From contig NZ_CP044016.1 in NCBI RefSeq assembly GCF_004337365.2, positions 682,001 to 746,000 on the forward strand: DNA of 64,000 nucleotides, given 5' to 3'. Positions 1 through 64,000 of this stretch are shown piece after piece; within the stretch, counting starts at the first letter, position 1; every line of letters begins with the position of its first letter. The notes beneath the pieces are model-generated. The model was given only the letters and a program-made list of their open reading frames with translations. It was not told the origin of the DNA and did no database searches. This DNA comes from Rhizosphaericola mali (GTDB lineage Bacteria; Bacteroidota; Bacteroidia; Chitinophagales; Chitinophagaceae). The position numbers were made by a program, and so were the translations under genes.

Positions 1-1190
1 AAAATAGCTAAGGTTTGTAAAGGATTTAATTCAAATATTCGGATAAATTCATTCAAATCAAAATCATAAAAACGCTCTTCACCCGAACCAACAGGTATTT
101 GCAAAAAATCGAAAATTTTGCGATAGCAGTCTTTTATAATTTCAAAGTCGGGAAATTTTATAGCGGGCATCTTTTGTAAGTCGACCAAATCGTCGGCATA
201 GTACAACAATACGGCAAAAGCTTTTTGACCATCTCTGCCAGCACGTCCAGCTTCTTGATAATAATTTTCCAAATTATCTGGCGCATCGTGATGAATAACC
301 GTGCGTACATCCGCCTTATCAATACCCATTCCAAAGGCATTGGTACTCACCATAATCCTTGTCTGTCCAGATGTCCAGCGTGCTTGTTTATCATTTTTGG
401 CCTCTTCCGTTAAACCCGCATGATAATATTCGGCATTTATTTTGTTTAGTTGTAGTAGATACGCAATTTCTTGTACGAGTTTTCGCGTCTTACAATACAC
501 GATACCCGTACCAGAAATTTTGGTGAGAATTTCTATTATTTTGTTGATTTTACTGTCTACTTTGAATACGCTAAAAGACAGATTTGCTCTTTCAAAAGAT
601 TGTTGAAATACTTGATATTGTTTGAATTGTAATTTTTCAATAATATCTTTTTGTACTTCTTGTGTAGCTGAGGCGGTTAATGCAATCATGGGAATTTTTG
701 GAAAAACTTCCCTTAATTGATGTATTAATAAATAGGATGGTCGAAAATCATAACCCCATTGGGAAATGCAATGCGCCTCATCAACGGCAATATAATTGAC
801 GTCCAAATCATACAATGTGTCTTTGAATATTTCAGATTGGATACGTTCTGGAGAGAAATAAATAAATTTATAATCTCCAGCTGTAGCTTTTCGCAAAATG
901 GTGCGCAACTCAAAAGGAGAGAGACCGCTGTGAATCGCCACAGATGGAATGCCTTTTTCTTTTAAATGTGCGACTTGATCTTTCATTAATGCAACAAGTG
1001 GCGTGACGACCAAACACGTGCCCTCAGACATTAAGTTAGGTACTTGAAAGCAAATAGACTTGCCGCCTCCAGTGGGAAGCAATGCCAAGGTATCATGACC
1101 ATCAACTAAGGACTGAATGATAACATCCTGAGGCGAACGAAAGGACGTAAAACCCCAAAATTTTTTTAAAATGTCAATAGATGTTACCAT
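1..1190 (-). CDS. recQ: RecQ-family ATP-dependent DNA helicase (3' end outside window)
   Basis: A continuous minus-strand reading frame begins at the ATG whose complement is at 1188-1190 and runs off the left edge, giving about 396 residues. Helicase motifs are read in order: motif I LPTGGGKS, motif II VDEAHCISQWGYDFRPSY (the DEAH box plus the RecQ-specific aromatic-rich loop), SATQEVQKDI (motif III region), a TNAFGMGIDKADVR stretch (motif V), and YQEAGRAGRDG (motif VI). This is the SF2 3'-5' helicase core that unwinds forks and recombination intermediates. The visible part after motif VI shows no Cys-rich zinc motif, so this may be the zinc-poor RecQ paralogue common in Bacteroidota; the C-terminus is not visible. 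It is divergent from the ABC ATPase gene, with 59 bp between starts. Confidence 0.93.
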   Translation of the reverse strand, partial: MVTSIDILKKFWGFTSFRSPQDVIIQSLVDGHDTLALLPTGGGKSICFQVPNLMSEGTCLVVTPLVALMKDQVAHLKEKGIPSVAIHSGLSPFELRTILRKATAGDYKFIYFSPERIQSEIFKDTLYDLDVNYIAVDEAHCISQWGYDFRPSYLLIHQLREVFPKIPMIALTASATQEVQKDIIEKLQFKQYQVFQQSFERANLSFSVFKVDSKINKIIEILTKISGTGIVYCKTRKLVQEIAYLLQLNKINAEYYHAGLTEEAKNDKQARWTSGQTRIMVSTNAFGMGIDKADVRTVIHHDAPDNLENYYQEAGRAGRDGQKAFAVLLYYADDLVDLQKMPAIKFPDFEIIKDCYRKIFDFLQIPVGSGEERFYDFDLNEFIRIFELNPLQTLAI

Positions 1191-1249
1191 GTAAGAAATT
1201 AATTATCAAATGCGTATATATTTACAATATTATTTAAAATCAAGAATAA

Positions 1250-1873
1250 ATGCTCGAATTTGAGTCATTTCATAAAAAATTTAAGAAGGAAACCGTCCTT
1301 CAAATGGATCAATGGAAATTGGAAGAGGGGATCTATTGGTTAAAAGGAGAGAATGGCGCTGGTAAATCTACTTTTCTGAAATCATTGAGTGGCATTTTCC
1401 CGTTTGATGGAGACGTAAAGTTAGATGGGACTTCCCTTCGGAAAAATAAATTAGAGCAACGTCGTTGGTTCAACTATGGAGAAGCGGAACCAACCTATCC
1501 CAATTTCCTTACAGGGCAAGAACTATTGTCCTTTGTGGAAGATGTCAAGGATGGTACAAATGAACTTGCTTTTTATTTGACTACCGTATTTCAGATGCAA
1601 TCCGCTTTGAATGAAAAGGTAGGAACCTACTCGAGCGGCATGAAAAAGAAATTGTCATTGATCTTAACTTTTTGTGGATCTCCGAAATGGATATTGTTGG
1701 ATGAGCCATTAATCACTTTGGATGTTGCCTCTGTGCAAGTTTTATTGCAAGTAATCGAACAAATGTTTCTCAATGGAACTTCGTTTATAATGACTTCGCA
1801 TCAGCCATTCACATTAGAAACGGTCCAAACGCAAACTATAGAAATAAAAAATAAAAAGCTTGAATTAATATAA
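1250..1873 (+). CDS. ABC transporter ATP-binding protein
   Basis: A 207-residue stand-alone nucleotide-binding domain. Walker A is GENGAGKST near residue 34, the signature is YSSGMKKKL near residue 128, and Walker B is WILLDEP near residue 145, followed by a switch His in TSHQP. All catalytic elements look intact, so it should hydrolyse ATP to drive a membrane partner. Its stop TAA shares the A of the next gene's ATG (TAATG), so the two are translationally coupled and the partner is the 370-residue membrane protein downstream. The substrate cannot be told from sequence. The length is typical of small CcmA-like or bacteriocin/drug-export ATPases. Confidence 0.9.
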   Translation: MLEFESFHKKFKKETVLQMDQWKLEEGIYWLKGENGAGKSTFLKSLSGIFPFDGDVKLDGTSLRKNKLEQRRWFNYGEAEPTYPNFLTGQELLSFVEDVKDGTNELAFYLTTVFQMQSALNEKVGTYSSGMKKKLSLILTFCGSPKWILLDEPLITLDVASVQVLLQVIEQMFLNGTSFIMTSHQPFTLETVQTQTIEIKNKKLELI

Positions 1874-2985
1874 TGCACGCAGCTTGGAATCTTTTAAATA
1901 AAATTATCGTAATTCCATTTTACAAAAGAAATGGGGGCTGGATGGCTCTTATGATTTTTGTTTTGTTTGGATTGATGCAAAATCCAATTTTGTTTCATAG
2001 CCAGATGATGGAATTATTAACCTCTTCGGCTTTGGGGTTTTTGATAGCAACTTTAGTTTGGAGCGTCTATGCATTGAAGTGTTTGTATTTTCAAATGGCG
2101 CAATTGAAAAATAAGGAAAATTCGATTTTGTTTGAGCTTGTTGCATTAACTCGGAGACAGCAATATTCGCTTGTTTTATCCATGGAAACGATTCTTTTTC
2201 TGCCAGTTATTTTATATGGTAATTGCACAGTGATTTATGGAATTGTGCATGGTCATTATCTAATTCCCATCGTATTGTTCCTTGTTGGATTATTGTTATT
2301 TATTGGTCTGAATTGGAAAATCGTACAATTAATTAATACGCAAAATGTTCCAGGTTTTTGGGATAGGTTTCAATTCAAACTTGTAAAAAAACGGGCTTTT
2401 TATAGTTTTGGAATAAGTGCTGTGATCACTGAAAAGCCAAAACATTTTTTTCTAGTAAAAATAATTTCTTTATTAATACTTTCTATTCCTTTAATTAGAA
2501 ATAGCGGAACAACTGAATTAAGTGATTTTCTAATATTTTGGAGTGTAGCAATAGGTACAAATATTGTCGTTTTACATGATCTTTTCATGTTTTACATTAA
2601 GGACTTGCCTTGGTTGAAAAATATGCCCATTCATCTTGGGAAGTATTTTATTGTAATGCTACTATCTATCATAGTCATTATTTTGCCTGAGTTGTTATTG
2701 TTAGCTGCATATAGACAGTTTTTACCCAACTTGACATTTGTGGAAATTGCCCTATATTCTATTGGGATCAGTTCGATTTTATATATGTTGCAGTGGCAAA
2801 AAGGAACAGATCTTTCGGGTTTCTTAACTTTTGCAGCGGTGATTTTGATACTACAATTATTTTTGGCACCATACCATTTGTTTTTATGGCTTGGATTGGT
2901 TTTGATTGTTTTTTCTTTTATAGTGTTCCGAAGTTTGTACTATAATTATGAAGTGCAATTTATAGATTCAAAAGAGCAGGATTGA
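1873..2985 (+). CDS. ABC transporter permease-like multi-pass membrane protein
   Basis: 370 residues, very hydrophobic, with about ten predicted membrane segments (for example around residues 25-60, 120-150, 190-225, 255-285 and 300-360). No recognisable ABC-2 signature can be read by eye, so assignment as the membrane half of an exporter rests on the one-base start/stop overlap with the ATPase gene and on the lack of any other partner nearby. The last 26 bp overlap the 3' end of the convergent pabC-like gene, and no terminator hairpin is seen between them. Substrate unknown. Confidence 0.75.
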   Translation: MHAAWNLLNKIIVIPFYKRNGGWMALMIFVLFGLMQNPILFHSQMMELLTSSALGFLIATLVWSVYALKCLYFQMAQLKNKENSILFELVALTRRQQYSLVLSMETILFLPVILYGNCTVIYGIVHGHYLIPIVLFLVGLLLFIGLNWKIVQLINTQNVPGFWDRFQFKLVKKRAFYSFGISAVITEKPKHFFLVKIISLLILSIPLIRNSGTTELSDFLIFWSVAIGTNIVVLHDLFMFYIKDLPWLKNMPIHLGKYFIVMLLSIIVIILPELLLLAAYRQFLPNLTFVEIALYSIGISSILYMLQWQKGTDLSGFLTFAAVILILQLFLAPYHLFLWLGLVLIVFSFIVFRSLYYNYEVQFIDSKEQD

Positions 2986-3586
2986 TCTGATTTATCGGAA
3001 ACTTCCAAGCTTTTTCCCAATCTACCATCGCATTAAAAAGAGCTATTTGACTATAATTTGAAATGTCTTGAACGAGTATTTCTTTTGGGTGTAATATGTT
3101 TTTTTCAATTAAATATTGTCGTTGCACTCCTTTCAATAAAGGATCTAAAGGTGTGTACCATTTATCACCATCATATAAAGCAATATTCGTAAAACTTGTA
3201 TCTGTTAAATGATTTTGTTTTACAGCAATAATTTCTGCCTCCGTAGAAATCTTAGATTTTAATTGATTTAATTTACTTCGATCAAAAAATTTGTAAGAAT
3301 AATTTACCTCGTCAGCATGTATTAAGTATAGTTCGGATATGCTTTTTTGAGTATATTTTTCAGCTTCTACCTGTAAATAATCTTGTCCATAAACTAACCT
3401 TATCTTGTAGGAAAGGTCATTTTCGAATCTATAATTTTCGAATTTTTTTTGTAAAATATCTAAAATGTTTGGATAAATAATCGCATTCCAATTTTCTTTT
3501 TGTGTAGACAAAAAACGTTGATTATGCCAATTGATTAAAGGCATTTTTCCATTTCTATAGTGTATCGTTTCAATAAATTGGAACAT
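2960..3586 (-). CDS. pabC: Aminotransferase class IV, likely 4-amino-4-deoxychorismate lyase
   Basis: About 208 residues of fold-type IV PLP enzyme. The internal ATG at 3586 is chosen because MFQFIETIHYRNGK is the usual N-terminus of the family. A longer reading from 3628 would overlap pabB by 59 bp and add a lysine-rich tail. A family-like LTDTSFTNIALYDG segment and the GVQRQYLIE stretch are present. It would remove pyruvate from aminodeoxychorismate to yield 4-aminobenzoate for folate synthesis. The gene overlaps the end of pabB by 17 bp, as expected for the consecutive pathway step. No branched-chain aminotransferase features are seen. The 3' end overlaps the convergent permease gene. Confidence 0.8.
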   Translation of the reverse strand: MFQFIETIHYRNGKMPLINWHNQRFLSTQKENWNAIIYPNILDILQKKFENYRFENDLSYKIRLVYGQDYLQVEAEKYTQKSISELYLIHADEVNYSYKFFDRSKLNQLKSKISTEAEIIAVKQNHLTDTSFTNIALYDGDKWYTPLDPLLKGVQRQYLIEKNILHPKEILVQDISNYSQIALFNAMVDWEKAWKFPINQINPALLNL

Positions 3587-4541
3587 AGATTTTTTGACTG
3601 ATTTCTTGATATTCTTTTCTAGCATCACTCATTGCTGTGATGCCGCCGCCGCTCTTGAAATAAAGATTTTCATTTTCTTTTTCTAACATCCGAATAATTA
3701 CACAACTATCCAAATTTTTTCCATCAAATACTCCCCAAACTCCTGTGTAAAACCCTCTCTCAAATTGCTCTACATCTTTTATAATTTTAAGTGTTTTGGG
3801 CTTCGGCGCACCACTGATAGAGCCTGCGGGTAATAATTTATCAAAAATATTTCCTGGACTATTTTTATATTCAGATTTTAAAGTGCCTACAATGTGCGAA
3901 CTCGTTTGGTATACAGCTTTTGTATTCGTTTGGATTTTTTCAAAATATCTAAAATTTTCTACAAATACATCGTCTGCAACCATACTCAGATCATTACGCA
4001 TCAAGTCGGTAATGATATTGTGTTCTGTAAGCTCTTTTCTATCATTCAAAAGAATCTCTTTGGCATGGGGAACTGTTGCGTCAATCGTTCCCTTCATAGG
4101 AAAAGTATGAATTTTCCCCTCTTGGATTTTTATAAATGGTTCGGGTGAAAAATGTACGAATTGATCTTTCCATAGTAGTTTATATTTCGAATTTCCTAAT
4201 TGGAAAATCTCCTCTAAACTATAATTGGTCTCAACTGGCGTTTTACAACATAGATTTACCAAATAACTATTGCCTTTTAAAATTTCATTTTTTACATGTT
4301 GAAATTTTTTCTCATAAATAGAAAATGGTTCTACGTTAAATTTCCACGTTAATTCTTTGGGAAATTGAGTAGCATTTTTGAACGGAAAATTGGGACTGCT
4401 GAACAGAATTTCAGTGCGATCTAGGTGATTTAAAGGAATTATTTCTCCCAATTTTTTATCATAGTCCACTATAAAGAAATAGGGAATATTTTGCTCAAAA
4501 TATTCGTTCATTTGATTAAAAATATTCCCTATTTGATCCAT
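3570..4541 (-). CDS. pabB: Aminodeoxychorismate synthase component I (PabB)
   Basis: 323 residues of chorismate-binding fold. Diagnostic pieces are GNSYLVNLCCKTP near residue 90, FPMKGTID near 148, ELTEHNIITDLMRNDL near 175, LLPAGSISGAPKPKT near 240 and the terminal FKSGGGITAMSDARKEYQE. The PMKGT motif and the shortened N-terminal region favour PabB over the longer TrpE. It converts chorismate plus ammonia to 4-amino-4-deoxychorismate; the glutamine amidotransferase partner (PabA) is not in this window. It sits 3 bp after pcrA and overlaps pabC, so the three genes probably share one transcript. Confidence 0.88.
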   Translation of the reverse strand: MDQIGNIFNQMNEYFEQNIPYFFIVDYDKKLGEIIPLNHLDRTEILFSSPNFPFKNATQFPKELTWKFNVEPFSIYEKKFQHVKNEILKGNSYLVNLCCKTPVETNYSLEEIFQLGNSKYKLLWKDQFVHFSPEPFIKIQEGKIHTFPMKGTIDATVPHAKEILLNDRKELTEHNIITDLMRNDLSMVADDVFVENFRYFEKIQTNTKAVYQTSSHIVGTLKSEYKNSPGNIFDKLLPAGSISGAPKPKTLKIIKDVEQFERGFYTGVWGVFDGKNLDSCVIIRMLEKENENLYFKSGGGITAMSDARKEYQEISQKIYVPIY

Positions 4542-4544
4542 AAA

Positions 4545-6956
4545 TTACCCTTCTACTATTCGAAGTTTAGCATAATTCAACATCAATTTTTTCTCTCCAT
4601 TTGCGGCAAATGCAATGGTCGCAATAGGATTATGCGATGCGCCATCGACAGATAATACCTTTCCGAATCCGAACTTTTGATGCTCAATAGTTTGTCCTGC
4701 TTCTATTAGCGCAGGCGAACTAGCAACAAAATTTACGGTTGGTTGATGTATTTTTTGAACAGGCGTATATTGTTTAGGCGCTTGTGTAGGCAATACGGAT
4801 TTCTTAGCCGGAGCGGAGAAACCACTATTTACCTTATTGTAGTTCGTACTATCAGCGGAAAAATCGCTTTTCTTCGTATAGGTACGATTCATACGTTCAT
4901 ACGCACTACCCATATTGTTTTGCGGCACGTTGAAATGACCAGCTCCAGAGTAACTATTGTCTACATATTCTGCGGGCATTTCACTAATGAAGCGACTAGG
5001 ATCATTTTGGGTAACGGTTCCAAATTTATAACGAGAATTTGCATACGTAATCCATAGTTTAGATTTTGCTCTAGTCACCGCTACATAGTAAAGACGACGC
5101 TCTTCTTCCAATTCTTCCCGCGTATTGATACTCATTGCACTGGGGAAAATAGACTCTTCCACACCGACTACAAATACCACCGGAAATTCCAAACCTTTGG
5201 CCGCATGTATCGTCATTAATTTGACCACATTGTCATTTTCTTCGTCTTTATCGGCATCAGTTAACAAAGTAATTTGTTGCAAATAGGCACCCAATGACAT
5301 GGCATTTTGGGCATTTCTATTATCCACATTATCTAATAAAATACCGTCTTCGTCGATTTGACTTAAATTTTCTTGATCATCCACCCAACCTTTGATAGAG
5401 TTCAGTAATTCTTGTACGTTTTCATAACGCGCCAAACCTTCCGTCGTCTTGTCGTTGAAAAGGTCTTTGACAATATTAGTATGCTTGCCTACTTGAACGG
5501 CAACTTCGTGTGCATTTTTATCTCTCAAAAGACTTTGGAAATACTGAATCATCAACACAAATTTGTTGATGGCTTCTAACGCACCAGCTCTGAAACCGTA
5601 TTGCGCTGCTTTCGTCAAAACTTCCCAAAAGGTAATATTCCCTTCATTAGCAACGATCAACGCTTTTTCTATAGATGTTTTACCAATTCCCCTTACCGGA
5701 TAGTTAATGATTCTTTTAAGCGCTTCCTCGTCTCGCGTATTGGAAATAACACGTAAATAAGCAATGAAATCCTTAATTTCTTTTCTTTGGTAAAAACTCA
5801 AGCCACCAAAGATGCGATATGGAATGCCTCGTCTACGCAAGCTTTCTTCCATTGCACGGCTTTGTGCATTGGTACGATATAGAATCGCAAAATCTCCATG
5901 ATTGAAATGATTACGTAATTCTTCTTCACTTATCGTGTCTGCAACAAACTTCCCCTCGTCATTGTCCGTCATACTGCGAACTACGCGAATTTTTTCGCCT
6001 TCAAGATTGTCGGTCCATAGTTCTTTAGGAATCTGACCTTTATTGATATTAATGACGGTATTGGCAACGTGTAGTATTTTTTTTGTACTACGATAGTTTT
6101 GTTCCAATTTGACCACTTTTACGTCGTCATAGTCATTTTTAAATTGTAAAATATTTTCTATAGTTGCTCCACGGAAACTATAAATACTTTGCGCATCGTC
6201 ACCCACTACGCAAATATTCTCATTTGCGGCAGCGAGTAATTTGGTAATCTGATATTGCACAGGATTGGTATCCTGATACTCATCTATGAGTATATATTTG
6301 AATTTATGTTGAAATCTACTTAGTACTTCTGGAAACGTGTTGAGTAGTTCGTACATTTTCAACAATAAATCATCAAAATCCATCGCTCCGTTTTTGAAAC
6401 AACGAGAAGCATAGGCTTTATATATTTCCGCAATTGCCGGACGAGACGAACGCATGTCTTCTTGTTGCAATTGAAAATCATTTTTATATTCCAAAGGACC
6501 AACTAAGGCATTTTTTGCTTGAGAAATTCTACCCAAAACAATATTGGGTTTGTAATGTTTTTCATCCAAATTCATTTCTCTAACCACCGCCTTGATGACA
6601 CTCTTGCTATCTTCTGAATCATAAATGGTGAAACTATTGGGATAACCCAAGCGATGCGCCTCCGCCCTCAATATACGTGCAAATACACTGTGGAATGTAC
6701 CTATATAAAGATTGCGCGCTTCATTATTTCCCAATATCTTTTCGATACGCTCTTTCATCTCCGCCGCCGCTTTATTGGTAAATGTCAATGCCAAAATATT
6801 AAAAGCATCCACACCTTTTGCCATTAAATGCGCAATTCTAGTTGTCAAAACTTTCGTTTTGCCACTGCCAGCTCCCGCTACGATCATCAACGGACCATCT
6901 GTTGTTAATACAGCCTCGCGTTGTTGTTCGTTTAATCCATTTAGATAATCTTGCAT
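4545..6956 (-). CDS. pcrA: UvrD/PcrA-type SF1 DNA helicase
   Basis: 803 residues starting MQDYLNGLNEQQREAV, with a Q motif followed by Walker A VAGAGSGKTKVL, motif II ILIDEYQDTN, motif III VVGDDAQSIYSFRGA, motif IV QNYRSTKKIL, motif V LMTIHAAKGLEFPVVFVVG and motif VI YVAVTRAKSKL. This is the complete 3'-5' helicase/translocase of nucleotide excision and mismatch repair and of removal of protein roadblocks. The C-terminus has a low-complexity linker followed by a conserved hydrophobic tail (EHQKFGFGKVLSVDG), the PcrA/UvrD C-terminal Tudor-like segment. It leads the pcrA-pabB-pabC operon. Confidence 0.95.
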   Translation of the reverse strand: MQDYLNGLNEQQREAVLTTDGPLMIVAGAGSGKTKVLTTRIAHLMAKGVDAFNILALTFTNKAAAEMKERIEKILGNNEARNLYIGTFHSVFARILRAEAHRLGYPNSFTIYDSEDSKSVIKAVVREMNLDEKHYKPNIVLGRISQAKNALVGPLEYKNDFQLQQEDMRSSRPAIAEIYKAYASRCFKNGAMDFDDLLLKMYELLNTFPEVLSRFQHKFKYILIDEYQDTNPVQYQITKLLAAANENICVVGDDAQSIYSFRGATIENILQFKNDYDDVKVVKLEQNYRSTKKILHVANTVININKGQIPKELWTDNLEGEKIRVVRSMTDNDEGKFVADTISEEELRNHFNHGDFAILYRTNAQSRAMEESLRRRGIPYRIFGGLSFYQRKEIKDFIAYLRVISNTRDEEALKRIINYPVRGIGKTSIEKALIVANEGNITFWEVLTKAAQYGFRAGALEAINKFVLMIQYFQSLLRDKNAHEVAVQVGKHTNIVKDLFNDKTTEGLARYENVQELLNSIKGWVDDQENLSQIDEDGILLDNVDNRNAQNAMSLGAYLQQITLLTDADKDEENDNVVKLMTIHAAKGLEFPVVFVVGVEESIFPSAMSINTREELEEERRLYYVAVTRAKSKLWITYANSRYKFGTVTQNDPSRFISEMPAEYVDNSYSGAGHFNVPQNNMGSAYERMNRTYTKKSDFSADSTNYNKVNSGFSAPAKKSVLPTQAPKQYTPVQKIHQPTVNFVASSPALIEAGQTIEHQKFGFGKVLSVDGASHNPIATIAFAANGEKKLMLNYAKLRIVEG

Positions 6957-7096
6957 AAGGCGTGCAAGTTAAGAATTTTGAAAGAAGCACCGAGGCTATG
7001 TGTATAAAAATGGATAAGATTATCTACCAATTTGTTGCTCGATTTCTTTTGTATTCCACTTTTTGAATGTAACTTACTGCGCAAAAATGAATCAAT

Positions 7097-7936
7097 ATGT
7101 CCGTCAAATTAATTGCTGATAGCGGTGCAACTAAATGTGAATGGTGTCTTTTAGAAGGAAAAAAGAAGAAAAAAATCGATACAATCGGCATTTCTCCTTA
7201 TTTCTTAACGGATGAACAAATATTAGACGAACTAACAACTAATTTGCTACCCGCTTTGAAGAAAAAAGCAATTGACGAAATCTACTATTACGGTACCGGA
7301 ATGCTGAATCCCGACAACGTAAAACGTATGAAAAAAGTCCTTAAAAGATTATTTCCAGACGCTACCATCGAGGTAAAAGATGACATGCTTGCAGTTGCCA
7401 GAGCGACTTGTGGAGCGGAAAAAGGAATGGCTTGTATTTTGGGGACGGGCTCTAATTCCTGCTATTTCAATGGTAAAAAAATTACTTCCATTCGTACGGG
7501 CATTGGTTATATTTTAGGTGATGAAGGCAGTGGTGCTTATTTAGGTAAAAAGGTCTTGCAATATTTTTTATACAAAACTTTTGATGAGGAATTAATGGCA
7601 AAATTTCAAGCCAAATTTCAAACTTCTCATTTGGAAATCATTGAAAATGTCTATCGCAAACCTTTACCAAATAAATACATTGCAAGTTTTGCTATTTTTC
7701 TAGCAGAAAATCGTGGTCATTATATGATTGAAAACATCATAGAGGACGGTTTAAATGATTTTATTACAGAGCATTTATACAAATTTCAAGAAGCTTGGTC
7801 ATATCCGATACATTTTTCAGGGAGTGTGGCTTTCGGCTTTAAAGATGTATTGGTGGAACTTTGTCATTCCTATGAATTAAATGTGGGTAGTGTAATCAAA
7901 GAACCCATGCCGGGTTTGATTAAGTTTCATTCGTAA
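7097..7936 (+). CDS. BadF/BadG-type kinase, probable N-acetylglucosamine kinase
   Basis: 279 residues of the ASKHA (actin-like) fold. The phosphate-1 loop is LIADSGATKCEW at residues 4-15, the phosphate-2 region is ILGTGSNSCYF near residue 115, and GYILGDEGSGAYLGKK near 137 is the usual sugar-kinase segment. Family members from Bacteroidota are annotated as GlcNAc kinases, which would give GlcNAc-6-phosphate. A GH18 chitinase gene lies 0.9 kb downstream and supports a chitin-derived substrate, but specificity is inferred. A perfect hairpin (7977-7999) follows 40 bp after the stop. Confidence 0.78.
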   Translation: MSVKLIADSGATKCEWCLLEGKKKKKIDTIGISPYFLTDEQILDELTTNLLPALKKKAIDEIYYYGTGMLNPDNVKRMKKVLKRLFPDATIEVKDDMLAVARATCGAEKGMACILGTGSNSCYFNGKKITSIRTGIGYILGDEGSGAYLGKKVLQYFLYKTFDEELMAKFQAKFQTSHLEIIENVYRKPLPNKYIASFAIFLAENRGHYMIENIIEDGLNDFITEHLYKFQEAWSYPIHFSGSVAFGFKDVLVELCHSYELNVGSVIKEPMPGLIKFHS

Positions 7937-7976
7937 GAAGGTATATTTTATTTAAACTAAATCTGATTTTTATAGT

Positions 7977-7999
7977 CTAAAGGTGAAATTCACCTTTAG
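7977..7999. terminator. 11-bp inverted repeat between kinase gene and TonB_C-like gene
   Basis: Arms CTAAAGGTGAA and TTCACCTTTAG are separated by one base. It lies 40 nt after the kinase stop and ends 6 nt before the next ATG at 8006. There is no T-run after it, so it may be a weak terminator, a processing site, or a structure that limits ribosome access to the next gene. Confidence 0.45.
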
Positions 8000-8005
8000 C
8001 TATTT

Positions 8006-8767
8006 ATGAAAACTAAAATCTTTAACCTTATCGTTGCATTAATTTGCCTCAATATTTCGATTTTTGCGAGGACTGCACTGTCAGATACGACTTTTTTCTA
8101 TGTAAGTAAAGCGCATCAACTTTGTGCTCCAGATTCTGCATTTTTTGTCATTAAGAAATATAAACTCAATGATAAATTATGGAGTAAAGTAGAAGTTGAA
8201 AAAAATAGTGCAGATACCAATTACGAACAACGAGCATCTGATTCTAGTTTCAATATAAAAGAAGATACTTCGTGGTATTATAATCAGAATGAAATTTACG
8301 AAGACATTTATAAAAATAATAAGTTACAAAAAGTAAATATTTTAGCTAGATTAGGTCGTCATTTGGAAGGATATGCAATCATGTCATCAAATGGCAAAGA
8401 TGTAAAGGAACAAAAAGGTTGGGATAAAGAAGGGAATGAAATTCCAAAATATGTATGCCAAAGGGAAGCTAGTTTTAATAATAGCGCTTTTGGAAGTTGG
8501 TCTCAGTATTTGACTGCAAATTTAAATAAAGATACTCCCCAAAAATTCGGTGCACCACGCGGTCATGAATATGTAGTAATTGTTCAGTTTTCTGTCGATA
8601 AACAAGGTAAGATTATAGGTGTACTTGCCTTAAATAATCCAGGGTTTGGTACGGCAGAGGAAGCAGTGAGAGTAATTAATAGTTCTCCTAATTGGTTGCC
8701 CGCAATTCAAAATAACAAACCAGTTATTTACCGCCAAAAACAAAGAATTACTTTTCAAGTTCAATAA
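8006..8767 (+). CDS. Secreted protein with TonB C-terminal-like domain
   Basis: 253 residues. A signal peptide is seen at residues 1-22 (MKTKIFNLIVALICLNISIFA). The middle (residues 40-150) is a charged region with KNNKLQK- and NEIYED-type repeats resembling antitoxin-like beta-repeat segments in Bacteroidota surface proteins. The end, from about residue 185 (YVVIVQFSVDKQGKIIG ... LPAIQNNKPV), matches the TonB_C pattern used by energy transducers and by many stand-alone periplasmic proteins of this phylum. No N-terminal TonB membrane anchor or proline-rich linker is present, so it is not a canonical TonB. Function unknown. It ends directly in a strong bidirectional terminator. Confidence 0.75.
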   Translation: MKTKIFNLIVALICLNISIFARTALSDTTFFYVSKAHQLCAPDSAFFVIKKYKLNDKLWSKVEVEKNSADTNYEQRASDSSFNIKEDTSWYYNQNEIYEDIYKNNKLQKVNILARLGRHLEGYAIMSSNGKDVKEQKGWDKEGNEIPKYVCQREASFNNSAFGSWSQYLTANLNKDTPQKFGAPRGHEYVVIVQFSVDKQGKIIGVLALNNPGFGTAEEAVRVINSSPNWLPAIQNNKPVIYRQKQRITFQVQ

Positions 8768-8808
8768 AAACTACAAGGTCCGCAATATTGCGGACCTTGT
8801 GGTTTTTA
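8766..8808. terminator. Strong bidirectional terminator
   Basis: A perfect 14-bp-arm palindrome at 8773-8800 (ACAAGGTCCGCAAT then ATTGCGGACCTTGT) is flanked by AAAAA on the left and TTTTT on the right. It ends both the plus-strand TonB_C-like gene and the minus-strand chitinase, whose TAA stop lies inside the right flank. Confidence 0.9.
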
Positions 8809-9888
8809 TTTGTTAATGACATTATACATTTCCTGTACCATCCCATTTTTGGGTTTGTCTAAGACCAATTCCCAAAACATAATTCCACCAAGATGATATT
8901 TTTTTACATACTCCGTTTTGGCTTTAACTGAAGCAAGATCATCACCAGATGCAAATAATTTTTTGTCAGCATTATACCAATAAGGGGCTTGTGCTTTTTT
9001 ATCCCAATAGTATTTCCAACCGTTCGCTGTAGTTAATTTCGTGTCATAATGTTGGAAATCTGCGCCATCCGTTGGTAGTCCTTTTTGGTACAGACCATTT
9101 TGAATATTAGGAACATCTTTCCATGTACGCGTGTAAAATGCTGCTCCGATGACTAATTTGTCTGCAGGAATTCCCAGCTTTAATAAATATTGGACTGCAT
9201 TATCTACGGATTCTTCTTTTGCTTTTGTACTAAACAATGGCGTATGATGCCCGGTAACAGTGGAATATCCATTGACCAAATCATAACTCATAATATTGAC
9301 ATTGTCTACCATGGGCATGATTTTTTTCCATTCTACAGAAGAGTCTAAATAACTCTGAAAGCCACCAGCTGCAAAACTAATTTGATAACTATTGCCCAAT
9401 GTTTGGCGTAAAGTTTCAATTAAAGACGTAAAATTTGGTTTGTCTGCAGCTTGAAATTTGTGTCCAGGAAATCCTTGAATTGTTGGATATTCCCAATCTA
9501 AATCAATCCCATCGGAATGAAAATATTCACTTATTTCTTTCACTGAATTAGCAAAACTTTCTCTGCCATTTGGTGTAGAAAATCCTTCCGAACAAGGTGC
9601 ACAAGCACTCCAACCACCCATGGATAGTAAGATTTTCAACTTTGGATGCGTCTTTTTTAATTCTACTAAATGCTTGATTGTTGCGGAATCTTTGGCATTT
9701 TCAATATGAAATTTATTATTTTTTAAGTGTCCGAATGAGAAAATAATTTCATCCAATTCGTTTACATCGTATTTATCAATGAGATTTTTATCGCCCGTAT
9801 AATAAGCGATAATTTTTGGCTTTTGCGCCATACTTATTTGCGTAATAGTCATACCTATTGCTGCAAATAATAAATGTTTTAGTTTCAT
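8806..9888 (-). CDS. GH18 family chitinase
   Basis: 360 residues counted from the ATG at 9888, chosen because it begins a clean signal peptide (MKLKHLLFAAIGMTITQISMAQ). The longer frame to 9939 would add 17 non-signal residues and overlap the next gene's region. The catalytic DxxDxDxE motif is read as DGIDLDWEYP, and the SMGGW strand and MSYDLVNGY segment are also present. This is the (beta/alpha)8 chitinase fold that cleaves beta-1,4-GlcNAc polymers by substrate-assisted catalysis. No carbohydrate-binding module or C-terminal secretion domain is seen, so the product is likely periplasmic or soluble-secreted. A -7 promoter element lies at 9910-9917. Confidence 0.92.
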   Translation of the reverse strand: MKLKHLLFAAIGMTITQISMAQKPKIIAYYTGDKNLIDKYDVNELDEIIFSFGHLKNNKFHIENAKDSATIKHLVELKKTHPKLKILLSMGGWSACAPCSEGFSTPNGRESFANSVKEISEYFHSDGIDLDWEYPTIQGFPGHKFQAADKPNFTSLIETLRQTLGNSYQISFAAGGFQSYLDSSVEWKKIMPMVDNVNIMSYDLVNGYSTVTGHHTPLFSTKAKEESVDNAVQYLLKLGIPADKLVIGAAFYTRTWKDVPNIQNGLYQKGLPTDGADFQHYDTKLTTANGWKYYWDKKAQAPYWYNADKKLFASGDDLASVKAKTEYVKKYHLGGIMFWELVLDKPKNGMVQEMYNVINK

Positions 9889-9909
9889 GCGTATCAATTT
9901 TTTGCCTTT

Positions 9910-9917
9910 CAAATATA
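9910..9917 (-). promoter_or_regulatory. Bacteroidota -7 promoter element for the chitinase gene
   Basis: On the minus strand the sequence is TATATTTG, an exact TAnnTTTG match, 21 nt upstream of the ATG at 9888. No clear TTTG -33 element is seen at the expected 19-nt spacing. Confidence 0.5.
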
Positions 9918-9980
9918 AACTACAATTGTTAAGGTTCATTGCGTATTCGGATTTATCACAATATTTTAGGAAATTGCAGT

Positions 9981-11132
9981 ATGATTTCTTTTCCTATTTT
10001 TTTGGATAATAATGCGACAACCAAGCTAGATCCTTTAGTTTTAGCGGCGATGATGCCCTATTTAACCGACAACTATGGTAATGCTGCAAGTGTGCAACAT
10101 TCCTATGGTTGGGTGGCGGATGAGGCTGTAAAGATAGCTCGACAAGAAATTGCGACTACAATCAATGCCTTACCTCAAGAGATTGTATTCACTTCCGGAG
10201 CTACGGAAAGCGATAATCTGGCATTAAAAGGAGTGTGGGAAGCGTATAAATCTAAAGGAAATCATATTATAACGGTCTCGACAGAGCATAAGGCAGTCTT
10301 AGATAGTTGTGCCTACATACAGGCGCATGGTGGCGAAGTGACTTATCTGAATGTAGATGAAAATGGTCAAATAGATTTGGATGATTTACAAAAAAATATA
10401 AAGTCAACAACCATACTTATTGCCGTAATGTTTGCCAATAATGAAACTGGCGCATTACAACCCATTGAAAAAATTGGAGAAATCGCTCGCGCAAATAATG
10501 TTTTATTTTTCTGTGATGCTACCCAAGCAATAGGCAAAACTAAAATTGATGTTCAAAATTTAAATATAGATTTAATGGCGATGTCCGGACACAAAATTCA
10601 CGGACCTAAAGGAATCGGTGCGCTATATTTGCGTAGACGTTCGCCTCGTGTAACTATTCTCGAACAAATGAATGGTGGTGATCATGAAAACGGTCGCAGA
10701 AGTGGTACCTTGAATGTACCTGGAATTGTAGGTATGGGAAAGGCTTTTTCTTTGGCTATGGATAATTTGGATATGGAAATTAGTCGACTAGAAAATTTGC
10801 GTGATGATATAGAAAATTTTATAGTTCAAAATATTCCTAATTGCCATGTTAATGGTAAAAAAAATAGATTGCCTCATGTAACAAATATATCTTTTTTTGA
10901 ACCCAATAGTAATCAGTTATTAGCTGCGTTTCGCTCTAAATTAGCGGTGTCAGCAGGTAGTGCGTGTACTTCTGCTAAAAATGAACCAAGCTATGTACTT
11001 GAAGCGATGGGGTTGGGTGTAGAAGCTGCAAACAGTGCCATTCGAATTTCTTTGAGTAGATTTACTTCGAAGGAAGAAATTGATTTCGCCAAAGCTTTTA
11101 TAGTAGAAACAGTGAAAGGTTTGCAACTATAA
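9981..11132 (+). CDS. Cysteine desulfurase (NifS/IscS type)
   Basis: 383 residues from the ATG at 9981, which places the family start at MISFPIFLDNNATTKLDP. An upstream frame start at 9939 would add an unrelated 14 residues. The PLP lysine is in MSGHKIHGPKGIGAL and the catalytic loop cysteine in VSAGSACTSAKNEPSYVL. CDATQAIGK gives the PLP-binding Asp region. It releases sulfur from cysteine as an enzyme persulfide for Fe-S cluster or thio-nucleoside synthesis. No isc/suf scaffold genes are adjacent, so the pathway is open. The 3' end overlaps the convergent nitroreductase gene by 6 bp. Confidence 0.93.
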   Translation: MISFPIFLDNNATTKLDPLVLAAMMPYLTDNYGNAASVQHSYGWVADEAVKIARQEIATTINALPQEIVFTSGATESDNLALKGVWEAYKSKGNHIITVSTEHKAVLDSCAYIQAHGGEVTYLNVDENGQIDLDDLQKNIKSTTILIAVMFANNETGALQPIEKIGEIARANNVLFFCDATQAIGKTKIDVQNLNIDLMAMSGHKIHGPKGIGALYLRRRSPRVTILEQMNGGDHENGRRSGTLNVPGIVGMGKAFSLAMDNLDMEISRLENLRDDIENFIVQNIPNCHVNGKKNRLPHVTNISFFEPNSNQLLAAFRSKLAVSAGSACTSAKNEPSYVLEAMGLGVEAANSAIRISLSRFTSKEEIDFAKAFIVETVKGLQL

Positions 11133-11855
11133 TTGATGGTAAATTTCTTCAAAAGGGACGCGATATCTTTCTCCACGAATACCTTCATTACCCATTCGGA
11201 TACCACAAGGAATGACCATGTTTATGCGAACTTTGCATGGTAATTTTAGTATGTTTTTTACTTTTCGACTATCAAATCCTTCTAATGGACAAGTGTCATA
11301 TCCCTGTTCGGACATGGCGATCATAAAGGTTTGAGAAGCAAGCGCACAAGACTTTTGGACTACCGCATTCATTTCACTTTCGGTTACTTGATAAACGACA
11401 CTTCTGAAAGGCGCAAGTAAATAGACAATCATTTTACGTAATAATCCGATCAGCCGAAATCCTCTACTATATAAAAATGGCATGAGCAAATTATAGTATC
11501 CATTGGCATCTTTTATACGTTTTTCATGTTTTGCTTTTGGACTATTACGCTCAATATTTTTCTTTTCAAATGCAAAAATCATTTTTGAACGTTTGCGATG
11601 TAAATCCTGTCTTGTCACAAATACTACGACTTGATCTGCTGTTTTTACGGAAGATTGATCAAAACATGCGGGTACTAATTTTTGTATTATTTCTTTGTTG
11701 GTAATATGATAAAATTCCCATAGTTGCATATTCGAACTATTGGGTGCTAAGGTGGCTAGCTCCAAACAATTCTTGACCTTTTCAATGTCCAAAGATTTTC
11801 TTTTATCAAAAAGTCTAACTGAACGACGAAAATTTAAAATTTCTTTTAATGTCAT
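11127..11855 (-). CDS. Nitroreductase-family FMN oxidoreductase
   Basis: 242 residues from the ATG at 11855 (MTLKEILNFRRSVRLFDKRK); a frame start at 11894 would read through the upstream hairpin and is unlikely. RRSVRLFD is the typical FMN phosphate-binding start, APNSSNMQLWEFY is the FMN-contacting segment, and GYDTCPLEGFD near residue 190 is the usual substrate-side loop. It should reduce nitro- or quinone-type compounds or act as a flavin dehalogenase-like reductase with NAD(P)H; the true substrate is unknown. It has an inserted basic helix region around residues 95-140 compared with minimal family members. Confidence 0.82.
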   Translation of the reverse strand: MTLKEILNFRRSVRLFDKRKSLDIEKVKNCLELATLAPNSSNMQLWEFYHITNKEIIQKLVPACFDQSSVKTADQVVVFVTRQDLHRKRSKMIFAFEKKNIERNSPKAKHEKRIKDANGYYNLLMPFLYSRGFRLIGLLRKMIVYLLAPFRSVVYQVTESEMNAVVQKSCALASQTFMIAMSEQGYDTCPLEGFDSRKVKNILKLPCKVRINMVIPCGIRMGNEGIRGERYRVPFEEIYHQL

Positions 11856-11871
11856 ATTTGAAAATAAATAG

Positions 11872-11894
11872 GTGCAAGATGAAGGATCTTGCAC
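11872..11894 (-). terminator. Hairpin terminator after the oligopeptidase gene
   Basis: Perfect 9-bp arms GTGCAAGAT / ATCTTGCAC with a 5-nt loop lie 9 nt beyond the minus-strand stop at 11903. On the minus strand it is followed by CTATTTATTTT. It sits 16 nt before the nitroreductase ATG and so separates the two transcripts. Confidence 0.65.
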
Positions 11895-11902
11895 TATAAA
11901 TA

Positions 11903-14053
11903 TTATTGCACATTATTTTCTAATGCGAGTAAAAAAGCATAATTCAATGCGATGTCTTTCAAGTAATCGAATCTACCAGATGCACCGCCATGTCCAAAAT
12001 CCATATTGGTGTGCAGCAACAGAACATTGTGATCTGTTTTCAAATCTCGCAATTTCGCTACCCATTTTGCCGGTTCGAAATACTGTACTTGGCTATCATG
12101 CAACCCTGTCGTTACAAGCAAATTGGGATAATTTTTCTTTTCTACATTTTCATAAGGGGAATAACTTTTCATATAGTCATAGGCGGGTTTATTTTTCGGA
12201 TTTCCCCATTCGTCAAACTCATTGGTTGTTAATGGAATGGATTCATCCAACATCGTATTCACTACGTCCACAAACGGCACTTGAGCAATAGCTCCATGAA
12301 ATAAATTAGGTGCCATATTTACAACAGCCCCCATTAATAAACCACCTGCGCTACCACCTTGCGCATATAAATGTGCTGTATCCGTATATTTTTCTTGAAT
12401 TAAATATTTCCCACAATCGATGAAGTCCGTAAATGTATTTTTCTTTTTCATTAATTTTCCATCCAAATACCATTGTCTCCCCATCTCTTGTCCACCTCTG
12501 ATATGTGCAATCGCATAAGCAAATCCTCTATTCAATAAAGATAAGCGCGAACTATTAAACGTAGCATCAATACTATGACCATACGAACCATAAGCATATA
12601 GTAGGAGCGGGGCTTTGCCATTTTTTTGAAAATCCCTTTTGTATACTATGGAAATGGGAATAAGTGTACCGTCCGTCGCTTTTGCATACAATCTTTCTGC
12701 TGAATAATCATTTGGATTATATCCTCCCAACACCTCTTGAGTTTTGAGTGTAGTTTTCTTTTTGGTAGACATATCATAAGCAAATACACTATTAGGCGTA
12801 ACTAAAGAAGTGTAGTTGTATCTTAATGTGTCTGAATTGTATTCTATATTGCCCGATGTATATGCCATGTAGTCCGGTTCACCAAAATCGATATAATAGT
12901 TTTCATTTGTTTTGAGATTGCGAACATTTAACTGGACCAAACCTTTTTCGCGTTCGTTGATGACTATGAAATTGGCAAATTCATCTATACTTTCTAACAA
13001 GACATCAGGACGGTGTGGGATAATTTCTTTCCAATGTTCTTGATAAGTGGAGTCTAGCGAAGTCTCCATCAACTTGAAATTCTCTGCGTTTTGATTTGTT
13101 TTTACTAAAAATTTATCCTTTAATGCTACGACGTCGTAAATGACATTTGGTATTCTTTTTTGGAATACTTTAAATGCTTGGTTGGGTTCATTTGCCTTAA
13201 TAAAATGATATTCTGAACTGACGGTCGCTTCAGATACTATAAAAATATAATCCTCGGATTTACTTCTAAAAACACCAATATAGTTGCTTTTATCTTTTTC
13301 ATCATAAACAATTTTATCCGCAGTTTTTTCCCCTTTTTTATGGCGTTTTATTTTTTCGGAAAGTAAAGTTTCTGGATTGTTATACGTATAAAATAAAGTC
13401 TCATTATCCGCTGCCCATACTGGATCACCACCCGTATTAAGAATGGCGTCCTCTAATATTTTACCCGTTTCTAAATCCTTTATGTGAATGGTATATTGGC
13501 GGCGCGAAACAGTATCCACTCCAAATGCCAAATAGCGATTATCGTCGCTAATGTCAAATCCAGTGGCTGCATAATAAGCATGTCCTTTTGCCATTTGATC
13601 CACATCCAAAAGAATTTCTTCAGAAGCCTCTAGATTGCCTTTTTTACGACAATATTTAAAATATTGTTGCCCTTCCTCAGTACGAGAGTAGTAATAATAA
13701 CCATTTTTGAATACAGGGACACTCTCATCTTTTTCTTTAATTCTACTTTTCATTTCCTGAAATAAAGTAGTTTGTAAAGGTTTTGTAGCTGCCATCATGG
13801 TATCCAAATAAGCATTTTCTTCTTTAAGATATTGGACAACTTCATTACTATCTGGCCCTTTTTTGAAATAATCAATCATCCAATAATAAGGATCTGCGAC
13901 AGTATCGCCATGAATTACCCGAATATGTTCTTTTTTCTCTGCAATTGGCGCTTGAACAGCAGGCCATTTATATTGATTTTCGTTCATTGTATTTTCTATT
14001 TTGCAACTAGCCAAAAATAACAAGCAATTCACTAACAGCAAGTTATATTTCAT
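11903..14053 (-). CDS. Prolyl oligopeptidase family peptidase, oligopeptidase B-like lipoprotein
   Basis: 716 residues from the ATG at 14053, which starts a lipoprotein signal peptide (MKYNLLLVNCLLFLASCK, lipobox LASC). The 37 residues further upstream in frame have no such logic. After the signal, VADPYYWMID is the usual start of the seven-bladed propeller. The catalytic part from about residue 450 has the nucleophile in GGSAGGLLMG, VPFVDVVNTMLD, and a terminal FGHGGASGRFD with the catalytic His. This is an S9A serine peptidase that cuts short peptides, probably after basic residues as in PtrB. Lipid anchoring places it in the periplasm or on the outer membrane. Confidence 0.92.
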   Translation of the reverse strand: MKYNLLLVNCLLFLASCKIENTMNENQYKWPAVQAPIAEKKEHIRVIHGDTVADPYYWMIDYFKKGPDSNEVVQYLKEENAYLDTMMAATKPLQTTLFQEMKSRIKEKDESVPVFKNGYYYYSRTEEGQQYFKYCRKKGNLEASEEILLDVDQMAKGHAYYAATGFDISDDNRYLAFGVDTVSRRQYTIHIKDLETGKILEDAILNTGGDPVWAADNETLFYTYNNPETLLSEKIKRHKKGEKTADKIVYDEKDKSNYIGVFRSKSEDYIFIVSEATVSSEYHFIKANEPNQAFKVFQKRIPNVIYDVVALKDKFLVKTNQNAENFKLMETSLDSTYQEHWKEIIPHRPDVLLESIDEFANFIVINEREKGLVQLNVRNLKTNENYYIDFGEPDYMAYTSGNIEYNSDTLRYNYTSLVTPNSVFAYDMSTKKKTTLKTQEVLGGYNPNDYSAERLYAKATDGTLIPISIVYKRDFQKNGKAPLLLYAYGSYGHSIDATFNSSRLSLLNRGFAYAIAHIRGGQEMGRQWYLDGKLMKKKNTFTDFIDCGKYLIQEKYTDTAHLYAQGGSAGGLLMGAVVNMAPNLFHGAIAQVPFVDVVNTMLDESIPLTTNEFDEWGNPKNKPAYDYMKSYSPYENVEKKNYPNLLVTTGLHDSQVQYFEPAKWVAKLRDLKTDHNVLLLHTNMDFGHGGASGRFDYLKDIALNYAFLLALENNVQ

Positions 14054-14131
14054 TTGTCTTGGTTTTAATTGAAATAATGTGAAATTGACGTTTAAATTAA
14101 GACAAATATGCGAATTGGCAGAAAGAGTAAG

Positions 14132-14139
14132 TAATTTTG
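14132..14139 (+). promoter_or_regulatory. -7 promoter element for the YkuD-like gene
   Basis: TAATTTTG matches TAnnTTTG and ends 13 nt before the ATG at 14153. Confidence 0.45.
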
Positions 14140-14152
14140 TAAGGAATAAATT

Positions 14153-15445
14153 ATGAAGAAGCAAAGTATTTTAATCACGGTTTTGTTGTTTACTTGTTGG
14201 GGTAATTACATTTTCGCACAGTATAATGCCAAATCCATACATACTGATTTTGTAAAAAAAGAACGTCGAGAAAAATTTGATAAATATTTATTGAATAATA
14301 CAATAGAGGAGACTTTTAATGGCGATCTTGATGAAGATACCGAATTTGATTTTGAGTCTTCTTGTCTTTCTGCGATTCAATTTCAGATAAAAAATGAAAC
14401 GGTTTTAAAGGGTTTGAATAAAATGGTTGCCAACTATAATACGCTTTCTGGATCTACAAAACGAGCTTTATTGTCGGCTATTTATAGTTTGTATCCCAAT
14501 GATTTTGCAGCGGTTATGCGTTTGTTTTTAAAGACAGAAACCAATCCAAAATTGTTTTCTATTGCGGCTGTATATCTGTATCGTTTGGATGGCTCTATGA
14601 ATTTTACCCAAAATGTAAAAAATGAAGAACGCAAAATCGGGGGTTATGATACTTTACCGATTTTGCATGAATTGAATAAATATATTTCGAGTCATGATCG
14701 CATGACATTTCAACCTCATCCAGCGCTTTTGCAATTATTTGAATGGGAAAAAGGTGGACACATTAAGACCGTTTATTCTTTTCAAAGATGGAATCGTAAT
14801 TATCCAGGGATGGCAGTTGTTCAATTGGAAGATGGTAGTTTTGCAAGGGATTCTTCGGGTAAATTATTGACGTTCAAGCAATTGGCAAGAGCTGGTACGA
14901 ATTTACCTTATTTCATAACTAATGGCAATACGCCGCAAGGTATTTTTAGCATCAATGGTACGGGTATTTCTCGTAATTTGATTATCGGACCGACACCTAA
15001 TTTGCAAACTATATTGCCTTTCGAAATGGAATCTCAGTTCTGGTTCAGAGGTTATGATAGTACGGAAGCTCCTTTGGATAACTATAAAAATCTATTGCCC
15101 GGTTCCTGGCAAAATTATAGTCCAATATTCGAATCTTTTTATGCAGGGAAATGTGGCCGTAGTGAGATAATAGCACATGGTGTAACAATCGATCCTAAAT
15201 ATTTCAAAAATGAACCTTTTTATCCTTTAGCACCTACGGATGGCTGCCTCTGTGCACCAGAACTGTGGAATGAAGAGGATGGAACTTTAGATCAGAGCGA
15301 ACAATTACGTTTGGTAAATACATTTAACAGAACACCTGAAAGACGCGGTTTCTTATTTGTAATTAATCTAAATAATGCATCGAAAGCCGTGACTTCTGAA
15401 GAAGTTGAATTACTCGTAAATCAATTTGAAAATAGCCAAAAATAA
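14153..15445 (+). CDS. Secreted protein with L,D-transpeptidase (YkuD)-like C-terminus
   Basis: 430 residues with a signal peptide ending at FAQ (about residue 22). Residues 25-190 are helical with no motif I recognise. From about residue 245 the pattern YFITNGNTPQGIFSINGTG resembles the strand before the YkuD active site, and residues near 345-375 contain SEIIAHGVTIDP and, after an insert, PTDGCLCAPELW. That matches the His...(S/T)xGC spacing of L,D-transpeptidases. The true YkuD protein at 57277-57795 has the same TDGC form. It may cross-link peptidoglycan or lipoprotein, but the spacing is wider than usual, so this is an inference. Confidence 0.65.
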   Translation: MKKQSILITVLLFTCWGNYIFAQYNAKSIHTDFVKKERREKFDKYLLNNTIEETFNGDLDEDTEFDFESSCLSAIQFQIKNETVLKGLNKMVANYNTLSGSTKRALLSAIYSLYPNDFAAVMRLFLKTETNPKLFSIAAVYLYRLDGSMNFTQNVKNEERKIGGYDTLPILHELNKYISSHDRMTFQPHPALLQLFEWEKGGHIKTVYSFQRWNRNYPGMAVVQLEDGSFARDSSGKLLTFKQLARAGTNLPYFITNGNTPQGIFSINGTGISRNLIIGPTPNLQTILPFEMESQFWFRGYDSTEAPLDNYKNLLPGSWQNYSPIFESFYAGKCGRSEIIAHGVTIDPKYFKNEPFYPLAPTDGCLCAPELWNEEDGTLDQSEQLRLVNTFNRTPERRGFLFVINLNNASKAVTSEEVELLVNQFENSQK

Positions 15446-15446
15446 A

Positions 15447-15474
15447 AATGAGAAAGAATTATTTCTTTCTCATT
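15447..15474. terminator. Bidirectional terminator between convergent genes
   Basis: Arms AATGAGAAAGAA / TTCTTTCTCATT surround a 4-nt loop. The minus-strand RluA-type gene's stop (15459-15461) lies in the loop, so its last codons form one arm. Confidence 0.7.
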
Positions 15475-16163
15475 TGTTGTAAGGAAGCGCGCATATCTTT
15501 GGGTAGTGGCGCTTCTAATGCATAGTTTTTACCATCCAATTCAAAATTTAATTTGTAGGAGTGGAGTGCCAGTCGACTAAGTATCGGCTTCTCATCCTCT
15601 TCTAGTTTGGATAGTTTATAATTCTTTCTGATAGAAGATACTTTCAGTGGTTGACCATCTCCATATAGTTCATCACATACCAAAGAATGTCCCAAATACT
15701 TAGTATGAACTCTGATCTGGTGGGTTCTTCCCGTATGAATTCTAAACTCCACTAAAGAATATAATGGAAATTTTTCAACTGTTTCATAGTCTGTAATGGA
15801 TTCCTTTCCTTTACTATGAACAATCATAATGCTGGTCTTTTCTTTACTTTCCATGATCGCAGCGTTTACGGTCCCGCTTTCTGGATAAATCGTACCATTT
15901 ACCAAACCTAAATATCGCTTGTCCATATCATGCGAAAGAAAAAGTGCAGATAATTTTTTATGCGTATCTGCATCTTTGGCAAATATGATTAAGCCACTAG
16001 TTGGTCGGTCAATACGATGTACTACAAAAATATTTTCATGATCTTTTTGCAGTATGGCTTTTAAGGATGGTTGTACATTCGCACGATCTGGAATGCTCAA
16101 CATTCCAGAAGGTTTATTTACAGCGATGATTTTCTCATCTTCAAATACAATATCTAACTTCAT
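15459..16163 (-). CDS. RluA-family RNA pseudouridine synthase
   Basis: 234 residues, beginning MKLDIVFEDEKIIAVNKPSGM. The catalytic Asp lies in VHRIDRPTSGLIIFAKD near residue 53, and the C-terminal signature FRIHTGRTHQIRVH is near 140. There is no S4 domain in front, so it resembles the short RluA/TruC/RluE-like members rather than RluC or RluD. It isomerises a uridine in rRNA or tRNA; the position cannot be set by eye. It lies 18 bp after the RluB-type gene and likely forms an operon with it. Confidence 0.88.
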   Translation of the reverse strand: MKLDIVFEDEKIIAVNKPSGMLSIPDRANVQPSLKAILQKDHENIFVVHRIDRPTSGLIIFAKDADTHKKLSALFLSHDMDKRYLGLVNGTIYPESGTVNAAIMESKEKTSIMIVHSKGKESITDYETVEKFPLYSLVEFRIHTGRTHQIRVHTKYLGHSLVCDELYGDGQPLKVSSIRKNYKLSKLEEDEKPILSRLALHSYKLNFELDGKNYALEAPLPKDMRASLQQMRKK

Positions 16164-16181
16164 ATAATGCGATCCTACTAT

Positions 16182-17567
16182 TTAGTCGTTTTCTTTTCTT
16201 TTGCGTTCTCTTTTGACTATAGGTTTAGAGGAATCTGCTTTTTTGGGAATTCTCGCTCTTTGCTTTTTTTCTCCACCTTCTGATGCTTCTATTCCTTTTT
16301 CCTTTTTAGGCATTTTGCCATAAGATGGATTTGTTTTTTTGGAAGTTCTCGCACTTTGCTTTTTTTCTGCGCTTCCTGATTCGTCTATTCCTTTTTCCTT
16401 TTTAGGCATTTTGCCAAAAGATGAATTCGTTTTTTTAGGGGTTCTAACCTTTGACTTTTTGTCTACTCCTTCATCATCGTCGTCATCTTTCGGTTTTTTG
16501 ACAAAAGATTGATTCAAAAATTTCAATTGACGCACTTCTTTTTCAGAAAGAAAACGCCAATGTCCACGTTCTACATTTTTCTTAGTCAAATTGGCAAACA
16601 TGACTCTGTCCAATGCCTTAACTTCATAACCTAAATATTCGAAAATACGACGTACGATTCTGTTTCTACCACTATGGATCTCAATACCGACCAAGCTTTT
16701 GTCTTTTGGATCTACGTAACCAACACTATCCGCTTGTATCAATCCGTCTTCCAATGTGATACCATTGATGATTGCTTCTGCATCTTTTTTAGTTAAATCT
16801 TTATCCAATTTAACTTCATAGATTTTCTTAACGCCGAATTTTGGGTGCGTTAATTTTTGCGCCATATCTCCATCATTAGTCAATAGCAAAACACCTGTGG
16901 TATTTCTATCTAGACGGCCGATAGGGTAGATACGTTCTTCGGTTACATTTTTTACCAAATCATAAACGGTGCGGCGACCTTGAGGATCGCTCACTGTAGT
17001 CAAATGATCTTTTGGCTTATTGATCAATATGTAAACTAGATTTTTTTGTAAAAAAATCTTTTTCCCTTTTACAGAAATATTGTCTTCACTAGATACTTTG
17101 AATCCTGGAGTGGTAACAACTTCGTTATTCACCTTAACTACACCTTCTTTGATAATATCTGCCGCTTCACGTCGTCCACAGACGCCGCTATGTGCCAAAT
17201 ATTTATTCAAAGGCATTTCTCCTTTTTCCTTATTTTCAATAATAGCTGGTGCAAAAGATTTCGTGATATTTCTCTTCATGAAATGTTTGGTATTGCCATA
17301 CTTTTCTTTGTGAGAAAGTTTTGTTTCGCCTTCTGCTGCTTCATCTTTTCCCTTTTTCAATCTGAAATTAGGAATGTTTGTCGCATTTTGTGAAGAAAAA
17401 TTATCTTTCGTAACCTTACGATAATTTTCATTATTTCTTTGGCGTGCAGCATTACCTTTGGCCTTTAATTCAGCCTTCGCCGCACGTTTCTCTTGCTTAA
17501 ATTTTTCTTTCTTTTTTGCTCCGGAAAGTTCTTTGTTGATAAACTTATCAAATCCTTTTGCTCCCAT
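16182..17567 (-). CDS. rluB: RluB/RsuA-family pseudouridine synthase with basic repeat tail
   Basis: 461 residues, far longer than the about 240 of the catalytic core. Residues 1-115 are Lys/Arg/Ala-rich and disordered-looking. An S4 RNA-binding domain starts at MPLNKYLAHSGVCGRREAAD near residue 117, and the catalytic Asp is in YPIGRLDRNTTGVLLLTNDGD near 216. GRNRIVRRIFEYLGYEVKALDRV is the usual C-terminal signature. Residues 340-461 are a second basic tail with a 32-residue tandem repeat. It would form a pseudouridine in 23S rRNA (position 2605 in E. coli numbering for RluB). Low-complexity extensions on this protein are frequent in Bacteroidota. Confidence 0.88.
   Translation of the reverse strand: MGAKGFDKFINKELSGAKKKEKFKQEKRAAKAELKAKGNAARQRNNENYRKVTKDNFSSQNATNIPNFRLKKGKDEAAEGETKLSHKEKYGNTKHFMKRNITKSFAPAIIENKEKGEMPLNKYLAHSGVCGRREAADIIKEGVVKVNNEVVTTPGFKVSSEDNISVKGKKIFLQKNLVYILINKPKDHLTTVSDPQGRRTVYDLVKNVTEERIYPIGRLDRNTTGVLLLTNDGDMAQKLTHPKFGVKKIYEVKLDKDLTKKDAEAIINGITLEDGLIQADSVGYVDPKDKSLVGIEIHSGRNRIVRRIFEYLGYEVKALDRVMFANLTKKNVERGHWRFLSEKEVRQLKFLNQSFVKKPKDDDDDEGVDKKSKVRTPKKTNSSFGKMPKKEKGIDESGSAEKKQSARTSKKTNPSYGKMPKKEKGIEASEGGEKKQRARIPKKADSSKPIVKRERKRKEND
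16254..16445 (-). repeat. 96-nt in-frame tandem repeat in the RluB-type tail
   Basis: Two full units of 32 codons (residues 375-406 and 407-438), each containing KKTN, FGKMPKKEKGI or YGKMPKKEKGI, and EKKQ, followed by a partial third (RIPKKADSS). The unit is strongly basic, and its second copy differs at about ten residues from the first. Confidence 0.85.
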
Positions 17568-17591
17568 TTGGATACTTGTTTTACTTGACGA

Positions 17592-18641
17592 TTAACCTTT
17601 GTTTGCTAACTGACCACAAGCCGCATCGATATCTTTACCACGGCTTCTTCTCACTCTTACATTCACTTTATTTTTTTCCAATAAAGCCACGAATTTATTA
17701 AGCGTTTCCTCATCAGGTTTAGCAAATCTGTCACTGTTGTCAATCGGATTGTACTCGATAATATTTATCAGATCTACAGGAACCTGTCGATATAATTTGA
17801 TCAATTCTTCTGCATCTGTTGTAGAATCATTGAAGTTTTTAAATAATATATACTCAAATGTGATCTCACTGCCCGTTTCTTTATAAAAATAATTTAAAGC
17901 TTCTACAAGTGTTTTTAAATTATTTGTTTCGTTGATAGGCATGATATCATTTCTCTTACGATCATTGGCAGCGTGAAGCGACAATGCTAATTTGAAACGC
18001 ACCTTATCATCTCCTAATTTTTTGATCATTTTCGCTACTCCGGCAGTGGATACCGTAATTCTACGTGGACTCATTGCCAAACCATCTGGAGCGGTGATTC
18101 TTTCGATCGCTTTCAATACATTGCTGTAATTAAGTAATGGCTCACCCATTCCCATAAATACAATATTGGAAAGTTTTCGGTTAAATGATTCTTCACTTTG
18201 TTGATTAATTTTCATGACTTCGTCATAAATTTCGTCATAGTCCAAATTGCGCTCGCGATTCATAAATCCAGTTGCACAGAATTTGCAACTCAAACTACAT
18301 CCAATCTGAGAAGATACACAAGCAGTTGTACGTTCATCAGTGGGAATTAAAACACCTTCCACCAAATGCTTGTCATGTGTACGAAAGCGCGTTTTGATCG
18401 TGCCATCGTTGCTATATTGTGTTGTGTCGATATCTAAACCATGAATAAAAAAGTATTCAACCAATTTGGTTCTCAATTCTTTGCCGAGATTGGTCATGTC
18501 ATCAAAAGTCTGCGCATTTTTTTGCCACACCCATTCGTGAACTTGTTTTGCACGAAATTTCTTTTCTCCAATTTCTAAAAAATACGCTTCCAATTCTGGG
18601 AGCGTTATCTGGCGTATATTACGCTTTTCTCCATTTTTCAT
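17592..18641 (-). CDS. rlmN: 23S rRNA (adenine-2503-C2)-methyltransferase RlmN
   Basis: 349 residues from the ATG at 18641 (MKNGEKRNIRQITLPELEAYF); a frame start at 18668 would lie upstream of the promoter element. The radical-SAM cluster motif is CSLSCKFCATGF, VFMGMGEPLLNYSNV is the SAM-binding segment, and the C-terminal catalytic cysteine is in DIDAACGQL. The enzyme methylates A2503 of 23S rRNA and A37 of some tRNAs via a methyl-Cys intermediate. It stands 24 bp upstream of the RluB/RluA-type pair on the same strand, forming an RNA-modification cluster. Its -7 promoter element ends 4 nt before the ATG. Confidence 0.97.
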   Translation of the reverse strand: MKNGEKRNIRQITLPELEAYFLEIGEKKFRAKQVHEWVWQKNAQTFDDMTNLGKELRTKLVEYFFIHGLDIDTTQYSNDGTIKTRFRTHDKHLVEGVLIPTDERTTACVSSQIGCSLSCKFCATGFMNRERNLDYDEIYDEVMKINQQSEESFNRKLSNIVFMGMGEPLLNYSNVLKAIERITAPDGLAMSPRRITVSTAGVAKMIKKLGDDKVRFKLALSLHAANDRKRNDIMPINETNNLKTLVEALNYFYKETGSEITFEYILFKNFNDSTTDAEELIKLYRQVPVDLINIIEYNPIDNSDRFAKPDEETLNKFVALLEKNKVNVRVRRSRGKDIDAACGQLANKG

Positions 18642-18645
18642 CGTG

Positions 18646-18653
18646 CAAAGATA
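18646..18653 (-). promoter_or_regulatory. -7 promoter element directly before the rlmN start
   Basis: The minus strand reads TATCTTTG, then CACG, then ATG. The motif ends 4 nt before the start codon, so transcription would begin at or within a few bases of the ATG (leaderless or nearly so). Confidence 0.6.
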
Positions 18654-18786
18654 CGAGTAAGGACGCAAATAGTTAAAGGATTGTGATTAAATTGATATTT
18701 ATTATGTTTCCTTGAATTTTATTCAACCAAATGAACATTTGTATGTTATAATTGCTGACGTAAACACTTTAAAAAAAGAAAGTAAA

Positions 18787-19566
18787 ATGAGTAATTTTCA
18801 AGGAAAAGTAGCATTAATTACAGGAGCTGGTGGCGGTATTGGAAAAGCTATCGCTGTTGCATTTGCCAAAGCAGGCGCAAAAATCGTTGCCGTAGATTTA
18901 AAAGAAGAATTTTTAGTTAAAGTTACAGAAGCTGTAAAAGCAGAAGGCGCAGAAGTTATCGGCGTTGCTGGTAATGTTGCAGATTACGAATCTGTAAAGA
19001 ATGTATATGCCAAAGCTACCGAGGCTTTTGGTAAAGTTGATATCGCTGTAAATAATGCAGGTGTCGTAGGTATCGGCAGTATCGAAGAAATCACTCCTGA
19101 AGAATGGGATCGCGTATTAGGTATTAATGCCAAAGGTGTTTTTGTATGTACAAAAGTTGCCGTTGAAAATATGAAACCCAATAAATCCGGTGCAATTATC
19201 AATACGGCATCGATCGCAGGTAAAATGGGTATGTCGCATTTATCACACTATGTAGCTTCCAAATTTGCGGTAATTGGTTTTACCAATAGTATTGCAAAAG
19301 AAGTAGCAACTACAGGTATTACAGTGAATGCAATCTGTCCAGGAATTATCGGCACAGGTATGTGGCGTGGAGAAGGTGGTATTGCTGACCGTTGGAAAAT
19401 GGAAGGAGAAACAGAAGAGCAATCTTGGGAAAGAAATAAGGTAAATTTGATACCACAAGGAGTGGATCAAAGTCCTGAAGATATTGCAGAAGCAGTGTTG
19501 TTTATCGCTGGTGCAAAACATATCACAGGTCAAGCTATTGCTGTGGATGGTGGTATGACTATGTAA
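18787..19566 (+). CDS. Short-chain dehydrogenase/reductase (SDR)
   Basis: 259 residues from the ATG at 18787 (MSNFQGKVALITGAGGGIGKA). An in-frame start at 18712 adds 25 residues before the Rossmann strand and is unlikely. NAD(P) binding is by TGAGGGIG, NNAGVVG follows strand 4, and catalysis is by Ser of INTASIAG and by YVASK. AVDLKEE after strand 2 (acidic Asp) suggests NAD(H) preference. The end AIAVDGGMTM is the classical SDR C-terminus. Substrate unknown; FabG-like or acetoin/sugar-alcohol dehydrogenase-like are both possible. Codon use is noticeably more biased than its neighbours, hinting at high expression. Confidence 0.9.
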   Translation: MSNFQGKVALITGAGGGIGKAIAVAFAKAGAKIVAVDLKEEFLVKVTEAVKAEGAEVIGVAGNVADYESVKNVYAKATEAFGKVDIAVNNAGVVGIGSIEEITPEEWDRVLGINAKGVFVCTKVAVENMKPNKSGAIINTASIAGKMGMSHLSHYVASKFAVIGFTNSIAKEVATTGITVNAICPGIIGTGMWRGEGGIADRWKMEGETEEQSWERNKVNLIPQGVDQSPEDIAEAVLFIAGAKHITGQAIAVDGGMTM

Positions 19567-19589
19567 TTTTGTTTGTTTTAGTGATTAAG

Positions 19590-19622
19590 AAGCCTTTCCA
19601 TAGAGATATGGGAAGGCTTTTT
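19590..19622. terminator. Terminator between convergent SDR and glycosyltransferase genes
   Basis: Arms AAGCCTTTCCATA / TATGGGAAGGCTT (one G-T pair) with a GAGA loop, followed by TTTTT. Confidence 0.85.
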
Positions 19623-19624
19623 AA

Positions 19625-20509
19625 TTATAGAACGATTTTATTTTTTGAAAAAGCATTTCTTATTTGTAGATATATTTTGATAAAATCGGAATGCTTGATC
19701 GCTGAAATTAGATGCTCCTTTTGTTTTAACTGTTGATTCTTCGTTTTGATAATATTTTCTGTAGCCTGAAGTTTGTCATACAGATCAGTATTTTCTGTTT
19801 GTATTTTCTTGAAACGATTGAATAGTAGATCTACGTGTTTTCGTCGAATATACCATTCTGGTCGATTATCTGGAGTTACTAAACTCTTGCCACCGATAGA
19901 GTCTTTTCTAATTCTATATTCAAAATGGGGTTGAGATAAATAGTGAAATTGCCACCCATGTTTGAATAAATTTAACCAAAACTCCCAATCTTGTAATCTA
20001 TTCAGTTCCTTATTCTCGTCAAATCCTTCCACGGATTTCCACGCCTCCGTGCGCACCATAGAGCACATATCAATATAATTCCCATTTAGAATTTTATCAA
20101 TATCAAATTCATCTGTTTCAAAACCAGGTCTGCTTTGATCTCCGAAAAAAATAGGTTTACTATATACAACTCCAACATTAGGATTCGCTTCAAAGATTTG
20201 CATAGCATCGTCCCAATAAGCGGACATCATTTTATTGTCGGAATCTAGAAAAAATAAAAAATCGCCAGATGCAACTTTACAACCTGCATTGCGCGCAGCA
20301 TTTGCACCTTTATTTGCTTGGCGTATTAATTTGAATTTATGTTGCTTTATGATGTTATTGAGCGTTTCAATAGAATTTATATCGTCCGAACCATCATCAA
20401 TAAGTATTACTTCATAACTATATTTTCCTTTATAATCTTGAATACTTTTAATCGTATCATGAATATATTCCCCTGTATTATAAAATGGTATGATAACGGA
20501 TATATCCAT
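19625..20509 (-). CDS. Family 2 glycosyltransferase
   Basis: 294 residues. GT-A fold signs are ISVIIPFYNTGEYIHDTI at the start, VILIDDGSDD near residue 35, RNAGCKVASGDFLFFLDSDN (the DxD-type SDN metal site) near 75, and the ED-like acceptor motif LQDWEFWLN near 175. The last 60 residues form a heptad-rich coiled coil (LQATENIIKTKNQQLKQKEHL). It transfers a sugar from a nucleotide donor to surface glycan. It stands alone here with no other glycan cluster genes, so its product cannot be predicted. Confidence 0.88.
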   Translation of the reverse strand: MDISVIIPFYNTGEYIHDTIKSIQDYKGKYSYEVILIDDGSDDINSIETLNNIIKQHKFKLIRQANKGANAARNAGCKVASGDFLFFLDSDNKMMSAYWDDAMQIFEANPNVGVVYSKPIFFGDQSRPGFETDEFDIDKILNGNYIDMCSMVRTEAWKSVEGFDENKELNRLQDWEFWLNLFKHGWQFHYLSQPHFEYRIRKDSIGGKSLVTPDNRPEWYIRRKHVDLLFNRFKKIQTENTDLYDKLQATENIIKTKNQQLKQKEHLISAIKHSDFIKIYLQIRNAFSKNKIVL

Positions 20510-20846
20510 GTTATAAAATTTAGATTAAGAATGATTTAACAAGTATATATTGCATCGTAATTACTAATAATAGTATTCGCTTAATGCACTATAAAAGTGA
20601 AGTTAAAATATTCATTTTTTTTAGTAATTAAATACGATGAAATTATATGTTAAACTTTGTTTATATAAGAGAATTGCAGATTTTAAAGGTTTAATTTTGT
20701 TTATTGGTTTATCAAATAATTAACAGCTTGTTTTAGTTTAAAAAAGTGAGGTTGAAATTTTTATTATCAAAAATATATTCTTTCAACGATCAAAAAGAGA
20801 AGGAAACTTTCACATTTATAGTTTGAATTGGTTATTTTTAATTGAA
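20510..20846. other. AT-rich intergenic stretch with no gene seen
   Basis: About 340 bp between the glycosyltransferase start and the terminator of the next minus-strand gene. No reading frame with coding character, tRNA or strong hairpin was found. A near-match to the -7 box (minus strand TATACTTG at 20552-20559, one mismatch) could serve the glycosyltransferase gene. A plus-strand TAATTTTG at 20692-20699 has no gene after it. Confidence 0.5.
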
Positions 20847-20888
20847 ATAAAATGGAATAATTTGTATTACTAAATTATTCCATTTTAT
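20847..20888 (-). terminator. 17-bp stem terminator after the acyltransferase-like gene
   Basis: Perfect 17-bp arms ATAAAATGGAATAATTT / AAATTATTCCATTTTAT with an 8-nt loop, 16 nt beyond the minus-strand stop at 20904. Confidence 0.75.
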
Positions 20889-20903
20889 AGTTATGTTTAC
20901 TAA

Positions 20904-22103
20904 CTATAATTTCAATTGAATTTTTATTTTAGAAAGAAAAATAGCCATCCAAATCATTATAAATGCCCATAAAAAAGAACCAGTTATGGCTAACCAAGGT
21001 TGACCAATTTGTTTATAGAAATATATTGGAAGTCCGACACCCCAAGTAACAAAGTATATTATATCTGGCGCTAAATAAGTTGTTAATGAATTTTTTCCAG
21101 CTTCCTTAAACATATATGTCCAATTCGTTTTTCCTTTTATATCAACTATAAAATACAAAATTGTCAATACTATAATACTAATTCCGTTACAAACCATTGC
21201 CCAACTTGGCGTTCCTTGTATTTTGGAAAGGATGAACCAATGTCTTAAGAAGAATCCTATTACTAAATAAGAAATGCCTATAGCGGTCAGACTCACGATT
21301 AATTTTGATGAAGAGATCTTTTTATATTTACGCAAAATATTTCCTAATAGTAAACCTGACACCACTATAGAAGGGACATTTCCGTCCAAAATTACGCCAA
21401 ATATGGGTTGTATGGAATGTAAAAAATCTAATTTTCCTAGTTGTGACAATATATTCAATACTATAAAAAATATTCCCACTAGAGCAGTCCAAACAATGTT
21501 GTCCCTTGCCAATAAATACGTTACCGATGCACTAAAATATCCCCAACCAATTAAACCCAAAATGCCCCACCAACCGATGTGCATCCAACTAGGATGAAGA
21601 GCCTCTCCAGATTTAAATATATAGGCTAAAAATAGCAAGCCTAATATTCCAATTACTTTTAATCCTATAAATAATTTTGCATATTTGCTAGGTGCTGGAT
21701 ATTTATTCCAAATGAGAAATAAGCATACGTAAGCTGCTGTCAACCACCATAGATGATTTATACCAGTTAAGTTTTCATTCAAATATTCTTCCCCATTCAT
21801 GACAAAAAATCCAATAGTTAGCAGACTCAACGTACGTAATAAAATATGAGTGAATATTTTTTTGGAAGTTTCTCCTTTTTTAATTCTAGAATTGATGGCA
21901 TAGGGAATGGCCATTCCCACCATGAATAAAAATCCTGGAAATACCCAATCCGCAAGTCCCATTCCATCAACCTCCGCCTTTGCATGCACTAACCAATGTG
22001 GTACGCCTGGTTCGTATAAGTCGTTTACAAATAACATTAGGAATAGTGTTAACCCACGCATTATGTCAATAGATAAAATTCTTGAAGATAGATTGTTGGT
22101 CAT
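20904..22103 (-). CDS. Heparan-alpha-glucosaminide N-acetyltransferase-like membrane protein
   Basis: 399 residues from the ATG at 22103; a TTG at 22130 would add nine residues. The N-terminus SRILSIDIMRGLTLFLMLFVND and the following GLADWVFPGFLFMVGMAIPYA match the DUF5009/HGSNAT-like acyltransferase family of Bacteroidota. There are about ten membrane segments with conserved His and Asp on loops (PHWLVHAK, WMHIGWWG). Family members are thought to acetylate glucosamine-type sugars across the inner membrane, which could relate to amino-sugar use, but no such genes adjoin it. Confidence 0.72.
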   Translation of the reverse strand: MTNNLSSRILSIDIMRGLTLFLMLFVNDLYEPGVPHWLVHAKAEVDGMGLADWVFPGFLFMVGMAIPYAINSRIKKGETSKKIFTHILLRTLSLLTIGFFVMNGEEYLNENLTGINHLWWLTAAYVCLFLIWNKYPAPSKYAKLFIGLKVIGILGLLFLAYIFKSGEALHPSWMHIGWWGILGLIGWGYFSASVTYLLARDNIVWTALVGIFFIVLNILSQLGKLDFLHSIQPIFGVILDGNVPSIVVSGLLLGNILRKYKKISSSKLIVSLTAIGISYLVIGFFLRHWFILSKIQGTPSWAMVCNGISIIVLTILYFIVDIKGKTNWTYMFKEAGKNSLTTYLAPDIIYFVTWGVGLPIYFYKQIGQPWLAITGSFLWAFIMIWMAIFLSKIKIQLKL

Positions 22104-22378
22104 AAAGTGTTGAATGGGAGCGGTAATCAAAATTTAAAATGCGATTTCAAATTACGAAAAATTGCTTAATGGGGTGTTTTGACTGAAAAAAAGTGTCCAG
22201 AATTAATTGGAATAATTTTTGATGTTTAAACATCGAAAATAGTATTGGCAATCCTTTTTTCAAAAAATTTTTCCCCAAATTGTGCATAATGATTTTTTAA
22301 TTTGGAAAAAGTTACGGTTAAATTTGAGAAGGCAATTTTGAATCAACAATTTTTTTAACTCATTAAAACAGTCGAACG

Positions 22379-23359
22379 TTGACAGACACAATAATATCAT
22401 TGGAAACGGTAAATCCTATTGAGTTTTTTGGTGCAAATAACCGAAAACTGGATTTAATCAAGAAGCGCTTTCCGCTTCTCAAAATTTTGTCTCGTGGCAC
22501 ACAAATCAAATTGAGTGGTGCTCCTGAGCAAATAGACGCTGCAAAGGAAAAGATCCATCTGATCATTCAATACATGGAGCGCAATGGAGATCTAACTAGT
22601 AATTATTTTGAACAGATTTTGGGTGGTGATGATGCAGAAACGATTGATAATTTTGTAGACAAAAATCCAAATGAAATCTTGGTTTTTGGTCCTAATGGAA
22701 AAACGGTGCGCGCACGTACTGCCAACCAAAAAGCCATGGTGGAGTCTATTAACAAAAATGATATCGTTTTCGCGATCGGACCTGCCGGTACGGGTAAAAC
22801 CTATACTGCCGTGGCTTTGGCGGTGCGTGCTTTGAAAAATAAATCGGTTAAGAAAATCATTCTTACCCGTCCTGCGGTAGAAGCAGGGGAGAGTTTGGGG
22901 TTTTTGCCTGGTGATTTGAAAGAAAAAATAGATCCATACTTACGTCCTTTATATGACGCGTTGGATGATATGATTCCTGCAGATAAATTGGGTTATTATA
23001 TGTCGACACGTGCTATTGAGATTGCACCATTGGCATATATGCGCGGTCGTACTTTGGATAATGCATTTATTATTTTGGATGAGGCACAAAATGCCAATGA
23101 TTTGCAATTGAAAATGTTTTTGACACGTATCGGTGCGAATGCAAAAGCTATCATCACGGGTGATCCTACGCAAACAGATTTACCTAAAAATCAGAAAAGT
23201 GGTTTGGGTAAAGCGGCACGTATTTTAAAAGGTATTCACGGAATTGGTCATGTGGAATTGACCGAAGAAGATGTTGTGAGACATCGCTTGGTTAAGGCGA
23301 TTATACGAGCCTATGACAAGGAATATCATTTGGAAGAGCGTGTTTTTGAAAATCGTTAA
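22379..23359 (+). CDS. phoH: PhoH-family ATPase, TTG start
   Basis: 326 residues, first codons TTG ACA GAC ACA. An in-frame TAA lies 12 nt upstream and no ATG occurs before residue about 66. The family normally starts right at this place with (M)TD.I.LE..NP.EFFG, so TTG is the real start. The ATPase part has FAIGPAGTGKTYTA near residue 135, RPAVEAGESLGFLPGDLKEK and the Walker B FIILDEAQNAN. PhoH/YbeZ proteins partner YbeY in rRNA and RNA metabolism and carry an N-terminal KH-like region, here residues 1-90. A terminator follows 22 bp after the stop. Confidence 0.93.
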   Translation: MTDTIISLETVNPIEFFGANNRKLDLIKKRFPLLKILSRGTQIKLSGAPEQIDAAKEKIHLIIQYMERNGDLTSNYFEQILGGDDAETIDNFVDKNPNEILVFGPNGKTVRARTANQKAMVESINKNDIVFAIGPAGTGKTYTAVALAVRALKNKSVKKIILTRPAVEAGESLGFLPGDLKEKIDPYLRPLYDALDDMIPADKLGYYMSTRAIEIAPLAYMRGRTLDNAFIILDEAQNANDLQLKMFLTRIGANAKAIITGDPTQTDLPKNQKSGLGKAARILKGIHGIGHVELTEEDVVRHRLVKAIIRAYDKEYHLEERVFENR

Positions 23360-23381
23360 TTTTTATACAGCAATAAATACA

Positions 23382-23411
23382 GGCCGGTGCAATTATTTGT
23401 ACCGGTTTTTT
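23382..23411 (+). terminator. Terminator after phoH
   Basis: Arms CCGGTGCAA / TTGTACCGG (one G-T pair), loop TTAT, followed by TTTTTTATTTT. Confidence 0.85.
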
Positions 23412-23425
23412 ATTTTATTTGTAAG

Positions 23426-24049
23426 GTGCAAATATTTTGGAAACTTATTTTGATCTTCTTGTTATTCGTTTCATGCCAAAACGCAACGAAAAATGATGCG
23501 TTGAAAAAGAATGTTTGGAAGGATTATTATAACGCAACGCAAATATTAAAAACGGGTGATATAATAACGCGAACGGGCAATGACTTTACAAGTTTGGCTT
23601 TGCGAAAATTTGCCAAAAAAGACGACACGTATTCGCATATTGGAATTGCTTCCGTGGAAAATGATTCCATTTATATATACCATGCGATAGGAGGAGAGAC
23701 CAATCCTGATGCGCATTTGCGTAGAGATCCATTATATATTTTTATTCATCCTAATAACAATCAAGGTTTTGGAATATTTCGATTTAATTTGGATTCTAAC
23801 CAGAAAAAGAAACTGATTCTATTTGCGAAAAAGAAATTTTTTGAAAAGCTTCCGTTTGATATGGATTTTGATTTGAATACAGATTCTAGTATGTATTGTG
23901 CTGAGTTTGTCGGAAAAGCGTTGGAATCTAGTTATCAAAATCCTCAATTATTTGCAAAAGATACCATTGGGGAAATCATTTATTGGGCGCCGGACAATAT
24001 CTTTTTGAGCCCAAATTGCCGGGAAATAAAACGTTATAGGTATTTTTGA
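23426..24049 (+). CDS. YiiX/YaeF-type permuted papain-like cysteine peptidase, lipoprotein
   Basis: 207 residues from the GTG at 23426. An earlier in-frame GTG at 23387 would lie inside the phoH terminator and is unlikely. The start gives a lipoprotein signal (FWKLILIFLLFVSC, lipobox LFVSC). LKTGDIITRTGN near residue 40 is the family start, SHIGIASVE holds the catalytic His, and MYCAEFVGKAL near 155 the Cys. The permuted order (His before Cys) is that of the C92/DUF830 NlpC/P60-like group, which acts on peptide or lipid amide/ester bonds in the envelope. Exact target unknown. Confidence 0.78.
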   Translation: MQIFWKLILIFLLFVSCQNATKNDALKKNVWKDYYNATQILKTGDIITRTGNDFTSLALRKFAKKDDTYSHIGIASVENDSIYIYHAIGGETNPDAHLRRDPLYIFIHPNNNQGFGIFRFNLDSNQKKKLILFAKKKFFEKLPFDMDFDLNTDSSMYCAEFVGKALESSYQNPQLFAKDTIGEIIYWAPDNIFLSPNCREIKRYRYF

Positions 24050-24071
24050 ACCGAATAATTATATATACTCA

Positions 24072-24584
24072 ATGAAAAATCTCATTTTTTTAGGACTTTT
24101 TATATTTCTAATATTAGCCATAACCTCTTGTAATTCGGATGAAAGTCAGATCAAATCAAGTGTAAAACATTTTTTTACTGCGATTAATGACAAAGATATG
24201 GCGACTGCAAAAAAATATGCTACGAGTGAAAGTAGTGAAATATTGACCTTGATCGGTTCTCATATCATGGAATTACACGATACTACGCAAACCAAAAATG
24301 ACAACTTTTTTATCAGCAATATTAAGATCAATGGAGATGTTGCCTCTGCGGATGTACGCACAGAAACCGAAAAAAATCCAATCAACGTAACTCTCAAAAA
24401 ACAAAATAAAGCGTGGAAAGTCGCATTTGATAAAGAAAGTATTATCAAAATGATGAATTTGGAAAAACCTTCAGGTGATACGAATGTTCCTGCAGAGGAT
24501 TCAATGCCGTCAATTTCATTAGATCCAAATCCATCGAGCGAACCCACTAGAAAAGATACACAAGTTTTACAAATTCCTAATTAA
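24072..24584 (+). CDS. DUF4878-like lipoprotein
   Basis: 170 residues with lipobox ITSC at residues 17-20. The following SQIKSSVKHFFTAINDKDMATAKKYATSES is the start of the NTF2-like DUF4878 fold, and VTLKKQNKAWKVAFDKESI closes it. The last 35 residues are Pro/Ser/Asp-rich and look disordered. The family has no known activity. It follows the YiiX-like gene by 22 bp and may be co-transcribed. Confidence 0.72.
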   Translation: MKNLIFLGLFIFLILAITSCNSDESQIKSSVKHFFTAINDKDMATAKKYATSESSEILTLIGSHIMELHDTTQTKNDNFFISNIKINGDVASADVRTETEKNPINVTLKKQNKAWKVAFDKESIIKMMNLEKPSGDTNVPAEDSMPSISLDPNPSSEPTRKDTQVLQIPN

Positions 24585-24640
24585 TCGCTTAATTTGAATA
24601 GGCAATTTGGTAAAATGAATTGCACAAATATAAATTACAG

Positions 24641-26547
24641 ATGAAAAAAGTTTTACTAGCATTAGCAATTATCGTAGCAATGAAAGGACAAGCACAAAAG
24701 ACAATGACGCCAGAGTTGCTTTGGCAATTGGGACGCGTAAGCGGCATGGGCATTTCCAAAGACAAACAATTTTTGGTCTACAAAGTTTCTACACCTGATG
24801 TAGCGGAAAATAAAAGCCATTCTAAATATTATAAAATCAGTCTTTCCGGTGGTACGCCTACGGAGATTCAAGAAGCAGATACCAAAGAATTGTTGGCTAA
24901 TGATCGCATTTCTCCAGATGGGAAATATATTTTGAGTAATGAAGAAGTGCATTTAAAAGATATTTTAGGAAAAGATAAATACAAAGATTTGCCAAATACG
25001 ACTGCGTCTGTATTTACATCTTTGAACTATAGACATTGGGATACGTATTTTGAGGGAAATTTTAATCATGTTTTTTATGCTCCAGTTGGGAAAGAGACGG
25101 AGAAAAAAGACATTATGAAAGATGAGCCATATTTTAGTCCGCAACAACCATTTGGAGGAGATGAAGATTTTATATGGACGCCAGATAGCAAAAAAATAGT
25201 TTACGTAACTAAGAAAGAATACGGCACCGCTTATGCCATCAGTACCAATACCGATCTGTACGAATATGATTTGGCAAGTGGCAAAACCGTTAATTTGACG
25301 GACTATAACAAAGGTTACGACATGGCGCCAGCTTTTAGTTCGCAAGGAAAATTGGCTTGGTTACAAATGAAAACTGCCGGTTATGAAGCTGACAAACAAG
25401 ATTTGATTGTAATGACTAACGGTCATCCCGTAAATCTAACTGCGAATAATGACAATATTCATGTAGAAGGATTTAAGTGGAGTGCAGATGGCAAAAGTTT
25501 GTTTTTCGTTGCGCCAGTGGATGGAACTATGCAGATATTTGAAGTCAATGATATTGGTTTAACTAAAATGTTGCCACGCATTAGACAGATTTCTAAAGGC
25601 GATTTTGATATTAATACCATAGTTGCTCAGAACGGAGATCAATTGATTGTAGCCAAAGAATCAATGGCACATCCTTCAGATTTGTATAGTTTGGATATTA
25701 AAAGTGGCGCGTTGAAACAATTGACGCATGAAAATGAAACTACGTATAATGAGCTAGATAAAATAACTACAGAAAGACGTTGGATAACTACAAGTGACAA
25801 TAAAAAAATGTTGGTTTGGATGGTATTTCCGCCAAAATTTGATGCAAATAAAAAATATCCTACTTTATTATATTGCCAAGGGGACCTCAATCTCCAACGA
25901 CACAATTCTTTTCTTATAGATGGAATTTTCAATTGATGGCATCCCAAGGTTATGTAGTTGTGGTTCCTTCCAGACGAGGAATGCCTGGCTTTGGCACGAA
26001 ATGGAATGAGGCCGTCAGTAAAGATTGGGGTGGTCAAGTTATTCAAGATTATTTGGATGCGATTGACAATGTTTCTAAGGAAAAATACGTTGATACGAGC
26101 AGACGTGCAGCCGTAGGAGCAAGCTTTGGCGGTTTCTCCATATTTGCATTAGCGGGCAAACATGAAGGTCGTTTCAAATCATTTATCGCACATGATGGTG
26201 TATTTGATTTCCGTAGTATGTACGGAACAACGGACGAAATGTGGTTTGAAAATTGGGAAAAAGGTGGTCCTTATTGGGATAAAAATAAAGCAGTAGCGCA
26301 AAGGTCATTTTCCCAATCTCCAAGTAATTTTGTACAAAATTGGAATACACCAATTATGATAGTTCAAGGTGGTAAAGACTATAGAGTACCTATTGAACAA
26401 GGTCAACAAGCATTCCAAGCGGCACAATTGAAAGGAATTAAAAGTAAATTGGTCTTTTTCCCAGATGAAAATCATTGGGTGTTAAAACCTCAAAATGCAC
26501 AAGTTTGGCAAAGAGAATTTTTTAGTTGGTTAAAAGAAACATTATAG
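24641..26547 (+). pseudogene. S9 family peptidase split by a frameshift
   Basis: The ATG at 24641 starts a signal peptide (MKKVLLALAIIVAMKGQAQ). The first frame runs to a stop at 25936 and covers the beta-propeller. The second frame, open 25873-26547, carries the alpha/beta-hydrolase part with the nucleophile in GASFGGFS, Asp in VQGGKDYRVP and His in DENHWVLK. Protein logic switches at the G run 25880-25883: adding one G restores YCQGGPQSPTTQFFSYRW, the usual start of the catalytic domain. Apart from this one-base loss both halves look intact, so it is a recent frameshift, a slippage site, or a sequencing error. An intact version would be an about 635-residue dipeptidyl or acylaminoacyl peptidase. 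Confidence 0.85.
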
Positions 26548-26551
26548 TAGC

Positions 26552-27991
26552 ATGAAGAAGCGGATATTTTTCAAATATATACTCGGCGCATTTTCCTTAT
26601 TTATGGGAAAAGATTTATTGGCTCAAAAGACTGGAAATACACAGATTTCCTTGACTATAAAACCGTATAAAAATACTTGGGTATATATCGGTAATTATTT
26701 CGGAAAATTTACCAATCTCACGGACTCTGTTTATCTGAATGAACAAAGCACGGGCGTGTTGAAAAAAAGTGAAAAATATCCGGAAGGAATTTATTTCGCC
26801 ATTTCTCCCAAAAAAGCACTTTTATTTGAGTTCTTGATGGACGGAACGCAGCATTTTCAAATAGTCGCAGATACTACCAATTTGAAAAATGTCACAATCA
26901 CAGGTTCTAAGGAAAATGAATACTACTCGACTTATACCAAATATATAGCGCAACATAGTCAAAATATTCATCAACTAGAGTTGTCCTTGTCTTCTGCAAA
27001 AACAAATGCAGACTCTACTAAAATACGCCAAGAGATTAGTCAAAAGATGAATGCTTTTAATCAATATCGTTTAGATTTTGTAAAGCAACATCCTAACTCT
27101 TTATTGGCGACATATTTTCAGGCAATGCAGCGACCTATTGCGCCTAAGATAGTAGGAAAAGATTCTACAGCACCTTTTTATTACGTGCAAGAGCACTATT
27201 GGGATAATGTGGACTTGAGTGATGATCGACTATTGCGTACGCCATTTTTCGAACCTAAAATGGATGAATATTTCAAATATTATGTTTCTCCAGAACCGGA
27301 TTCAGTGATTAAATCTGTGAATCATATTTTGCTATATTCTCGTGAAGGCAAAGAAATACATCAATATTTGTTGGGAAAATTTACCGACAAATATATCAAT
27401 CCTGAAATCATGGGCCAAGACAAGGTTTTCTTGTATTTGTTTGATAATTATTATTCCAAAGGTGATACAACTTGGCTCAATGATAAACAGAAAAAATTCA
27501 TATTTGAAAGAGCTTATAGTTTGATGGCAAATCAAATTGGAGAGCCAGCACCTAGTTTGGATTTGAAAGATTCTACAGGCACTGTTCAGCCTTTGAATAC
27601 TGTAAATGGAAAATATACTTTAGTAATATTTTGGGATCCTGATTGTAGTCATTGTAAGGTTATCGTGCCTAAAATTGATTCTATTTACAATGCAAAATGG
27701 AAAAGCCTTGGTATGAAAGTCTATGCGGTAAATACCGCTGAGGACAACGTAAAAGGTTGGAATCAATATGTGGAAAATCATCACCTCGGAGACTGGATAA
27801 ATGTTACACAATCCACGGCAGAACGAGAAGCGGATGCAGCTTCCAATCGTGCCAATTATCGTCAATTATATGATGTATATCAGACGCCAACGATCTATCT
27901 TTTGGATAAGGATAAAAGAATAATCGCGAAAAAACTTACGGTGGATCAGATTGATGGATTACTCACGACAAAAGAAAAAGTGAAGAAATAG
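26552..27991 (+). CDS. Thioredoxin-fold protein with N-terminal DUF4369/DUF5106-like regions
   Basis: 479 residues with a signal peptide ending near AQK (residue 26). Residues 30-130 are beta-rich and fit the DUF4369-like start. Residues 130-330 are helical like DUF5106. The C-terminal redoxin domain from about 335 holds YTLVIFWDPDCSHCKVIVPKID, with the active-site pair CSHC, and the cis-Pro in YQTPTIYLLD. It is likely a periplasmic disulfide reductase of the TlpA/ResA type. It starts 4 bp after the S9 peptidase gene and may be co-transcribed with it. Confidence 0.85.
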   Translation: MKKRIFFKYILGAFSLFMGKDLLAQKTGNTQISLTIKPYKNTWVYIGNYFGKFTNLTDSVYLNEQSTGVLKKSEKYPEGIYFAISPKKALLFEFLMDGTQHFQIVADTTNLKNVTITGSKENEYYSTYTKYIAQHSQNIHQLELSLSSAKTNADSTKIRQEISQKMNAFNQYRLDFVKQHPNSLLATYFQAMQRPIAPKIVGKDSTAPFYYVQEHYWDNVDLSDDRLLRTPFFEPKMDEYFKYYVSPEPDSVIKSVNHILLYSREGKEIHQYLLGKFTDKYINPEIMGQDKVFLYLFDNYYSKGDTTWLNDKQKKFIFERAYSLMANQIGEPAPSLDLKDSTGTVQPLNTVNGKYTLVIFWDPDCSHCKVIVPKIDSIYNAKWKSLGMKVYAVNTAEDNVKGWNQYVENHHLGDWINVTQSTAEREADAASNRANYRQLYDVYQTPTIYLLDKDKRIIAKKLTVDQIDGLLTTKEKVKK

Positions 27992-27992
27992 T

Positions 27993-28023
27993 AAAAAGGA
28001 GAAAGTTTAACTTTCTCCTTTTT
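27993..28023. terminator. Bidirectional terminator with a stop codon in its loop
   Basis: Perfect 14-bp arms AAAAAGGAGAAAGT / ACTTTCTCCTTTTT around TTA, which is the stop codon (minus strand TAA) of the following minus-strand regulator gene. Confidence 0.9.
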
Positions 28024-30877
28024 CAATTAATTGATGAAAGTATTGATTGAGGTTAATGTCTTGACCGAGATTGAGTTTTTTGCGTAAACGATAGCGTGCG
28101 ACTTCTACTCCTTTTAGGGAAATATTTAAGATTTCTGCAATTTCTTTGGAACTTAATTCTAGTTTCAACAAAGCGCATAATTTCTTTTCAGATGCGGTCA
28201 GTGTCGGGATTTTTTCCTTTAACTTGATTATGAAATTGTCGTGTACAGAATCAAAATGTGTGAGAAATTGATCCCATTCTGATTGATTGTCGATCTGTGA
28301 TTCTACTTTTTTCAATAGTTTTTTAAACTGCGAATTATTTCCCATTTCTGGATATTGTTGCAATTCATCTTTTAGTTGGATAAATGCTTCACTTTTTTTC
28401 GCAAGCGCCATCGCATTGGTCGCAATAGTGGCATTTTTCGTTTTTAATTCGTTGGTTAATTTTGCATTTTGCAATTCTATAATGGACTTATTTTTTTGTT
28501 CCAATTCTAGTCTATGTTGCAGATCGACTTCATTTCTTTTGATCGTAAATTCTTTTTCTTGACTTTCTAATTTTTTACGTTGAATATTTAAATATCTGTG
28601 ATGTTGAAAACGAGAAAATTGAACAATAGCAATCACTAACACAAGGAAGCAAAAAGTGTAAAACCACCAAGTTTCATACCATGGTGGCAATATGGAAAAT
28701 GCGTAGGAAATTTCTTGTATTTTTCCAGTCAATTCGTTTTCGGCTTTGACTTTAAATATGTATTTCCCTTTCGGTAATTGTGTGTAGCTTTTTTCTGTGC
28801 GTTCGGACCAAGTTGACCAACTTCTGTCATATCCTTCCAAATAATAACTGTATTTGATTTTCAATAATTTATTAAAATGAATGAGTTGGTATGCAAATGT
28901 GATGGAATTAAAATCATGCTTAATTGATTGCGTCGCAGGTTGCAGATCGGAATAACCTCCGAAAAGAATACTATCTAATTTTTCATTTTTTTGAATGGCA
29001 ATTTTGCTAAAGTAAAATTGTCCAGCATCTTGTTGCATCTCAGCAACATCGGGATTGACATAGTAGAATCCATGATCTCCCGTTATGACCGCTTTATTTT
29101 GATTTACAATAGAAATATTTTGATTTTCTTCATTTTGGATTCTTCCTTGAAATTCATTGAACCATACAATATTAGAATTATTGATTTTAGGTAAAACGCC
29201 AATCTTTTTATTATTTATAAACCAAATGTTTTTTAAGGAGTCAAGTTGAAGAAATGAAAAGTTTAACTTAGAGAAAGTTGACGAAGTATTCGTCCATTTT
29301 TCGAAGGAGTTTTTTCCCATATTCCAAATAAAGGAGCCTTTATTTGAACTTAAAATGACCGTACTGTCATATTGAAATAAATGGTTTTGATTAGAAGATA
29401 TCAGCTTAGAATCTTGAATATGAATTGTGGAAATAGGAGTGAAGTTGCTGTCTAATTTTGTGATATACAGACCTTTATAAGGATGCATGGCAAAAATGGA
29501 ATGATTCACTACGCCGACATATCGAGCGGATTCAAATATAGCTTCTTTACTTAATTCCAAAATCTCCTTATCAGAAATTTTAAAAAAATGCAAACCATTG
29601 AATGTGCCACAAACGATAATATTGGTATTCGGAATTAGTGTAAAATTCCAAAAACCTGTTGGACGCTGATTAAGTTTTTTAAGTACATGATTATCGTAGG
29701 AAAACGCAGACTTGACCGTACCGATAAGCAAATGATTTTGAATAACATTTAATCCTAAAATTGGCCCTTCTGTTCCTTTGATAAGTGAATAAGATTGTGA
29801 CTGAGAATCAAATTCATACAATCCAGAAGAATTGCCAAGAAACATATGTCCTTGATAAAAGCAAGAAATATTGCCTGCTTGCATATTGATAAAATCAGGG
29901 ATAATATTTTTATTCGGATTTCTTGTTTCAATTAGGTCAATCCCATTATCTAGTCCTAACCATAAATTTTGAGATTTATCAACGAATGAGGAAAGGATAT
30001 TATTATTCTGAAGCCCGCGCGTACGATTATATTGAGTGAGGATCTTACCTTGATAATTAATTATATAACATCCACTGAAATTGGTAATAATGGCGATTTT
30101 ATCCTTGCTAATAGGTAGGATTTTGTAAATGTTTTGCTTGGTGATTTCATTAATATGCTCATTTTTAAAGGGGCTCATTTTTCCATTACTAACCGAAAAA
30201 AGTCCATTGGTCAAAGTGCAAATCAATAAGGTTTCTTCATTTATAGGCAATATCCCAGTCATCTGAATATGTGCTGGAAATTGAGCATTTGGGATATAGG
30301 TATTCCAATGATTGTTGTCGTAATAAAGCAAACCAATATTGTCATTGTAAGCAAACATTTTGTTATTTACCGCACCTAAAAAGCTCCAATTTTCACTGGA
30401 AAAAGCTTCTATTTTGTCCTTTTCATATTTGAATATTTGGCGATTAGACATAAAAAAAATACTATTTCCGACGGATTCAATCCTCCATACATCAGCAAAA
30501 TCAGATTGTTTTTCTTTGGGTATTTTGTTTTTTAAAGAGGTGTAAACGAGTTTGCCTTGTTTATTTGGATAAAAATATCCCAATTCTTCTTGACTTCCAA
30601 TATAGATTTTGTCATCTTTTCCAATGAAAATTGAGCGAATTATGGTCTGATTTGGCAAAGGATGTAATTCCCAATTACGACCATCGAAGCTTAAAAGTCC
30701 GTCATTATTAGCAAAATAGATGCGCCCCATTTTATCCTGAGCAATTCCCCAATTCTGACTTCCTCCACGATATTCTTCTTTGGTAAAATGGAAGATATTA
30801 TCTGCTGTTGAAAATCCTTGAGCAGATCCAAGTGCACAATAAATTTGTAGAAAAAATAATAATAGTAAGTTTTTCAT
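28007..30877 (-). CDS. Membrane-spanning propeller/YYY sensor with LuxR-type DNA-binding domain
   Basis: 956 residues. A signal peptide (residues 1-19) leads to a long periplasmic beta-propeller (two-component-regulator-propeller repeats, e.g. LWLGLDNGIDLIE). A triple-Tyr domain is at about 650-725 (SYYLEGYDRSWSTWSERT ... YIFKVKAENE). A membrane helix lies at about 738-757 and a coiled coil at 760-840. The C-terminal helix-turn-helix from about 893 contains LTASEKKLCALL and SSKEIAEILNISLKGVEVAR. No kinase or receiver domain is present, so it would sense a ligand outside and bind DNA directly. Divergence from susC by 230 bp suggests it controls that locus. Confidence 0.88.
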   Translation of the reverse strand: MKNLLLLFFLQIYCALGSAQGFSTADNIFHFTKEEYRGGSQNWGIAQDKMGRIYFANNDGLLSFDGRNWELHPLPNQTIIRSIFIGKDDKIYIGSQEELGYFYPNKQGKLVYTSLKNKIPKEKQSDFADVWRIESVGNSIFFMSNRQIFKYEKDKIEAFSSENWSFLGAVNNKMFAYNDNIGLLYYDNNHWNTYIPNAQFPAHIQMTGILPINEETLLICTLTNGLFSVSNGKMSPFKNEHINEITKQNIYKILPISKDKIAIITNFSGCYIINYQGKILTQYNRTRGLQNNNILSSFVDKSQNLWLGLDNGIDLIETRNPNKNIIPDFINMQAGNISCFYQGHMFLGNSSGLYEFDSQSQSYSLIKGTEGPILGLNVIQNHLLIGTVKSAFSYDNHVLKKLNQRPTGFWNFTLIPNTNIIVCGTFNGLHFFKISDKEILELSKEAIFESARYVGVVNHSIFAMHPYKGLYITKLDSNFTPISTIHIQDSKLISSNQNHLFQYDSTVILSSNKGSFIWNMGKNSFEKWTNTSSTFSKLNFSFLQLDSLKNIWFINNKKIGVLPKINNSNIVWFNEFQGRIQNEENQNISIVNQNKAVITGDHGFYYVNPDVAEMQQDAGQFYFSKIAIQKNEKLDSILFGGYSDLQPATQSIKHDFNSITFAYQLIHFNKLLKIKYSYYLEGYDRSWSTWSERTEKSYTQLPKGKYIFKVKAENELTGKIQEISYAFSILPPWYETWWFYTFCFLVLVIAIVQFSRFQHHRYLNIQRKKLESQEKEFTIKRNEVDLQHRLELEQKNKSIIELQNAKLTNELKTKNATIATNAMALAKKSEAFIQLKDELQQYPEMGNNSQFKKLLKKVESQIDNQSEWDQFLTHFDSVHDNFIIKLKEKIPTLTASEKKLCALLKLELSSKEIAEILNISLKGVEVARYRLRKKLNLGQDINLNQYFHQLIEKGES

Positions 30878-31038
30878 TTGTCTATATAAGTCTTAACGAA
30901 ATGTAAAAATGCATAAAATAAACAAATGTTGGTTAGTTAATTTTTGTTGGAATATAAAATCTTGATTATCAATAATTAATTATTAAAATGTAGGGTATTT
31001 GTAGGGGGGTAAATGTTAAAGCAGTTTTAAAATAATTT

Positions 31039-31046
31039 TATTTTTG
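31039..31046 (+). promoter_or_regulatory. -7 promoter element of the susC operon
   Basis: TATTTTTG matches TAnnTTTG and ends 61 nt before the ATG at 31108. The region to 30878 also holds the divergent regulator's promoter (minus strand TACATTTC, one mismatch). A run of six Gs at 31003-31008 lies upstream. Confidence 0.55.
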
Positions 31047-31107
31047 CTCCGGTTTATGAAAGTATGTAAATAAAATGCTTTCGATTTTAAATGAATAAAG
31101 CTTGTAT

Positions 31108-34100
31108 ATGAAAAAAAATCTGGTAGTAGTTTTCAGAATGCTTTTAATTCTGATTTCTTTCCAATTTACTGCTGTTTATGGACAAGATAAAGTCCAAACA
31201 ATACATGGTAAAATTACGTCCCCAACTGGTACTCCACTTTCTAATGTAGCGATTTCAAGTAGTAGCCCGATTGGTAATACCATGTCAAATGATTCTGGTG
31301 AATTTGACATAAAAGCCAAAGTTGGTGCTACGATCCAATTTACATTAATTGGATATATCGTTCAATCGAAAACGGTCTCTGATTCGACAAATGTTCTAGA
31401 TATAATATTGACAGAATCATTAGGAAAATTAGATGATGTAATTGTCGTGGGATATGGTACGCAAAAAAGAGCCGATGTAACTGGGGCTGTCTCTACTGTA
31501 AAAGCTAGTGATTTGACAGGTGCACCAGTAATGAGAGTAGAGCAATCTCTACAAGGTCGTACATCTGGTTTGACTATTTCTACTGCATCAGGACAACCTG
31601 GAAGTGCTTCCACAGTAAGAGTGCGAGGTACGACATCTATTAATAATAGCGATCCATTATATATTGTTGATGGCGTACAAATAGATGGCGGTATCGATTA
31701 TTTAAATCAAAATGATATTGAATCAATCACCGTATTGAAAGATGCTGCATCTGCTGCAATTTATGGCTCCAGAGCTGCTAGTGGTGTAATATTAGTTACG
31801 ACAAAACAGGGACGTGCTGGAGCAATGAAAATCTCTTACAATGGGTATTATGGATTACAACGTACCTCAAAAAAATTGTCTTTAGCAAATGCTACACAAT
31901 ACGCAACATTGAGAAATGAAGCACAGATAAATGACGGAAATAGTCCAATTTTCGCTGATCCTAGTAGTTATGGTAAAGGAACAGATTGGCAATCTGAAAT
32001 TTTTGATAATCACGCACCTATTCAAGATCATGAAATTAGTATTAGTGGTGGTAGTGATAAAAATAGCTATTATTCTTCTTTTGGATATTATGATCAAAAA
32101 GGTATTGTTACACCTGATATTTCATGGTATAAGAGATTTACCATGCGTATTAATACCTCATTTAAACCTACAAAATGGATCACATTCGGTGAAAACTTGA
32201 GTTATTCTTACATCAAAAATCAAGGTTTGGGTAATACCAATAGTGAGTTTGGAGGTCCTTTAAGTTCTGCTATTAATCTTGATCCTATAACACCTGCAAT
32301 TGTAACAGACACAACATTATTGAGCAATACTAATTATCCTTATTATGCACAGTTGCTTGCTCATCCTAATGCAGTAGTACGTGATGCGAATGGAAATGTT
32401 TATGGCTTGTCAAAGTATGTACAGCAAGAAATGGCTAATCCATTAGCTTATGTACAAACACAAATGGGGAACTACAATTGGTCTCATAATATTATTGCAA
32501 ACGCATTTTTAGAAATCAAACCAGTAGAAGGTTTAACTTTAAAATCTACGATTAGTGGAAAACTCGCTTTTTACGGTTCCAATAGTTTTACACCACTATA
32601 CTATTTAAGCCCTTCAAATTCAAATTTGAATACGGCCAATATGTACCGTGAATCAGATAATACATTTTTATGGTTGTGGGAAAATACAGCGAATTATAAT
32701 TTGAAACTCGGCAACCATAATTTTACCATTTTGGCTGGCCAGAGTTCCCAACAACAATCTGGTTCTGGTTTAAATGTTAATTTTATAGGTTTGCCAGTTA
32801 ATAATTACCAAGATGCATCTCCAAATTTTGCCTTGACGCCAACCAATAGAATCGGTGCGGGATTTGATAACCAACCGTATACATTACAATCATTTTTTGG
32901 AAGGTTGAATTACGACTATGATGGAAGGTACTTGGTTACTGCGATAGTTAGAAGAGATGGGTCTTCTAAATTTGGACCAAATAATAAATATGGGACTTTC
33001 CCTTCTCTTTCCCTAGGATGGGTCGCATCTAAAGAAAGCTTTTGGCCAACTAACAATGTAGTGGATTATTTAAAAATTAGAGGATCTTGGGGTAAAGTAG
33101 GTAATGAACAATCATTGGGTTCATACTATTATATTTCTACCTTGAGTGGAGGTGCTAATTATCCATTGAGTAGTGATGGTACTATTAATATTGGTTATCG
33201 TCCAAATGCACCAGCTAATCCAGATTTAAAATGGGAACAAACAACCCAAACAGACTTGGGTATTGATATTAATTTCTTAAAAAGGTTCAATTTGACTTTT
33301 GATTGGTTTAGAAAAGTAACCTCTGATATGTTATTACAGGTACAAGTTCCAGGTTATGTTGGAGCTTATGGTAATCCTTATGGAAATATTGCGAGCTTGA
33401 GAAATAAAGGATTTGAATTTGAACTAGGATATAATAACAACATAGGAGATTTCAATTATCGTTTAAATGGTAATGCATCTTATGTAAAAAATATGATCAC
33501 TGATCTAGGACAAAATGAATTCTTAACTGCAGGATCTGTACAGTCAAGTTCTTATGAAATAGCGCGTACTACAGTAGGACAACCTATTGGTGCATTCTAT
33601 GGATTTGAGACCAACGGAGTTTTTCAAAATCAACAACAGATTGATAACTATAAATCAGCCAATGGAACCATTATTCAGCCCAATGCTAAACCTGGTGATT
33701 TTATTTGGAAAGATTTAAATGGTGACGGTGTGATCAATGATAAGGATAGAACATTCTTGGGTAATCCTACTCCAACTTGGACGTATGGAATTACAATTAG
33801 TGCCAACTATAAAAATTTTGATATTGTTGCTTTAGGTCAAGGTGCTGGAGGGAACAAAGTTTATCAAGCGCTTAGAAGATTGGATATCGCCTCTGCAAAC
33901 TATTCAACCGCAGCTTTGAATAGATGGACTGGTGAAGGTACTTCCAATGATTATCCTAGATTAACAGATGCGGATCCTAATCACAATTATTCTAATCCTT
34001 CTAATTTCTATTTATCCAGTGGTAATTATTTCAGGTTAAAAAATTTACAGTTGGGTTACACTTTTCGAGATGGTATTTTGGCAAAGGCTGGTATAACGAA

Positions 34101-34251
34101 ACTTAGAGTTTATTTAAGTGGTAATAACCTAGTAACATTCACTAAATATGCAGGATATGACCCGGAAATAGGAGGTAGTAGTTATGGCATAGATAGAGGT
34201 GTTTATCCTCAAGCTAAATCTTATATTCTAGGTGCAAGTGTTAACTTTTAA
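31108..34251 (+). CDS. susC: SusC/RagA-family TonB-linked outer membrane transporter
   Basis: 1047 residues from the ATG at 31108. A TTG two codons upstream is in frame but less likely. After the signal peptide (ending VYGQ) comes a carboxypeptidase-regulatory-like domain (IHGKITSPTGTPLSNVAI) and then the SusC hallmark DDVIVVGYGTQKRADVTGAV. The plug domain reads SLQGRTSGLTI ... DPLYIVDGVQ and LKDAASAAIYGSRAASGVI. The rest is the 22-strand barrel ending AKSYILGASVNF with a C-terminal Phe. It imports oligosaccharides with TonB energy. It is followed 11 bp later by susD. Confidence 0.97.
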   Translation: MKKNLVVVFRMLLILISFQFTAVYGQDKVQTIHGKITSPTGTPLSNVAISSSSPIGNTMSNDSGEFDIKAKVGATIQFTLIGYIVQSKTVSDSTNVLDIILTESLGKLDDVIVVGYGTQKRADVTGAVSTVKASDLTGAPVMRVEQSLQGRTSGLTISTASGQPGSASTVRVRGTTSINNSDPLYIVDGVQIDGGIDYLNQNDIESITVLKDAASAAIYGSRAASGVILVTTKQGRAGAMKISYNGYYGLQRTSKKLSLANATQYATLRNEAQINDGNSPIFADPSSYGKGTDWQSEIFDNHAPIQDHEISISGGSDKNSYYSSFGYYDQKGIVTPDISWYKRFTMRINTSFKPTKWITFGENLSYSYIKNQGLGNTNSEFGGPLSSAINLDPITPAIVTDTTLLSNTNYPYYAQLLAHPNAVVRDANGNVYGLSKYVQQEMANPLAYVQTQMGNYNWSHNIIANAFLEIKPVEGLTLKSTISGKLAFYGSNSFTPLYYLSPSNSNLNTANMYRESDNTFLWLWENTANYNLKLGNHNFTILAGQSSQQQSGSGLNVNFIGLPVNNYQDASPNFALTPTNRIGAGFDNQPYTLQSFFGRLNYDYDGRYLVTAIVRRDGSSKFGPNNKYGTFPSLSLGWVASKESFWPTNNVVDYLKIRGSWGKVGNEQSLGSYYYISTLSGGANYPLSSDGTINIGYRPNAPANPDLKWEQTTQTDLGIDINFLKRFNLTFDWFRKVTSDMLLQVQVPGYVGAYGNPYGNIASLRNKGFEFELGYNNNIGDFNYRLNGNASYVKNMITDLGQNEFLTAGSVQSSSYEIARTTVGQPIGAFYGFETNGVFQNQQQIDNYKSANGTIIQPNAKPGDFIWKDLNGDGVINDKDRTFLGNPTPTWTYGITISANYKNFDIVALGQGAGGNKVYQALRRLDIASANYSTAALNRWTGEGTSNDYPRLTDADPNHNYSNPSNFYLSSGNYFRLKNLQLGYTFRDGILAKAGITKLRVYLSGNNLVTFTKYAGYDPEIGGSSYGIDRGVYPQAKSYILGASVNF

Positions 34252-34262
34252 AATTTATTCAA

Positions 34263-35765
34263 ATGAAAATTTCAAAATATAAAATATTCAGTTATATAGT
34301 TGGGGTAACATTATTTGCCTCATGCAAAAAGTCCTTTTTGGATAAAGATCCAAATGGATTATTTTTAGAAAGCAACTATTATTCGACGGTTGAGGAGGCT
34401 TTCTCAGGATTGATAGCTGCATATAGTCCACTAGGCTGGACTGTTGGAGGAACAGACAATACTTATATTTCCAAAATTGGAGTGATGGATGTCGCTTCCG
34501 ATGAATGTTATGCAGGAGGGGGAGGTGCCTCTGATATGCCTGGATGGCAAGCTTTGAATACTTATAATATGTCCTCTGCATTGGGCCCTCAGGCAGGTCT
34601 TTGGAGTAGAAATTATACTGGAATTAATAATGCAAATATTATCCTTTCTAAACTAGAAGGAAATACCACGATTAATGCAGATAGCGTGACAAGATTTGTA
34701 GCAGAAGCAAAATTTTTACGCGCATATTACTATTTTGATCTTGTCAGAGAATTTAAAAATATTCCATTAATCTTAATTCCACCAACACTTAGTAATGCTT
34801 TTGATCAAAAACAAACCTCCTCAGATTCTGTTTATTTGCAAATCGAAGCGGATTTAAAAGCAGCAATTCCTAATTTACCTGAAACTGTATCTGCAGATCA
34901 GAATGGTAGAGCGACTACTGGAGCCGCCAATGCATTATTGGGTAAAGTAATCTTGACAGAAAACAATACTGCTCGGATGGCAGAAGCAGCTTCCTATTTG
35001 AATATTGTAAATACATCATCACAATATGGTTTACTCTCCAATTATGCAGATATTTTTGCGACAAACAATAAGTTCAATAAAGAATCCATTTTTGAGATTG
35101 TTCACACTTCTGAACAAAAGGCAGATTGGGGTACCTGGCCTTATTACTTGGCAAATGTTTTAGTAAATATGGTCGGACCTAGAAGTTATGTCGGTCCTTT
35201 ATATTGGACAGGCGGATATGGCTTTTGTCCTGTAACGCCTAATAAAGTTGCTGCATTAAAAGGTGATCCTAGATTTAGTACAAGTATTGCAAATATTGAT
35301 AGTATCGTCAATGCCGTAGCCGGTAGGAGTTACTCCGCTGGTTATCAAAATACAGGATATTTTATCAATAAATACGCACCGTTACAAGCAGATGTGGCCA
35401 CAGTTGGTCAAATTGAGTTGAATTTTGCAAAAGATGAAATTGAAATTCGATTGGCGGATACTTATTTGATGGAAGCCGAGGCGTTGATTCGAGGTGGGGG
35501 GGATGCTGGTCGTGCCTTGGCTTTATTAACGGCAGTACGTGCTCGTGTTGGATTGAGTCCAGTGGCTGCAACTTTGGATAATATTTATCATGAAAGAGAG
35601 TTGGAGTTGGCATTTGAAGGTCATCGTTGGTTTGATTTGGTTAGAACTAATCAAGCTGCATCTGTTCTCTCATTTAAAGGATTTAAAAGTGGAACAAATG
35701 AAATTTTACCGATTCCGCTTCAAAGTTTGAACAATACCTCTTTAGTTCAAAATCCTGGATATTAG
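34263..35765 (+). CDS. susD: SusD/RagB-family nutrient-binding lipoprotein
   Basis: 500 residues with lipobox LFASC near residue 20, followed by KKSFLDKDPNGLF, the standard SusD start. The helical TPR core includes AEAKFLRAYYYFDLVREF near residue 145 and the C-terminal signature ADTYLMEAEALIRGG ... ERELELAFEGHRWFDLVRT. It caps the SusC barrel and binds glycan at the cell surface. The target is most easily read from the adjacent GH30 enzyme. Confidence 0.97.
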   Translation: MKISKYKIFSYIVGVTLFASCKKSFLDKDPNGLFLESNYYSTVEEAFSGLIAAYSPLGWTVGGTDNTYISKIGVMDVASDECYAGGGGASDMPGWQALNTYNMSSALGPQAGLWSRNYTGINNANIILSKLEGNTTINADSVTRFVAEAKFLRAYYYFDLVREFKNIPLILIPPTLSNAFDQKQTSSDSVYLQIEADLKAAIPNLPETVSADQNGRATTGAANALLGKVILTENNTARMAEAASYLNIVNTSSQYGLLSNYADIFATNNKFNKESIFEIVHTSEQKADWGTWPYYLANVLVNMVGPRSYVGPLYWTGGYGFCPVTPNKVAALKGDPRFSTSIANIDSIVNAVAGRSYSAGYQNTGYFINKYAPLQADVATVGQIELNFAKDEIEIRLADTYLMEAEALIRGGGDAGRALALLTAVRARVGLSPVAATLDNIYHERELELAFEGHRWFDLVRTNQAASVLSFKGFKSGTNEILPIPLQSLNNTSLVQNPGY

Positions 35766-35790
35766 ATCTAACCTTTTTAAAAAACGCTAT

Positions 35791-37476
35791 ATGAAAAAAA
35801 ATAAGCAAACTATGATTTCAATTATTGCTTTAGCCGCATTATTCTCAAGTTGTAGTAAAGAATCAGTAACTGGAGTTATTGGTTCTAAACCAACAGCTTC
35901 GTTTACAACAGAGCAAGTTAATAATGCCATAAATACCTATTTATCCACAAGTACCACTGCTGGCGCATTTAACTGGCAGTGGCAAAACGAAAGTGATCCC
36001 AAAGTGAATGGTGTTGATTCTTTTAGGACCTACTATGCTGAAGCTGGAGATTATCGTGTTAAACTTTTGGCCTTGACGAATGGCGGTTATGATACTACAT
36101 CTCAAGTTATACATGTGGCACAAGACGATTCAACGGTATTTATTCCTGGGTTTGATAGTTCGATTATGTATTTGACAGATCCAGACTATAATGTATTATT
36201 TGCAAAAAAGAAAATACAATGGAAAGTCGCGGATAATACATTGGAAACTATAAAAATTGATGCAAGTGCGAGTTATCAAGCGATGGATGGATTTGGGTTT
36301 ACATTGACTGGTGGAAGTGCGCAGTTATTGATGAAAATGGATGCTACAACACGCCAAAATGTTTTACAGTTATTATTTGCCACTACGGGAAATAATATTG
36401 GTATTAGTTATTTGCGTGTGAGCATTGGTGCATCAGATTTAAACGATCATGCTTTTACTTATGATGATTTAAGTACAGGTGCTATAGATGCTAGTTTGTC
36501 CAAATTTAATTTGGGACCAGATTCATCAACGATTGTTCCTTTATTGAAAGAAATATTGGCTATCAATCCTAATATTCCAATATTGGGTTCGCCGTGGAGT
36601 GCACCAGCTTGGATGAAAGATAATAATAGTTTGAAAGCAGGTAGCTTGAAAAATGATTATATGGATACGTACGCAAATTATTTTGTAAAATATATCCAAA
36701 CTATGAAAAATTTAGGTATCAATATTGCCGCTATTACACCTCAGAATGAACCTATGAATGGAAATAATAACCCCAGCATGGTGATGACTTCTGATCAACA
36801 GGCAAGTTTTGTAAAAGTATTAGGTGCAAAATTTAAAGCAAATAGTATTACCTCAAAAATTATAGTCTGGGATCACAATGCAGATGATGCGGCTTATCCA
36901 ATTGCCATTTTAAATGATGCTAATGCTGCGCAATTTGTGGATGGTTCAGCTTTTCATTTATATGCGGGCAATATTTCTGCATTATCAGATGTACACAATC
37001 AATTTCCTAATAAGAATTTATACTTCACAGAACAGTGGGTAGGCGCTCCCAGTAATCTAAAAGGAGATTTGGGATGGCATGTAGAAAATCTTATTATCGG
37101 AGCACCTCGTAATTGGAGTAAAAATGTATTGGAATGGAACCTTGCTTCTGATCCTAATCTAATGCCACATACGGATGGTGGATGTTCCAATTGTCTGGGA
37201 GCATTGACTGTAAATGGTAATAGTTATACTATAAATACATCTTATTATATTATCGCCGCTGCGTCCAAATTTGTTCGCCCTGGTTCTGTACGTGTTTCTT
37301 CCAATATGATAAGTGGTGTTCCCAATGTTGCCTTTAAAACACCTGATAATCATATTGTAAGTATTTATTTAAATAATACAGGAGATAAAAAAGCTTTTAA
37401 TATTCAATACAATGGCAAGACGATGCAATATGTATTGAATAGTGGAGCCGTTGCCACCTTTGTTTGGAAACAATAA
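35791..37476 (+). CDS. GH30-family glycoside hydrolase with N-terminal PKD-like domain, lipoprotein
   Basis: 561 residues with lipobox FSSC near residue 22. Residues 35-115 form a PKD-like Ig domain (SFRTYYAEAGDYRVKLLAL). The catalytic part starts at SASYQAMDGFGFTLTGGSA, the classic GH30 opening. The acid/base Glu is in ITPQNEPMNG near residue 320 and the nucleophile Glu in LYFTEQWVG near 413. The end is a beta-sandwich (IVSIYLNNTGDKKAF). GH30 covers glucosylceramidase, beta-1,6-glucanase and xylanase activities; PUL members of this type are often beta-1,6-glucanases, so a fungal glucan target is inferred. Likely surface-anchored. Confidence 0.92.
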   Translation: MKKNKQTMISIIALAALFSSCSKESVTGVIGSKPTASFTTEQVNNAINTYLSTSTTAGAFNWQWQNESDPKVNGVDSFRTYYAEAGDYRVKLLALTNGGYDTTSQVIHVAQDDSTVFIPGFDSSIMYLTDPDYNVLFAKKKIQWKVADNTLETIKIDASASYQAMDGFGFTLTGGSAQLLMKMDATTRQNVLQLLFATTGNNIGISYLRVSIGASDLNDHAFTYDDLSTGAIDASLSKFNLGPDSSTIVPLLKEILAINPNIPILGSPWSAPAWMKDNNSLKAGSLKNDYMDTYANYFVKYIQTMKNLGINIAAITPQNEPMNGNNNPSMVMTSDQQASFVKVLGAKFKANSITSKIIVWDHNADDAAYPIAILNDANAAQFVDGSAFHLYAGNISALSDVHNQFPNKNLYFTEQWVGAPSNLKGDLGWHVENLIIGAPRNWSKNVLEWNLASDPNLMPHTDGGCSNCLGALTVNGNSYTINTSYYIIAAASKFVRPGSVRVSSNMISGVPNVAFKTPDNHIVSIYLNNTGDKKAFNIQYNGKTMQYVLNSGAVATFVWKQ

Positions 37477-37496
37477 TGAAGTCCCTTATACTAGAA

Positions 37497-37532
37497 GAAA
37501 AAAGCTTTGCAAATTTTGCAAAGCTTTTTTTG
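37497..37532. terminator. Terminator at the end of the susC-susD-GH30 locus
   Basis: Arms AAAGCTTTGCAA / TTGCAAAGCTTT with a 3-nt loop, A-rich before and T-rich after. It also serves the convergent gene ending at 37536. Confidence 0.9.
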
Positions 37533-37535
37533 TTA

Positions 37536-38447
37536 TTATAAATTTTCGAAATGTCCTTTCAATGATTCATTTTCATCATAGAAAATGACGGAGTAATGTC
37601 TTGGTAAAAACCACATCAATTGCTGTGCTGTCGCTCTAAATTCTTCCTCTTTTTCAAAGTTTTTAGGAGTGAAGTTGAATACAAGATCCTGCACTTGCAC
37701 GCCGTCTTTTTCCTTAGACATCAATAAAACTTTGGGTTCTTTAATTCCCTTGAATTGTAAGAAGTTTTTAATGACTGCGCGGACAGGAACAGGCAAGATA
37801 AATTCAGAAGGAGAGCCGACCATCACTTGTACATCCTCTGCAATCTTTTCATCTTGTGGTGTTTCTTTACTGAAAAATGTATTGTCCGTATTATAGAAAT
37901 CTTTTTTCAATGCGTAATTAAATACGTCACCATAAGAGAAAACCCAATCCGGTTGTTCTTTTTGAGGATTGATAACAAATCCCATTCCATTAGAAAGTAA
38001 GAAATCATATACCATATTATCTACAACGAAGCATTGGAATTCAACGCATGGTTCAGGAAAGGATAATTGGAAATAAGGAAAACCATCAGGTCCTGTAATC
38101 ACTTGTGGTTCCCCACTTTTGAAACTTGCTTTAGGTAAATTTTCTAAAAATTCTTTTGCCCAATTTTCATCTCTTTTTTCAATTGGCGTCTCACAGAGAT
38201 CCATTAACAAGCCGGTCTTGTGAAGATCTCCATAATAGGTGGGGATTTCTCCATTATTTTCGCTTGCCGGTGTCGGCTCTGGACTTACTGCATTATTCGG
38301 CTGTTCTGTCGCTATTGGTTGGGGTGCAGGAGCTGCTGGCGCTGGAGCACTTATTTTTTCCTCTTGAATATTGTCTTTCGTAAATTCTGCTTTTGCTTCT
38401 TCCGGTTTTTCCGAATCTTTCTTTTTAAATAAATTAAATATTCCCAT
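37536..38447 (-). CDS. Conserved hypothetical cytoplasmic protein
   Basis: 303 residues, no signal peptide or membrane segment. Residues 1-75 are a charged then Pro/Ala-rich linker (starting MGIFNLFKKKDSEKPEEAK). The folded region from about 80 has PEPCVEFQCFVVDNMVYDFLL, PDWVFSYGDVFNYALKKDFY and LPVPVRAVIKNFLQF. I do not recognise a named domain; the pattern is that of a soluble alpha/beta protein found next to housekeeping genes in Bacteroidota. It is divergent from ispG by 146 bp. No function is proposed. Confidence 0.7.
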   Translation of the reverse strand: MGIFNLFKKKDSEKPEEAKAEFTKDNIQEEKISAPAPAAPAPQPIATEQPNNAVSPEPTPASENNGEIPTYYGDLHKTGLLMDLCETPIEKRDENWAKEFLENLPKASFKSGEPQVITGPDGFPYFQLSFPEPCVEFQCFVVDNMVYDFLLSNGMGFVINPQKEQPDWVFSYGDVFNYALKKDFYNTDNTFFSKETPQDEKIAEDVQVMVGSPSEFILPVPVRAVIKNFLQFKGIKEPKVLLMSKEKDGVQVQDLVFNFTPKNFEKEEEFRATAQQLMWFLPRHYSVIFYDENESLKGHFENL

Positions 38448-38564
38448 TAGTTACCATATTTGTGGGTAAAAATAGGGTTAAAATTTAAAATTAAAACTGG
38501 GTGTGGATATTATTATAAAATTGTATACAAATGCTTTTGGATTTTTATCCCAATTGTAATGTAT

Positions 38565-38572
38565 TACCTTTG
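38565..38572 (+). promoter_or_regulatory. -7 promoter element of ispG
   Basis: TACCTTTG matches TAnnTTTG, 21 nt before the ATG at 38594. A TTTTGG stretch lies 25 nt upstream, slightly far for a -33 element. Confidence 0.5.
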
Positions 38573-38593
38573 CCTACATAATTTGTAATTATA

Positions 38594-40606
38594 ATGTCTT
38601 TACTATATTGTTCTTCTCTTACATCTTACAAAAGATTAAAAACGAGAGAAGTGAAGGTTGGAAATATTTTAATAGGAAATAATCATCCTATCAGATTGCA
38701 GACGATGACCACTTGTGACACGATGGATACGATGGGTACGGTCGAGGAAGCAATTAGATGTATTGATGCGGGAGCGGAGTTAATCCGTATAACTGCACCA
38801 TCCAATAAAGAAGCAGAAAATCTTTTAAATATTAAAAATGAGCTACGCAAAAGAGGGTACGAAACACCTTTAGTTGCGGATATTCATTTTACACCCAATG
38901 CGGCAGATATTGCGGCTAAAATCGTTGAAAAAGTTCGTATCAATCCAGGTAATTATGTGGATAAAAAGAAATTTCAACAGTTGGAATATACCGATGCAGA
39001 GTATGCAGAGGAAATTGAAAGAATAAGAAATCGATTCATTCCACTTGTTCAAATATGTAAAGAACATGGTACGGCGATGCGTATCGGCACCAATCATGGT
39101 AGTCTGAGTGATCGTATTATGAGCCGATATGGTGATACGCCGATGGGTATGGTGGAAAGTGCGATGGAGTTTCTGCGCATTGCACGCACGGAAGATTATC
39201 ATCAAATCATACTTAGTATGAAAGCTAGCAATACGCAAGTGATGGTCGAGGCGTATCGCTTATTAGTGGCAACCATGCAAGAGGAGTTTGGCGAATGTTA
39301 TCCATTGCATTTAGGTGTAACGGAAGCGGGAGATGGCGAAGATGGTCGCATTAAAAGTGCTGTGGGAATCGGTACTTTATTGGAAGATGGTATAGGTGAC
39401 ACGATTCGAGTTTCTTTGACCGAAGATTCTGAATACGAAATCCCCGTTTGTAGAGATTTAGTAAAACGTTATCCTGCAGATGGAAAGGAAGTTTCGGAAA
39501 ATACGATTGCAGAAATCACACATTTGCCTTATTCTCCATTTGAATATAAAAGAAGAAAAACCAAAGAAGTGCAACATATTGGCGGAAAGAAAGTACCTGT
39601 TGTTGTTGCTGATTTGAGTAGATTGAATGCTATTACTCCGTCTGATTTGAAAAGAATTGGTTATTCGTATGACGAGCCAACAGATAAATGGTCTTTAAGT
39701 GATCAAGCGGCGGATTTTGCATATTTAGGTGGACAAACTTTGGATTTTGCTTTACCGGGAACCTTGAAACTTATTGTAACTCCTGAAATTTGGGCAAATC
39801 AAGAAGATAAACATGTATATTTTCCCATATTTGAAGCGGAAGATTATATCGCAGAAAATGGTTCGGATGAATTGAATTTCTTGATGTTTGACTGTTATAG
39901 TGACAAACAAAAACAATATGAGCAAATTTTGGATTCTATCAAGGATGTGGAAAATGTTGTTCTTTGTTTGTGTCATTCAGGTAAATTGAAAACACAAGCA
40001 ATTCGTAGATTTTTTATTTATTTAGAAGAAAAAAACATTCAATTACCATGTGTAATTATGGTAGATAGTGATTGGCAAACTTCTGATGAGCATTTAATTC
40101 ATTTTTCAACAGAATGCGGAGCCTTACTTTTGGATGGTTTTGGAGATGGAATTGCTCTTTCGATGACAGAAAAAAGTCATAAAAATCTAGCCAATTCGAT
40201 TCAAAATGCCAGTGGTAGGAACTACAATAATAATACAAGTGTAGAGCAATTTATCAATACAACTGCATTTGGTATTTTGCAAGCAACACGTACACGCATT
40301 TCCAAAACGGAATACATTTCTTGTCCAAGTTGTGGTCGTACCTTATTTGATTTGCAAGAAACAACAGAAAAAATTCGTTCAGTTACGCATCATTTGAAAG
40401 GAGTGAAGATCGCAGTGATGGGTTGTATTGTGAATGGGCCAGGTGAAATGGCGGATGCGGATTTTGGATATGTAGGAAGTGGTGTTGGGAAAATTACTTT
40501 ATACAAAGGAAAAGATGTTGTTCGACGCAATATTCCAAGTGAAATTGCGGTCAATGAATTAATAAATATTTTAAAAGAAAGTAATGCTTGGGTAGAACCG
40601 GCGTAA
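38594..40606 (+). CDS. ispG: 4-hydroxy-3-methylbut-2-enyl diphosphate synthase, long form
   Basis: 670 residues, about 270 longer than the E. coli enzyme, as known for Bacteroidota, plants and Chlamydia where a middle domain is inserted. The TIM-barrel part has TREVKVGNILIGNNHPIRLQT at the start, VADIHFTPNAA and VRINPGN. The insert spans about residues 310-570. The 4Fe-4S part has CPSCGRTLFDLQ and the later Cys of VMGCIVNGPGEMADADFGYVG. It makes HMBPP from MEcPP in the MEP isoprenoid pathway. Start is the first ATG after a good -7 element. Confidence 0.97.
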   Translation: MSLLYCSSLTSYKRLKTREVKVGNILIGNNHPIRLQTMTTCDTMDTMGTVEEAIRCIDAGAELIRITAPSNKEAENLLNIKNELRKRGYETPLVADIHFTPNAADIAAKIVEKVRINPGNYVDKKKFQQLEYTDAEYAEEIERIRNRFIPLVQICKEHGTAMRIGTNHGSLSDRIMSRYGDTPMGMVESAMEFLRIARTEDYHQIILSMKASNTQVMVEAYRLLVATMQEEFGECYPLHLGVTEAGDGEDGRIKSAVGIGTLLEDGIGDTIRVSLTEDSEYEIPVCRDLVKRYPADGKEVSENTIAEITHLPYSPFEYKRRKTKEVQHIGGKKVPVVVADLSRLNAITPSDLKRIGYSYDEPTDKWSLSDQAADFAYLGGQTLDFALPGTLKLIVTPEIWANQEDKHVYFPIFEAEDYIAENGSDELNFLMFDCYSDKQKQYEQILDSIKDVENVVLCLCHSGKLKTQAIRRFFIYLEEKNIQLPCVIMVDSDWQTSDEHLIHFSTECGALLLDGFGDGIALSMTEKSHKNLANSIQNASGRNYNNNTSVEQFINTTAFGILQATRTRISKTEYISCPSCGRTLFDLQETTEKIRSVTHHLKGVKIAVMGCIVNGPGEMADADFGYVGSGVGKITLYKGKDVVRRNIPSEIAVNELINILKESNAWVEPA

Positions 40607-40682
40607 TTTTTTTTATAATTTTTTCAAATACTCACAAGTCATAATTTTCATTCGTAAAAGGTTATATAAAAACCAAAATCTT

Positions 40683-41144
40683 ATGAAAACAAAACTTGTG
40701 GGTATTTTACTTTTGGGAATTTTGATAGCTGCTGCTTGTGAAAAAAATGGAAGTGATAGTACGCTAATTACTGATCCTCCGATGGATAATCTTGCTGGAA
40801 CTTGGACTTTAAAATCATCTCAAGGAAGTATTTCAAATATTCCTGCAGATACTGTTTTTGATTATCAAAAAACAATTGTACTCAAATCTGCGGATAGTTC
40901 ATTTACCAAAACCTATAAAAAAGGTAACGTTACAAATACAGCGAATGGAAAATTTAGTTTATCAGTAGACATTACAAATAAAAATGCCCTTTTTACGCTG
41001 ACATTAAAATACAACGAAAGCTCCGATTTGATTGAAAGTTGTACAAGTAATGCCCTAACGGAAATTTACGATATGCATTCTGATGGACGCTTTTATGGTA
41101 ATTGGGGCGCTTGTGATGGTCCGACATTGATATTTGGAAAATAA
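40683..41144 (+). CDS. Small lipocalin-like lipoprotein, function unknown
   Basis: 153 residues with lipobox AAAC near residue 19. After a short Ser/Asp linker, LAGTWTLKSSQGS starts a beta-barrel-like pattern (IVLKSADSSFTKTYKKGN, LFTLTLKYNES) similar to the lipocalin-like domains common in Bacteroidota lipoproteins. Two late cysteines (SCTS and GACDG) could form a disulfide. No catalytic residues are visible. No clear operon partner; it precedes a 630 bp gene-free stretch. Confidence 0.65.
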   Translation: MKTKLVGILLLGILIAAACEKNGSDSTLITDPPMDNLAGTWTLKSSQGSISNIPADTVFDYQKTIVLKSADSSFTKTYKKGNVTNTANGKFSLSVDITNKNALFTLTLKYNESSDLIESCTSNALTEIYDMHSDGRFYGNWGACDGPTLIFGK

Positions 41145-41150
41145 CCTATT

Positions 41151-41190
41151 CTCGCGTAAGCATTAGTGAGGTATGAAGGGTGCTTGTGTG
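41151..41190. repeat. 40-nt dispersed repeat, copy 1
   Basis: Starts CTCGCGTAAGCATTAGTGAG and ends GGTGCTTGTGTG. It matches 34 of 40 positions with the copy at 56297-56336 without gaps. It lies 7 nt after the lipoprotein stop and 21 nt before the inverted-repeat element. Confidence 0.75.
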
Positions 41191-41211
41191 TTGTGATTAT
41201 GTTTTAACTTT

Positions 41212-41630
41212 CTTTTCTCTTGATAGAAAAGAAACAAAAGATCAAGGCTGTATTGTCTTAACTAAAAATCAATCGTTTCGTCGGAAAGAATATAAACTCG
41301 CTTCGCTCAAACATATATTCTTTCTATCGACTTCTCTGATTGATTTTCTTTACGTTAATCCAATAAATGCCAATATTGTATATGAAGTTTTTGTTTACAA
41401 TAATTAGAATCTTTGGAATTTATACAACTTGACATTTCGTCTGATATCAAAGTGTAGAAAATAGCAGAGTTGTGTTTTCTGCGTGAATAAAAACTTTTTT
41501 TTTATTTCAACTGTCAGCAGAAAATGTACACGAGCTATTTTCAAGCGTTCCGAAGGATTGCGTTACCTACGGTGCTGCTTCGCGGTCAGACGACTTGATC
41601 TTTTGATTACTTTTCCATTCAAGGGAAAAG
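41212..41630. repeat. 419-bp non-coding element with terminal inverted repeats
   Basis: The left end (41212-41246) and the reverse complement of the right end (41594-41630) share a CTTTTC(T/C)CTTGA start and an AAAAGATCAAG end, with only a few differences and two 1-nt gaps. Inside lies a second large inverted repeat at 41265-41347 (AAAATCAATC ... GATTGATTTT, plus AAAGAATATA ... TATATTCTTT) whose loop is AACTCGCTTCGCTCAAACA. I recall that loop phrase as frequent in Bacteroidota intergenic DNA. No transposase or convincing frame is present; a 75-codon frame starting at 41180 is not gene-like. It fits a MITE-like or structured interspersed repeat. The gap 41145-41776 otherwise holds only the 40-nt repeat and a tRNA promoter. 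Confidence 0.7.
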
Positions 41631-41711
41631 TAAAATTTAAGACATAAATGCAGGCTTTCATTTCAATGAGAATAATTGTCTCAATTTGAAATAAATTTTC
41701 TTTTATAAATA

Positions 41712-41742
41712 TTTGGAAAATTTAATTCATTCCTTATCTTTG
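41712..41742 (+). promoter_or_regulatory. Canonical Bacteroidota promoter for tRNA-Leu
   Basis: A -33 TTTG at 41712-41715, a 19-nt spacer and a -7 TATCTTTG at 41735-41742, 34 nt before the tRNA. Confidence 0.85.
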
Positions 41743-41776
41743 CGCCCCGTTTGGGACAAATCAAATGGGATTTTAC

Positions 41777-41858
41777 GCGGATGTGGCGAAACTGGCAGAC
41801 GCACTAGACTTAGGATCTAGCGCCGCAAGGCATGTGGGTTCGATTCCCTCCATCCGCA
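41777..41858 (+). tRNA. tRNA-Leu (anticodon UAG)
   Basis: 82 nt. The acceptor stem GCGGATG / CATCCGC is perfect, with discriminator A at 41858. Anticodon stem CTAGA / TCTAG encloses loop CTTAGGA with anticodon TAG at 41811-41813, reading CUA and probably other CUN codons. A long variable arm (GCGCCGCAAGGCAT) and the T-loop segment GGTTCGATTCC mark a class II tRNA. CCA is not encoded. It is followed by its own terminator and then trigger factor. Confidence 0.96.
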
Positions 41859-41863
41859 CTGTA

Positions 41864-41895
41864 TTCCTCCTTACCCTAAATAAGGGGGATTTTTA
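41864..41895 (+). terminator. Terminator after tRNA-Leu
   Basis: Arms TCCTCCTTA / TAAGGGGGA (one T-G pair) with a 7-nt loop, followed by TTTTTATTTTT. Confidence 0.75.
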
Positions 41896-41944
41896 TTTTT
41901 TATATCAAATCTCTCTGATTTAGGGACAGGGAAATGGGATTTTT

Positions 41945-43324
41945 ATGGCAACGATCACTCGTGAAAATATCGGTAAGTTAAATGATAAATTGGTGGTTAA
42001 GTTGGCGAAGGACGATTACTTCCCTCAATTTGAAAAAAGCCTAAAAACTTACGCTAAAAGTGCAAATATTCCTGGTTTCCGTAAGGGAATGGTACCTACT
42101 GGATTGGTTAAAAAAATGTACGGTCAAGGAATTTTAACAGAAGAATTATTCAAATCTGTAGATAAAGAACTTTCTCAATACCTTCAGGACGAAAAAGTAA
42201 ATATTTTAGTTCAACCTATTCCTTTCGAAGAGGAAAACAATGAATTGAATGTTGACGTAAATGCTCCTAAAGAATACACTTTCACATTTGAAGTTGGTTT
42301 GGAACCAGAAGTAAATGTAGATGTGAAAAAAATCAATGTAACTCGTTACAAAATTGATGTAACTGATGAAATGTTGAACGAAGAAATCAACAAATTGGAA
42401 TTACGTCATGGTAAATATTCCGAACCAGAAACGATCTCTAACGACGATGATGTTTTGAATGTAGATTTGAAAGAATCTGACAAAGACGGTAATCTTGTTG
42501 AGGGTGGTATCCAAAAAGGAACCTCTGTTTTGTTGAAAAATCTTACTGCGGCTACTCGTAAAAAAGTAGAAGGTCAAAAGAAAGATTTCAAATTGGTTAT
42601 CCAATTAAGCAAAGCTTTTGAAGATAAAGATTTAGAAAATATAATCGCCCAATTAGGTTTGGATACCGAAGATAAAAATTCAGCTAAGAAATATTTCGAA
42701 ATGACTTTGTTGAAATTGGGAAGCATCGAGCGTCCTGAAATGAACGAAGAATTCTTCGAGAAAGTTTTTCCTGGAAAAGAAATTAAAACTGAAGAAGCTT
42801 TCAAAACTGCATTAAAAGAAGAGTTATCTTCTTATTTCAATGCACAAGCTAGTGGTCAAATCCATGATCAAATTTTCCATCATTTGACCGATCATACCAA
42901 ATTAGAATTCCCTCAAGAATTTTTGAAAAGATGGTTGATCGCTAACAATAAAGGTGAAAAATCTGCAGAAGAAGTTGAAAAAGAATTACCAGCATTTGAA
43001 AATCAATTACAATGGAGTATTATCTCTAACAAATTGAGTCAAGAAAATGAGGTAAAAGTGGAACCAAATGATTTAAAAGATTTTGCTCGTCAACAATTGA
43101 TGGGTTACTTAGGTGGTCAAATGGATCTTTCTGGTGATACTTCTTGGATCAACGATTATACTGATAGAATGATGAAAGATCAAAAATTTATCGAACAAGC
43201 TTATGGTCAAGTTATGGCTACTAAATTATTCGAAAAATTAGAAGGTCAAGTTACTGCAAAAGAAGAAGCTATCTCTGAAGAAGCTTTCTCTAAAATGTTG
43301 CAAGAACACCAACATCATCATTAA
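41945..43324 (+). CDS. tig: Trigger factor, ribosome-associated chaperone
   Basis: 459 residues. The ribosome-binding N-domain has the signature IPGFRKGMVPTGLVKKMYG near residue 40 (GFRKG loop). Residues 145-240 are a divergent PPIase-like region, and the rest is the helical C-domain, ending in a His-rich HQHHH. It shields nascent chains at the ribosome exit tunnel. The PPIase region lacks the easily recognised FKBP residues of E. coli Tig, as is usual in Bacteroidota. A strong terminator follows. Confidence 0.95.
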   Translation: MATITRENIGKLNDKLVVKLAKDDYFPQFEKSLKTYAKSANIPGFRKGMVPTGLVKKMYGQGILTEELFKSVDKELSQYLQDEKVNILVQPIPFEEENNELNVDVNAPKEYTFTFEVGLEPEVNVDVKKINVTRYKIDVTDEMLNEEINKLELRHGKYSEPETISNDDDVLNVDLKESDKDGNLVEGGIQKGTSVLLKNLTAATRKKVEGQKKDFKLVIQLSKAFEDKDLENIIAQLGLDTEDKNSAKKYFEMTLLKLGSIERPEMNEEFFEKVFPGKEIKTEEAFKTALKEELSSYFNAQASGQIHDQIFHHLTDHTKLEFPQEFLKRWLIANNKGEKSAEEVEKELPAFENQLQWSIISNKLSQENEVKVEPNDLKDFARQQLMGYLGGQMDLSGDTSWINDYTDRMMKDQKFIEQAYGQVMATKLFEKLEGQVTAKEEAISEEAFSKMLQEHQHHH

Positions 43325-43343
43325 TATTCATAAATGTTATTAT

Positions 43344-43377
43344 AAATCCCTTACAATGATCTTGTAAGGGATTTTTT
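43344..43377 (+). terminator. Terminator after trigger factor gene
   Basis: Perfect 13-bp arms AAATCCCTTACAA / TTGTAAGGGATTT, 5-nt loop, followed by TTT. Confidence 0.9.
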
Positions 43378-43430
43378 AATTTATTTTTAAAATAAATGAT
43401 TAACCTATGTTAATTTTAACATTTCTCTAC

Positions 43431-43438
43431 TATCTTTG
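43431..43438 (+). promoter_or_regulatory. -7 element of a short transcription unit
   Basis: TATCTTTG, an exact match, with no coding frame directly after it; a terminator-like hairpin follows about 55 nt later. A good TTTG -33 is not seen. Confidence 0.5.
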
Positions 43439-43441
43439 TTA

Positions 43442-43530
43442 GAGTAGTATTTTTTACTTTTCCAAAGGCAGGGTGTTACTTCTAAATTTTTTATAAGATC
43501 CGAAAGCAATTTGTGGCTTTCGGATCTTAT
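43442..43530 (+). ncRNA. Candidate small RNA of about 90 nt
   Basis: The segment starts just after a -7 element and ends in a perfect 13-bp hairpin (AAGATCCGAAAGC at 43495-43507, GCTTTCGGATCTT at 43516-43528, 8-nt loop) followed by ATTTATTTTT. The downstream helicase gene has its own promoter (43510-43539), and the upstream tig gene has its own terminator. The unit therefore looks self-contained. No known RNA family was recognised; it could also be a leader or attenuator of the helicase gene. Confidence 0.4.
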
Positions 43531-43539
43531 TTATTTTTG
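43510..43539 (+). promoter_or_regulatory. Promoter of the Dna2-like gene overlapping the upstream hairpin
   Basis: A -33 TTTG at 43510-43513 (in the hairpin loop), 18-nt spacer and -7 TATTTTTG at 43532-43539, 16 nt before the ATG at 43556. Confidence 0.55.
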
Positions 43540-43555
43540 ATATTTGCCAAAGAAG

Positions 43556-46462
43556 ATGAGACATATTTTTAATGCAATCCTTTTAGAAAAATCAGCTACG
43601 CAAATTACTGTTCGCTTTACGGAGGATAACAAGATTTTTACAAATACAATTGATTTTCCTGCAGAATTTATCTCATCCATCAGTTTGGCAGAGATAGGAG
43701 AGAAAGTGCATCTTTTGCATTGCTTGGGAGAAAATGAGGATTTATTTGCAAAATATGTAATCATTGAACCTGATTTTTTATTGGATATTAGTTCGATTGC
43801 AGAATGTATTCATGAGTATGGCGCCAGCCCTTTTTTTTATTTGTATAATCGAGCAAAAAAACGTGCAAATACACGTCCAATTCTATTAGGAAATGCAGCA
43901 AATTTCTTTTTAGATGAAATTATTCATGCCTCTTCCATTGAAAACATTTCTTATAATAATCTTTTAAGTGCATTTTTCAAGCGGTATGCTGTGGATTTGA
44001 GTGCTTGCAAAGATTTACAAGATAAAACACAAGAAATTACGTTTTTTCAAGATTTGAAATTGCATTTCGAGCATTTATATAGTTTGGTTACGGATATTTT
44101 TCCACGTTTCAATATTAATCGTCACGCCGCCATTTTGGAGCCATCCTTTCTTAGTCCGCAATTAGGTTTGCAAGGTCGTTTGGATCTTTTGCTATTGTCC
44201 GATGATCGAAATGTAATTATTGAGTTGAAATCTGGCAAAGCACCATTTCCCGAAAATGATTACCATCTAATAGGCGTTAATCATCAAGCACAATCTGCAT
44301 TATATCAAGCGATGGTGCAATTGGTTTTGAATATAGATGGAACAAAACTGGATACGTATATCTGTTATTCTAGGTATGGCGAAAAAAAAGGTTTGTTGCG
44401 GAAAAATAATGCTAGCGATAGTTTTATCGCAAAGGTGTTGGATATCAGAAATCAGATTGTCTTAGTGGATAAATATTTTGGGCAAAATAAAATCCTTCCT
44501 GAGCGATATTTTGGCGGGATTAATGGCGCTAATATGATTGAAGATGTATATTTGGATACGCGTTTTATTTCCAATTATATTTTGCCTCCGATTGAAAAAA
44601 TTGGTAAAATTTATACATCACTTAATCCTCTTGAAAAAGCATATTATACGGCATTTTACAAATTTATCGTTCGGGAAATTCGCGCTTGCAAATTACCCTC
44701 TCAAGAAATATTTGCGCATGCGCAATCTAGTTTGTGGTTACAAAATTTAGAGGAAAAGAAAGCGGATGGTCGCATTCTAATTAATTTACAATTATTGTCG
44801 ATTGAAATCCTAGATAATGGTGCAGAGATTTTACGTTTTCAATTATTAGAAAATTTGGAAAAAGCGGATTTCCGTATTGGAGATATTGTCGTTTTGTACC
44901 AATACAATTTGGATACAGATTGTTCTATTTGCCAACAAGTTATTAAAGGGACTCTTTTGAAATGGCAGGGTGTAAATATTGATTTTCTTATTCGAAATAA
45001 ACAAAGCGAATTGGCATTACCAATTAATGCTTTGTTTGCTGCTGAGCATGATTACTTAGATAGTAATAATGGATTTATGTTTCAATCCTTGACAGAATTT
45101 TTTCAATTGTCAAAGGAACGTCGTCGCTGGATTTTTCAACCTAATATTGGGATAAATGAATGCAAAAAATTAACACATTATACCAGTAATCCATTGGTAG
45201 ATAATGTGTTATTACAAGCTAAGCAGGCCAAAGAACTGTTTCTAATTGTTGGCCCACCAGGTACTGGGAAGACGTCCATTGCTTTACATAATTTGGTAAA
45301 AGAAATCTTTTTGGATAGTAGAAAAGATATTTTACTTGTGGCATATACCAATAAAGCGGTAGATGAAATATGTCGAGCTATTGCTTCGATAACTAATATT
45401 GATTTTATACGATTGGGTACGAGTATTTCTTGTGCGACAGAATTTCGTTCGCATTTATTAGAAAATAAAATTAGTCAATGTGTCAATCGTATTGGGGTGC
45501 AAAATGTACTTGCCAATTGTCGGATATACGTTGGGACGTTAGCTGCCATTCAGAGTAAAAGTGAGATTTTTAAAATCAAACATTTCGATATAGCCATAGT
45601 GGATGAAGCTTCGCAAATATTGGAACCACATATATTGAGTTTGTTTGCAGCAGAAGATTTTGAAGGTAAAGCTGCTATTGATAAATTTATTTTGATTGGA
45701 GATCATAAGCAGTTGCCAGCTGTTGTCGCGCAGGATTGTAGTGAACCCTTGGAAAATTTACTTATTGAAAATGGTTGGGCGAGTTTAACGCAATCTTATT
45801 TTGAACGGATATATCGTCAATTTTATGGAAATCAGCAGATAATTGGTGAGTTGTCGATGCAAGGTCGTATGCATGAAGAAATAGCATCCCTTGCCAATCA
45901 ACTTTTTTACCAAAATCAATTGCAATGTGTTCCGCTTGTCCACCAAAAAGGTACTTTAAATTATTTGAAAATTCCGGATAATGATCTCGCGCAGATAATT
46001 GCAAATAAGCGATTGCATTTCTTCCCTTATTCTTCGGTAGAAAAAGATGCAGTAGGTTTGATTGCAAATATTTGTGCTACAATTTTTGAATTATATCAGT
46101 TAAATCAGTGGACATTTTCTCCGAAAAAAACATTGGGAATTATTGCTCCTTACAAAGATTTGATTGCGGCAATTCGTAAAGAATTACATCAATTGGGGAT
46201 TGCAGATTTGAATGAAATTGATATAGATACGGTAGAACGTTATCAAGGAGCGCAAAAAGATATCATCTTATTTGCTTTCGGTATTGAAAATGAAAAACAA
46301 CTTCTACAACAGACGAGTAATTGTATCGAAATGGATGGAAATCTTATAGACCGCAAACTAAATGTTGCCATTACCCGCGCACGCAAACAATTATTTCTCA
46401 TGGGAAATGAACGATTTATTGGACAAAATGATATTTATGTTAGGTTGTTGGAATTGATTTAG
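43556..46462 (+). CDS. Dna2-like protein: RecB-type nuclease domain plus SF1 helicase
   Basis: 968 residues from the ATG at 43556; the frame opens at a TTG four codons earlier. Near residue 208 the run GRLDLLLL ... NVIIELKSGKAP ... NHQAQSALYQAMV gives the D, E-x-K and Q-Y residues of a PD-(D/E)XK (RecB/Cas4) nuclease. Helicase motifs follow: LIVGPPGTGKTSIA near 565, AIVDEASQILEP near 680, LIGDHKQLPAVV near 713, DTVERYQGAQKDIILF and NVAITRARKQLFLMG. The order nuclease then UPF1-like helicase is that of Dna2. The cysteines flanking the nuclease do not form an obvious Fe-S set. A role in DNA end or flap processing is inferred. Confidence 0.85.
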   Translation: MRHIFNAILLEKSATQITVRFTEDNKIFTNTIDFPAEFISSISLAEIGEKVHLLHCLGENEDLFAKYVIIEPDFLLDISSIAECIHEYGASPFFYLYNRAKKRANTRPILLGNAANFFLDEIIHASSIENISYNNLLSAFFKRYAVDLSACKDLQDKTQEITFFQDLKLHFEHLYSLVTDIFPRFNINRHAAILEPSFLSPQLGLQGRLDLLLLSDDRNVIIELKSGKAPFPENDYHLIGVNHQAQSALYQAMVQLVLNIDGTKLDTYICYSRYGEKKGLLRKNNASDSFIAKVLDIRNQIVLVDKYFGQNKILPERYFGGINGANMIEDVYLDTRFISNYILPPIEKIGKIYTSLNPLEKAYYTAFYKFIVREIRACKLPSQEIFAHAQSSLWLQNLEEKKADGRILINLQLLSIEILDNGAEILRFQLLENLEKADFRIGDIVVLYQYNLDTDCSICQQVIKGTLLKWQGVNIDFLIRNKQSELALPINALFAAEHDYLDSNNGFMFQSLTEFFQLSKERRRWIFQPNIGINECKKLTHYTSNPLVDNVLLQAKQAKELFLIVGPPGTGKTSIALHNLVKEIFLDSRKDILLVAYTNKAVDEICRAIASITNIDFIRLGTSISCATEFRSHLLENKISQCVNRIGVQNVLANCRIYVGTLAAIQSKSEIFKIKHFDIAIVDEASQILEPHILSLFAAEDFEGKAAIDKFILIGDHKQLPAVVAQDCSEPLENLLIENGWASLTQSYFERIYRQFYGNQQIIGELSMQGRMHEEIASLANQLFYQNQLQCVPLVHQKGTLNYLKIPDNDLAQIIANKRLHFFPYSSVEKDAVGLIANICATIFELYQLNQWTFSPKKTLGIIAPYKDLIAAIRKELHQLGIADLNEIDIDTVERYQGAQKDIILFAFGIENEKQLLQQTSNCIEMDGNLIDRKLNVAITRARKQLFLMGNERFIGQNDIYVRLLELI

Positions 46463-46513
46463 GAATTTTAATTTTACAGATATTTTCTTATAATATTACT
46501 ATCTGCATTTGCG

Positions 46514-46521
46514 TATTTTTG
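46514..46521 (+). promoter_or_regulatory. -7 promoter element directly before the CocE-like gene
   Basis: TATTTTTG is followed by GAAT and then the ATG at 46526, so the transcript would be leaderless or nearly so. Confidence 0.55.
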
Positions 46522-46525
46522 GAAT

Positions 46526-48418
46526 ATGAAAAAATGCATTTCCCTGCTCCTTATTTTCTTTGCGTGTGCTCAAGCAGAAGCACAAAAGCAATTGCCTTTT
46601 GATACTTCCTATGCGCGGGCGCATTATGACAAAAAGGAAATCATGATACCAATGCGAGATGGTGTAAAATTATTTACTGCCATATACACGCCTAAAGACA
46701 CCTCGAAATCCTATCCCATTATGATGATGCGCACTTGTTATTCCGTGCGTCCTTATGGAGAGGATAAATATAGACTGTTGTTGGGGCCTTCTTTGGAATT
46801 TATGAAAGAAGGATTCATTTTCGTTTATCAGGATGTACGAGGAAAAAATAAAAGTGAAGGCGTCTGGACAGAAATTACGCCATTTATTCCTCATATAACA
46901 GGTTTGCAGCATGATGAAGCTTCGGACACTTACGACGCCGTAGATTGGTTAGTGAAAAATGTTTCTCATAACAATGGAAAAGTCGGGGCTTGGGGCATTT
47001 CCTATCCTGGTTTTTTTGCTACTAATTTTGCATTGAGTGGACATCCTGCGATAAAGGCCGTTTCTCCGCAAGCTCCTGTTACTAATTGGTTTTTGGGTGA
47101 TGATACACACCACAATGGTGCATTCTTTTTGATGGATGAATTTGATTTTGATTACGGATTTGCCAATTCAACGAATGGTCCAAATAAGGATAAATTACCT
47201 CGCCTAAATGCGCATTATACCGATAGTTATGATTTTTTCCTACAAATGAAAACGGTGGCAAATGTCAACAAATTATACTACCATAATCGCATTCCATTTT
47301 GGGACACGATAATGATGCATCCTAATTATGATGCATGGTGGCAAGCGAGAGATATTCGCAAATATTTGTACAATATTAAACCCGCGACATTGGTTGTTGG
47401 CGGTTTTTATGATGCCGAAGATATGTGGGGTGCACAACAAGTTTATAAAAATATCGAGTCCAAAAATAAAGAGAATGAAAATTTCTTAGTTATGGGACCT
47501 TGGAATCATGGCGGTTGGGCTGGCTTTACAATGGATCATTTGGGTGATCAACAATTTGGAAGTAATACAAGTGAATGGTTTCAGAAAAATGTACAATTCC
47601 CATTTTTTATGCATTATTTAAAAGGTGCACCTGAAAGCAAATTGCCTGAGGCTTTGTTATTTGATGCGGGAACCAATGAATGGAAAAAAATGGATACATG
47701 GCCTAGTATGGACATTGTAAAAGCTGCCATTTACCTGAATGGAAAAGATAGTTTGTCTTTTTTCAAACCAATTGCTAAGAAATCAAGCGTTGAATATATC
47801 TCGGATCCTAGCAAACCGGTTCCTTATGAAGATGGCGTTAGTGACGATCGTGGAATCACTTATCTAAATGCAGACCAAAGATTTGCCTCAAAAAGACCAG
47901 ATGTTGCAACCTTTACCGGAAAGGAATTATCTGAGAATACAACACTTGCTGGTGAAATTACAGCAAATATTTATGCAAGTACAACTGCAGAAGATGCTGA
48001 TTTTGTAGTGAAAATAATTGATGTTTTGCCAGATACATCGGCTAGTTATAAGCAAGGTGATAAAGAAGTAATTGCCAGTGGTTACCAACGATTGGTAAGA
48101 GCAGAAGTGATGCGTGGAAGATTTCGCAATAGTTTTGAAAAGCCAGAAGCATTTGTTCCTAATAAACCTACTTTAGTTTCTTTTTCGATTCCAGATGTTT
48201 TGTATACTTTTAAAAAAGGGCACAAAATAATGATCCAAATACAAAGTAGTTGGTTTCCTCTTGTGGACAGAAATCCTCAAACTTTTGTAGATATTTATAC
48301 TGCGAAAGAAACAGATTTTAAGAAAGCAACCATTACCCTTTATGATCAAGCAGATATGCCAACATCCATTGATTTAGGGATATTAGATGCAAATAAACAA
48401 GCCGTCTGGCAACCGTAA
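46526..48418 (+). CDS. CocE/NonD family hydrolase (X-Pro dipeptidyl-peptidase S15-like)
   Basis: 630 residues with a signal peptide ending AEAQ (about residue 18). The alpha/beta-hydrolase has IMIPMRDGVKLFTAIYTPKD at the start, the nucleophile in GAWGISYPGFFA near residue 155, Asp in GGFYDAEDMWG near 295 and His in GPWNHGGWAG near 328. The C-terminal jelly roll (from about 410) fits the PepX_C domain. It cleaves ester or X-Pro peptide bonds, probably in the periplasm. Related Bacteroidota enzymes are glutaryl-7-ACA acylase-like; the substrate is unknown. Confidence 0.9.
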   Translation: MKKCISLLLIFFACAQAEAQKQLPFDTSYARAHYDKKEIMIPMRDGVKLFTAIYTPKDTSKSYPIMMMRTCYSVRPYGEDKYRLLLGPSLEFMKEGFIFVYQDVRGKNKSEGVWTEITPFIPHITGLQHDEASDTYDAVDWLVKNVSHNNGKVGAWGISYPGFFATNFALSGHPAIKAVSPQAPVTNWFLGDDTHHNGAFFLMDEFDFDYGFANSTNGPNKDKLPRLNAHYTDSYDFFLQMKTVANVNKLYYHNRIPFWDTIMMHPNYDAWWQARDIRKYLYNIKPATLVVGGFYDAEDMWGAQQVYKNIESKNKENENFLVMGPWNHGGWAGFTMDHLGDQQFGSNTSEWFQKNVQFPFFMHYLKGAPESKLPEALLFDAGTNEWKKMDTWPSMDIVKAAIYLNGKDSLSFFKPIAKKSSVEYISDPSKPVPYEDGVSDDRGITYLNADQRFASKRPDVATFTGKELSENTTLAGEITANIYASTTAEDADFVVKIIDVLPDTSASYKQGDKEVIASGYQRLVRAEVMRGRFRNSFEKPEAFVPNKPTLVSFSIPDVLYTFKKGHKIMIQIQSSWFPLVDRNPQTFVDIYTAKETDFKKATITLYDQADMPTSIDLGILDANKQAVWQP

Positions 48419-48447
48419 ATTCAAAAATAGCAAGTTTATACGAATAC

Positions 48448-48484
48448 AAAACCGCCGCATTTAAATAAAATGCGGCGGTTTTTA
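48448..48484. terminator. Bidirectional terminator
   Basis: Arms AAACCGCCGCATT / AATGCGGCGGTTT with A- and T-rich flanks, between the CocE-like gene and the convergent DUF3098 gene. Confidence 0.9.
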
Positions 48485-48498
48485 ATAATTTGAATAAC

Positions 48499-48759
48499 TT
48501 AATTTGCTGCTTGTTGCTTTTTAGGCTTTTTGAAAATAGCAAAGATTTCAATCGCTAAACCAAGTAAGATGACAATTGGAGCGACGGTAATTCTCCTCGT
48601 GCTATATACTTCTTTGAAGTTAAATACATTGGTATCATCACTTTTGCCACCAGCCATTAACATCATACCTATTGCTATTACAACGATGCCAATAAGCATC
48701 CATTTAAAATTTTCTTTTGTAAAAAGAACTGGCATTTCTTTCTTTTTATTTTCAGCCAT
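48499..48759 (-). CDS. DUF3098 small membrane protein
   Basis: 86 residues from the ATG at 48759 (MAENKKKEMPVLFTKENFKWM); an earlier frame start at 48786 is unlikely. Two membrane helices (about residues 22-40 and 58-78) are separated by a FNFKEVYSTRRITVAP loop, the DUF3098 pattern. It follows ftsX, a conserved order in Bacteroidota, which suggests a role linked to the divisome or envelope, but no function is established. Confidence 0.85.
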   Translation of the reverse strand: MAENKKKEMPVLFTKENFKWMLIGIVVIAIGMMLMAGGKSDDTNVFNFKEVYSTRRITVAPIVILLGLAIEIFAIFKKPKKQQAAN

Positions 48760-48867
48760 GTTGAATTTTTTTTCTTCAAAAATCATTTTCGAATACTTGT
48801 TATTTCTTCGAAAACCTACTATTAAACAACGAAACGCAAATATGGTTCAAGTTTCGTTAAAATAAAA

Positions 48868-49743
48868 TTAATATAAATCGTCCAATCTTGTGCGTAAATA
48901 TTTCATTACACTTCTGTGTGTGCTCAATAACGAGATCAAAACACCGATAATTACCATACCTGCAAATAATACAATACTAAATTTATCATTGATCAAAATA
49001 CGCATTTGTGGAAATTGAGATACAGACCATTTCATCAAACCTAATAATATCGCAATGGAAATAACTGCGCTAATAATACCGTTGACAATGGCGCGCATAT
49101 CTAATGGTTTGGCAATAAACCAACGTGTCGCACCCACCATCTGCATGGTTTTAATTAAGAAACGATTGGAATACATGATCAATTTGATCGTATTATCGAT
49201 ACTTACAATTACGATAACAGACAATACTACTGCTACTACTAAGAATACAAATCCCAATTTGGTACTTTTCTCATTCATGGAATTAACCAAAACTTGCGGA
49301 TAAGTAATTTCTTGTAATTTATCTCCAAAAGCTGTTTTTAATTTTTGGGAAATTCCCGCCAAACTATCTTTATTTACATAATCTGCTTTGGCATAAAAGT
49401 CGATACTTTCTGGTAATGGATTGTAATCCAATATATTATCCCAATCTTCATTGCTGTCTTCATTCCAGATTTTCTTTGCTGCCGCTTTGTCGATATAAGT
49501 GACATCTTTGGCAAATGGCTGACCTTTCAGATACGTTTGTATCTGTGTAATAGTATCTTTATTGGCAGTATTTAGATAAGCGCTAATTCTGATTTCTTCC
49601 TTAAATGAATCACCGAGTTGGTGTAATATTAAGAAAATCGAACCCATAATTCCCATAATCAATAGCACTAAAGAAACCCCGATAATACTATAAATCGAAC
49701 CTGTTTTGCCTTTACGAGAACTGATTTTTTCGGTATCTGACAT
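48868..49743 (-). CDS. ftsX: Cell-division ABC permease FtsX
   Basis: 291 residues from the ATG at 49743 (MSDTEKISSRKGKTGSIYS); the 25 residues further upstream in frame overlap the promoter region. There are four membrane segments: one near residues 22-45, then a periplasmic loop of about 120 residues (ISAYLNTANKDTITQIQTYL), then three near 165-190, 215-245 and 255-280 with the permease pattern MVGATRWFIAKPLDMRA. FtsX works with FtsE to activate cell-wall hydrolases at the septum. FtsE is not adjacent, which is usual in this phylum. Confidence 0.93.
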   Translation of the reverse strand: MSDTEKISSRKGKTGSIYSIIGVSLVLLIMGIMGSIFLILHQLGDSFKEEIRISAYLNTANKDTITQIQTYLKGQPFAKDVTYIDKAAAKKIWNEDSNEDWDNILDYNPLPESIDFYAKADYVNKDSLAGISQKLKTAFGDKLQEITYPQVLVNSMNEKSTKLGFVFLVVAVVLSVIVIVSIDNTIKLIMYSNRFLIKTMQMVGATRWFIAKPLDMRAIVNGIISAVISIAILLGLMKWSVSQFPQMRILINDKFSIVLFAGMVIIGVLISLLSTHRSVMKYLRTRLDDLY

Positions 49744-49775
49744 AAAATTTAAACAAAATTGTTGAACAACAGCGG

Positions 49776-49783
49776 CAAATTTA
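49776..49783 (-). promoter_or_regulatory. -7 promoter element of ftsX
   Basis: Minus strand TAAATTTG, an exact TAnnTTTG match 32 nt before the ATG at 49743. Confidence 0.5.
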
Positions 49784-49803
49784 AGGTTTCCGTTGTAAAA
49801 CTG

Positions 49804-49811
49804 TACATTTG
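49804..49811 (+). promoter_or_regulatory. -7 promoter element of leuS
   Basis: TACATTTG matches TAnnTTTG, 61 nt before the ATG at 49873. It is back to back with the ftsX element. Confidence 0.45.
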
Positions 49812-49872
49812 CAGCCATTTATTTGGTGACTACTGTCGCCTTTTAATTTTAATCGAAATTTTCTTGTAAATA

Positions 49873-52635
49873 ATGGAATATAATTTTAATGCCATCGAGA
49901 AAAAATGGCAACAAAAGTGGAATGAAACACACGCTTATCAGGTAAAAAATGATTTTTCCAAACCTAAATATTATGTTTTGGATATGTTTCCTTATCCAAG
50001 CGGTGCGGGTTTGCATGTGGGACATCCACTCGGCTATATTTCCACTGATATTTTTGCACGATACAAAAGGTTGAAAGGTTTTAACGTTTTGCATCCGATG
50101 GGATATGATGCGTTTGGACTGCCGGCTGAGCAATATGCGATCGAACACGGTATCCATCCTGCGATCAGCACCGAGCAAAATATCCAAAATTTCCGCAAAC
50201 AATTAGACAATATAGGATTCAGTTTTGACTGGAGTCGTGAAGTGCGTACTTCCGATCCAAGTTATTACAAATGGACACAATGGATATTTTTACAATTATT
50301 CAAAAGCTGGTACAACAAAGACACGAATAAAGCGGAATATATCGACCAAACTTTGATTCCTGCATTCGAAAAAGAAGGTAGCAAAATTTTTGACGGGCGT
50401 CGTGCAGAAATTGCACCTTTTACAGCAGAAGAATGGAAAAATTATTCTCCAAAAGAGAAAAACGATATTTTGATGCAATTCCGTTTGGCTTTCTGCGATT
50501 ACGGTATTGTGAATTGGTGTGAGGCTTTGGGAACAGTTTTGGCAAATGACGAAGTCATCAATGGCGTGAGTGAACGTGGTGGTTATCCGGTTGAAAAGAA
50601 AAAATTGCGTCAGTGGTATTTGCGTATTACCGAATATGCCGATCGTTTATTGGAAGGTCTGCAGACTGTGGATTTCAGCGATGCAATGAAGGAAATGCAA
50701 TCCAATTGGATCGGTCGCAGCCAAGGAGCGGAGATTGATTTCAAGATCAAAAGCGAACAAACTTCGGATGAAATATTGACCGTTTACACTACGCGTCCAG
50801 ATACAATTTTCGGTGTGGATTTTATGGTCGTTGCACCGGAATTGGAATTGATTGATAAAATCAAAAGCGCAGAACAAACCAAAGCGGTGGACGAATATAT
50901 CGCTTATGTCAAAAGTCGTAGCGAGCGTGAACGTCAAGCTGAAAAGAAAGTAACGGGTTGTTTTACAGGCGCTTATGCAATCAATCCATTTAATGGAAAA
51001 GAAATTCCTATTTATACTGCCGAATATGTTTTGGCGGGTTATGGTACGGGTGCGGTGATGGCGGTGCCTTGTGGTGACGAACGTGACTACAAATTTGCCA
51101 AACAATTTGACTTGCCAGTGACCAATATTTTGGGCGACAAATTTGATGGGGAAAATGCGAATGCGACCAAAGATGCGATTTTGGAAAATAGCGATTTCGT
51201 TACGGGCAAACCGATGAAAGAAGCAACAGAATTGATTTTGGGTGAATTGGAAAAACGAGGTATTGGCAAACGTAAAGTCAATTTTCGTATGCGCGATGCT
51301 GCATTTAGTCGCCAACGTTTCTGGGGCGAACCGATTCCGATCAAATGGATTGATGGTGTGGCGATTCCTTTGGATGAATCTCAATTGCCACTAGTATTGC
51401 CGGAAGTAGAACATTACAATCCAGGTCCAGAAGGACAAGGTCCTTTGGCAAATGTGAAAGAATGGACGGACGAATATTTGGAAACCAATACGATGCCGGG
51501 CTATGCGGGTTCGAGTTGGTATTTTTTGCGCTATATGGATCCGCATAATGATCAAACTTTCTGCGACAGACAAGTGAGCGATTATTGGAATCAAGTGGAT
51601 ATTTATTTGGGTGGAACGGAACATGCCGTTGGACACCTTTTGTATAGCCGTCTTTGGACAAAAATCTTGTTTGATTTGGGATATATTGGATTCCAAGAAC
51701 CATACAAAAGATTGGTAAATCAAGGGATGATTCAAGGTAGTTCGAGATTTGTATATAGACAAAGAGGTACAAATGTTTTCGTTTCTGCTGGATTAATTAA
51801 TGATTACGAAACGGATAGAATCCATGTAAATGTGAATATCGTTGACGGATTTGAATTGGATATTGAAGCATTTAAAAAATGGAAACCAGAGTTTGAAGAC
51901 GCAGAGTTTATTTTGGAAAATGGTAAATATATTACTACTTCCGAAGTTGAAAAAATGTCTAAACGATATTTCAATACTGTAGATCCAACGGATATTGCAC
52001 AAAAATATGGAGCAGACACCTTCCGTATGTACGAAATGTTTTTAGGTCCGATAGAACAATCCAAGCCTTGGGAAACCAAAGGTATTGAGGGTGTTCACCG
52101 TTTCTTGAAAAAATTATGGCGTTTGATTTTTGATGAAGAAAAAGGCGCTATTTGGAAAGACGAACCAGCGACAGAAGCGGAATTGAAAACATTGCACAAA
52201 ACCATCAAGAAAGTAGGCGATGATATAGAGCGTTTTTCTTTGAATACAGTTGTTTCTGCCTTTATGGTGGCTGTAAACGAATTGACAGATTTGAAATGTC
52301 ACAAACGCAGCGTGATCGAGCCTTTGATGATTTTATTAACGCCATATGCACCGCATATCGCAGAAGAGATTTGGCATGCGTTCGGCAATGAAACGAGCGT
52401 TTTAGATGCGACATTCCCAACTTTCGAAGAGAAATATTTAAAAGAATCTTCCAAAAACTATCCGGTAAGCATCAATGGTAAAATGCGCGCCAATATTGAA
52501 TTCGCTTTGGATGCGGACAAAACATTCATCGAAGAAACTGTATTAGCCAACGAAACCATCGCTAAATGGATTGATGGAAAACCAGTGATGAAATTCATCT
52601 TTGTACCTGGTAAAATGATCAATGTGGTAATATAA
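49873..52635 (+). CDS. leuS: Leucyl-tRNA synthetase
   Basis: 920 residues. The class I HIGH-type motif is in YPSGAGLHVGHPLG near residue 40 (HVGH), and the KMSKS loop in VEKMSKRYFN near residue 695. The CP1 editing domain lies between about 240 and 430 and contains the conserved YTTRPDTIFG. The zinc or leucine-specific segment shows the insert NVFVSAGLINDYETD typical of Bacteroidota LeuRS. The C-terminal anticodon and tail domains are complete (ends GKMINVVI). It charges tRNA-Leu; a tRNA-Leu(UAG) gene lies 8 kb away. A terminator-bearing repeat starts 2 bp after the stop. Confidence 0.98.
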   Translation: MEYNFNAIEKKWQQKWNETHAYQVKNDFSKPKYYVLDMFPYPSGAGLHVGHPLGYISTDIFARYKRLKGFNVLHPMGYDAFGLPAEQYAIEHGIHPAISTEQNIQNFRKQLDNIGFSFDWSREVRTSDPSYYKWTQWIFLQLFKSWYNKDTNKAEYIDQTLIPAFEKEGSKIFDGRRAEIAPFTAEEWKNYSPKEKNDILMQFRLAFCDYGIVNWCEALGTVLANDEVINGVSERGGYPVEKKKLRQWYLRITEYADRLLEGLQTVDFSDAMKEMQSNWIGRSQGAEIDFKIKSEQTSDEILTVYTTRPDTIFGVDFMVVAPELELIDKIKSAEQTKAVDEYIAYVKSRSERERQAEKKVTGCFTGAYAINPFNGKEIPIYTAEYVLAGYGTGAVMAVPCGDERDYKFAKQFDLPVTNILGDKFDGENANATKDAILENSDFVTGKPMKEATELILGELEKRGIGKRKVNFRMRDAAFSRQRFWGEPIPIKWIDGVAIPLDESQLPLVLPEVEHYNPGPEGQGPLANVKEWTDEYLETNTMPGYAGSSWYFLRYMDPHNDQTFCDRQVSDYWNQVDIYLGGTEHAVGHLLYSRLWTKILFDLGYIGFQEPYKRLVNQGMIQGSSRFVYRQRGTNVFVSAGLINDYETDRIHVNVNIVDGFELDIEAFKKWKPEFEDAEFILENGKYITTSEVEKMSKRYFNTVDPTDIAQKYGADTFRMYEMFLGPIEQSKPWETKGIEGVHRFLKKLWRLIFDEEKGAIWKDEPATEAELKTLHKTIKKVGDDIERFSLNTVVSAFMVAVNELTDLKCHKRSVIEPLMILLTPYAPHIAEEIWHAFGNETSVLDATFPTFEEKYLKESSKNYPVSINGKMRANIEFALDADKTFIEETVLANETIAKWIDGKPVMKFIFVPGKMINVVI

Positions 52636-52637
52636 GC

Positions 52638-52694
52638 GGAATGCTAAAAGCATAATGCAAAACGGAGGAAAGGCGAAGGCTTTTCCTCCGTTTT
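52638..52694. repeat. 57-nt dispersed repeat with embedded terminator, copy 1
   Basis: Begins GGAATGCTAAAAGCATAATG and ends in the hairpin AACGGAGGAAA ... TTTTCCTCCGTT. It matches 45 of 57 positions, ungapped, with the copy at 56225-56281. The hairpin has 10-bp arms and can end both leuS and the convergent MFS operon. Confidence 0.75.
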
Positions 52695-52750
52695 AATTAT
52701 TCATAATTGGCGTTATTGAATATATACTAGACCATGTCTTTTAATTCATA

Positions 52751-54010
52751 CTATGGTGTTGTTTTTCTTTGCAAATTTTCATCACCTTGTTTTTTATTTT
52801 TCACCAATAAACTGTAAAAAATAATAGAGATTAAAATACCTGCGATGCCTTGAAATATTAATGTTTGAGGAGCTCCTATACGCTGAGAAATGGAACCAAC
52901 TATAAGACTTCCTAATGGTAACATGCCAAATGTGGCTGTCAAAAGAATACTAATCGCTCTTCCCCGCATTTCTTGTGTAGACTCTGACTGGACTATAATA
53001 TTGCAAATGGTAAACTGAGCTACACCTCCAAATCCTGCAAGCACCGCAAATAACATAGCTAATGGAAAATGATGAGTCATCGCAAAACAAATCAAGCCAA
53101 TACTAAAAATAATCGTACTAAAGATTAGCAATTTTCTTAAAGGCGCATCCTTTTTTAAGGATGCTATAAGTATTGTTCCTAAAACTGCACCGATGCCGAT
53201 GAAACTGGATATGTAGCCAAATGTTTGCGCATTTCCCTTGAAAATAACTTTGGCAAATACAGGAATTAACGTGTCATAAGGCAATACGAATAGACTTGTA
53301 ACACTCAACATTACTATGACTATGCCAATAGATGATTGCTTTTTTAGGTAGATGAAACCCTCGGATAATTCTTTAAATACATTTTTTTTAGGACGATTTA
53401 CACTAAATGATTTTTTAGGAATTGTCATAAAGGCTATGGATAACATTACACCTCCAAAACTTGCTGCATTTATTAAGAAGCAAACTCCCGCGCCATACTT
53501 TTCTAGTATAAATCCTGATAATGCGGGACCTAATAATTTTGCAAGACTGGCCATTGCTGCACTTAAAGAAAGTGCACTTGGTAGGTCATTTTCATTACTT
53601 ACTACTTCATTAATCATAGTTTGTCTAGCAGGAATGTCATAGGCGTTGATAATCCCGAGTATAACACTAAGTGCAATTATTTCCCATACAAAATAATGCT
53701 TACTCATGATCAGTACTGCTAGTAATGTAGCTTGTATCATTGAGGTGATCTGTGTGATATTAACGATCTTATATCTGTTATGTCTATCGGCAGCAACACC
53801 GCCAAATGCAGAAAAAATAAATGAGGGGAATTGTTCTGCGAATACAGTTACTCCAAGCATGAATGCTGAATGTGTAAGCGAATATATTACCCAAACGACG
53901 GCAGTACGTTGCATCCAAGTTCCGAACTGCGATACCGAACGACCTATAAAATAGAGTGTATAATTGCGACTGTGAAATGCACTAAAAGTAGAAATGTTGT
54001 TTATTTTCAT
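52751..54010 (-). CDS. MFS transporter (MFS_3, enterobactin-exporter-like)
   Basis: 419 residues with about 12 membrane segments. The N-terminus (FHSRNYTLYFIGRSVSQFGTWMQRTAVVWV) and AFGGVAADRHNRYKIV, the motif A loop, fit the MFS_3/EntS-like drug and siderophore efflux group. It lies 8 bp after a 102-residue membrane protein gene and downstream of a TetR gene, a layout typical of an inducible efflux pump. Substrate unknown. No signal peptide; inner membrane. Confidence 0.9.
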   Translation of the reverse strand: MKINNISTFSAFHSRNYTLYFIGRSVSQFGTWMQRTAVVWVIYSLTHSAFMLGVTVFAEQFPSFIFSAFGGVAADRHNRYKIVNITQITSMIQATLLAVLIMSKHYFVWEIIALSVILGIINAYDIPARQTMINEVVSNENDLPSALSLSAAMASLAKLLGPALSGFILEKYGAGVCFLINAASFGGVMLSIAFMTIPKKSFSVNRPKKNVFKELSEGFIYLKKQSSIGIVIVMLSVTSLFVLPYDTLIPVFAKVIFKGNAQTFGYISSFIGIGAVLGTILIASLKKDAPLRKLLIFSTIIFSIGLICFAMTHHFPLAMLFAVLAGFGGVAQFTICNIIVQSESTQEMRGRAISILLTATFGMLPLGSLIVGSISQRIGAPQTLIFQGIAGILISIIFYSLLVKNKKQGDENLQRKTTP

Positions 54011-54018
54011 TTTGTTAA

Positions 54019-54327
54019 TTACTCTTTATGTTTTTTCATAAAATGTTTGCTAGAAAATAAACTTATAAATGAAATTCCTAGAAATAAAGTAAAGTCTTGT
54101 AAGTAATTGTTACTCGAGAAATGGGATAGCTTTAATAACAAAAAACCTACAATTAAATTTACTAAAGCCCAGATTACATTAGTTGTAGATGATGATAGGC
54201 CTATGCCATGAGGTTTAGCAAATGGTGTTGGGAATTTATTCCCAGATATACCATGTACAAAATGAGGAATTGCATTTGTTAAAAATATTCCAGCTAAAAA
54301 GCTTAATAAATACATGTACCAAATCAT
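54019..54327 (-). CDS. Small four-helix membrane protein, function unknown
   Basis: 102 residues. Hydrophobic stretches lie at about 3-20, 45-65 and 75-92. A conserved-looking segment between them reads AIPHFVHGISGNKFPTPFAKP with GLSSSTTNV, which I associate with small DUF-type membrane proteins of this phylum. It is the first gene of the MFS operon, 8 bp upstream of the transporter gene. A TTGAC-N15-GTCAA site lies 28 nt before its start. Role unknown. Confidence 0.65.
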   Translation of the reverse strand: MIWYMYLLSFLAGIFLTNAIPHFVHGISGNKFPTPFAKPHGIGLSSSTTNVIWALVNLIVGFLLLKLSHFSSNNYLQDFTLFLGISFISLFSSKHFMKKHKE

Positions 54328-54354
54328 AGTTTATTATTTATATATTATTACTAT

Positions 54355-54379
54355 TTGACTATATGTGTTAAAATGTCAA
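54355..54379. promoter_or_regulatory. Operator-like inverted repeat upstream of the efflux operon
   Basis: TTGAC, 15 nt, GTCAA. Same half-sites and the same spacing as the site before tetR (55037-55061), with a shared GTCAAAAT right flank. Lies between the tetR stop and the 102-residue gene's start. Confidence 0.6.
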
Positions 54380-54396
54380 AATTGATATAAAATTTT

Positions 54397-55002
54397 TTAA
54401 TTTAACCAACGCATAGACATTTCAACTAGAGTATTTACCACATAATTTAAATTTGTAAAATTGTTGTCATAACTCATTTCTCTTTTAATGCCTCGTGTCC
54501 CGCTTAATATAATAAATATAAATGAGTCTAGGTTTTTGGGATTTAATTCTTTTATGTCTCCTTTTTCTATCGCATTTAGGATGTTTTTTTTCAACAATGT
54601 GGCTTCCAATTTCATAAGACGTTTATGAATTGCCATCATTGTTTTAGAATGAGTAGACTGTGTATCGGGATCGACACTTTTTTCAAGTGAAGTGAAAATC
54701 GCCTTCCGTTCTTCTGTTATTTTTATTTTGGATAAACAAAATACTTTTAATTTTTCGTTGATGGATTCTGTTTTGTCCATTGCATTAGCAATATCATTTA
54801 CAAAATCATTGACAACCATATCTAACACAGCTTCAAAAATCTCATCTCTGTTTTTGTAATAGTAGTAGAGCGAAGTCCTAGTTTTCCCTAGCAACTTTGC
54901 AACATCATCCATTGTTACTTTTTTTAAGCCATATTGCTGATACAATTGTAAAGCTGCTTTTAATATTTGCTCTTGTAACAGTTCATCCTGTATTGAAGCC
55001 AT
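54397..55002 (-). CDS. TetR/AcrR-family transcriptional regulator
   Basis: 201 residues. The N-terminal helix-turn-helix spans about residues 10-57 with LYQQYGLKKVTMDDVAKLLGKTRTSLYYYYKNRDEIFEAVL, the standard TetR_N pattern (YYYYKNRDE is the recognition-helix end). The C-terminal ligand domain is helical and not assignable. It lies upstream of, and on the same strand as, the membrane-protein/MFS operon, 69 bp away. Its own promoter overlaps an operator-like site, which suggests autorepression and control of efflux. Confidence 0.92.
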   Translation of the reverse strand: MASIQDELLQEQILKAALQLYQQYGLKKVTMDDVAKLLGKTRTSLYYYYKNRDEIFEAVLDMVVNDFVNDIANAMDKTESINEKLKVFCLSKIKITEERKAIFTSLEKSVDPDTQSTHSKTMMAIHKRLMKLEATLLKKNILNAIEKGDIKELNPKNLDSFIFIILSGTRGIKREMSYDNNFTNLNYVVNTLVEMSMRWLN

Positions 55003-55021
55003 ATTATTTTCAAATTTAACT

Positions 55022-55052
55022 CAAAGATATAAATAATTGACAAATAAACAAA
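55022..55052 (-). promoter_or_regulatory. Canonical promoter of tetR
   Basis: Minus strand -33 TTTG (55052-55049), 19-nt spacer, -7 TATCTTTG (55029-55022), 19 nt before the ATG at 55002. The -33 element lies within the operator-like site 55037-55061. Confidence 0.8.
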
Positions 55053-55061
55053 AAGTGTCAA
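55037..55061. promoter_or_regulatory. Operator-like inverted repeat overlapping the tetR promoter
   Basis: TTGAC, 15 nt, GTCAA. It covers the -33 element of tetR, so a bound repressor would block its own transcription. Matches the site at 54355-54379. Confidence 0.65.
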
Positions 55062-55238
55062 AATGTAATATTATAAAAAAAATTAGATCTTTATAATTAT
55101 AGAATTATTTTAGTAATCTCATTATTTTGATAATTAATATTCTTGTATTCTGGCAAAAAACTGTTTCTCATTTATCTACCAAGAATAAAATAAAGAAGGT
55201 ATATTTTTGTAGATTAGCAATTATAAAATGACTGATGG

Positions 55239-56192
55239 ATGAAGAAGTTATTGTTACTTTTCGGATTGATTTTGATTACACACATTTCAATTGGACAAAT
55301 GGAAACAGAAATATCTAAAAAAGTCGCAGATCAATTTGGAAAATACTATAATCAAAATGCTTACGATTCGATTTTTAATATGTGTTCTAATGAAATGCAA
55401 AATGTTTTACCCAAAGATTTCTTGAGTAATCTAAAAAAAGATGCAGGAAATATAAAAGAAAGGAAATTTGAAAAATACGAGAACGCTTATGCTTGTTATA
55501 AAACGAAATTTGAGAGAGCTATTTTTACCGTAAATCTAGCAATCGACGATAATGAAAAAATAGCCGGACTATTTGTTGGCGCATATAAGACAGATTCTTT
55601 ACCTAAATTAACGAGAAATAAAACTTCTTTGATTCTGCCATTTCGAGGCGTATGGGATATTACTTGGGGTGGAGATACCAAAGCGTTGAATTATCATGTA
55701 GAAAATGAAGCACAAAAAAATGCTTTTGACTTTGTTGTAAAAGGCAATAATGGCAATACTTTCAAAACCGATGGGCGTAATAACGAAGATTATTACGCAT
55801 TTCGTAAAGATATAAGTGCTCCATGTGACGGAGTAATTGTGTTGACCGTCGATGGTGTAAAAGACAATATTCCGGGCGTTTTTAATCCTATATTTCTTAC
55901 TGGTAATTCTGTCATTCTCAAAACAGAGAATAACGAATACCTCTTTTTCGCGCATTTTAAGCAACATTCTATAGTGGTGAAAGAAGGGCAGTTTGTAAAA
56001 CAAGGGCAACTATTGGGACTTTGTGGTAATTCAGGAAACTCTTCTGAACCGCATCTACATTTTCACATCCAAAATGTGGAAGATATGAATGTTGCTACTG
56101 GAGTTAAATGTTACTTTTCTAAAATTTTAGTGAATGGTCAAATCAAAACTGATTATTCTCCTATTCAAAATGAAAAAGTTAATAATTTTTAA
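55239..56192 (+). CDS. Secreted M23-like peptidase with N-terminal DUF3887-like region
   Basis: 317 residues, signal peptide ending near SIGQ (residue 20). Residues 25-120 fit the NTF2-like DUF3887 region (KVADQFGKYYNQNAYDSIFNM). The peptidase part has the late motifs YLFFAHFKQHS and SSEPHLHFHIQN (HxH). The first zinc motif HxxxD is not intact: the Asp is in KNAFDFVV with no His four residues before it, though NYH lies 12 residues upstream. It may be an altered or inactive LytM fold acting on peptidoglycan. A -7 element TATTTTTG lies at 55202-55209. Confidence 0.8.
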   Translation: MKKLLLLFGLILITHISIGQMETEISKKVADQFGKYYNQNAYDSIFNMCSNEMQNVLPKDFLSNLKKDAGNIKERKFEKYENAYACYKTKFERAIFTVNLAIDDNEKIAGLFVGAYKTDSLPKLTRNKTSLILPFRGVWDITWGGDTKALNYHVENEAQKNAFDFVVKGNNGNTFKTDGRNNEDYYAFRKDISAPCDGVIVLTVDGVKDNIPGVFNPIFLTGNSVILKTENNEYLFFAHFKQHSIVVKEGQFVKQGQLLGLCGNSGNSSEPHLHFHIQNVEDMNVATGVKCYFSKILVNGQIKTDYSPIQNEKVNNF

Positions 56193-56224
56193 ATGTTCTA
56201 TCTTTTGAACGATGCAATATTTGC

Positions 56225-56281
56225 AGAATGCTTAAAACATAATGCAAGACATAGGAAAGACAATAGCTCTTCCTCCATTTT
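56225..56281. repeat. 57-nt dispersed repeat, copy 2 (decayed hairpin)
   Basis: Aligns without gaps to 52638-52694 at 45 of 57 positions. The hairpin arms carry several mismatches (AGGAAAG versus CTCTTCCT), so terminator strength is likely reduced. It lies 33 nt after the M23-like gene's stop. Confidence 0.65.
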
Positions 56282-56296
56282 TTAAAATACTCGAAT

Positions 56297-56336
56297 CTCG
56301 CGCAGGCGTTAGTGAGGAACGAACGGTGCTTGTGTG
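56297..56336. repeat. 40-nt dispersed repeat, copy 2
   Basis: Starts CTCGCGCAGGCGTTAGTGAG and matches 41151-41190 at 34 of 40 positions. It is 15 nt after the other repeat, so two families are joined here. Confidence 0.7.
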
Positions 56337-56429
56337 TCTGTAGGTTGGTATTGATATTAGATTTTAAAAAAAAGGAACAATTGAAATTCGATTATTTATT
56401 GTATTTTTAAATACCTTGAAAATCAAAAA

Positions 56430-57275
56430 ATGGGTAAACTAAACTATATATTTATTATATTAACTTTTACATTTTTTTCTTGTAAAACTGTTCCCATGCG
56501 GGAAGCTGTGTATAAAAACTACGATTCATTATCCAATAAGGAATTAGTGGGAATTGTTCAAAGTGGTTCTGGAAAAATGAAATTAGATACAACCGCTTTA
56601 GTTGGTAGAATATTCAACGGCCAATCCAAAAAATCAAAAGAAATTTTTGGTATAGCTTATCCGCAAATTATTCAAAATTATATGACACGTGCGCGTCATA
56701 TGGGCGCTAATTTGATTAAGATAAATCAATTGAAATATGCGCAAGTTAAAGGGGAAAATGATGAAATCGATGCAAGCTTTTTTAAGGTAAATGATATCCG
56801 AAATTATGAAACACGTATTTATTGGAGTCCTGATCGCAAATTGACTTGGGAAGATTTTAAAGGACATATTCCTGATGAATTTAAAGATGAAAATTATAGT
56901 TCGTATGGTAATGTAGGTATTCAGCATCGGACCAATATGGAAAAATTTTATGGAACACCTAATTTCTTTGTAATTGCTTCCTTTGATTGCGAAAAAAGTT
57001 GGTTCCGTCCTTATGCATATTATCAGAATGATTTTTTATCCTTTCAACAAGGCTTATTTGATTTGACCGAATTATATGCACGTAAAATGCAAACTCAATT
57101 TACTACTAATAAAAAGAAAGGAAATCGAACAATTGTGATCAAAGCTTTAGATGATAGTTTGGGTGAAGCCTACAAAAAAGCTGAAAATGAATATGTTACA
57201 GAAACCAATGCTGGAGGAGATAAAGAAGCTTTAACGCGTTGGAGACTTAAGATTCGTAATGAATTAGGCTTGTAA
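56430..57275 (+). CDS. DUF922-like lipoprotein lacking the expected HExxH site
   Basis: 281 residues with lipobox FFSC near residue 17. The middle has YWSPDRKLTWEDFKGHIPDEF (near 135), the usual opening of DUF922-like Bacteroidota proteins, and later LSFQQGLFDLTELYARKMQTQF. From memory, relatives have HEQxHFDITE(I/L)YARKL at this place, a zincin HExxH. Here it reads FQQGL, so the catalytic Glu and both His are gone. It may be a binding rather than cleaving protein. It ends 1 bp before the convergent YkuD gene. Confidence 0.65.
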   Translation: MGKLNYIFIILTFTFFSCKTVPMREAVYKNYDSLSNKELVGIVQSGSGKMKLDTTALVGRIFNGQSKKSKEIFGIAYPQIIQNYMTRARHMGANLIKINQLKYAQVKGENDEIDASFFKVNDIRNYETRIYWSPDRKLTWEDFKGHIPDEFKDENYSSYGNVGIQHRTNMEKFYGTPNFFVIASFDCEKSWFRPYAYYQNDFLSFQQGLFDLTELYARKMQTQFTTNKKKGNRTIVIKALDDSLGEAYKKAENEYVTETNAGGDKEALTRWRLKIRNELGL

Positions 57276-57276
57276 T

Positions 57277-57795
57277 TTATTTTCGGATGATGACTTTCGC
57301 ACCGAGAGGAGTGATGCGATACAATTCCTCGATATCAACATTTTTCAATGCAATACAGCCATCTGTCCAGGCTTGGTATTGATCTATTGTATAATCTTCA
57401 TGTGGCCACGTGCCATGAATTCCGATTGCACTTCCGATTTTGGCCGAACTCGGAATCAATCCTTCCGCTTTTCTTTGTTCAAATTTTTGGATATCTGCTT
57501 GTGTTGGATAATCAAGCATTAAGAAACTATTCCAATTTTTACTTTTCTTTTTAGAGATAATACTAAAAGTACCTTCTGGTGTTTTGCGATCTCCTTCCAC
57601 CATTTTATCTCCTTGGTTTTTATTTCCAAAAACACAAGGAAATGTCACTAACCAGCCTTTCGTATCAAAAACATTTAGTTCGTATTTGTCTTTATCTATG
57701 ACGATCAAAAAATTATCTAAGATATTTACGGAGAGGAAGGAAGTGTGCAACACAAAAAAGAATAAAACAAAAAATGTAATTTTCAACTTAAACAT
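57277..57795 (-). CDS. L,D-transpeptidase (YkuD) family protein
   Basis: 172 residues with an N-terminal hydrophobic signal or anchor (MFKLKITFFVLFFFVLHTSF). The domain has GDRKTPEGTFSI near residue 90, SAIGIHGTWP with the His near 127, and the active-site Cys in AWTDGCIALKN near 147. It forms 3-3 cross-links in peptidoglycan or attaches proteins to it. No LysM or peptidoglycan-binding domain is fused. It is convergent with the DUF922-like gene. Confidence 0.9.
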   Translation of the reverse strand: MFKLKITFFVLFFFVLHTSFLSVNILDNFLIVIDKDKYELNVFDTKGWLVTFPCVFGNKNQGDKMVEGDRKTPEGTFSIISKKKSKNWNSFLMLDYPTQADIQKFEQRKAEGLIPSSAKIGSAIGIHGTWPHEDYTIDQYQAWTDGCIALKNVDIEELYRITPLGAKVIIRK

Positions 57796-57967
57796 GCCTT
57801 GAATATTTAACCAAATATCTAACGACAGATTTCTCTAAATAATATATATAAAATGTTAATATCCGTTTTGGGTGTACTTTTTTCAAAAGTGAATTTTTTG
57901 ACTAAAAAATATAAGTGCATCTTTGTAACCTCGTATATTATAATTTAGAAAAATGATAAGATTGGAA

Positions 57968-59131
57968 ATGAAGAAACGAAATTGGATAATTGCTTGTGGT
58001 GGTTTAGCATTCGGATCGGTTGCGATGACAAGTTGTAATCAGACGCATAAGTCCTCTTCCTCTTTGGAAGTTACTGGAAAAGTGGAGAAAATTAAAGCAC
58101 AAAAAGTGTATTTGGAATCTCTTTCTTTTACATCGCCGAATCCTGAAATTGTGGATTCTGCTTCCGTTGAAAAAGATGGAACTTATAGTCTAAAAACGAT
58201 TACAAAAGGAGAAAATCTTTATGCCGTTGTTGTAGACCAACAATATCCATTTTTCTTTATCAATGACAATGATAAAATTACTTTAAATATAGATCCTGAG
58301 AATACACGCAAACCCGATATTCAAGGTTCGGAAGCTTCCACAGCTTTATATGAATTTTTGAATGAATATGCGAAAAAAGATTCTTCGGCTGCTGCGGATA
58401 AAGCGATGATCGATACGTTGAATAATCAAGATGTTCCAGTTAAAAAACAAGACAGTATCATCAATAGTCTTACAAATCGCAAAAATGAAACCTTACAATC
58501 GCTCAACGATCTAATCAAAAATTATATCGAAAATACGCCAAGTCCTGCTGGAGCAGCCTATGGTATCGTTCAAGGTACGCGTACAATGGACCCAAAAATA
58601 TTGCTACCAATTGCAGAAAATACGGCAAAGAAATTTCCAAGCGATGGTAATTTGGCGGCTTTGATGAGTATGTTGAAACAAAATGCGGCAAGTGTGCCTG
58701 ATCAGAATTACAAATTATTGGGCAAACAAGCACCGGATTTGAAAATGAATGATGTAAATGGTCGTCCGATGAGTATCAGCCAATTTAAAGGTAAATATGT
58801 ATTGGTGGATTTCTGGGCGAGCTGGTGTGGACCTTGTAGAGAGGAAAATCCAAATGTCGTTGCAGCGTATCAGAAATTTAGAAATAAAAATTTCACGATT
58901 GTTGGGGTTTCTTTGGATAAGGATAAAGAGTCTTGGATCAAGGCGATCCAACATGACAAATTAACTTGGAATCATATGAGTGATTTAAAATTTTGGGATA
59001 GTGAAGCTGTTGCAGCTTACGGTTTTGATGGTATTCCATTTAATGTATTGGTAGATCCAACTGGTAAAATCATTGCTTCTAGTCTGCGTGGTGAAGCACT
59101 CGAACAAAAATTAAGTGAAGTATTGAAATAA
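57968..59131 (+). CDS. TlpA-like thioredoxin-fold lipoprotein with DUF4369
   Basis: 387 residues from the ATG at 57968 (MKKRNWIIACGGL, lipobox MTSC); an ATG five codons upstream (57953) is also possible. Residues 35-130 are the DUF4369 beta domain (LEVTGKVEKIKAQKVYLES). The redoxin domain starts near 260 with APDLKMNDVNGRPMSISQF, and VLVDFWASWCGPCREENPN carries the WCGPC active site. GIPFNVLVDPTGKI gives the cis-Pro. It is a periplasmic disulfide reductase for cytochrome c or stress, by family. A near -7 box lies at 57918-57925. Confidence 0.9.
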   Translation: MKKRNWIIACGGLAFGSVAMTSCNQTHKSSSSLEVTGKVEKIKAQKVYLESLSFTSPNPEIVDSASVEKDGTYSLKTITKGENLYAVVVDQQYPFFFINDNDKITLNIDPENTRKPDIQGSEASTALYEFLNEYAKKDSSAAADKAMIDTLNNQDVPVKKQDSIINSLTNRKNETLQSLNDLIKNYIENTPSPAGAAYGIVQGTRTMDPKILLPIAENTAKKFPSDGNLAALMSMLKQNAASVPDQNYKLLGKQAPDLKMNDVNGRPMSISQFKGKYVLVDFWASWCGPCREENPNVVAAYQKFRNKNFTIVGVSLDKDKESWIKAIQHDKLTWNHMSDLKFWDSEAVAAYGFDGIPFNVLVDPTGKIIASSLRGEALEQKLSEVLK

Positions 59132-59143
59132 GACTTTTGCTTG

Positions 59144-59184
59144 AAAATAAATAAGCCGCTTCATTGAAGCGGCTTATTTATTTT
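59144..59184. terminator. 20-bp-arm bidirectional terminator
   Basis: Perfect arms AAAATAAATAAGCCGCTTCA / TGAAGCGGCTTATTTATTTT around one T. The minus-strand stop codon of the 2H gene (59178-59180) lies in the right arm. Confidence 0.95.
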
Positions 59185-59864
59185 AGGTGAAATGTAGCTA
59201 ATGTTTCTACTCTTTCTATTTTTTGATACCAATCATTATATACCAATTCGAATGAGTCAAATGTAAATTTTCCAAAATCATAATCTCGATAATTTTCAAT
59301 GATTTGTACAAAATCGGGTAAATTTTGAATAGCATTTCTAAATCGGATAACGGTTGAATGCGCTGTTTGAATTGGATATCGAATATCCATTTTTAATTCC
59401 AAATCGGAATGTTGATTCAATTCATCTCTTATAGCATTTCGTAAATCATTTAATTGGTTATTTGCAAAAAAACCTTGAATAATCACGCTGGAAGTGGATG
59501 TGGTAATTCCTTTAAACTCAATTTCGAATGGAGGGAAATTTTGAATAGCTTTTTGTATAGCATTTACATATTGTGGAATTTCAATATTTTGTAAATCGAA
59601 ACCTTCATAACAGCCAATCACAGACAAAAGGGTAATGTGAATATCCGAATTGCGATAATAGTATTGTGCTGGATCAACATTTTTAAATTGATCGAGTAGC
59701 TTTTGAATATTGTTTTTTACCTCTAAGGATGGACGTATCACCAAAGTAATTCCCAATCTATTATCCAAATTGCTATCAATCAAGGGGTCTGTTTGATAAT
59801 TACCTTGTTTGATTTTTGGAAATGAATTGTCAAACATTTCCTTATAATGAGTCGTTAAATCCAA
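59178..59864 (-). CDS. 2H phosphoesterase superfamily protein
   Basis: 228 residues if it starts at the TTG at 59864 (reads MDLTTHYKEMF); an ATG at 59837 would remove nine residues. A TGA lies two codons before the TTG, so no earlier start exists. Two HxTh motifs, HITLLSV near residue 75 and HSTVIRF near residue 168, define the 2H fold seen in RNA 2',3'-cyclic phosphodiesterases and RNA ligases (LigT/ThpR). It likely opens cyclic phosphates or related nucleotides. It is the last gene of a four-gene minus-strand operon, 24 bp after the ATL gene. Confidence 0.75.
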   Translation of the reverse strand: MDLTTHYKEMFDNSFPKIKQGNYQTDPLIDSNLDNRLGITLVIRPSLEVKNNIQKLLDQFKNVDPAQYYYRNSDIHITLLSVIGCYEGFDLQNIEIPQYVNAIQKAIQNFPPFEIEFKGITTSTSSVIIQGFFANNQLNDLRNAIRDELNQHSDLELKMDIRYPIQTAHSTVIRFRNAIQNLPDFVQIIENYRDYDFGKFTFDSFELVYNDWYQKIERVETLATFHLK

Positions 59865-59888
59865 TAGTCAAATATTTTTATAGCAAAT

Positions 59889-60218
59889 TCAAATAAGTTC
59901 TTTTTCTGGATCCCAAAGTCGATTTGGAAAATCAACAATTCGATCATTTTCTACACCAATTCCTTCTTTTTTTAATAGATCTTCCATTGCGGTGGGTGTT
60001 TTGAAATGCATTTTTCCACTCAAATCCCCATTTCTATTGACAACTCGATGAGCTGGAATTTTGGGTTGACCATGTGCTGCATTCATTGCCCATCCGACCA
60101 TTCTTGCCGACATTTTCGTGCCCAAATATTTGGCAATCGCGCCATAAGTCGTTACGCGACCTTTAGGTACCAATCTGACAACCTCCCAAACATCTTGGAA
60201 AAAATCTTTTTGCTCCAT
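59889..60218 (-). CDS. Alkyltransferase-like protein (ATL, MGMT family without active Cys)
   Basis: 109 residues from the ATG at 60218 (MEQKDFFQDVWEVVRLVPKG); a longer frame from 60242 would overlap the previous gene. GRVTTYGAIAKYLG is the DNA-binding helix, and IPAHRVVNRNG replaces the active PCHRV of O6-alkylguanine transferases with AHRV. It would therefore bind O6-alkylguanine and flag it for nucleotide excision repair rather than repair it. It lies 4 bp after the ATP-grasp-like gene. Confidence 0.9.
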   Translation of the reverse strand: MEQKDFFQDVWEVVRLVPKGRVTTYGAIAKYLGTKMSARMVGWAMNAAHGQPKIPAHRVVNRNGDLSGKMHFKTPTAMEDLLKKEGIGVENDRIVDFPNRLWDPEKELI

Positions 60219-60222
60219 AGGT

Positions 60223-61425
60223 TTATTTTTCAAATAAGGCAAATGAACCGCCTACCCAATCACTTTGATTATTATAACTGACGCCGATCATTTCTTCGCG
60301 TGTCAATCTTGCCAAATTATGCGTAGCTATCGGTTTGCCACCATTTTCATCCCAAAAATAAAACAATCGAATCTCCGCTTTTACAGGCGAATTTGGCGTT
60401 TCAATAACAGATGCATAATCGACTTTTTTCTGTAGAATATAGTTTTCGGGATCATCAATCGACCAGAAATCATAAGGAGTGACATGAATCTTCACACCTT
60501 GTCCTCCGAAAGAAAATAATGGTTTGAGTACATAATTATCCAAATCCTTTGGTGGCTCCAAATATTCGGATAAAAATCTAGTTTCTGGAATATGTGGGTG
60601 GCGCAAAAATGGTAAAGTAAATTTGCTCACGCGATAAAACCATGAGGGATGCGTTACCCAATGGACTTGCAAATCTTTTTCCATGATCATTTGCGCTTGG
60701 TTTCGGATAAATTCGTCACCATTATGGATAATCTCATCCCAAATCAACCGATTGTAAATACGATGTATCGGAATATCGTGGCCGTCTTTTGTATAAAATA
60801 ATTGATTTCCTTGCTTTTTGATTTCCGAAAGGCATACAATTGGAATATTCAAATGATCTTGCGTATAGTAAAAATCAATTTTTGTTTTTTGCTTTTGTGG
60901 ATAAAGTTCCAATAGAATTACATTTTCAGGATTTTCATTTCCTATGACGATTTCTCGCATTTTTTTGATGACTTTTTCTTTGTCAAATCCATTCAAAAAT
61001 TGTGTGTACTCCTCAGGAATTTCAAAAGCCTCTCTGGATGCGTCTTCTTGATACAATTGGTACATAAATAAGGATGGAAATCCTTGCATCTCAACTAATT
61101 GTGGTTCCAATTTACCATCTTCTTTTTGAACAATACCGAAATCAAAAACCATGAAATGCGGATGCTCACCTTCTCCTTCTTTATTGATATAGTTAGGAAC
61201 CGAACTATCTGTCATGGCTTTAAAACCTTTCATTCCAATCACAGATATAATATATTCTGTCGTTTCCAACATTTGTTGTTCAAATGATTTTGGAATAAAC
61301 ACAGGTGTTTCCGCAATTCTGAATTTAATCGAATTAGGATGTTCTCGTCCCAAAATTTGAAGATATTGTTGGTATTTTTCTTGCGTGAAATTTTGTATAA
61401 ACCAATTTCTAGCTGTAGAAATCAT
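60223..61425 (-). CDS. ATP-grasp-like enzyme of unknown substrate
   Basis: 400 residues, no signal peptide. The C-terminal half has NYVLKPLFSFGGQGVKI near residue 310, the ATP-grasp lysine/glycine loop, then YILQKKVDYA and KAEIRLFYFW, which fit the metal- and ATP-binding strands. The N-terminal half has ...HFMVFDFGIVQ and LVEMQGFPSLF. Overall it resembles glutathionylspermidine-synthase-type or other carboxylate-amine ligases, but I cannot name the family. It lies between miaE (18 bp) and the ATL gene (4 bp), so it is co-transcribed with RNA/DNA modification functions. Confidence 0.65.
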   Translation of the reverse strand: MISTARNWFIQNFTQEKYQQYLQILGREHPNSIKFRIAETPVFIPKSFEQQMLETTEYIISVIGMKGFKAMTDSSVPNYINKEGEGEHPHFMVFDFGIVQKEDGKLEPQLVEMQGFPSLFMYQLYQEDASREAFEIPEEYTQFLNGFDKEKVIKKMREIVIGNENPENVILLELYPQKQKTKIDFYYTQDHLNIPIVCLSEIKKQGNQLFYTKDGHDIPIHRIYNRLIWDEIIHNGDEFIRNQAQMIMEKDLQVHWVTHPSWFYRVSKFTLPFLRHPHIPETRFLSEYLEPPKDLDNYVLKPLFSFGGQGVKIHVTPYDFWSIDDPENYILQKKVDYASVIETPNSPVKAEIRLFYFWDENGGKPIATHNLARLTREEMIGVSYNNQSDWVGGSFALFEK

Positions 61426-61443
61426 GGTGATTTGTTGATAATT

Positions 61444-62061
61444 TTAATGAATTGTTTCTCCTCTAACTTCTTGAGATTGCAATATTTGCGCCTCGTAATT
61501 AAGCCATTCTTCCCATCTTTTTCGCACTTTTTCTGGATCAATATAGGTTTCTGCCAATTCTATAAATAATACATAATGTCCGGCCTCACTTTCCATAAAT
61601 CTTCTGTAAAAATTACGGAAATAAGGATCTTCCAAACCTTCACTTAATCGCTTAAATCGTTCGCAACTGCGTGCTTCGATTAATGCCATGGTCAATAATT
61701 GATCCAAAAAACGCCCTTCTTCACTTCCTCCTTTTTGTTGAAATTCAATGAGTTTGACTACATAATTATCGCGTCGTTGATTTCCCAATACAAAATTTCG
61801 CTTTCTAATTTCTTGTAAAACCAATCTGAAATGTCCCCATTCTTCTGTAACGATCGGAGCCAATGCATCCACCAATTCCGTTTTACGCGGATAACGTTGG
61901 ATTAAAGAAATGCAAGTATTCGCGGCTTTTTGTTCGCACCAAGCGTGATCTGTTAAGATTGCTTCCATTTTTATCGCCGCTAAATCTACCCAACGTGGAT
62001 CGGTGGGCAACTTCAACCCCAAAATATTTCTTGTCGCTTCTGAATATTGAAAATCTTCCAT
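61444..62061 (-). CDS. miaE: tRNA hydroxylase MiaE (tRNA-(ms2io6A)-hydroxylase)
   Basis: 205 residues from the ATG at 62061 (MEDFQYSEATRNILGLKLPTD); 23 more codons upstream read an unrelated hydrophobic stretch overlapping the divergent gene. The ferritin-like diiron ligands are seen as KMEAILTDHAWCEQ, VTEEWGHFRLV, LIEARSCERF and ESEAGHYVLF. It hydroxylates the isopentenyl group of modified A37 in tRNA using oxygen. It is the first gene of a minus-strand operon with the ATP-grasp-like, ATL and 2H genes. Confidence 0.9.
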   Translation of the reverse strand: MEDFQYSEATRNILGLKLPTDPRWVDLAAIKMEAILTDHAWCEQKAANTCISLIQRYPRKTELVDALAPIVTEEWGHFRLVLQEIRKRNFVLGNQRRDNYVVKLIEFQQKGGSEEGRFLDQLLTMALIEARSCERFKRLSEGLEDPYFRNFYRRFMESEAGHYVLFIELAETYIDPEKVRKRWEEWLNYEAQILQSQEVRGETIH

Positions 62062-62116
62062 GTAAAAATTTAAGCAGTAGCAAAGTAAATCATTTTCAAG
62101 GAAAATGTTCTCGATG

Positions 62117-62124
62117 TATATTTG
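62117..62124 (+). promoter_or_regulatory. -7 promoter element directly before the e(P4)-like gene
   Basis: TATATTTG is followed by TTTC and the ATG at 62129, so the transcript would be leaderless or nearly so. Confidence 0.55.
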
Positions 62125-62128
62125 TTTC

Positions 62129-62953
62129 ATGGAATGGAAAAAAATATTACCTGCATTGTCCTTGATTGGAATGGCTGCATGTAAAACGGCACAATCAGAT
62201 AAAAGTCATGCAAATACACAAAATCCTTATTCGCATGGATTGACTTTGGACGGCAAATTATATGGTGCGGTATGGCAACAACGTGCTGCGGAATATAAAG
62301 CTTTGTGCGAACAAGCGTTTAACGTGGCTTCTGATCGTCTGATGATTGCATTGAAGGAAAATACCGACAATCGTCCCAAAGCTGTCGTAACAGATATTGA
62401 TGAAACGTTTTTGGATAATAGTCCAAATTCCGTCAAACAAACACAAAAAGGAAAAGGTTACGAACAAAAATCTTGGGAAGAATGGACTGCAAAAGCAATG
62501 GCAGATACTTTGTGGGGCGCATATCAATTTTACAATTTAGCGAAACAAAACGATGTCGAAGTTTTTTACATTACCAATAGGGGGAATTCGGAACGTGCAG
62601 GTACTTTGAAAAATTTACAAAAATTTGGATTTCCTTATGCAGATGAGACGCATTTAATTACCCGAGAAGGTTCATCTTCTAAAGAAACAAGGCGCAAAAC
62701 TGTAGCTTCGAAATATGATATTTTACTTTTCTGTGGAGATAATTTAGCCGATTTTTCGGATATGTTTGACAAAAAAACGGAAGCAGAAAGAAGTAAAAAT
62801 GTAGCAAATTTGCATGCATTATTTGGACGCAAATTTATTGTACTTCCAAATGTGGTTTATGGTGATTGGGAAGGAGCGCTTTTCAATTATAATTACAAAT
62901 ACAGTTTGCCGCAGCAAGATTCTATTTATTATCACGCAGCGAAAAGTGAATAA
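62129..62953 (+). CDS. Lipoprotein e(P4)-family 5'-nucleotidase / acid phosphatase
   Basis: 274 residues from the ATG at 62129 (MEWKKILPALSLIGMAAC, lipobox MAAC). An ATG at 62105 lies upstream of the -7 element and is rejected. The class C HAD phosphatase motif is VVTDIDETFLDNSP near residue 88, with EVFYITNRGN (motif II Thr) and LLFCGDNLADFSD (motif IV, DN..D). It removes phosphate from nucleotides (NMN, 5'-NMPs) at the outer membrane, by family. It diverges from the miaE operon. Confidence 0.92.
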   Translation: MEWKKILPALSLIGMAACKTAQSDKSHANTQNPYSHGLTLDGKLYGAVWQQRAAEYKALCEQAFNVASDRLMIALKENTDNRPKAVVTDIDETFLDNSPNSVKQTQKGKGYEQKSWEEWTAKAMADTLWGAYQFYNLAKQNDVEVFYITNRGNSERAGTLKNLQKFGFPYADETHLITREGSSSKETRRKTVASKYDILLFCGDNLADFSDMFDKKTEAERSKNVANLHALFGRKFIVLPNVVYGDWEGALFNYNYKYSLPQQDSIYYHAAKSE

Positions 62954-62954
62954 A

Positions 62955-62993
62955 ATACAAAAGGTCAGATTTTATAAATCTGACCTTTTGTAT
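62955..62993. terminator. 18-bp-arm bidirectional terminator
   Basis: Perfect arms ATACAAAAGGTCAGATTT / AAATCTGACCTTTTGTAT with a 3-nt loop, starting 2 nt after the phosphatase stop. The convergent DUF4399 gene ends at 63008. Confidence 0.95.
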
Positions 62994-63007
62994 AAATAAG
63001 TGCAAAC

Positions 63008-63505
63008 TTATTTTACCGTGATATTAAGCGTATCAGACAATGCTGGACCGTAAGAACGGTGGATGCCATCGCCATATTGCAAAATCAATGTGTGTTTGCC
63101 TGGTTTTAAATTGATAGACGCTTCTGTTTGCGCTTTTCCATAATGGAAATGTGTTGAATCATCAGGAATTACCGTTCCAGCTGGGATACCTTCACCATCA
63201 ACAATAACGTGGTGATGACCAGAGCTATCTTTCACTTCTCCTTTTGGCGCTAATGCGATATTTTCTTGACCAAATTCCAATTTAACTGGAGACGTTACTG
63301 TCGCGCCATCTTTTGGTGCTTTGAAGAATACTTTTGCTCCTGCTGGGATCGCTGGCAATGGTGGTACACCCGCAGTATCTGGCATTTCCATTGTCATTGT
63401 ATCTTTAGAAGTGCTATCCGCGCTTCCTTTATCTGAACTTCCGGAGTTACATGCGGCAAAAAGGGCAGTGCCTAATACAGCAGGTAAAATTAATTTTTTA
63501 ATCAT
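63008..63505 (-). CDS. DUF4399 lipoprotein
   Basis: 165 residues with lipobox FAAC near residue 19, then a Ser/Asp/Lys linker to about 50. The DUF4399 domain follows: KVFFKAPKDGATVTSPVKLEFGQENIALAP, SSGHHHVIVDGEG, DDSTHFHYGKAQTEASINLKPGKHTLILQYGDG. The HHH and HFHYG residues are conserved in the family and suggest metal binding. No activity is established. It is probably in the periplasm or on the outer membrane. Confidence 0.88.
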   Translation of the reverse strand: MIKKLILPAVLGTALFAACNSGSSDKGSADSTSKDTMTMEMPDTAGVPPLPAIPAGAKVFFKAPKDGATVTSPVKLEFGQENIALAPKGEVKDSSGHHHVIVDGEGIPAGTVIPDDSTHFHYGKAQTEASINLKPGKHTLILQYGDGIHRSYGPALSDTLNITVK

Positions 63506-63630
63506 ACGTAATATTTGTGGCTAAAGTTATACATGTTGTAACAATTTACCATAGAATTTGTTTGCGCAATTGGGAAAAAAGTTCTGTAATTATTTTTTTA
63601 TTTTTACCGCTCAAATTCTCAATTTACATA

Positions 63631-64000
63631 GTGTCCAATATACAAATACCCGAAAGTTTACTTACAGAATTAGCCTCAATAAAGCAATTTGATAGAGAAA
63701 AATTTATCGAAGTGCATCAGCAAAATCCTTCCGTTTCCATCCGCTGGAATACTGAAAAAAAACAATCAGAAAAGGATGGAGCGCCTGTTCCTTGGTGTGA
63801 AAATGCATATTATTTACCAGAAAGACCATTTTTTACTTTTGATCCGATTTTTCATGGTGGTGCGTATTATGTGCAAGAGGCTAGTAGTATGTTTATTTGG
63901 GAAATTTTGAAAAATGTCTTTCCCGATAGAAATGCAGAAGTAAAAGTGTTGGATTTATGTGCGGCACCGGGAGGAAAAACAACTTTGCTGGGTTCGTATT
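63631..64000 (+). CDS. RsmF/RsmB-type rRNA (cytosine-C5) methyltransferase, 5' part
   Basis: About 123 residues visible; the gene runs off the right edge. The start is taken as the GTG at 63631, since no ATG occurs before the conserved LPESLLTELASIKQFDREKF-like opening. A segment GAYYVQEASSMFIWEIL is the usual sequence before SAM motif I, and LDLCAAPGGKTTLL is motif I itself of the NOL1/NOP2/Sun family. It should make m5C in 16S rRNA; the exact position and catalytic cysteines lie beyond the window. Confidence 0.88.
   Translation, partial: MSNIQIPESLLTELASIKQFDREKFIEVHQQNPSVSIRWNTEKKQSEKDGAPVPWCENAYYLPERPFFTFDPIFHGGAYYVQEASSMFIWEILKNVFPDRNAEVKVLDLCAAPGGKTTLLGSY

Follow-up and report, generated by a model that had tools for sequence, protein, structure and literature searches.

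The tig–helicase gap of Rhizosphaericola mali was analysed within a window of 64,000 nucleotides (contig NZ_CP044016.1, positions 682,001 to 746,000; coordinates below count from the first base of the window). For strain B3-10 of this species, a complete genome of 4,701,441 bp has been published, consisting of a chromosome of 4,671,108 bp and a plasmid of 30,333 bp (PMC10781739, in the excerpt used here). The parts of the gap and its two flanking genes lie on the forward strand. The upstream gene, tig, encodes trigger factor (41945–43324, an open reading frame with a Pfam Trigger_N match at E 1e-32). It is followed by its own intrinsic terminator (43344–43374), and the 13 base pairs attributed to it by an earlier, sequence-only reading of this DNA were recovered, together with a 5-nt loop and a T tail. 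Further downstream lies TATCTTTG (43431–43438), which resembles a -7 box and which we call P1, with a predicted start near 43443. The unstructured segment 43443–43492 would form the leader or body of a hypothetical small RNA, and contains most of a seven-codon GTG frame (VLLLNFL, 43473–43496 including the stop) that ends at the base of a terminator-like hairpin (43493–43530, tail TTATTTTTGA). A probable helicase promoter, P2 (TTTG-N18-TATTTTTG, 43510–43539, predicted start near 43544), overlaps this hairpin and is followed by the ATG of a Dna2-like helicase gene (43556–46462). Just 5' of the P1 box there is also an inverted repeat with 7-bp arms (ATGTTAA-TT-TTAACAT, 43407–43422), which could be an operator or a chance occurrence in A+T-rich DNA.

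The Dna2-like protein combines a PD-(D/E)XK/Cas4-like nuclease part with AAA_11/AAA_12 helicase domains (Pfam). The nuclease scores at the Pfam cut-off and has a Cas4 match in PADLOC. Matches to the helicase at E 1e-50 or better were present in 5 of 147 sampled family genomes, R. mali's included. In PADLOC, the helicase part also matches MkoA of the Mokosh defence system (E 1e-42).

The second hairpin is larger than first described: a hairpin with a T-rich tail is indeed present, but it has 15 perfect Watson–Crick pairs at 43493–43530 rather than 13 at 43495–43530, with an 8-nt loop and seven T among the first eight tail bases. Perfect hairpins with a stem of at least 13 bp and a loop of 3–9 nt occur in the window as 20 readings at 9 places, while five dinucleotide shuffles of the window gave 0, 0, 1, 0 and 0 with such a stem, so the hairpin is real beyond chance. 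The segment 43445–43535 folds at -26.5 kcal/mol (z -4.7). This signal stems from the terminator, since the leader alone (43446–43492) has a z of +0.67. With its beyond-chance stem and T-rich tail on the transcribed strand, the hairpin has the sequence features of an intrinsic (Rho-independent) terminator, and we infer that it terminates transcription. It differs from the textbook arrangement in its position, 168 nt past the end of tig, behind tig's terminator and immediately ahead of the helicase start codon.

The frequency of such placements was gauged in 864 kb of the R. mali genome, comprising the window and 40 further stretches (L099–L138), with genes taken as naive longest-ORF picks of at least 80 codons. 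At a minimum stem of 9 bp, 86 terminator-like hairpins are intergenic, a count that omits hairpins inside ORFs of at least 80 codons or not flanked by neighbours on both sides within the stretch. Fifty are the first within 100 nt 3' of a same-strand gene and 36 are not (these include two tRNA units and a 5S unit); hairpins away from gene ends are therefore not rare in R. mali. In 13 of the 36, among them the tig–helicase hairpin and the two tRNA units, TAnnTTTG lies 40–300 nt upstream in the same gap, so the box-then-hairpin arrangement is uncommon, not unique. The search for known RNA genes covered the window plus 7 of the 40 stretches with Rfam, and 8 of the 40 with ARAGORN. A nearby tRNA unit in the window is a clear promoter-to-terminator case, with TTTG-N19-TATCTTTG at 41735, the tRNA at 41777–41858 and a hairpin at 41865–41889. 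Three other hairpins off gene ends, L112:6138 (+), L124:18616 (+) and L125:8185 (-), have TAnnTTTG 64, 93 and 120 nt upstream, respectively, and no gene of at least 80 codons between box and hairpin (Rfam was run on L112 only). They are candidates for small RNAs or small genes like the tig–helicase gap. In addition, a 5S rRNA gene has two terminator-like hairpins in tandem downstream of it (L118:8224–8457), spaced 163 nt apart, the second with an 18-bp stem.

The promoter calls rest on the sigma-A -7 consensus of Flavobacterium psychrophilum, TAnnTTTG, which lies at -12 to -5 (PMC9723704, in the excerpt used here); the P1 start is predicted by placing the box accordingly. Both elements named by the sequence-only reading were found in place: TATCTTTG as the -7 box at 43431–43438 and, as the predicted helicase promoter with its -33 element in the hairpin loop, the TTTG (43510–43513) paired with TATTTTTG (43532–43539), which overlaps the T tail. 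P1 has no TTG or TTTG 17–23 nt upstream, only TATG at 21 nt. In 464 kb of the genome, with genes picked in the same naive way, TAnnTTTG occurs at 171 intergenic sites, or 1.19 per kb of intergenic strand. Taken by itself the box is thus weak evidence, because about 0.14 would be expected in a gap of 118 nt at that density. Nor is TAYCTTTG significantly enriched in the whole window (9 versus an expected 6.5; a count of 9 is reached in 19 of 100 shuffles), and a scan of the window for E. coli-type promoters was uninformative (56 found versus 51.4 in shuffles).

The 464 gaps before sense genes, taken up to 300 nt from the gene and totalling 76 kb, contain TAnnTTTG 178 times versus 71.3 in shuffles (20 shuffles); the 374 gaps before antisense genes, 88 kb in all, contain it 84 times versus 81.3. 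Its density peaks sharply at 25–40 nt from the start codon (8.6 and 7.3 per kb), is 3.0 per kb at 20–25 nt and falls to 0.7–1.6 per kb beyond 100 nt; by implication, transcripts with a very short 5' leader are common in R. mali. The P2 box, 24 nt before the helicase ATG, is at the edge of this peak. The P1 box, at 125 nt, lies outside it, in a range where any excess of boxes over chance is modest at most: TAnCTTTG at 100–150 nt before a start codon occurs at about 0.3 per kb versus about 0.12 in shuffles, a difference based on 4 sites with P1 among them. On box counts by themselves P1 is favoured, since TATCTTTG is more over-represented within 300 nt before sense genes (12 versus 2.5 in shuffles, P1 counted in) than TATTTTTG (22 versus 13.8, P2 counted in). 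A TTTG 17–22 nt upstream accompanies 11 of 77 boxes before genes versus 6% of 516 coding boxes, and is weakly informative in this genome. Taking together its better box, its place outside the peak, the missing TTG/TTTG and the four-site excess at 100–150 nt, we put the odds that P1 is a transcription start at roughly even. From its spacing and position, P2 is the probable helicase promoter, and P1 may be weak or used only at times.

Searches for relatives of the gap gave no convincing homologue in 394 family genomes or in one sister genome. The gap sequence is single-copy in its own genome. The 394 genomes were drawn evenly from a larger group, with two candidates scored in each, and 26 passed E 0.01: R. 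mali itself and 25 others, whose matches are short (E 0.001–0.01) and taken for chance. Likewise, DNA searches of the own genome, the genus and the family returned, besides the query, 16–54-base matches taken for chance; both hairpins also match their own reverse complements in these searches. A plasmid search in distant mode (E up to 1) gave no match. Conservation of the hairpin or of the internal segment, on which the sequence-only reading had staked its proposal, was therefore not seen in this set, to which the single sister genome adds thin evidence. That reading had recognised no RNA family in the gap, and Rfam 15 agrees: at gathering score the whole window yields the tRNA at 41777–41858 alone. 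At E up to 5, the interval 43325–43600 has 18 matches, all below their gathering scores, with the top-scoring ones on the tig terminator and the best over the second hairpin (SpF36) at 20.6 bits versus the 48 needed. We discarded these matches, 8 of which belong to plant, animal or protist families.

The sister genus member (MAG bin_168; G001 and L061, apparently one record judging by their identical layout) has a tig 72% and a helicase 42% identical to those of R. mali. It was among the 11 relatives found in a contig search with the tig query; the same search with the helicase query found none in a set from which near records may be absent. Its gene order is tig, a DUF4870-like gene (L061:3495–3854, also L027:978–1337; PF09685 at 24.2 bits, just below the cut-off of 25) and the helicase gene. 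Between the DUF4870-like gene and the helicase there is no terminator-like hairpin (stem of at least 7 bp with a T tail). At E 0.001, a search of the R. mali genome for the DUF4870-like gene, run without a positive control, gave no match. The longest stretch that the R. mali gap shares with the sister is the 12-mer TAGTATTTTTTA, which covers the stop codon of the sister gene and window positions 43445–43456; a length of 12 or more is reached in 7 of 300 shuffles.

This synteny raises the idea that the gap is the leftover of a lost gene. That is, the ancestor would have had tig, a DUF4870-like gene and the helicase, and deletion of the gene body would have left its promoter beside its 3' end. 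The sister gene sits at exactly the right place, R. mali appears to have no counterpart, and the shared 12-mer falls on the stop codon. Yet the 12-mer is of low complexity, the gap holds no trace of the DUF4870-like protein, the sister lacks a hairpin after the gene, the empty own-genome search had no positive control, and the gene is equally explicable as a gain in the sister. We consider this history improbable, and rejected a DUF4870 remnant in the gap, whose support is limited to that one 12-mer. A functional small RNA in its own right, some 95 nt long, starting at P1, ending at the hairpin and pairing with target mRNAs through its unstructured 5' part, is a less remote prospect, although still an unlikely one. 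The proposal of a self-contained unit of about 90 nt holds in so far as a start-like box precedes a real terminator behind that of tig, and intergenic sRNA candidates typically consist of such a predicted pair of box and terminator; conservation, as described above, did not bear it out. The tRNA unit has an identical layout and TAnCTTTG is in excess at P1's distance. Measured against the sRNAs in the excerpted text of PMC7366714, the gap has a 3' intrinsic terminator by sequence and a -7 box, but no TTG/TTTG 17–23 nt upstream of it, and its distance class is modestly enriched on 4 sites. Neither a homologue, nor a gathering-score Rfam match, nor structure outside the terminator was found. The same text offers a precedent in Bacteroides thetaiotaomicron, where 49 high-confidence intergenic sRNAs have a start and a terminator, 27 of them strain-specific and 22 present in two or more genera, and where several have extended unfolded regions (PMC7366714). 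The gap candidate shares the intergenic location, promoter-like start, terminal intrinsic terminator and scarce structure, but those sRNAs were observed as transcripts, with 22 of 49 shared between genera, whereas ours is known from its DNA alone. The ‘Indep’ transcripts of F. psychrophilum are also short and separate from annotated genes, and come from a phylum in which the TAnnTTTG box is used. According to the excerpt of PMC9723704, they have a median of 176 bp, 18 of 45 non-antisense ones are strongly structured, and among the non-antisense ones conservation tends to extend over the species and often over the genus. The candidate is less like these, which were seen as RNA, are longer and tend to be conserved, while it has neither detectable conservation nor structure apart from its terminator. 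Our literature search found no Rhizosphaericola RNA-seq paper and no Chitinophagaceae paper pairing a small regulatory RNA with a transcription start site.

Regulatory roles for the hairpin fare worse. In an attenuator, P1 would be the helicase promoter with a 113-nt leader, and a signal would allow read-through of the hairpin by RNA polymerase. Among boxes before genes TATCTTTG has the better support, the hairpin ends 25 nt before the helicase ATG and the GTG frame stops at its base. Against this, blocking the 5' arm of the terminator leaves a best fold of -7.6 versus -25.8 kcal/mol, so no competing antiterminator is predicted, and no fold of the growing transcript is better than -5.6 kcal/mol before the second arm emerges (43516). 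Moreover, the gap has no gathering-score Rfam match, the sister helicase gene is not preceded by a terminator-like hairpin, and P2 provides a direct start. The attenuator version of the sequence-only reading is thus highly improbable. Its notion that hairpin and helicase promoter are mutually exclusive structures needs more than bases shared between an RNA hairpin and a DNA promoter, which by themselves do not suffice for that. A leader-peptide attenuator was rejected: such systems likewise place a short frame and a terminator before a gene, but here there is the seven-codon frame only (in our judgement likely due to chance), with no antiterminator, no biosynthetic target gene and no conservation seen. 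Less probable still is a DNA operator in which the 15-bp inverted repeat binds a repressor of the helicase gene. The repeat does cover the -33 element of P2 together with most of its spacer, but a terminator needs just such a T tract immediately 3' of its stem, and the sequence occurs once in the genome. Least probable is a lineage-specific RNA switch, in which P2 would be occluded, and so shut, because P1 transcription ends on top of it, and read-through under stress would yield a longer helicase mRNA. The helicase at stake in such a switch is Cas4/Dna2-like, with a helicase part resembling MkoA of Mokosh.

The explanation we prefer, with some reserve, is that an intrinsic terminator shields the helicase promoter P2 from upstream transcription, possibly also ending a RNA of about 95 nt from the uncertain P1. 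The hairpin at 43493–43530 would halt transcription arriving from upstream, that is, tig read-through and any P1 starts, and the helicase would consequently be driven separately from P2, on an mRNA with a very short leader of about 12 nt. Any P1 RNA would be mostly unstructured and, as far as is testable, lineage-specific. The perfect 15-bp stem with its T-rich tail, the 36 of 86 hairpins away from gene ends, the second hairpin 163 nt after the first downstream of the 5S rRNA gene, and the position of P2 (TTTG at N18, box at the edge of the peak) all argue for this shielding role, and no tested alternative fold competes with the terminator. On the other side, the counts for TATCTTTG outdo those for TATTTTTG, which by itself favours P1, and the TTTG of P2 is weakly informative in R. 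mali. A second terminator is also not obviously needed, because tig already has a good one.

Altogether, the tig–helicase gap appears ordinary, of little significance by itself and at most a reasonable small-RNA candidate. Should transcription occur, the gap would add one further strain-specific intergenic RNA to those of Bacteroidota. For R. mali more broadly, the clustering of boxes 25–40 nt before start codons gives an empirical ranking of promoter calls.
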